A stretch of DNA of 21,564 bases from a virus. Positions 1-21,564 of the stretch are shown here, piece by piece. Every line of letters begins with the position of its first letter. The first letter of the stretch is position 1. The notes beneath the pieces were generated by a model. The model ran no database searches, was not told where the DNA came from, and saw only the letters and a list, made by a program, of their open reading frames with translations. Made by a program: the position numbers and the translations under genes. The stretch is taken from IMG/VR virus record IMGVR_UViG_3300033991_000085, positions 1 through 21,564 of that record, one strand, 5' to 3'.

Positions 1-501
1 ACATATTGATTTTATTATAGAATTAAATAACATATTATATAATGAAAACAAGTAGTTATAAAAGAGAAAGATTATAAAAGAGAAAGAGAACAGCAGGAAA
101 AATACCCTGCTCTTATAAATGTCCGGGCGGAAAAAATGTACATAAATACTTGATTTTATTCAGTTTATACCTTGGAATAAAGTTTAATAAAATCAACTAC
201 TTACAAACATCATTCATGTCCGTGAAGAGAGGATAAAAAAAAGCAGAGTAATATCAGGTCTTTATATTCAAAAAATAGATTAGGAAAACTTAGGACAAGG
301 CGAAAAGGCTCCTGTAAGTGGTTGAAATCATTGCACTCCCCCCCCGGTCAGGCGAAATTTCTCAGGAAAGTCAAAAATTTGACAGGGGCAGGGTATTTGC
401 AAATTTTTTTCCGAAAAAATGTAACCTATTAATCTATAAAACATTATTATGTGTTGTATTTTGTTTTTATTATAATATGAGACACAAAGGAGTTTATTGT
501 T
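1..501. other. Non-coding left flank, about 500 bases
   Basis: No convincing gene is visible here. An open frame near 318-506 lacks an SD and reads as low-complexity peptide. The stretch holds two tandem copies of a 16-bp AG-rich unit (56-87), a short hairpin (AGCAGG at 92-97 with CCTGCT at 106-111), a run of eight C (338-345) and a GTCAAA/TTTGAC inverted repeat (370-383). A TATAAT at 471-476 lies before the methyltransferase remnant but lacks a good -35. The role of the region is unknown. Confidence 0.5.
56..87. repeat. Tandem 16-bp direct repeat (2 copies)
   Basis: TTATAAAAGAGAAAGA occurs twice head to tail, at 56-71 and 72-87, with no mismatch. It is purine-rich and non-coding. It could be a protein-binding site or a replication-slippage product; nothing else supports a function. 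Confidence 0.7.
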
Positions 502-762
502 ATTAAAATATTAGTTGCGTGTGAAGAAAACCAAGCAGTTACAATAGAATTAAGGAAATTAAACCATGAAGCTTTTAGTTGTGACCTGAAACCATGCTGG
601 AAACACACAGAATGGCATCTACAACAGGATATAATTCCTTTGTTGGACGAAGTATATGACATGATAATAGCCTTCCCCCCTTGTACTCATTTGTGTTGTT
701 CAGGAGCTAGGTGGTTTAAAATTAAACAAGCAGATGGCAGAACAGTGGGCTGGACGATGTAA
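502..762 (+). pseudogene. Truncated cytosine-DNA-methyltransferase-like gene
   Basis: The 86 codons read KILVACEENQAV at the start and contain FPPCTHLC (motif IV-like PPC) and GARWFKIKQADGR. This is the N-terminal half of a phage protein family commonly annotated as DNA cytosine methyltransferase, usually about twice as long. The frame stops at 760-762, right after QADGR, so the later Glu-Asn-Pro (ENP) segment and the target-recognition part are absent. No ATG exists in frame. The likely start is ATT at 502, 9 bases after the SD AAAGGAG (486-492), or the original ATG was mutated. I infer a decayed remnant rather than an active enzyme. A rare-start short protein is the alternative. Confidence 0.65.
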
Positions 763-826
763 AAAATGAAAATTGCTAATTAGTAATTATTAAATAAGAA
801 TGATTATTAATAAGAAAGGTGAGGTT

Positions 827-1039
827 ATGAAAATAAAAATTATATCAGACGGAACTTCAATAGGAACTAAACTAATAAATGCTGAAACTAATGAAATAAT
901 TGAAGATTGCAGAGGAGCACACTGGATTTGTGATGTAGATGATAATCAGTTAGCAACAGCAATCCTTGAGTTTGTGCATGTTCCTGTTGAAATCATTGGA
1001 GAAATGGTAATTAAGAAACCTGAATGGACAGAAGAATAA
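827..1039 (+). CDS. Small conserved phage protein, unknown function
   Basis: This is a 70-residue protein beginning MKIKIISDGTSIGTKLINAE. The pattern 'DGTSIGTKxINAETxEII' followed by a Trp-containing strand and 'ATAILEF' resembles short beta-rich proteins common in phage genomes. I know of no assigned role. The ATG at 827 was chosen because the SD AAAGGTGAGG (815-824) sits just before it; the upstream in-frame ATG at 800 has no SD. It follows the methyltransferase remnant, and the next gene is separated by a promoter, so it may end the preceding transcript. Confidence 0.7.
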   Translation: MKIKIISDGTSIGTKLINAETNEIIEDCRGAHWICDVDDNQLATAILEFVHVPVEIIGEMVIKKPEWTEE

Positions 1040-1042
1040 TTT

Positions 1043-1086
1043 TAGGAACTTTTTAAAAAATATATGTTATAATCATAGCAGAGAGG
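1043..1086 (+). promoter_or_regulatory. Extended -10 promoter, copy 1 of a repeated 44-bp block
   Basis: The block contains a TG-extended -10: TG at 1065-1066, then TATAAT at 1068-1073. It continues into the SD AGAGAGG of the next gene. The -35 is poor (GGAACT around 1045-1050), as is usual for extended -10 promoters. The same block recurs at 4515-4558 with one difference in 44 bases. This supports a conserved promoter driving the hydrolase-aminopeptidase-terminase operon. Confidence 0.7.
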
Positions 1087-1091
1087 TAAAT

Positions 1092-1604
1092 ATGCAGATC
1101 AGTCTAAGAAAAGGGGATATTTTCTTTGTTAGAACAGATGCCTTTATTACAAATTTTATTATTTTCTATCAGCGTCTATGGACAGGGTATGGGGATTATA
1201 ATAAAGATGCTTTTTATGGGCATGTTGGGGTTATTATTGATTCAGACGGCACTATTTATGAATCAACATCAGTGATTGGTGAAGGTAATCTTTCTAAGTA
1301 TAAAGGATACTCGGTTTGTATTTTGAGACACAATGAAATGACGAATTCTTTGTTTGTGAAGGGGTTTTCTGCTGTTGAGAATTATCGTGGTTGTACATAC
1401 CCTTTTTGGAGATACCCTCTTTATTTGCTTGGGTTAGCAGATAATATTCATTTAACCTTTCCTGTTTGCTCAGAGCTTGCTGGAATCTTTTTGAATAAAG
1501 CTGGACTCTTGAACAATATTGGGTGGGGTTTGTCACCAAAAGAACTTTTGGTTTTGTGTGAGGAAACAAAGAAATTTCAGGTTATTTATGAAGGTGTTTT
1601 TTAA
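1092..1604 (+). CDS. Permuted NlpC/P60-like (YiiX-type) papain-fold hydrolase
   Basis: This 170-residue protein resembles the circularly permuted papain-fold amidases (YiiX/YaeF group), in which the catalytic His comes first and the Cys last. Candidates are His44 in 'YGHVGVII', an acidic residue Glu57 in 'IYEST', and Cys126 in 'FPVCSELAG'. The order and the motifs fit the family; the substrate (peptide, lipid or cell-wall amide) cannot be told. There is no signal peptide. The start at 1092 has an AGAGAGG SD supplied by the promoter block just upstream. It is the first gene of a + strand run leading to methionine aminopeptidase 23 bases downstream. Phage proteins of this type may act in lysis, entry or host interference; which applies is unknown. 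Confidence 0.68.
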   Translation: MQISLRKGDIFFVRTDAFITNFIIFYQRLWTGYGDYNKDAFYGHVGVIIDSDGTIYESTSVIGEGNLSKYKGYSVCILRHNEMTNSLFVKGFSAVENYRGCTYPFWRYPLYLLGLADNIHLTFPVCSELAGIFLNKAGLLNNIGWGLSPKELLVLCEETKKFQVIYEGVF

Positions 1605-1627
1605 ATGTAGTTAGAGAAAGGAATAAA

Positions 1628-2398
1628 ATGGAAAAAAGCAAAAGAAAAACAGATGTTATTTTGAAATCAGTTAAAGAGATTTGGAAAATGAGGGAATGTG
1701 CTTTTTTTCTTGCTGAGTTTCTTCAGCAACTAAAATTACAAGTAAGACCGGGGGTAACTACAAACGAATTAAATAAATATGCTGAGAGTTTGTTATTTGA
1801 GAGAAGCTTGACCCCTGCTTTTAAAGGATATGAGGATTTCCCTGCTTCTTTGTGTACTTCAGTTAACAATATAGTTTGTCATGGATTACCCTCAAATTAT
1901 AAGCTTAAAAAGGGGGATATTGTTGGTCTGGATTTTGGGGTTTACCATAATGGTTTCTATAGTGATTCAACTATTACTGTTCCTGTAGGCAAAGTTTCAC
2001 AAAAGACGGAAAAGCTACTCCGAGTGACGGAAGAAGCTCTTTACAGAGGGATTGATAAAGCGAGAATAGGAAATAGGATTTCTGATATATCAAAAGCAAT
2101 TGAGGATTGTGTAGGAGAGACTGAATTTTCAATTGTTAGAGCATTGACAGGGCATGGAATTGGAAGGGGTCTCCATGAGGGACCGAAGGTTTATAATTAT
2201 GTAAATAAAGATGATGATATGGAATTGGAGTATGGTCTTGTCTTTGCAATTGAACCAATGGTAAACATAGGAACATATGAAATACAGAGATTGGAAGATG
2301 GTTTTTCTATTGGTACAGCAGATGGTTCTTTGTCTGCTCATTTTGAGCACACGGTAGCTATTCTGGAAACTGGTCCTTGGATTTTATCATTAATTTAA
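1628..2398 (+). CDS. map: Methionine aminopeptidase, type I
   Basis: This enzyme removes the initiator Met from new proteins after deformylation, using a two-metal centre in the cytoplasm. The 256 residues match the normal length of a bacterial type Ia enzyme. All expected active-site residues are present: His85 ('VCHGLP'), Asp102 ('GLDFGV'), Asp113 ('YSDSTIT'), His176 ('GHGIGRGLHEGP'), His183, Glu209 ('AIEPMV') and Glu240 ('AHFEHTVAI'). It looks fully functional. The SD GAAAGGA precedes the ATG. It lies between a papain-fold hydrolase and small phage genes, in the terminase operon, which is an unusual place. I infer a phage-carried copy acquired from a bacterium. It may speed maturation of abundant virion proteins or replace the host enzyme. 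Confidence 0.93.
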   Translation: MEKSKRKTDVILKSVKEIWKMRECAFFLAEFLQQLKLQVRPGVTTNELNKYAESLLFERSLTPAFKGYEDFPASLCTSVNNIVCHGLPSNYKLKKGDIVGLDFGVYHNGFYSDSTITVPVGKVSQKTEKLLRVTEEALYRGIDKARIGNRISDISKAIEDCVGETEFSIVRALTGHGIGRGLHEGPKVYNYVNKDDDMELEYGLVFAIEPMVNIGTYEIQRLEDGFSIGTADGSLSAHFEHTVAILETGPWILSLI

Positions 2399-2424
2399 AA
2401 AGCTGAATAAATTTTGAGTTTAAT

Positions 2425-2439
2425 TAGATAGTAGGCAGT
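2425..2439. repeat. Left arm of a 15-bp inverted repeat
   Basis: TAGATAGTAGGCAGT here is the exact reverse complement of 2759-2773. The two arms enclose the small gene at 2466-2753 and its SD. Both outer ends carry TA. Confidence 0.75.
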
Positions 2440-2465
2440 AAGAAAGACAATTAGGAGGTAAAAAT

Positions 2466-2753
2466 ATGATAATTAAATTATATAATAGGAAAACAGTAGT
2501 TTTATTTAGTGGAATAAGTTATTTGGAATATAAGTATAGAGATGTAAGAGAGCCTATAGCCCTTGCTGAAAATTGTCTTGATTATATCAATCGAAATGAA
2601 AACTGTTCAAAAGAAGAGGCAAATACAGCAGATATTTTTGAGTTATGGTTATTTTATGAAGTTGAAGATAAATATATAAAACCAAAACAAGTTTTGGCTT
2701 ATTCTCCTGTTTATATTATGAATGATGAAGGTAAAACAATAGAAAGATTATAA
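2466..2753 (+). CDS. Small hypothetical protein inside an inverted-repeat pair
   Basis: This is a 95-residue acidic protein (MIIKLYNRKTVVLFSG...). I do not recognise a family. It looks globular, with an N-terminal beta strand, a central helix rich in Glu and Asn, then 'ELWLFYEVEDKY' and a Tyr/Pro-rich C-terminal strand. The SD TTAGGAGG precedes the ATG closely. The gene is bracketed by a perfect 15-bp inverted repeat, so it could be a small inserted cassette, or its mRNA could be closed by a long-range helix. It lies 67 bases after the aminopeptidase and 39 bases before the next gene. Confidence 0.75.
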   Translation: MIIKLYNRKTVVLFSGISYLEYKYRDVREPIALAENCLDYINRNENCSKEEANTADIFELWLFYEVEDKYIKPKQVLAYSPVYIMNDEGKTIERL

Positions 2754-2758
2754 AGGAA

Positions 2759-2773
2759 ACTGCCTACTATCTA
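2759..2773. repeat. Right arm of a 15-bp inverted repeat
   Basis: ACTGCCTACTATCTA is the reverse complement of 2425-2439, with no mismatch. It lies 5 bases after the stop of the enclosed gene and 19 bases before the next start. Confidence 0.75.
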
Positions 2774-2792
2774 TATATAAGAAAGGAATAAA

Positions 2793-3077
2793 ATGAAAAT
2801 AAAAAGATTTGATATTTCTGTTGAAGCCCTGTGTAGTATTTTTGGTGCAGGACGTAAAGAATGGGAAGTAAGAGAAAACGCTTTTCCAGAAGATGCTGAG
2901 ATTGTCAGGATTGTTGTTGATGAAAGGAACTCAACACCTAATGTTCTTTCAATATATTTAACGTCAAAAGATTTTCCAGACATACCAAGAGGAACACTTA
3001 TTGAAAGTGAAGCACCAAAAATTTATGTTTATTATGAATCTGATAAAACAGAAGATAGGTTTGTAAAATTAATATAG
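2793..3077 (+). CDS. Small phage protein of the 'F-x-x-(I/V)-P-x-G' type
   Basis: This is a 94-residue protein with 'AFPEDAEIVRIVVDE' followed by 'LTSKDFPDIPRGTLIE'. The pattern is shared loosely with the proteins at 7729-8094 ('LFDPVPYGEPIP') and 9170-9478 ('IPNDAKYIG' and 'SFDPIPEGNLIP'). I infer one small beta-rich phage family with three members in this window. No function is known to me. The SD AAGAAAGGA is spaced normally from the ATG. It precedes the large terminase gene in the position where a small terminase is often found, but I see no helix-turn-helix in it. Confidence 0.75.
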   Translation: MKIKRFDISVEALCSIFGAGRKEWEVRENAFPEDAEIVRIVVDERNSTPNVLSIYLTSKDFPDIPRGTLIESEAPKIYVYYESDKTEDRFVKLI

Positions 3078-3142
3078 TATATATTTAGAAATATTAAATT
3101 AAGTTATAAAGAAGAAAAAGAAATTATGGAAATTATATTGAA

Positions 3143-4453
3143 GTGATCGAAGAAAAGACTGTAGTAAAGAAAAGAAAACGTGGGAGACCACAAGGCAAGA
3201 GGAAACGACTAGAAGCAAATAAAAAGAAGATAACTATCACTAAAGTATTCCTTGAACTGAAAAAATATGAATATGATGTTCAAACCTTCATCCTGAGAGG
3301 GGGAGCACGTTCATCTAAATCATATTCTCTTGGGCAGTTCTTGCTCGACAGATTTTTTACTCTGCCTAGACGACAAATCCTTATAATGAGAAAAACTCTT
3401 CCAGCATTAAGAACAAGTACAAAAATGCAGTTGATGGATAACCTTCTGGAAGATTATGGTTTAGGTTACAGGGTAGAAGAACAGAAACTTATGATGAACT
3501 GGTGGTACAATGGAGCCTTGATTCATTTTGGTTCATTGGATGATCCAGAAAAAATAAAGAGTACTTCTTGGAATGATATTTGGATGGAAGAAGCAACAGA
3601 GTTTACTTATGAAGATTATTTGGTTTTATCAACACGTTTATCAGAACCAGTTTATGGTGGACCTCCAAATCAGCTTTTCATGTCTTTCAATCCTATTTCG
3701 GAGTTTCACTGGATTAAAACTAAAATCTTAGACCCTGCTAAAGAGAGAGGGGATAAGTCTATTATAGAGCTTCATTCAACTTACAGGGATAATCCATTTC
3801 TTGATGATGATTATATCTGGAAAATTGAAAATCTTATTAATGAAGATAGAAATACTTATGAAGTTTTGAATCTTGGAAAATGGGGCAACCTTGAGAACTT
3901 AATATATAAAAACTGGCAAAAAATTCCATTTGTTCAGTTAAGAATGATGACAGGAATGAAACAATGTGAAGAAATTTATGGACTAGATTTTGGTTATACA
4001 AGACCTTCTGTATTACTTAGGATATGGATTAAGGACGATGAAGCTTATGTAGAAGAGATTTTATACCAAAGTAAATTAACCAATAAACAGTTAATAGATA
4101 AATTAGATACCTTAATCCCTCTTGAGAAACGAGTGTCTTGTCCCATCTATCCTGATAACTCTGAGCCAGACAAGATTCAGGAGATTAAGGATGCTAAGTT
4201 GGGATTCAGGGTTATAGAAGCTAATAAGAGCCTCAAAGATGGTATTGATTATGTTAAGAGGATGAAGCTTTTTATATGTGATGAAGCAGTTAATACACTC
4301 AAAGAGATTTCGGGCTATTGTTACAAGGTTAAGGATGGTGAGAAACTAGAAGAACCTGTTAAATTCAATGATCATGCAATGGATGCTCTTAGGTATGCTA
4401 TTTATACTCATTTAGGAAAAAAGAAACCAAAACCGAGTATTAAGTTTATCTAA
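3143..4453 (+). CDS. terL: Phage terminase large subunit (PBSX/Terminase_3-like)
   Basis: This is the DNA-packaging motor ATPase plus nuclease that cuts concatemeric DNA and pumps it into proheads through the portal. The 436-residue length is normal. The N-terminal 30 residues are very basic, with an AT-hook-like GRP core. The Walker A-like loop is 'RGGARSSKS' (52-60) and Walker B is 'DIWMEE' (145-150). The RNase-H-like nuclease acids are Asp282 ('YGLDFGYTRP'), Asp338 ('YPDNSEPD') and Asp410/Asp414 ('FNDHAMDALRY'). The start is a GTG, since no in-frame ATG precedes the fold. Its GTG overlaps the TGA of a six-codon reading frame (3126-3146), so translational coupling is possible. No small subunit gene was recognised beside it. 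Confidence 0.95.
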   Translation: MIEEKTVVKKRKRGRPQGKRKRLEANKKKITITKVFLELKKYEYDVQTFILRGGARSSKSYSLGQFLLDRFFTLPRRQILIMRKTLPALRTSTKMQLMDNLLEDYGLGYRVEEQKLMMNWWYNGALIHFGSLDDPEKIKSTSWNDIWMEEATEFTYEDYLVLSTRLSEPVYGGPPNQLFMSFNPISEFHWIKTKILDPAKERGDKSIIELHSTYRDNPFLDDDYIWKIENLINEDRNTYEVLNLGKWGNLENLIYKNWQKIPFVQLRMMTGMKQCEEIYGLDFGYTRPSVLLRIWIKDDEAYVEEILYQSKLTNKQLIDKLDTLIPLEKRVSCPIYPDNSEPDKIQEIKDAKLGFRVIEANKSLKDGIDYVKRMKLFICDEAVNTLKEISGYCYKVKDGEKLEEPVKFNDHAMDALRYAIYTHLGKKKPKPSIKFI

Positions 4454-4484
4454 TGAAATTAATAACTTATAATACTACTACGGC

Positions 4485-4507
4485 AATTTTCTCTTGGAGA
4501 AAATTTT
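4485..4507 (+). terminator. AT-rich hairpin after terL, possible terminator
   Basis: AATTTTCTC (4485-4493) pairs perfectly with GAGAAAATT (4497-4505) around a 3-base loop. Only a short T tract follows and the stem is AT-rich, so termination would be weak. It separates terL from the second promoter copy. Confidence 0.35.
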
Positions 4508-4514
4508 AAAAAAG

Positions 4515-4558
4515 TAGGAACTTTTTAAAAAATATATGTTATAATCATAGTAGAGAGG
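4515..4558 (+). promoter_or_regulatory. Extended -10 promoter, copy 2 of the 44-bp block
   Basis: This block matches 1043-1086 with one change in 44 bases. It has TG at 4537-4538 and TATAAT at 4540-4545. It should drive the Lys-rich protein gene at 4585, and its transcript would read on through the integrase region. Confidence 0.7.
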
Positions 4559-4584
4559 AAAAAAATAAAAAAGGAGATAGTGAC

Positions 4585-4944
4585 ATGAAGAAGGAAACAC
4601 AGAAGAAAGAGCAGAAAAAGAAGAAGGAAGAAAAGAAAAAAACAATTAAAACAGAAGAATCTATTGAAATTATTACAGAAAAAGAACGCTTTACTCTAGT
4701 TCAAGCTCTCTATTCCTATAAGCATAGTCCTCCTACAGATGAAGAACTTAAGAAAGCCTATGATTGGGCAGTTGCTGTAAAATTTAATGAAGTTCTTTTT
4801 GAGAATGTTTTTAATGGGAATCTTTGTATGGGATTTGAAAAAGGCAATGATGACCCTTATTTCAAAGCAACCGAAGAAGCAAGAGAAGAATTTGAAAATC
4901 AAATGCAAAAATTCTTTCCTGAAGAAAGTAGGGAGGTTGCTTAA
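4585..4944 (+). CDS. Hypothetical protein with Lys/Glu-rich N-terminus
   Basis: This is a 119-residue protein. The first 25 residues are almost all Lys, Glu and Gln, so probably disordered or a charged helix. The rest is a helical domain ('ERFTLVQALYSYKHSP', 'DEELKKAYDWAVAVKFNEVLFENVF'), with a C-terminal acidic helix. No family is recognised. The SD AAAAGGAGA is strong, and a promoter copy lies just upstream. It sits between terL and the integrase gene. A packaging accessory or small DNA-binding role would be guesswork. Confidence 0.75.
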   Translation: MKKETQKKEQKKKKEEKKKTIKTEESIEIITEKERFTLVQALYSYKHSPPTDEELKKAYDWAVAVKFNEVLFENVFNGNLCMGFEKGNDDPYFKATEEAREEFENQMQKFFPEESREVA

Positions 4945-4983
4945 TTTTATTAATTATTTAGTTGGAGAAGACAAATTAAAATG

Positions 4984-5012
4984 TTGACAGAAAGTAGAGG
5001 GTATGGTAAAAA
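4984..5012 (+). promoter_or_regulatory. Integrase promoter: consensus -35 with TG-extended -10
   Basis: TTGACA (4984-4989) is a perfect -35. After a 17-base spacer comes TAAAAA (5007-5012), preceded by TG at 5004-5005 (extended -10). Transcription should start near 5019-5021, about 20 bases before the integrase ATG. Confidence 0.65.
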
Positions 5013-5038
5013 TCCCCTTATAAAGAAGAAAGGGGATT
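5011..5038 (+). promoter_or_regulatory. Hairpin hiding the integrase ribosome-binding site
   Basis: AATCCCCTT (5011-5019) pairs perfectly with AAGGGGATT (5030-5038), loop 5020-5029. The 3' arm contains the SD (AAAGGGGA, 5029-5036) of the integrase start at 5041. The 5' arm lies at or upstream of the predicted start site of the integrase promoter. Long read-through RNA would therefore fold and hide the SD, while RNA from the proper promoter could not. Anti-read-through hairpins of this kind are known for IS10 and IS50 transposases. Confidence 0.65.
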
Positions 5039-5040
5039 AT

Positions 5041-6114
5041 ATGGGCGGATCGGTGCATTATTCCAAGAGAACGGATAGATGGTATATTTCTGTTTATTGG
5101 GAAGGAAAACAAAACAGAATTTGGAGATTTAATGATGAGCCTTTTTTTGACAAGAAAAGGGCAGTAATGGTTCTTGATCATATAAGGGCCGAGATTACAA
5201 ATGGGGAATTTAACCCTAAATTTTATTTCCCTAATGCTCCACTTTCTGTAGCTGAATATGCTCAATATTGGTTAAGCAAGATTATGGTTGAACCTAGCAC
5301 AATGAGGGATTATCATTCTAGTGTTTATTGCCATATTGTTCCATTCTTTGGTAATAAGAATATAAAAAAACTTAGACATGATGATTTAGCTGATTTTTAT
5401 AAATCGATCAAACGAAGTGAAATCCGACGCTATAATATTATGGCTACTTTGAGAACCATGTTAAGATGGGCATGGAGAAATGAAGATATTCCTAAAGTTC
5501 CCCCTTTTCCTGTTATGACACAAGGGCAGTTCCCTGAGATTAAATATTATACTTTGGATCAGCAGGAAGAAATTCTAAAAAACATTCCTGAATTGGAACG
5601 CTCTCTTTTTGCTTTTGCGATGGAATATGGACTTCGGAATCAGGAAGTAAGAGCACTTCAATGGGATTCTATTTCGGAAAATGAGTTTATAATTAAGAGG
5701 GTTTTGTCTGAGAATAAACTTAGGGAGAGAACCAAGACAAGAACATCAAGAAACTTTGGTCTTACTCCTTATGCAAGAGCTATTTTAAAATCTTTGCCTC
5801 TTACATCTTCAACTTATGTTTTTGTTAATTCAAGAGGATTACCATTTACAAATAGAAACCTGAATCGTATTTGGGATCGGGCGTGTGAGAAAGCAGGGAT
5901 TGAGAAAATAAAACTTTATGCAGCCTTTCGTCATAGTCTTGGTTGCCAGTTGGTGGATGAGGGGGTTGAGTTTGATAAGATTCAATCACTTTTGGGTCAT
6001 ACAAAACCTGACATGACGAAACGATATGCAAAGCGATCTACAGCAAAACTTACAGAGGTTTTAGTAGATCGGAGAGCAAAGATAATTGAAATAAAGAAGG
6101 AAGAAAAGAAGTAG
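5041..6114 (+). CDS. int: Tyrosine recombinase, phage integrase
   Basis: This enzyme integrates and excises phage DNA by recombining attP with a host attB. The protein is 357 residues from the ATG at 5041. The order is an N-terminal arm-binding beta domain ('YSKRTDRWYISVYWEGK'), a SAM-like core-binding domain (about 65-155), then the catalytic domain. Catalytic residues are Arg199 ('GLRNQEVRALQW'), Lys232 ('TKTRTS'), Arg297 and His298 ('AAFRHSLG'), His320 ('LLGHTKPDM') and the nucleophile Tyr329 ('KRYA'). The first His of the usual HxxRH box is Ala294, which I believe occurs in one integrase subgroup. The start at 5041 has an SD, hidden in a hairpin. An in-frame ATG at 4981 would add 20 residues but overlaps the promoter. 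A probable attP lies about 300 bases downstream. Confidence 0.95.
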   Translation: MGGSVHYSKRTDRWYISVYWEGKQNRIWRFNDEPFFDKKRAVMVLDHIRAEITNGEFNPKFYFPNAPLSVAEYAQYWLSKIMVEPSTMRDYHSSVYCHIVPFFGNKNIKKLRHDDLADFYKSIKRSEIRRYNIMATLRTMLRWAWRNEDIPKVPPFPVMTQGQFPEIKYYTLDQQEEILKNIPELERSLFAFAMEYGLRNQEVRALQWDSISENEFIIKRVLSENKLRERTKTRTSRNFGLTPYARAILKSLPLTSSTYVFVNSRGLPFTNRNLNRIWDRACEKAGIEKIKLYAAFRHSLGCQLVDEGVEFDKIQSLLGHTKPDMTKRYAKRSTAKLTEVLVDRRAKIIEIKKEEKK

Positions 6115-6198
6115 GAAGATGGAATGGTATCCTGCTAGAAGGGGTGCATTTTCGCTTCGGTTCAAAAGACCTAGTGCCTACCAAGGCTCTTCCTACTT
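6109..6198 (+). ncRNA. Structured RNA element at the integrase 3' end
   Basis: AAGTAGGAAGA (6109-6119) pairs perfectly over 11 bp with TCTTCCTACTT (6188-6198). Inside, TGGTA (6125-6129) pairs with TACCA (6179-6183), CTAG (6135-6138) with CTAG (6171-6174), and a C-TTCG-G tetraloop motif (6155-6160) lies near TTTT (6149-6152) and AAAA (6164-6167). The interior is clearly GC-richer than its neighbours and has no open frame of note. The outer helix includes the integrase stop codon. By analogy with lambda sib it could control int mRNA decay. It might also be a riboswitch or an unrelated small RNA. No known RNA family is recognised. Confidence 0.5.
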
Positions 6199-6220
6199 TC
6201 TCCTAAAAGAGAGATGAAAA

Positions 6221-6415
6221 ATGAGAAAAAGAATTGAAGTGTGTCTGCCTTGTTGTGGTAAAAAGATGATGATTGAATATATTGGTTCAGATTGTCCATT
6301 TTGTGATAAAAGAATTCATGATTTTGCAGAGAGGGAATTGCTTCTGACAAGACAAGATCATATTTGTGAATGTAAAACTAAGAGAATCTTAGCTAATAGT
6401 GATACAGAAGATTAA
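6221..6415 (+). CDS. Small zinc-ribbon-like protein
   Basis: This is a 64-residue protein with Cys clusters 'CLPCC' near the N-terminus, 'CPFC' in the middle and 'CEC' near the C-terminus, a pattern that suggests zinc binding. It is otherwise unrecognised. The ATG at 6221 is preceded by a purine-rich AAAGAGAGATG stretch, a modest SD. It lies between the structured element after the integrase and the attP-like repeats. Small Cys-rich proteins beside integrases are sometimes directionality or regulatory factors, but this one shows no DNA-binding helix that would support that. Confidence 0.7.
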   Translation: MRKRIEVCLPCCGKKMMIEYIGSDCPFCDKRIHDFAERELLLTRQDHICECKTKRILANSDTED

Positions 6416-6424
6416 AATTTATGG

Positions 6425-6587
6425 TCCGTGAATTTTCCGTGAATGAAATTTGAAGGGTTAAGTAATTGAAATCATTGAAGTTAGTGTCTGTAAACCCCGA
6501 TTATCTCATTCTAAGACACTTTTTTAACTTATTGATTTTGTTATTTGTTTAACTACTTTTTTTCATTTCCGTGAATATTCTGTGAAT
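6425..6587. other. Probable attP: paired arm-type repeats around a core
   Basis: TCCGTGAAT occurs at 6425-6433, 6436-6444 and 6568-6576, with a one-base variant TCTGTGAAT at 6579-6587. Each pair is spaced exactly 11 bases start to start, one helical turn. The two pairs flank about 120 bases that contain the inverted repeat AGTGTCT/AGACACT (6483-6489, 6514-6520). Paired arm sites flanking a core, next to int, are typical of tyrosine-integrase attP sites, for example in lambda and mycobacteriophage L5. The crossover sequence cannot be fixed without attB. Regulatory iterons are the main alternative. Confidence 0.6.
6483..6525 (+). terminator. Hairpin with T-run inside the attP-like region
   Basis: AGTGTCT (6483-6489) pairs with AGACACT (6514-6520) around a 24-base loop, followed by six T (6520-6525). 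It fits a weak intrinsic terminator ending the int transcript. The inverted repeat might instead be part of the recombination core. Confidence 0.4.
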
Positions 6588-6589
6588 AA

Positions 6590-6664
6590 AGAGGATTCGT
6601 CTAATGGTTAGGATTGGAGACCTTCAATCTCCAGACAGGGGTTCAATTCCCCTATCCTCTACCA
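6590..6664 (+). tRNA. tRNA-Glu (anticodon TTC)
   Basis: The acceptor AGAGGAT pairs with ATCCTCT, the discriminator is A, and CCA is encoded (6662-6664). The D arm is GTCTAATGGTTAGGAT. The anticodon stem GGAGA/TCTCC holds loop CCTTCAA, giving anticodon TTC (6623-6625). The T arm is AGGGG-TTCAATT-CCCCT. Base 33 is C instead of the near-universal T. The gene starts two bases after the last attP-like repeat. It reads GAA codons, abundant in this AT-rich genome. Confidence 0.93.
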
Positions 6665-6685
6665 AAAAGAAAGAAGGAAAGAAGA

Positions 6686-6958
6686 ATGTTATGTAATGCA
6701 ATAAGAAGAATTTGGGTTGAGTATTATGATGAGGATATTCCTGATTATGTTCATGAAGAAATGAAACTTCTTTGTGAAGATGTAGAAAGGCTGGAAGAAC
6801 AAATTAAGAGGTATGAATCACTTATTTTGAATGAAGAAGAAACAGAAGCTTTTCTAAAGAAGATAAAAGATGAGGAAAGTATTCCTATTGGTTTACTTCC
6901 TACACCTAAATTAGAAGAAGTATTAAGAAAATTAAAAGGAGAGTTGACCGAGGGGTAA
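6686..6958 (+). CDS. Small hypothetical coiled-coil protein, overlapping tRNA-Ser
   Basis: This is a 90-residue protein (MLCNAIRRIWVEYYDED...) that is mostly helical and charged. 'MKLLCEDVERLEEQIKRYES' gives heptad-like spacing, then 'LPTPKLEEVLRKLKGELTEG' ends it. No family is recognised. The start at 6686 follows the SD AAGGAAAG. A longer in-frame start at 6614 would begin inside tRNA-Glu and is unlikely. The last seven codons, with the stop, run into the 5' part of tRNA-Ser (6938), so the mRNA end and the tRNA share bases. Confidence 0.7.
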   Translation: MLCNAIRRIWVEYYDEDIPDYVHEEMKLLCEDVERLEEQIKRYESLILNEEETEAFLKKIKDEESIPIGLLPTPKLEEVLRKLKGELTEG

Positions 6959-7024
6959 GGTATCGGATTGCTAATCCGAAGTTAGCTGAAAGCTACATAG
7001 GTTCAAATCCTGTACTCTCCGCCA
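6938..7024 (+). tRNA. tRNA-Ser (anticodon GCT)
   Basis: The acceptor GGAGAGT pairs with ACTCTCC, followed by G and an encoded CCA. The anticodon stem TCGGA/TCCGA holds loop TTGCTAA, anticodon GCT (6970-6972). The long variable arm has stem TAGCT/AGCTA, diagnostic of serine. The T arm is ATAGG-TTCAAAT-CCTGT. It decodes AGC and AGT. Its first 21 bases overlap the end of the upstream coding frame. Confidence 0.96.
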
Positions 7025-7030
7025 AAAAAC

Positions 7031-7106
7031 GCCGGGGTAGTTTAACAGGTAAAATATCTGCTCTGTAAGCAGGGAGATGAGAGTTTGAATCTCTCCCCCG
7101 GCTCCA
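7031..7106 (+). tRNA. tRNA-Thr (anticodon TGT)
   Basis: The acceptor GCCGGGG pairs with CCCCGGC, the discriminator is T, and CCA is encoded (7104-7106). The anticodon stem TCTGC/GCAGG holds loop TCTGTAA with anticodon TGT (7064-7066). The T arm is GAGAG-TTTGAAT-CTCTC. Two positions are odd: base 33 is C rather than T, and base 56 in the T loop is T rather than C. It would read ACA codons, frequent here. The gene lies 6 bases after tRNA-Ser. Confidence 0.9.
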
Positions 7107-7111
7107 ATTAT

Positions 7112-7342
7112 ATGATTAGAATTACTTCATTTAGATACAGGAAAGATAAACCTAATTGGTATTTAGTAGAATGGAAATGCTGTGGTTTATTATGGCAATT
7201 AATAATAACCCCTGCATTTAAAAAGGAACGAGAGAATTGGAATCCTACATGTCCTATATGTGGGGAAAATACAAAAGGTGGAGATGAATATGAACGAAGA
7301 AGAGAAACATTTAACAAAAATACTAAACGAACCTTTTTATGA
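7112..7342 (+). CDS. Small Cys-containing hypothetical protein
   Basis: This is a 76-residue protein with 'KCCGLLW' and 'CPICGE', a possible zinc knuckle, and a very basic C-terminus. No family is recognised. The ATG at 7112 lies only 5 bases after the CCA of tRNA-Thr and has no SD. After tRNA 3' processing the mRNA would be nearly leaderless. A TTG at 7085 inside the tRNA is a less likely start. It overlaps the next gene by 53 bases, more than usual, so one of the two frames may be misassigned. Both look protein-like. Confidence 0.55.
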   Translation: MIRITSFRYRKDKPNWYLVEWKCCGLLWQLIITPAFKKERENWNPTCPICGENTKGGDEYERRRETFNKNTKRTFL

Positions 7343-7523
7343 TCCAACTATTATAAAAGATGAGTGGGAATGTATTGAGAAAGAAAGAAAAGATGTGTCT
7401 GTTATATGGGATACAGATTGGAAAATTAAGATAATGTTTCCTTTTCATAAATTTAAGGAAATCTGGAAGAATTTATCTAATTTTTTTAATAAATTTAAAA
7501 AAGGTGAGGAAGATGTTTACTAA
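7290..7523 (+). CDS. Small acidic hypothetical protein
   Basis: This is a 77-residue protein beginning MNEEEKHLTKILNEPFYD. It is acidic in the first half. The C-terminal half is amphipathic and aromatic ('IMFPFHKFKEIWKNLSNFFNKFKK'), perhaps a membrane-surface helix. The ATG at 7290 was chosen because the SD AAGGTGG ends 8 bases before it; the ATG at 7284 is too close. No family is recognised. It overlaps the next gene by 11 bases, suggesting coupled translation. Confidence 0.65.
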   Translation: MNEEEKHLTKILNEPFYDPTIIKDEWECIEKERKDVSVIWDTDWKIKIMFPFHKFKEIWKNLSNFFNKFKKGEEDVY

Positions 7524-7707
7524 AACAGCAGAAGAAAATAACTACACTTATTTTAAGTGTGATAGTTGTGGAAAGATAAAACATATGAAACAACGAGTTA
7601 TTAAGAAGGTAGCATTTACAAAAGTGACTTCAAAAAGTGAATACTCCCTTATTTTTAATGTTTATAATGTCCAATTATGTTTGGATTGTTTGAAAGAAGA
7701 AAAATAA
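7513..7707 (+). CDS. Four-cysteine zinc-ribbon protein
   Basis: This is a 64-residue protein with 'CDSCGK' near residue 16 and 'CLDCLK' near the C-terminus. That is two CxxC pairs about 40 residues apart, typical of a zinc ribbon. The middle is a basic beta region ('KQRVIKKVAFTKV'). A role in nucleic-acid or protein binding is likely in general terms, but nothing specific can be said. The SD AAAGGTGAGG overlaps the end of the previous gene. The ATG at 7513 is better placed for it than the GTG at 7504. Confidence 0.72.
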   Translation: MFTKTAEENNYTYFKCDSCGKIKHMKQRVIKKVAFTKVTSKSEYSLIFNVYNVQLCLDCLKEEK

Positions 7708-7728
7708 TTGATTAGGAGAGATGTAATT

Positions 7729-8094
7729 ATGGAAAAGCAAGAAAAGAAGAAGTTTGTAAAGAAACAGAGAGACCCTTTTTTAGCAAAAAGAGGGCAGTTA
7801 GTTCTCCCTTTTAGTGTTGTTTATGGGGCGTGTGATTTGGCAAAAGAAATCTTTGCCCAAGGAATGCTTGTGCTTCGTACATTCTTTGATCGTGATAAGA
7901 AGCAGATTAGTTATCTTGTTTGTTGTGACCTTTTTGATCCTGTCCCTTATGGGGAACCAATTCCTTTTTATCAGACAGTTATTAAGAATGGGAAACTCGA
8001 TGGATTTAAAAAAATGCCAAAGGGTTATAGTAAAGAAGATAATAATATTAATATTAATGTGAATACTGAAGCAGAAGTTGAGAAAGAGGAATAA
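7729..8094 (+). CDS. Phage protein of the 'FDPVPxG' family
   Basis: This is a 121-residue protein with a basic N-terminus, a beta-rich centre ('GMLVLRTFFDRDKKQISYLVCCDLFDPVPYGEPIP') and an Asn/Glu-rich tail. The central pattern resembles the proteins at 2793-3077 and 9170-9478, so a small paralogous family is likely. Function is unknown. The ATG at 7729 follows the SD TTAGGAGAG. It is separated from neighbours by short gaps in a run of small genes, probably one operon. Confidence 0.72.
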   Translation: MEKQEKKKFVKKQRDPFLAKRGQLVLPFSVVYGACDLAKEIFAQGMLVLRTFFDRDKKQISYLVCCDLFDPVPYGEPIPFYQTVIKNGKLDGFKKMPKGYSKEDNNININVNTEAEVEKEE

Positions 8095-8110
8095 GAAAGG
8101 ATAAACGTAT

Positions 8111-8440
8111 ATGGAAAAGGTTTATTTGATTATTGAAATAAAAAAAGGGCCAGAACATGTACTTCACTATTATGAAGTAGTCAAGGCTTCTATTTCATAT
8201 GATAAAATCTGTGAAGCTATTATAGAAGAGAGAGATAAATTGATTACATTTCATAATAAATATTATCAACATTATGATGGTAGTGATTTTGAATGTTTAT
8301 GTAATTTGAAAAGGTGGAGTGATAAGACTATAGCGGTTTATTCTTCATCAAATAATTGGAAAGATTGGGAATCTGAATGGCTTAAGTGTGGGGATTCTAC
8401 AGTTCCTTTTTTGACAGTTATTGAGGTAGAATTACTTTAA
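8111..8440 (+). CDS. Hypothetical small protein
   Basis: This is a 109-residue protein (MEKVYLIIEIKKGPEHVLHY...) with a beta-strand start, a Tyr-rich helical centre ('IIEERDKLITFHNKYYQHY') and a Trp-containing segment ('NWKDWESEWLKCGD'). No family is recognised. A weak SD AGAAAGGATAA precedes the ATG. Its stop shares an A with the next start (TAATG), implying translational coupling. The first strand resembles the starts of the next two proteins, so related folds are possible but unproven. Confidence 0.7.
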   Translation: MEKVYLIIEIKKGPEHVLHYYEVVKASISYDKICEAIIEERDKLITFHNKYYQHYDGSDFECLCNLKRWSDKTIAVYSSSNNWKDWESEWLKCGDSTVPFLTVIEVELL

Positions 8441-8652
8441 TGAAAGTATATCATGTTGTTAGATATAATCTTTTTACAAAAGAAAAAACTATATTAACAA
8501 CTAAAAATACGTCATATGAAGCTAGAAAATATCTCTTGGAGAATTCAGAAGGGATGTTTTCTCTTTATATTGAAGAAGAAGAAGTTCCTGATGCTCCAAG
8601 AGATTTTTATGTTGAATGTCATGAGAGGATGCATTGGAGAAGTGGAAGCTAA
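8440..8652 (+). CDS. Hypothetical small protein, possible partner of the next gene
   Basis: This is a 70-residue protein, MKVYHVVRYNLFTKEKTIL..., with a beta strand, an amphipathic helix ('SYEARKYLLENSEG') and an acidic loop. The layout (strand with aromatic, 'T/KEE' helix, strand) resembles the C-terminal half of the following protein. No function is known. The ATG overlaps the previous stop (TAATG). The end overlaps the next frame by about 30 bases. Confidence 0.68.
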   Translation: MKVYHVVRYNLFTKEKTILTTKNTSYEARKYLLENSEGMFSLYIEEEEVPDAPRDFYVECHERMHWRSGS

Positions 8653-8896
8653 TTTTGAGCCTATATTTGATGCAGAAGTAGAGGAACTTTCTTATGAAAG
8701 AATGGAAGAATGTCCTATGGAACAAATATATTACATAGCAATATTTAGATGGAAGGAATCAAACTATTGGCATGTTCATGGTGTTCTTTTTGATACTAAA
8801 GAAGAATTACTTAAAGCTATGAGAAGAATTGATAATCTTGCAGATGTGAAAATAATATTGGTTTCCCTTCCTATAATTTTAAATAATCTTATTTAG
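8621..8896 (+). CDS. Hypothetical small protein, start uncertain
   Basis: From the ATG at 8621 the protein has 91 residues: an acidic leader ('EPIFDAEVEELSYERMEECP'), then 'YYIAIFRWKESNYWHVHGVLFDTKEELLKAMRRID' and a hydrophobic end. The second part resembles the fold pattern of the previous gene. No clear SD fits any start. ATG 8609, ATG 8621, GTG 8642 and ATG 8717 (after GGAAGAA) are all possible. The acidic leader reads as real protein, which favours an early start. Function is not recognised. Confidence 0.58.
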   Translation: MRGCIGEVEANFEPIFDAEVEELSYERMEECPMEQIYYIAIFRWKESNYWHVHGVLFDTKEELLKAMRRIDNLADVKIILVSLPIILNNLI

Positions 8897-8907
8897 GAGA
8901 TGAATAT

Positions 8908-9180
8908 ATGAAGAAAATGAAGAAAATTATAATTGTGTTTTTATCTTATCTTATTTCTACTTTTATTTTTTTTGTTTGTTTGCCTTTTGTGCTTGTTGGT
9001 ATGCTTAGTGGTTTCGTTCTTTTGTTGATTGGTCTTGGTTTTACTTTGACAAAAAATTTGTTTGAGATAGTAGGCGAAATGATAAAAGAGGAAAGTAAAA
9101 TGAAAAGAATAAAGATAGGTAGTCAGAAAGATGCAAAAAATGTTGTTTATATGAGGAAGAGGGGGACCGATGGCAAATAA
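8908..9180 (+). CDS. Small membrane protein with two hydrophobic segments
   Basis: This is a 90-residue protein. After a basic start (MKKMKK) come two hydrophobic stretches, about residues 7-30 and 31-50, separated by a Gly-containing turn ('VGMLSG'). A charged cytoplasmic-type tail follows. Size and layout allow a holin-like hairpin or an exclusion-type protein, but no family is recognised. The SD TTAGGAGATG precedes the ATG at 8908. It overlaps the next gene by 11 bases. Confidence 0.7.
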   Translation: MKKMKKIIIVFLSYLISTFIFFVCLPFVLVGMLSGFVLLLIGLGFTLTKNLFEIVGEMIKEESKMKRIKIGSQKDAKNVVYMRKRGTDGK

Positions 9181-9478
9181 TATTAATAAGAATGGAAAGA
9201 ATGGAAAGAATGGGAAGAAGAAAAAAGCAATTAAAATAATGAGAAGGGTTTTTGTTACTTTGAATGCTGAAGTTGTTTCTTTTATGTTGAAGGCAAATGA
9301 GATTCTTAAAGTTGTGGATGGTATTCCAAATGATGCAAAATATATTGGATGCTGGCATGATTTTAGAAAAGATACCCTTAATTTTTGTTTTGAGCATCCT
9401 TCTTTTGATCCTATTCCTGAAGGTAACTTAATCCCACAAAAAGAAATAAAAATAAAACATTATATTAATAATAAGTGA
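9170..9478 (+). CDS. Phage protein of the 'FDPIPxG' family with NGK repeat
   Basis: This is a 102-residue protein. Near the N-terminus a 9-bp unit repeated three times (9191-9217, third copy with one change) encodes NGK-NGK-NGK, a flexible linker. The body, 'GIPNDAKYIGCWHDF' and 'CFEHPSFDPIPEGNLIP', follows a pattern seen in many small phage proteins and resembles the genes at 2793 and 7729. Function is unknown. The SD AAGAGGGGGA lies in the end of the previous gene. The slipping repeat could vary in length between isolates. Confidence 0.73.
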   Translation: MANNINKNGKNGKNGKKKKAIKIMRRVFVTLNAEVVSFMLKANEILKVVDGIPNDAKYIGCWHDFRKDTLNFCFEHPSFDPIPEGNLIPQKEIKIKHYINNK

Positions 9479-9486
9479 GGGTTTTT

Positions 9487-9657
9487 ATGGATATTACATC
9501 TTTTTTAAATTGGTTTGAGGTTGGTTCAAGTGTTTTTTCACTTGTTTGGAAGATAGGAGTGAGTGTTGTTGCTTTATTTGGTGTTTGGTATCTTTATAAA
9601 AATTATGGAGACATGTTTAAAAAGTTTTGGGATTTTATTGTGTCTCTAAAGAAATGA
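9487..9657 (+). CDS. Tiny single-pass membrane protein
   Basis: This is a 56-residue protein (MDITSFLNWFEVGSSVFSLV...) with one strong membrane span, about residues 17-40, and an amphipathic aromatic tail ('YGDMFKKFWDFIVSLKK'). The SD GTGAGGG ends 5 bases before the ATG at 9487. It resembles the protein at 9798 in layout: short amphipathic start, one span, aromatic C-terminal helix. Function is unknown; holin-related or host-membrane roles are guesses. Confidence 0.62.
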   Translation: MDITSFLNWFEVGSSVFSLVWKIGVSVVALFGVWYLYKNYGDMFKKFWDFIVSLKK

Positions 9658-9663
9658 AGTATT

Positions 9664-9810
9664 ATGTTAATAATAGATAAAATTAAGAATTTAATTAAGT
9701 GTGTTGGTGATTCTCTTTTAATAGTTTTTTCCCTTCCGTGGGTAGTGTATATAGTTTTTTTGGTATTATTAATTTTCATGGTTAAAGGAAAGAAAGTATG
9801 GATTGGGTAA
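9664..9810 (+). CDS. Tiny single-pass membrane protein
   Basis: This is a 48-residue frame, MLIIDKIKNLIKCVGDSLLI..., with a hydrophobic span about residues 18-39 ('IVFSLPWVVYIVFLVLLIF') and a basic end (KGKKVWIG). It lies 6 bases after the previous stop and overlaps the next gene by 13 bases. The SD is weak (AAATGAAG). Belonging to a run of similar tiny membrane genes supports it being real. Function is unknown. Confidence 0.5.
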   Translation: MLIIDKIKNLIKCVGDSLLIVFSLPWVVYIVFLVLLIFMVKGKKVWIG

Positions 9811-9956
9811 AAATATCAGCTATTTTAAATCTAATAAAATTTGTTTTCTTTCTTATTTTTCTTGGTGTAGTTATCTACTTTGTTTTTCAACATTCAGAGA
9901 TCGTTTTTGGAATGTTTAAAGGTTTTAAGTCATTTTTTACTTTTTTTGATTTATGA
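9798..9956 (+). CDS. Tiny single-pass membrane protein
   Basis: This is a 52-residue frame, MDWVKISAILNLIKFVFFLI..., with one span about residues 11-30 and an aromatic tail ('FGMFKGFKSFFTFFDL'). The SD AAAGGAAAG lies before the ATG at 9798, inside the end of the previous frame. It is similar in layout to the protein at 9487. Function is unknown. Confidence 0.55.
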   Translation: MDWVKISAILNLIKFVFFLIFLGVVIYFVFQHSEIVFGMFKGFKSFFTFFDL

Positions 9957-9973
9957 TTTTAAATAAAGGGATA

Positions 9974-10348
9974 ATGGGAAATAAAATAGTGATTAAGAAT
10001 AATAAAAAAAGAAAACAAAAATTATGTCTTGAATGTCAAAATTGTTGTAAATATTTGCATTTTATTCTTCCACCTAATACAGAAAGAACATTGATTATAT
10101 ATTATAAGGAACGTGGTCTTATTGTTGAGGAAATTGAGGAAGGACCATGGCAGGGTTATTATATACTTGAACTCTATATTCCTTGTGTTCATTTAACTGA
10201 AGATGGGTGTAATATTTATGATAATCGTCCAAGATATTGTCGGGAATATGATGGGTTGAATGATATAGCAATGAGAAAAAAATGCATGTGGATATTATTG
10301 GAGGAAAAAGAAGATGGAATTGAGCGAAGGGATGAAGAGAAAACTTAG
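9974..10348 (+). CDS. YkgJ-family cysteine-cluster protein
   Basis: This is a 124-residue protein with 'CLECQNCC' (Cys18, 21, 24, 25) and then 'CVHLTEDGCNIYDNRPRYCREYD' (Cys71, 79, 89), plus Cys104. This is the signature of the YkgJ/UPF0153 family (zinc- or iron-binding Cys cluster, RPxxC box). These proteins are widespread in bacteria and also occur in phages; the reaction is not established. The ATG at 9974 was chosen for the SD AAAGGGA. An ATG at 9953 overlaps the previous stop but lacks an SD. The end overlaps the next gene. Confidence 0.88.
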   Translation: MGNKIVIKNNKKRKQKLCLECQNCCKYLHFILPPNTERTLIIYYKERGLIVEEIEEGPWQGYYILELYIPCVHLTEDGCNIYDNRPRYCREYDGLNDIAMRKKCMWILLEEKEDGIERRDEEKT

Positions 10349-10511
10349 AAAGAAATATGGTGAGGAAGCTGAGTTTACAGTAGTTAAACCAGATAGTGTT
10401 ACTATTACATTTACATCAAAAAATTTAGATGAAGTATGTAAAGAGATGATAAAATTTATTTTTAATTACAAATGGAATAAACTAGAAAAATGGTTAATTA
10501 CACATTTTTAA
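10314..10511 (+). CDS. Hypothetical small protein
   Basis: This is a 65-residue protein: basic helix (MELSEGMKRKLRKKYGEE), a beta segment ('FTVVKPDSVTITFTSK'), then a helix with Lys and Trp. No family is recognised. The SD GGAGGAAAAAG sits in the previous gene, which it overlaps by 35 bases. Confidence 0.65.
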   Translation: MELSEGMKRKLRKKYGEEAEFTVVKPDSVTITFTSKNLDEVCKEMIKFIFNYKWNKLEKWLITHF

Positions 10512-10521
10512 GGAGATAAGA

Positions 10522-10674
10522 ATGGCTATACCTGTGTTGCCTATAATGGGATTGGTTGTACTTATTGCTATATTTTGTCAAGCTGCATTTCCTACTGAGG
10601 ATAATAAGTCAATTAAAAAAGAAAAACAAAAAAATGAACATCAAATAGAGAAGGATGGAGAAGAAAGGGAATGA
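10522..10674 (+). CDS. Tiny membrane-anchored protein before the papain-like protease
   Basis: This is a 50-residue frame, MAIPVLPIMGLVVLIAIFCQ..., with one N-terminal hydrophobic span and a highly charged tail (EDNKSIKKEKQKNEHQIEKD). A strong SD AAGGAGATAAGA precedes the ATG. The stop overlaps the next start (ATGA at 10671), so it is coupled to the papain-like protease gene. 'AIFC' is a poor lipobox, so a lipoprotein is possible but unlikely. It might anchor or accompany the protease; this is inference from position only. Confidence 0.65.
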   Translation: MAIPVLPIMGLVVLIAIFCQAAFPTEDNKSIKKEKQKNEHQIEKDGEERE

Positions 10675-11522
10675 GAAAACGAACTGTTTGTAATAAAGGG
10701 ATGGGTTGGATACGAGAATACCCAAGTATAAAGGATTATACGGTTGATTATAAGAAATCTTTTCAGTTAGTTGGTAAAAACAAGGAATCAGACAGAATTG
10801 ATTTACGTCATTATTGTTCTTCTGTAGATCATCAAGATGTAACACAATCATGTACAGCACATGCAGCTTCAGGGTTGATTGAATATTGGCAGAACAAAAA
10901 TAAAAAGAAAAGTATTCATCCTTCAAGACTTTTTATTTATAAAGTATCACGAAGTCTAGCGGGGATTGAAGGTGATAATGGAAGTTATCTTAGATCAACA
11001 GCACAAGCTTTAGTGTTGTTTGGTGCTCCTCCAGAGGAATACTATCCTTTTATTCCAGAAAAAATAGATGATGAGCCTAGTTCTTTTGTTTATGCTCTTG
11101 CTCAGAATTACCAATCAACAGTATATTATAGATTGGATTCTTTATTTGTATCAGGGGAAAATTTGTTAACACAGATTAAGATTCAATTATCAAATGAAGT
11201 TCCATGTATGTTTGGGTTTAGTGTGTATAGCGGAATTGAGTATGTTGGTAGTTCAGGTTTAATCCCTTTTCCAAGAGATACTGAAGCTTTCTGTGGTGGT
11301 CATGCTGTTTTAGCAGTTGGTTATGATAATGAGAAAAATGCAATATTAATTAAAAATTCATGGGGAAGAGATTGGGGATGTGAAGGATATGGTTGGTTGC
11401 CTTATGATTATGTTCTTCATGGTTTGACCGCAGATTGGTGGTGTATTACTAACAATGAATGGGTAGATTTAGATAAGTTCGCTCTTATTAATTTTTCAAA
11501 TAAAGGAGAAGTAATTGTTTAA
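10671..11522 (+). CDS. Papain-family (C1) cysteine protease
   Basis: This is a 283-residue C1 peptidase. The catalytic Cys61 is in 'DVTQSCTAHAAS', with Gln55 in the oxyanion position six residues before it. His211 is in 'CGGHAVLAVGYD', and Asn229 is in 'IKNSWGRDWGCEGYGW', the classic NSWG box. All key residues are present, so it should be active. There is no signal peptide and almost no propeptide (about 40 residues before the catalytic domain), so it is probably made active in the cytoplasm or carried in the virion. It is coupled by ATGA to a tiny membrane protein and lies ahead of exported FN3-like proteins. C1 proteases are uncommon in tailed phages. A role in virion processing, host takeover or lysis cannot be separated. 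Confidence 0.92.
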   Translation: MRKRTVCNKGMGWIREYPSIKDYTVDYKKSFQLVGKNKESDRIDLRHYCSSVDHQDVTQSCTAHAASGLIEYWQNKNKKKSIHPSRLFIYKVSRSLAGIEGDNGSYLRSTAQALVLFGAPPEEYYPFIPEKIDDEPSSFVYALAQNYQSTVYYRLDSLFVSGENLLTQIKIQLSNEVPCMFGFSVYSGIEYVGSSGLIPFPRDTEAFCGGHAVLAVGYDNEKNAILIKNSWGRDWGCEGYGWLPYDYVLHGLTADWWCITNNEWVDLDKFALINFSNKGEVIV

Positions 11523-11718
11523 TATGGGGTCAATTAAAGCAGGTTGGATTAGAAGCAGCAAAGATGTTCCAGTTGATGAAATCAAGGAAAGAAAAATTTC
11601 AGCTATAACAACAATTAAATGGGAAGATGGTTTAGTAAAATATATAATTGAAGCAGAAACATTTGATGGAATTGTAGAAGAGATGAGGAGAATAATTAAT
11701 GAACATAGCTCTGAATAG
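11515..11718 (+). CDS. Hypothetical small protein, TTG start
   Basis: This is a 67-residue protein with a Trp/Arg N-terminus, 'ISAITTIKWEDGLVKYIIEAETFDGIVEEM' and a helical end. No family is recognised. The start was set at TTG 11515 because the SD AAAGGAG (11502-11508) is exactly 6 bases upstream; the ATG at 11524 is 15 bases away. The start overlaps the protease stop, and the end overlaps the next gene by 20 bases. Confidence 0.65.
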   Translation: MFNMGSIKAGWIRSSKDVPVDEIKERKISAITTIKWEDGLVKYIIEAETFDGIVEEMRRIINEHSSE

Positions 11719-12115
11719 AGATGAATTTAAACTTGATCGAACAATAGGTTCAAGGGAAGAAATTAATCAATATTTGCTATTAAAAATAGATGGTTGTTTA
11801 CACTCTTGGATTAAATTTGATGATGAACCTTACCAACAAACTTATATTTGTATAAAGTGTAATAAGATGGTTACAGGAAGTGAGAAAGAAAATGATTATG
11901 ATTTATTTACTCCCAAAGGGTTTTTTAAATTATGGAAATGGTTAAATTATAAAGAAGAAATTAAAGAATATAAATTATTTGGAAAATATATAAACCAAGA
12001 TTTTGTAGATTATGAGGATTTTCCGAGAGTTATTGCTTGTTACTTTTTGGTAAAAGATAAATGTAAAAACTGTTTGGAGGGGATAGAAACACAATGTTGC
12101 AGAAAATTATATTAA
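11699..12115 (+). CDS. Conserved phage protein with Cys-His pattern, unknown function
   Basis: This is a 138-residue protein. 'REEINQYLLLKIDGCLHSW' is followed by 'YICIKC' and 'PKGFFKLWKWLNYKEE', then 'CKNC' and 'CC' near the end. The order (helix, Cys-His, CxxC, 'GFFKLWxW') resembles a type of small phage protein I know only as hypothetical. Zinc binding is likely. The SD GAGGAG ends 8 bases before the ATG. It overlaps both neighbours by about 20 bases. Confidence 0.7.
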   Translation: MNIALNRDEFKLDRTIGSREEINQYLLLKIDGCLHSWIKFDDEPYQQTYICIKCNKMVTGSEKENDYDLFTPKGFFKLWKWLNYKEEIKEYKLFGKYINQDFVDYEDFPRVIACYFLVKDKCKNCLEGIETQCCRKLY

Positions 12116-12783
12116 TAATATGGTTTGTTTTGTTTTTATCTTTTCCTGTTCAAGCAACAACACAATTTTATGATAACTCATTTTATTTAGTGGATTCAAT
12201 AACAATGCAAGTATCATGGGATGTAGGGGAAGGGACAATACCGGATGGTTATGAGCTTCAATTACATTGTCTTGAAACAAATATAGATTACCCATCAGTT
12301 CTTGTATCAAACACAACATATATTTTTACAAGACCGAAAACTGCTCATTTTTATGTAAGAGCAAGATCATATATAACAAAGATTATCTTATCTTGTGAGG
12401 AAGGAAACACTGCTACATCATTTCGTATTCGTGTGAAGAAAAAGACAAGCGGGGAAATTACAAGTAATGACCCATATATTAGTGTCCCTATTAGTGGTTC
12501 TTGTCCTGTTACAATTAATTATAATCTCCCCGGTGAATTAATAATTTCAGATACTGATATTTATTATTTAGGTCTTTCTGCTTATAATGAAGCAGGGGAA
12601 TCAGAGATTATTATTAATGAGCATTATTTTGTTGTATCAGATTTAGGTGTTAGATCAGTATCATTATGGCATAATTCTTATGATAGCACAGCAAAGATTT
12701 ATGTAGATGATCAGTATGTAAGGGATGGTGGTTGGTATTTCTTTTGGAAAATGCCTTCACCAACTAATCCAATAATTGAATAA
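12094..12783 (+). CDS. Exported protein with fibronectin-III-like domains
   Basis: This is a 229-residue protein. The first 21 residues form a signal peptide (MLQKIILIIWFVLFLSFPVQ, cleavage near QA-TT). Two beta-sandwich stretches follow. The first has 'MQVSWDV...PDGYELQLHC' and 'FYVRARSY'; the second has 'YLGLSAYNEAGESE', a typical FN3 G-strand pattern. A C-terminal 'YVDDQYVRDGGWYFFW' ends it. It may be a surface or secreted adhesin-like protein. Being exported during infection would be unusual for a virion part. The next gene is also FN3-like but has no signal peptide. Confidence 0.7.
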   Translation: MLQKIILIIWFVLFLSFPVQATTQFYDNSFYLVDSITMQVSWDVGEGTIPDGYELQLHCLETNIDYPSVLVSNTTYIFTRPKTAHFYVRARSYITKIILSCEEGNTATSFRIRVKKKTSGEITSNDPYISVPISGSCPVTINYNLPGELIISDTDIYYLGLSAYNEAGESEIIINEHYFVVSDLGVRSVSLWHNSYDSTAKIYVDDQYVRDGGWYFFWKMPSPTNPIIE

Positions 12784-12812
12784 AAAATAATTTTTTAATG
12801 GAGGAATAATTT

Positions 12813-13115
12813 ATGGCTAGAATTAAAACAAGAATACTTTCATTTGATTTGCCTACAGATGCAGTACAATATAGGGTTTATTATTGTGAGGGGGGTTTTG
12901 TTGATTATGTTGATCCTTATTTTGAAGCTGTAGTGTTGGCTGGAGTTTATCATTATGAAGTAGAGTTGCCAACTATGATTCCTATTACAAGTGGTACATG
13001 GACTCTTGGAATCACAGCATTTGATGCAGAAGAAAATGAATCGGATATGGTGACAATCACACACCCTTTCGATTTCGTTGCTCCAAATGCCCCGACAAAT
13101 CTGATGATTATTTAA
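12813..13115 (+). CDS. Single FN3-like domain protein
   Basis: This is a 100-residue protein. 'AVQYRVYYCEGGF', 'GTWTLGITAFDAEENESD' and the end 'VAPNAPTNLMII' match an FN3-type beta sandwich with the usual proline-rich linker after it. There is no signal peptide. A strong SD ATGGAGGA precedes the ATG. It may decorate the virion, as FN3/Ig-like domains do in many phages. It ends the cluster before the portal, with a large hairpin after it. Confidence 0.72.
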   Translation: MARIKTRILSFDLPTDAVQYRVYYCEGGFVDYVDPYFEAVVLAGVYHYEVELPTMIPITSGTWTLGITAFDAEENESDMVTITHPFDFVAPNAPTNLMII

Positions 13116-13189
13116 AACCAACATTTTTTCAAAAGTTTATGTGTAAATTGTATCAATTGTTTGGTATTTGTGAATTGTAAAGAAGTAGA

Positions 13190-13221
13190 GTGTAGCTTTG
13201 GTTTTAAAGCCAAAGCTACAC
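13190..13221 (+). terminator. Perfect 12-bp hairpin before the portal gene
   Basis: GTGTAGCTTTGG (13190-13201) pairs with CCAAAGCTACAC (13210-13221), loop TTTTAAAG. There is no T tract after it, so intrinsic termination is doubtful. It could be a processing site, a Rho-related structure or a binding site. It is followed directly by a promoter-like element. Confidence 0.5.
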
Positions 13222-13224
13222 CTA

Positions 13225-13233
13225 TGTTATAAA
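13225..13233 (+). promoter_or_regulatory. Possible extended -10 promoter for portal operon
   Basis: TG (13225-13226), one base, then TATAAA (13228-13233). The surrounding TATGTTATAA matches the -10 region of the two repeated promoters at 1043 and 4515. No -35 is seen because the hairpin occupies that place. It lies about 29 bases before the portal ATG. Confidence 0.45.
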
Positions 13234-13261
13234 GAAATCTTATTTATGGAGTGAGAAAGAA

Positions 13262-14740
13262 ATGAAACTATTTGGTTATGAATTAACATTAAAACGACTA
13301 GGGGCTTTAAGTAAAAAGAGTATGGGAAAAGTATCAGGTATGATTTCACCATTTGCTCTTCAGTTTAAAACAATTCCTCATGATGATTACTTTTCTCAAG
13401 TTATGGCATATAAATCATGGGTTTATATTTGTGCAAAGAAGAATGCAGAAGCTGTTGCTGCTGTTCCACTTCGTCTTTATGTAATAAAGAAAACAAAAGA
13501 AACAAAATTTACTTCTATTAGTACGAAAGAAGTTTCAAAAGAAACAAAAAAATATCTTAGTGAACATGCTGGAACATCACGAATTATTCAGAAGGGTGTT
13601 GATTTTGAAGAAGTTACTGAACATGTTTTTCTTGATCTTCTTCAAAAAGTAAATCCATTTAACAATAGATTTGATCTTTGGGAAAACACAGAAACTTTTT
13701 TGGAATTGACAGGGAATGCTTATTGGTATTTAGTAAAGAATAAAGCAGGAGTGCCTGAACATATTTGGGTTATTCCTTCTCAATTTATGAGGATTGTTCC
13801 AGATAAAGAAAAATTTATTGCTGGTTATGTTTATCAATGTGGGACAATTAAAATTCCTTTTGATGAGGAAGAAATTATTCATTTTAAATTTGCTTCCCCA
13901 TTGAGTCAATACTATGGTTATTCTCCAATTGCTGCAATAGATGTTGCTTACAGTTTGAATGAATTGACAGGGGAATATGAAAAATCTTTATTAGAACACC
14001 AAGGGAGACCTGAAGGGGTTATTTATTCTGAAGATATTGAGATGTCAGTAGAAGATTTTGATAAACTGAAGAAAGAATTCCGTGATACATATACAGGGGC
14101 AGAGAATGTTGGGAAAACAATGTTATTGCAGGGAGGTTTGAAATATCAATCAGTTTCTTTATCTCCGAAAGACATGACTACTATTCAAATTAGGGAAATG
14201 TCAAGAGAGGAAATTGCTGCTGCTTATGGTATGCCAATGAGTAAATTGACCACGGAAGATGTTAATAGGTCTAATTCTGAGATTGGTGAGATTCAGCATA
14301 AACGTGATACTATTGTTCCAAGGCTAAAAAGACTTGAGGAAAAAATTAATGAAAGACTTACTCCTATTTATGACGATAAACTTTTTGTTGCTTTTGATAA
14401 TCCTGTTCCTGAAGATAAAGAATTTAAGTTAAAAGAAAGAGAAACTAATTTAAAACATTTTTATTCATCTGTTAACTTGGAAAGATTAAAGGATGGTGAA
14501 AAACCTGTTGATTGGGGGGAGATTCCACTTGGACAGATGGGGATTATGCCAATTAGCACAGAGAACTATCCTGCCCCCGGTTCTGATAAACCACAGCAGC
14601 CACAAGGACCAAAACCAAATGAAGGGGAAGCTCTGGTGGATATGGTTGAGAGTATTGCTTATAGAGTGAAAGAACGTGTGGATAGGATTCTGGATGTGTG
14701 GCAGAAGACTTTGGATAAGGATGATAATAAGGATGAATGA
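13262..14740 (+). CDS. Phage portal protein, HK97 family
   Basis: This is a 492-residue portal, the dodecameric ring at one head vertex through which DNA passes and to which terminase docks. Family hallmarks are 'SWVYICAKKNAEAVAAVPLRLY' (about 55-75), 'LTGNAYWYLVKNKAGVPEHIWVIP', 'IIHFKFASP...YYGYSPIAA', and 'REEIAAAYGMPMSKL' followed by 'IVPRLKRLEEKINERL'. The Pro/Gln-rich tail before the C-terminal helix is ordinary. Length is normal. The SD is GGAGTGAGAAAG. Its end overlaps the next gene by 8 bases, as portal and Mu F-like genes often do. The SPP1 gp7-like protein and protease downstream confirm the head module. Confidence 0.95.
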   Translation: MKLFGYELTLKRLGALSKKSMGKVSGMISPFALQFKTIPHDDYFSQVMAYKSWVYICAKKNAEAVAAVPLRLYVIKKTKETKFTSISTKEVSKETKKYLSEHAGTSRIIQKGVDFEEVTEHVFLDLLQKVNPFNNRFDLWENTETFLELTGNAYWYLVKNKAGVPEHIWVIPSQFMRIVPDKEKFIAGYVYQCGTIKIPFDEEEIIHFKFASPLSQYYGYSPIAAIDVAYSLNELTGEYEKSLLEHQGRPEGVIYSEDIEMSVEDFDKLKKEFRDTYTGAENVGKTMLLQGGLKYQSVSLSPKDMTTIQIREMSREEIAAAYGMPMSKLTTEDVNRSNSEIGEIQHKRDTIVPRLKRLEEKINERLTPIYDDKLFVAFDNPVPEDKEFKLKERETNLKHFYSSVNLERLKDGEKPVDWGEIPLGQMGIMPISTENYPAPGSDKPQQPQGPKPNEGEALVDMVESIAYRVKERVDRILDVWQKTLDKDDNKDE

Positions 14741-15659
14741 AAAAGAGATTATAAAAGAATCTATTGCTCTCTTTTTAATTGACTTAATTTTGCAGAAGTT
14801 ATATAATGAAGAAGACATTCTTGTTTTTTGGGGGCTTTTAATCAAGAGAACCAAAAAGTATGAAATGAGGTTTAAGAAGTATCTAACTAAAATGTTTAGA
14901 GAACAGATGAAGGAAGTTCTCTCAAATATGAAAGCTTCTGAAAAACATTATAAGAAGATAGAGAAATCTCTTTGGGATTTCTGGATGTTCAGCAGGGGGG
15001 ATTGGAATGCTGAATTGAAAAAGCATGGAGAAGCCTTTATTCATGATGTGGTAGAAAGTGAAGGGGCAGTAATCCTTTCACTCTTATACCATTCAGACAC
15101 CTTCTTTATGGAAGGTGAGGAGGTAACAGTTATGGTTACTTTCGATGTAATGCGTCCTGAAGTATTGGAGTATATTGAGAAATGGGGATTTGAACGAGTG
15201 GACCAGATTAATGATGTAACACGGCAAGCTCTTCAGAAGGAATTTGATGAAGGATTAAAACTTGGGGAGTCTATGTTTGATTTAAGAAAGCGTGTTGAAA
15301 AGGTTTTTCAGAAAATGGAAAAAAGCAGGGCAATGACAATTGCACGAACTGAAACTATGGCTGCTTCTAATTTTGCTGCTGAACAATCTTATATTCAGAG
15401 TAGAGTGGTTGAATCTAAGGTATGGTTAACGGCTCCTGATGAAAGAAGATGTCCTGCCTGTGCAAGAATGGAAGGGAAGGTAGCTAAGTTAGGGGAAAAG
15501 TTTATTGATCCACTAACAAATACTCCTGTAGAGGGTCCACCACTTCATCCGAATTGCCGTTGTACAATAAATCCTGTGTTATTTAAGGAATGGCAACAGT
15601 TTGTTCAGGCACTAAGAGAAGGTGGGTCTCCAGAAATACCTGAAGGATTTGAAGATTAA
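14733..15659 (+). CDS. Mu F / SPP1 gp7-like head morphogenesis protein
   Basis: This is a 308-residue minor head protein that in SPP1 binds the portal and goes into the capsid. The N-terminal two thirds are helical. The C-terminal domain has the family signature: 'RAMTIARTETMAASN', 'WLTAPDERRCPACARMEGK' and 'GPPLHPNCRCTI' (Cys and His positions likely bind metal). The ATG at 14733 overlaps the portal end. An in-frame ATG at 14721 is also possible, and the SD region AAGGATGATAATAAGG serves either. It is the last + strand gene before a terminator and an antisense gene. Confidence 0.93.
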   Translation: MNEKEIIKESIALFLIDLILQKLYNEEDILVFWGLLIKRTKKYEMRFKKYLTKMFREQMKEVLSNMKASEKHYKKIEKSLWDFWMFSRGDWNAELKKHGEAFIHDVVESEGAVILSLLYHSDTFFMEGEEVTVMVTFDVMRPEVLEYIEKWGFERVDQINDVTRQALQKEFDEGLKLGESMFDLRKRVEKVFQKMEKSRAMTIARTETMAASNFAAEQSYIQSRVVESKVWLTAPDERRCPACARMEGKVAKLGEKFIDPLTNTPVEGPPLHPNCRCTINPVLFKEWQQFVQALREGGSPEIPEGFED

Positions 15660-15681
15660 ATAGTTTCTTTCTCCTTCCGAG

Positions 15682-15719
15682 AAAAGGGTTATTGGTCATT
15701 AGGACTGATAACCCTTTTT
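15682..15719. terminator. Bidirectional terminator between head and antisense genes
   Basis: AAAAGGGTTAT (15682-15692) pairs perfectly with ATAACCCTTTT (15708-15718), giving 11 bp with a 15-base loop and five T on the + side (15715-15719). On the - strand the complement ends in TTTT. It follows the head gene by about 22 bases and includes the stop region of the antisense gene (15689-15691), so it should stop transcripts from both sides. Confidence 0.75.
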
Positions 15720-16222
15720 AATACCCTTTCATAGTATTTCTTTTTAAGAATATATTTCTTCAATTGGTTCTGAAGTCTCTTGATAGCTTTTTGTTTCTCT
15801 TCAATTTTTGCAAGAACTTTTTGATAGCGTTGTTCTTTTAGGTTGTTTTTAACTTTTTTCTTTTCTTGTTTATCCTTTATAGGATAACAAGCTGCCCACG
15901 CAAATTCCTCTTTGTAATTTGGTTTTAAAAATCTACCAATGGCATTATGGTGGTATCCACGAAGATGATAAACTTCATGGTCAAAAACGGCAGCTATTTG
16001 TTCAAGAGAAGGATTCTCTTTAGGCAGGAATATTTTAATCCAATAACCATTATAAGGTGCTCGACCAGAAACATGATTGCTCCCTCTACTTGATTTGACA
16101 TAAACAATGAGTTTTTTCTTTTGGGGCAGTTTCCCTTCAAACTTTTCATTCCTTTTTAAGGTCTCTGTAAAGACCTTTCTCAAATCTTTTGTATCATATT
16201 TTGTTTTATTTATGATTTTCAT
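15689..16222 (-). CDS. Antisense gene: HExxHxxGxxH putative zinc protease
   Basis: This is a 177-residue protein on the strand opposite to every other gene here. Residues 82-92 read HEVYHLRGYHH, an exact HExxHxxGxxH zinc-binding motif as in metzincins (His82, His86, His92, base Glu83). No Met follows it, so a classical Met-turn is missing, and it may be another gluzincin/SprT-like or Wss1-like group. The first 75 residues include beta strands ('LIVYVKSSRG', 'YWIKIFLP'). After 'EEFAWAACYP' comes a long Lys-rich coiled coil (about 115-170). The start has a weak SD (AGGAAAAAG). It has its own strong promoter and a shared terminator, the layout of a 'moron' added to a phage operon. Confidence 0.8.
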   Translation of the reverse strand: MKIINKTKYDTKDLRKVFTETLKRNEKFEGKLPQKKKLIVYVKSSRGSNHVSGRAPYNGYWIKIFLPKENPSLEQIAAVFDHEVYHLRGYHHNAIGRFLKPNYKEEFAWAACYPIKDKQEKKKVKNNLKEQRYQKVLAKIEEKQKAIKRLQNQLKKYILKKKYYERVLKRVISPNDQ

Positions 16223-16280
16223 CTCTTTTTCCTAATCTTTCCTAATAAAGAATTACTGTTTATTTTTTATTCTATAATAC

Positions 16281-16308
16281 ATTATACATATTATAGGTTG
16301 TTTGTCAA
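16281..16308 (-). promoter_or_regulatory. Near-consensus sigma-70 promoter of the antisense gene
   Basis: On the - strand, TTGACA (16308-16303) is followed after 16 bases by TATAAT (16286-16281), preceded by TATG. Both hexamers are perfect. The start should fall near 16274, giving a leader of about 50 bases to the ATG at 16222. Confidence 0.8.
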
Positions 16309-16330
16309 GTAAATTTTTGAAGTTTTATCT

Positions 16331-16359
16331 TTGAATCTCTTTAAATTCGGTAATATATA
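16331..16359 (+). promoter_or_regulatory. Weak candidate promoter for protease-capsid operon
   Basis: TTGAAT (16331-16336), a 17-base spacer and TATATA (16354-16359), each 4 of 6 to consensus. It is proposed because the terminator at 15682 and the antisense gene would cut this operon off from upstream promoters. The alternative is read-through by late antitermination. Confidence 0.3.
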
Positions 16360-16410
16360 TGAGTGGTTGTAGGTGTGTGTTGTAACTCTTAATTAGGGGG
16401 TTTAAAGCAG

Positions 16411-17631
16411 ATGGAAGAAAATAAACTTTGGATCATACTGGAAGAAAAGGAGTTTGATGACTCTGAAAGAAGTATTGTTGCTTGGGCTTCTAAACCTGTT
16501 GTTGATAGAGATAGGGAGTTGATTCTTGGAAGTGCTTGGAATGTGGATGCTTTTTTGAAAAATCCAGTTTTGATGCTATCTCACGATTATCGGACCCCTC
16601 CTATTGGACGAGTTTTGTGGACAAAGGCAACTGACGAAGGGCTTAAATTTAAAGCGAAATTTGCAAAATCTCAGGCTGGAGAAGAGATTTATAATCTTTA
16701 TAAAGAAGGGATTATGAGGGCTTTTAGTGTTGGTTTTGTAGCAAAACAATTCAGTGACAATGAAGAAGAAATGAGAGGGTTTTTAAAAGATTATAAAGGG
16801 CAGATGCCACGGAGAGTATATACTGAAGTGGAACTGCTTGAAATCTCTTGTGTTTCTATTCCTGCTTGTCCTGATGCCTTGGTAGAGCTTGTGAAATCAG
16901 GGAAAATTCAGACAAAAGCACTTATTGACATTGTTAATGAGAAGATTTCTAACGAGGATTTTATTGAGAACATGCTTGATATTATTGAACCTAAAATTGA
17001 GGTTACTGAACCTGAAGGTGAGGTTGAAGTTGAACTGAAACCTGAGACAACTGAAAACTATCATCACATTCCTGTTAGGTCTGCTGATCAGTTTATAGAT
17101 GGTTCTTTTAGGACAATTGATATTTCCAAGTCAAAAGGTATCAAAGCAATTATTGGTAAGTTAAAATCTGATCCGAAAGGGTCAACTCATGTTCAGAAAT
17201 ACTTATTTGATATTAATAAATGGACGATGGAAGAAGCAAAAAGGTGGGTTAAGGAACATTCTAAGGGAATGGAAGAACATATTGATATTATGGAAGCTTA
17301 TGAGTTTTATGAACTTCCTGAGGTTATTGAGGAAAGTGAAGAAATAGAAAAAGAACCTAAAGAAGAAGATAAGACAGTTGAGTTGCTTATGTCTAGGATT
17401 AAAGATTTGGAAGATAAACTTGTTATATTGGAATCTCAGATTCCAAAAGAAGAACAAATTATAGATATTATTGAGGAAGAAGAATCTAAAGAAGAAACAA
17501 TTGATATAACTGAAGATGATATTAGGGAAATTATAGATTATTTAGGTGGAAGACTACATGATCAGGTTATTGATCAGGTGGCTAATATAGTTGATATTAA
17601 AATTAAAAAAATTAAAGGTCAAGTTTTCTAA
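16411..17631 (+). CDS. Prohead protease (S78) with C-terminal extension
   Basis: This is a 406-residue protein. Residues 1-165 are the HK97 gp4-like protease that trims capsid precursors inside the prohead: His58 ('MLSHDY'), Ser106 ('RAFSVGF') and the acidic strand 'EVELLEISCVSIPACPDAL'. After a Glu-rich linker (about 180-215), a second domain ('YHHIPVRSADQF', 'SFRTIDIS', 'GIKAIIGKL', 'VQKYLFDINKWTMEEAKRWVKEH') resembles one often found fused to such proteases. The end is a long acidic coiled coil (about 290-395) that may act as scaffold. The SD TTAGGGGG is 10 bases from the ATG. The extension roughly doubles the usual length. Confidence 0.93.
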   Translation: MEENKLWIILEEKEFDDSERSIVAWASKPVVDRDRELILGSAWNVDAFLKNPVLMLSHDYRTPPIGRVLWTKATDEGLKFKAKFAKSQAGEEIYNLYKEGIMRAFSVGFVAKQFSDNEEEMRGFLKDYKGQMPRRVYTEVELLEISCVSIPACPDALVELVKSGKIQTKALIDIVNEKISNEDFIENMLDIIEPKIEVTEPEGEVEVELKPETTENYHHIPVRSADQFIDGSFRTIDISKSKGIKAIIGKLKSDPKGSTHVQKYLFDINKWTMEEAKRWVKEHSKGMEEHIDIMEAYEFYELPEVIEESEEIEKEPKEEDKTVELLMSRIKDLEDKLVILESQIPKEEQIIDIIEEEESKEETIDITEDDIREIIDYLGGRLHDQVIDQVANIVDIKIKKIKGQVF

Positions 17632-17772
17632 TTTAGTGCAATAGTTATAGAGACATTAGGGTTTCTGTTACTGGAGATTGGTTGAGAACAATTAAGTAAC
17701 GATATAGGAACTTGGAGATGTTAGTAAACTGAGTCACTTATTATTTATAAATTTTTCGGAGGTATGATTTAT

Positions 17773-18999
17773 ATGACTAAAGAAGAACTTAATACCATTA
17801 TCGCTAGTATGATGGAAGATAAGGTGAAAGCCCTTGGTCATGAAGTCACGGCTCAGATGAAGGATGAGATTGAGAAACGATGTGAAGAGATCATGAAAGG
17901 GATCGAAACACGTTTCCCAAAAACTGATCCTGCTGCTGACAGAAAGAGTGGCTTTAAGGATTTTTGGGAATTCGCTAAAGCGGTTCAGGTTGCTGATTCT
18001 TCAAGAGGACATAATGTAGATGATCGTCTGAAAGCTTTGATGAAGGCTGCTGGTTCTCCTTCAGTGACAGAAGGTAACGACGAATACATGGGCTATATTA
18101 TTCCTGAAGAATTCAGGACTACACTGCTTGAGATTGCAGTAAAAAAGTCTAATGTTATGCAAATGGCAATGACAGTTCCAATGGCAACAAACTCTGTTCA
18201 TATTCCCTATATTGATGACTTTGATCATTCCGGTGGTCTTGTTCATGGGGCAATCGAGTTCAAATGGCTTGATGAAGAGGGTGAGAAAGTTTCTACCAGA
18301 CCGAAGGTTGGTAAAATCCAGCTTCGTCTGAAGAAATGTGCTGGTCTGTGTTATGTGTCTGATGAACTCCTTCAGGATTCCCCGATTTCGATGGAACCTC
18401 TGCTCACAAGGTTGTTTACAGACGCTCTTGCATGGCAGCTTGATTATGTGTTTATTAATGGTTCTGGTGCAGGACAGCCTTTGGGAATTCTGAATGCTCC
18501 TTGCCTTGTTACTATTAATAAAGAAACTGGTCAGGAAGCAAAGACTATTTATTATGAAAATATTATTAAGATGTACGCTAGGATGTGGGACAAGTCAGGA
18601 GCTATTTTTATGGCTAATGATGATATTTTCCCACAGCTTGCTACAATGAGTCTTGCTGTTGGTACAGGTGGAGCACCTGTTTATCTCCCGGCGAATGGTG
18701 CGTCTGGAAAACCTTATGATACTCTGATAGGCAAACCGCTTATGTTCTCTGAACATTGTCAGACTCTTGGGACGAAAGGCGACATTTACTTCTGCGATTG
18801 GTCACAGTACCTAGTCGGTCAGAAGGCTGGTGCAGGTATGCAATTTGCTACTTCTATCCATCTTAAATTTGATTATGATCAGACTGCTTTTAGGTTTGTG
18901 TTCCGTGTAGATGGTCAACCGTGGTGGGCTACCTATCAGAAACCAAGGCATGGCACTGATTACAAATCTCCTTTTGTTTGTATTGAAACAAGGTCATAA
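17773..18999 (+). CDS. Major capsid protein, HK97 fold
   Basis: This is a 408-residue capsid precursor. Residues 1-50 form a helical, charged delta-like scaffolding segment that the prohead protease would remove. The shell domain begins near 'DEYMGYIIPEEFRTTLLEIAV' and contains 'VPMATNSVHIPYID', 'ELLQDSPISMEPLL', 'AWQLDYVFINGSGAGQPLGIL' and 'GKPLMFSEHC'; these are typical HK97 signatures. The start was set at ATG 17773 because GGAGGT (17758-17763) touches the ATG at 17764 but is 9 bases from 17773. C-rich codons such as CGT, CTG and TTC are more frequent here than in most neighbours, fitting high expression. A leader of about 140 bases precedes it without a clear promoter. Confidence 0.95.
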   Translation: MTKEELNTIIASMMEDKVKALGHEVTAQMKDEIEKRCEEIMKGIETRFPKTDPAADRKSGFKDFWEFAKAVQVADSSRGHNVDDRLKALMKAAGSPSVTEGNDEYMGYIIPEEFRTTLLEIAVKKSNVMQMAMTVPMATNSVHIPYIDDFDHSGGLVHGAIEFKWLDEEGEKVSTRPKVGKIQLRLKKCAGLCYVSDELLQDSPISMEPLLTRLFTDALAWQLDYVFINGSGAGQPLGILNAPCLVTINKETGQEAKTIYYENIIKMYARMWDKSGAIFMANDDIFPQLATMSLAVGTGGAPVYLPANGASGKPYDTLIGKPLMFSEHCQTLGTKGDIYFCDWSQYLVGQKAGAGMQFATSIHLKFDYDQTAFRFVFRVDGQPWWATYQKPRHGTDYKSPFVCIETRS

Positions 19000-19014
19000 T
19001 TGAAATAAAACTCT

Positions 19015-19058
19015 GAAGGTGGGGATTTCGGTCTCCACCTTCGATTAAATATTTAATC
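19015..19058 (+). terminator. Hairpin plus palindrome after the capsid gene
   Basis: GAAGGTGGGGA (19015-19025) pairs with TCTCCACCTTC (19032-19042) over 11 bp with one G-T pair. A perfect 16-bp palindrome GATTAAATATTTAATC (19043-19058) follows, just before the SD of the next gene. With no T tract, it is better read as an mRNA-stabilising or attenuating structure that lowers expression after the capsid gene. Confidence 0.5.
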
Positions 19059-19072
19059 GGAGGTAAATTAGT

Positions 19073-19501
19073 ATGTTTAAAATTTCTTATCATTTTAGGG
19101 TTGATAACCTTGTAACTCCACAGGATGTTGCTACTGCTAGTACAGTTAATACAAATACTGGCATGTATCGTTCAATGGCTGAATATGATCTCGGTTGTGT
19201 TGTTATTATTGCTCATTTGACAGATACAAAGACAGCTATTGGTCAGTTGACTTGTTCGTCTGCTCCTGCTGCAACTGGAAAAGCGAATGTTACTGGTTAT
19301 ACGGTTACACTGACAGGAACAACTGCTGCTCCTGAACAGGTGGGTTGTATTGATTTTAAGGCAATTGATCTTTATGAGATTGCTCCTACAAAGTATTATG
19401 TTGGTGTTGATATTACGACAAATCAGAATGGTGATGATGTTGGTGCTGTTTTGATTCGTGGTGGTGCAAGATATTATGAAGGAGCAAATATGGATGTGTA
19501 A
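19073..19501 (+). CDS. Probable capsid decoration or minor head protein
   Basis: This is a 142-residue beta-rich protein, Thr/Ala/Gly-rich, with no charged helices ('YDLGCVVIIAHLTDTKTAIGQLT', 'YYVGVDITTNQNGDDVGAVLIRGGARY'). It lies immediately after the capsid gene, where decoration or stabilising proteins are usual. I infer that role from position and composition only. The SD TCGGAGGT is strong. Confidence 0.65.
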   Translation: MFKISYHFRVDNLVTPQDVATASTVNTNTGMYRSMAEYDLGCVVIIAHLTDTKTAIGQLTCSSAPAATGKANVTGYTVTLTGTTAAPEQVGCIDFKAIDLYEIAPTKYYVGVDITTNQNGDDVGAVLIRGGARYYEGANMDV

Positions 19502-19542
19502 TCCATAATGTTTTTATTTTTCTTAGAAAGGAGACTTGGGAA

Positions 19543-19782
19543 GTGTATATTGAACTTACTCAAGATTGGTTAGGACATAAGAAGGGGTGTGTTTTAAATC
19601 TTCTTGATTCGGTTGCTCATTATTTAATTGATCGTAAGATTGCTATAATGCAAGACGATAAAAATTTAAAAGAAGATAGAGCAACCATTCAGGATGATGA
19701 CTCCTTAAAGGAAGACATATCCCCTTCATTTAAAATTAGACGTAAGAAAGATAAAATGTACCGTTCTTACAGAAACAAATAA
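19543..19782 (+). CDS. Small phage protein, GTG start
   Basis: This is a 79-residue protein. The first 35 residues, 'YIELTQDWLGHKKGCVLNLLDSVAHYLIDRKIA', match a short pattern ('DWLGxKxG...LIxRxIA') that I associate with small proteins coded after phage capsid genes, function unknown. The tail is charged and basic (KIRRKKDKMYRSYRNK). The start is GTG at 19543, supported by the SD AAAGGAG (19527-19533) at 9 bases; no ATG fits. Confidence 0.7.
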   Translation: MYIELTQDWLGHKKGCVLNLLDSVAHYLIDRKIAIMQDDKNLKEDRATIQDDDSLKEDISPSFKIRRKKDKMYRSYRNK

Positions 19783-19831
19783 ACCTTTGTAGATCGGGTG
19801 ATCTATACATTAAATTGTGGAGGTAACTTTT

Positions 19832-20575
19832 ATGGGACGAATTAGTTCACATTATAATTGGCATAACTCAGGGAAACTTGTATTTTGGGATAAATCCACT
19901 TTTGAAACCACTCAGGCTCATTTTGGTTTTTATTTTTATGATGATTTTGCAGGAGCAGATATAGCTATTCCTGCTGCTGCTTCTCCTGAGAGTGGCTGCA
20001 AGTGGGTAAAGAAAATCACTGGTGCTGCTCCCCCAACTGTTGTTGGTCTTGCTGATGCTGCTGGTGGTGTTATGTCTTTAAACCTAACTGCTGATAGTCA
20101 GAAGCAGGAAGCTGGTCTTTACATGAATGACCAGAGAAACTTTGATGTTTCCAAAGGTCTGATTTTTGAAACTAAGCTTGCTGCTGTGCTGCCAACGGAC
20201 GTTGCTGAAGCTCAGTGGGGTCTTGCTGGTGATTATGCAGAAGGTGGAGATAATATTACTTATTCACTTTGGTTTGATATTGATGGTAGTGGTGCAGTAA
20301 ATTGTGCAAAAGATGATAATGCTACAGATCAGTTGGTGAGTTCAGGACTAACAATCCTTGCTGATGTTTTTCATATTTACAGGATTGATTGCACAGATGT
20401 TACTGATATTAAATTCTTCATTGATGGTGTGGAATATTGTGCTACCACAGCATTCCCTTATACAGCAACAGGGGCTAATGCTATCCTTCAGCCTTATTTC
20501 TATATTTACAAGGCCAGTGGAACTGGTGTTGGTGCTCTCTATGTTGACTATGTGAAGATTTGGCAGAATAGATAA
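19832..20575 (+). CDS. Virion protein with LamG/jelly-roll-like lectin domain
   Basis: This is a 247-residue beta-rich protein. 'FGFYFYDDFAGADI', 'RNFDVSKGLIFETKLAAVLP', 'YSLWFDIDGSGAVNCA', 'FHIYRIDCTDVTDIKFFIDGVEY' and 'LQPYFYIYKASGTGVGALYVDYVKIWQN' follow the strand order of concanavalin/LamG-like jelly rolls. Such domains bind sugars or stabilise capsids and fibres. The ATG at 19832 is chosen for GTGGAGGT upstream. A small hairpin TAGATC-GGGT-GATCTA (19790-19805) lies before it. It is probably a decoration or head-fibre protein, inferred from its place after the capsid gene. Confidence 0.68.
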   Translation: MGRISSHYNWHNSGKLVFWDKSTFETTQAHFGFYFYDDFAGADIAIPAAASPESGCKWVKKITGAAPPTVVGLADAAGGVMSLNLTADSQKQEAGLYMNDQRNFDVSKGLIFETKLAAVLPTDVAEAQWGLAGDYAEGGDNITYSLWFDIDGSGAVNCAKDDNATDQLVSSGLTILADVFHIYRIDCTDVTDIKFFIDGVEYCATTAFPYTATGANAILQPYFYIYKASGTGVGALYVDYVKIWQNR

Positions 20576-20601
20576 TATAAATTAAAATTTAATATGCTTA
20601 G

Positions 20602-20653
20602 AAAGGCAGGGGTAGAAGATTAGAATAAGTGTCTCTGCCTCTGCCTTTTCTTT
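20602..20653 (+). terminator. Intrinsic terminator after the jelly-roll gene
   Basis: AAAGGCAGGGGTAGA (20602-20616) pairs with TCTGCCTCTGCCTTT (20634-20648) over 15 bp with two G-T pairs, loop 17 bases, followed by the T-rich TTTTCTTT. It lies inside the structural block, so it probably lowers rather than stops expression of the next genes. Confidence 0.65.
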
Positions 20654-20668
20654 ATTTTGGAGGTACAA

Positions 20669-21040
20669 ATGGCAGGGAGTGTTACTATTACAGAAGAAAC
20701 TGCTGGTTACTTGAAAAAAGTAAAATTTGATTGGACTTCTGGAACTGGTGCTGATGCTGGAAAAGCTGATGGTCAAACAACCAAGGCTTATACTGGAGAG
20801 ATTATTCGTTTAATCACAAAACCAGATGGTGTTGCTGTTCCTACTAATCTTTATGATATTGTTATTGAAGATGAAGATACCTTTGATACTCTTATGGGAG
20901 CAGGAGCAGATAGAAGTTCAACAGCAACTGAGCAGAAATTAGCATCGGTTTTAGGTTGTTGTAAAGGCGATAAATTGTATCTCCATGTAACAAATGCAGG
21001 AGATACAAAAAAAGGTATCTGTATAATTTATATTAGGTAA
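20669..21040 (+). CDS. Putative virion protein
   Basis: This is a 123-residue beta-rich protein (MAGSVTITEETAGYLKKVKF...). 'VKFDWTSGTGADAGKADGQTTKAYTGEIIRLITKPDG' and 'PTNLYDIVIEDEDTFDTLMG' resemble small phage proteins coded between capsid and tail genes. 'KGDKLYLHVTNAGDTKKGICIIYIR' forms the last strands. It may be a decoration, connector or stopper protein; the sequence does not decide. The SD TTTGGAGGT precedes the ATG at 20669. It follows the terminator at 20602. Confidence 0.7.
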   Translation: MAGSVTITEETAGYLKKVKFDWTSGTGADAGKADGQTTKAYTGEIIRLITKPDGVAVPTNLYDIVIEDEDTFDTLMGAGADRSSTATEQKLASVLGCCKGDKLYLHVTNAGDTKKGICIIYIR

Positions 21041-21067
21041 TAAAATTAATTGATAGGAGGAAAGATT

Positions 21068-21244
21068 ATGCATAATTTTATTGTTCTACCGTTTACCCCT
21101 ATGGATATTATTAATCTGCTTATGATTATAGTGTTTGGTTTCTTGCTGACTGGTTTTATGTCTATGTGGAAGCAGAGAAATGAGGCCATTGAAGGGGATT
21201 ATATGTATTATGATGAAACAGAAGAATATGAAGAATTGTTATAA
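21068..21244 (+). CDS. Tiny single-pass membrane protein with acidic tail
   Basis: This is a 58-residue protein with one membrane span, about residues 12-32 ('MDIINLLMIIVFGFLLTGFM'), a basic edge (WKQRN), and a very acidic Tyr-rich tail ('YMYYDETEEYEELL'). The SD ATAGGAGGA is strong. Function is unknown. It pairs with the next membrane protein gene, 26 bases downstream. Confidence 0.68.
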   Translation: MHNFIVLPFTPMDIINLLMIIVFGFLLTGFMSMWKQRNEAIEGDYMYYDETEEYEELL

Positions 21245-21270
21245 GTTATAATTTATAGGAGGTTAATTTT

Positions 21271-21549
21271 ATGGATTTTATGGGTTTTACATGGGGTCTT
21301 GGGCATATTCTTGGTGCTATTACTATTGGTCTTGCTCTTTTTGGTGTGATTGCTTTCTTTGTTAAGAAATATTTTGGCAAAGATATTATGCCTAAAGAGA
21401 TGAAGGAATTTCTTGAGGAAGCTAGAGCAAAGGCAGCAGTTGAAAGTAAGAAAGCTTTGATAGAATTTGATCAGAAAGTTCATGAGCTTGAAAAGGCTGC
21501 TAAAGAAGGTCTTGACGAACTGTATAAGAAATTTAAAGAGTTGTTTTAA
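21271..21549 (+). CDS. Membrane-anchored coiled-coil protein
   Basis: This is a 92-residue protein with an N-terminal span, about residues 8-32 ('GLGHILGAITIGLALFGVIAFFV'), a short basic/Gly hinge (KKYFGKD), then a continuous charged helix (38-92) with heptad-like Ala/Leu/Phe spacing ('EEARAKAAVESKKALIEFDQ'). The SD ATAGGAGGT is strong. The layout resembles small phage membrane proteins of unknown role; spanin, holin or tail-chaperone identities are not supported by any motif. It is complete, with 15 bases left in the window. Confidence 0.72.
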   Translation: MDFMGFTWGLGHILGAITIGLALFGVIAFFVKKYFGKDIMPKEMKEFLEEARAKAAVESKKALIEFDQKVHELEKAAKEGLDELYKKFKELF

Positions 21550-21564
21550 TTAATGAGAGGGGGA

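Follow-up and report, generated by a model that had tools for sequence, protein, structure and literature searches.

Temperate viruses and integrative elements need to restrict integrase production to the times when it is required, even though their genes lie in busy operons. The transposases of IS10 and IS50 are reportedly protected against outside promoters, as Davis, Simons and Kleckner are said to have described in 1985 (cited in PMC2965389), and the lambda S holin gene carries a dual-start motif in which an RNA hairpin sets the ratio of two nearby in-frame starts. In IS50, overlapping promoters and two in-frame starts can give rise to long and short forms of the recombinase (Tnp/Inh; PMC4265352). 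For the int gene of staphylococcal prophages, experiments have placed a sigma-H promoter, with a conserved sequence of 40 bp, in a conserved short leader; a 9-base inverted repeat lies near this leader, and int is transcribed both as a short RNA and by long read-through (PMC2869324). The available part of the account of ISPpu9 describes a long, structured tnp 5′-UTR which, together with antisense sRNAs, controls translation (PMC8450116). A search of open-licence papers returned no description of the integrase leader considered here, which is analogous but not related to those of IS10/IS50, the lambda S holin gene and staphylococcal int with its sigma-H promoter.

This leader lies in a 21.6-kb virus record, the whole 21,564-nucleotide stretch of which was analysed and is referred to as the window; it carries terminase, portal, protease and capsid genes together with the gene for a tyrosine integrase (int). 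The int gene occupies positions 5041..6114 on the plus strand, as do all leader features given below, and encodes a tyrosine recombinase of 357 aa from ATG 5041. Its product matches PF00589 (1.2e-22), PF14659 (1e-9) and phrog_1 (5.5e-48), and both the catalytic domain (PF00589) and the SAM-like core-binding domain of a phage tyrosine recombinase are present. Searches of phage and plasmid collections returned no relative of this integrase above 60% identity. Protein alignments with the relatives L087 (53%) and L088 (57%), both on genome contigs, begin at M-G-G-S, which corresponds to the ATG 5041 start.

The preliminary description of this DNA reported a perfect 9-bp hairpin masking the integrase Shine–Dalgarno (SD) sequence, and our analysis confirms it. 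The 5′ arm AATCCCCTT (5011..5019), which forms an anti-SD, is exactly complementary to the 3′ arm AAGGGGATT (5030..5038) at 9 of 9 pairs across a 10-nt loop (5020..5029), and the SD of ATG 5041, AAGGGG at 5030-5035, is buried in the 3′ arm. A shuffled window is expected to hold 0.17 stems that combine ≥9 bp, ≥4 G-C pairs and a loop of 3-12 nt; only two occur in the window, the int hairpin and another at 13190-13221. The computed RNA fold as drawn has an energy of -11.8 kcal/mol, compared with a shuffle mean of -5.8 (z -2.7). For any RNA beginning at or before 5012, the computed probability that the SD is unpaired is 0.02; it is 0.11, 0.39 and 0.62 for RNAs beginning at 5014, 5016 and 5019, respectively. 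Going by the computed fold alone, the SD would therefore be masked when the RNA has the upstream arm, and the arrangement resembles that of IS10 and IS50 in that a recombinase SD is masked by an RNA hairpin with its 5′ arm upstream, such that the origin of the RNA may decide translation. It differs from these elements, which encode a DDE transposase between terminal inverted repeats, in that a viral tyrosine integrase is encoded and the hairpin does not come from terminal inverted repeats.

We compared 29 non-redundant leaders from genomes and viral contigs, this virus's own included. The SD-covering fold was stabler than shuffles of the 5′ region in 28 of them (mean z -2.06, combined z -11.1; mean z -0.5 for a control of 25 other genes of the window), and the signal survived when variation was restricted to synonymous codons (combined z -6.3) or when codon order was shuffled (-8.3), which argues that the hairpin is not a by-product of coding; the leaders share ancestry, however, so these combined values overstate significance and are not strict probabilities. 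The mean probability of an unpaired SD was 0.19 with the 5′ arm and 0.58 if the RNA begins 34 nt after the TTG described below. Because aligning the leaders with MAFFT did not bring the stems into register, base pairs were counted fold by fold. Covariation between the arms, which the preliminary description had proposed to look for in homologues, was found as compensating changes at two SD positions: the pair at +2 is G-C in 15 leaders, A-U in 8 and U-A in 1, and that at +5 is U-A in 10, G-C in 6, U-G in 5, C-G in 4 and A-U in 2. Arm sequence and loop length differ among relatives, with arms of ACCCTCTTT/AAAGGGGGT in L087, GCCTCTT/AAGGAGGC in L114 and CCTCTC/GAGAGG in L137, while pairing is kept, G-U pairs and bulges included. 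Judged from these comparisons, the int hairpin is a real, conserved RNA-level feature with compensatory changes.

The hairpin is entirely contained in a leader that may be coding and that begins at an upstream ATG-TTG (4981-4986) absent from the preliminary description. In the window this leader (4981..5040) has ATG 4981 followed by TTG 4984, spans 19-20 codons, and is open in frame into int; a weak candidate SD, GGAGAA (SD1, 4964..4969), stands 11 nt before ATG 4981. The TTG is part of TTGACA (4984..4989), in which the conserved TTGA may represent an alternative start codon and/or a -35-like element; TTGA, by whose presence the leaders were selected, is found 48-72 nt before the int start in 29 of 29. 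From TTG to the int start the distance is 48, 51, 54, 57, 63 or 72 nt in 28 of 29 leaders, all multiples of three, and in the same number the TTG frame runs open into int, compared with 0 and 7 for the other two phases and with 11.2 ± 2.7 (maximum 18) under base shuffles. By arithmetic from base composition, an in-frame TTGA would fall in that interval by chance in ~6% of sequences. Purine-rich SD-like 4-mers occur at -16..-5 of the TTG in 21 of the 29 leaders, this virus being among the remaining 8, and the main int start codon is ATG in 27 and GTG in 2. Leader amino acids are poorly conserved except those encoded by the SD. In a predicted model of the long Int form, the folded part extends from about residue 21, directly after the Met of ATG 5041, and residues 1-18 have pLDDT <50; with pLDDT values of 30-44, the leader is predicted to be disordered.

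With the frame open in 28 of 29 leaders, RNA arriving from upstream can be translated through the hairpin. Two relatives depart from the pattern: L113 breaks the leader frame, and L107 has lost the TTG leader to an upstream gene that runs into the SD, yet keeps the hairpin. The upstream start is therefore not indispensable, and the hairpin is the most robust part of the arrangement.

This in-frame open leader with its own start is a further difference from IS10 and IS50, and read-through RNA need not be silent here. Two nearby in-frame starts, each with an SD by sequence (SD1 being weak in the window), and an RNA hairpin bring this phage gene closer to lambda S, from which it differs in the gene concerned, in the spacing of the starts (48-72 nt vs two codons) and in that the int hairpin covers the downstream SD. 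As with IS50 Tnp/Inh, the leader could give long and short recombinase forms, although the long form would add only ~20 predicted disordered residues and the hairpin would gate the short form. Compared by description, the staphylococcal sigma-H leader likewise is conserved, short, placed before int and near a 9-base inverted repeat, whereas no in-frame leader is described there, the promoter here is only putative, and the hosts are different. ISPpu9 is similar in that a mobile-element recombinase is regulated at the level of translation through a structured leader; it differs in its long UTR and antisense sRNAs, and the available part of that account does not mention an in-frame upstream start (PMC8450116).

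Our best reading of these observations, which we favor with moderate confidence, is that a hairpin-gated internal start lies inside a dual-start integrase gene. The gene would have two in-frame starts. The upstream one would be ATG/TTG at 4981/4984, for which relatives have TTG, often preceded by an SD; the main one would be ATG 5041. The folds and their conservation suggest that an RNA carrying both arms would hide the SD of this main, internal start and so keep it closed. The main start would then be used only where a ribosome passing through the leader, or reinitiating after the neighbouring gene, melts the hairpin, or on an RNA beginning inside or beyond the 5′ arm, in which it would be open from the outset. 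The upstream start would yield an N-extended integrase with ~20 extra disordered residues, and the internal start the standard form. Integrase output probably depends on both the RNA species made and the arrival of ribosomes from upstream. The hairpin with its compensating changes, the open in-frame leader and the conserved positions of the two starts come from sequence and comparison; we infer that ribosomes initiate at the two starts, that in cells the hairpin acts as a repressor, and that the two isoforms or RNA classes are important for integration. If true, this would be a compact, portable tie of integrase output to RNA origin or upstream translation, and the integrase starts annotated in this group may be wrong, or one of two. 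It is more doubtful that, as a widespread control module of Syntrophaceae-like bacteria, found in their prophages and viruses, upstream RNA would give only the long, TTG-started Int and RNA from a built-in promoter only the short one, with the hairpin separating the forms and the isoform reporting which RNA was made and perhaps setting the direction of recombination.

One may postulate an alternative scenario, close to the preliminary description, in which a promoter inside the leader gives rise to a short, translated int RNA without the 5′ arm, whereas read-through RNA folds and is silent, as in IS10/IS50; we regard this as possible but tentative. Read-through RNA is a real issue, since int closely follows a co-directional gene in most relatives; the upstream gene differs among them but is mostly co-directional and ends ≤50 nt from the TTG. 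Of the int promoter that was proposed, the -35 TTGACA at 4984-4989 is exact, whereas the -10 at 5007-5012 is TAAAAA, matching at 4 of 6 positions and lacking the final T; a simple promoter scan picks out AAAAAT (5008-5013), spaced by 18 nt from the -35 (10/12), and promoter-like sites in the region are fewer than in shuffles (7 vs 9.7 ± 3.3). The weak -10 is contained in TATGGTAAAAAT (5002..5013), which comparison identifies as this virus's version of a YATRATA motif. Across the leaders, where TTGA is fixed, the motif TTGA-N13-AYATRATA is enriched: AYATRATA is found at +17 in 12 of 29 (0.016 expected) and TA at +23/24, a 17-nt spacing, in 19 of 29 (2.6 expected). This is far beyond chance and third codon positions in the motif are largely fixed, so the motif appears to be constrained as DNA or RNA. 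It is AT-rich and lies just ahead of the arm, such that an RNA begun there would lose most of the arm, and L113, despite its lost frame, retains TTGACA-18-TAATAT ahead of the hairpin arm. Set against this, a full -10 hexamer 16-18 nt from TTGA is not enriched in the 29 leaders over codon-shuffled sequences (2.79 vs 2.63 ± 0.18), leaving a conserved motif just before the arm but no canonical -10 enrichment; the strongly conserved -10-like YATRAT sits at a non-canonical spacing, 12 nt from TTGA, which is too close for sigma-70; and individual folds of some leaders have YAT paired to the start codon instead. An internal promoter may exist; in the window it would be effective, with a free SD, only if the RNA started after ~5016. 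A different sigma factor is conceivable for this leader by analogy with staphylococcal int (PMC2869324). That the leader frame is open in 28 of 29 cases speaks against read-through RNA being wholly silent, as ribosomes initiating upstream would unfold the hairpin and might produce N-extended integrase. The earlier statement that only RNA from upstream is silenced is contradicted in part: the SD is predicted to be masked when both arms are present, but the statement ignored the conserved in-frame start. Its extension, that integration is kept off while the terminase region is transcribed, concerns this virus alone, as the relatives have other genes upstream. The anti-read-through idea is partly supported and is kept as a competing explanation, made less likely by the in-frame leader.

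The remaining alternatives question the internal start or the role of the hairpin. Were Int to start only upstream (TTG/ATG), with ATG 5041 and its SD being mere codons (KGGDYM) and the hairpin without a role, the strict conservation of the frame in 28 of 29 leaders would be readily understood; yet the leader residues are poorly conserved and predicted to be disordered, in two relatives the internal ATG is replaced by GTG, a change expected of a start codon, and the hairpin is constrained beyond coding, all of which makes this scenario improbable. The hairpin-gated internal start has also to be weighed against a responsive RNA switch, a thermometer or an element bound by sRNA or protein, whose state is not read out through translation or the point where the transcript begins. 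Thermometers and sRNA targets commonly mask an SD with a single hairpin, and the stem in the window is only 9 bp. The leaders, on the other hand, share no conserved loop sequence or ligand-like core, an Rfam search returned only tRNAs and no match at the hairpin site, and conserved coupling to an in-frame leader would be unnecessary for such a switch, to which we likewise give little credence. The inverted repeat could finally be a DNA element, either an operator or an attachment-site core recombined by Int, as it lies just before int, overlaps the promoter-like motif, and with its 9-bp arms and 10-bp spacer resembles a core site. We consider this very improbable and reject both the operator and the attachment-site readings as main explanations: pairing is kept, G-U pairs and bulges included, while arm sequence and loop length vary, and in several relatives tmRNA or tRNA genes across int place the attachment site there, so that the hairpin is not the attachment core in those relatives.

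The leader was also searched for by pattern. Among 155 genomes of one class, the leader pattern gave 8 matches, compared with 0 in a reversed control, and all 8 precede integrases, including zinc-finger-type integrases ~22% identical to that of this virus. A looser pattern gave 3 matches among 395 genomes across the phylum, only the already known one of which precedes an integrase, and a short-motif scan of viral contigs gave at least 120 matches, of which none among the matches listed passed the filter for an in-frame start and SD. Overall, the putative lock is kept across integrases ~22-78% identical and with apparently different RNA-gene targets. L099, L127, L129 and L131 share the leader and have integrases with a zinc-finger-like N-terminus, the L099 integrase being ~22% identical to that of L088. 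On the far side of int, several relatives are adjoined by the 3′ ends of tmRNA, tRNA-Sec, tRNA-Arg or tRNA-Val genes (L088 4602-4956, L100 2601-2952, L106 2631-2728, L103 2621-2892 and L129 2739-2813), which suggests that RNA-gene targets differ within one integrase family. The gene upstream of int in L087 (1734-2903) and L088 (1926-2948) is, by eye, replication-protein-like with an HFH motif; going by upstream genes judged in this way, the int leader module looks to be common to a tailed-virus setting and elements of another kind.

Several other features of the window were observed. tRNA genes for Glu, Ser and Thr lie a little downstream of int at 6590-7106, and a papain-like cysteine protease gene (PF00112) is found at 10671-11522 amid small genes without known function. 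The second strong stem, at 13190-13221, pairs perfectly over 12 bp around an 8-nt loop; it lies upstream of the portal gene and may be a terminator or a site of processing. Next to the capsid gene, a gene for 142 aa that starts at 19073 also has its SD inside a strong hairpin (19000-19075; z -4.1, probability of an unpaired SD 0.00).
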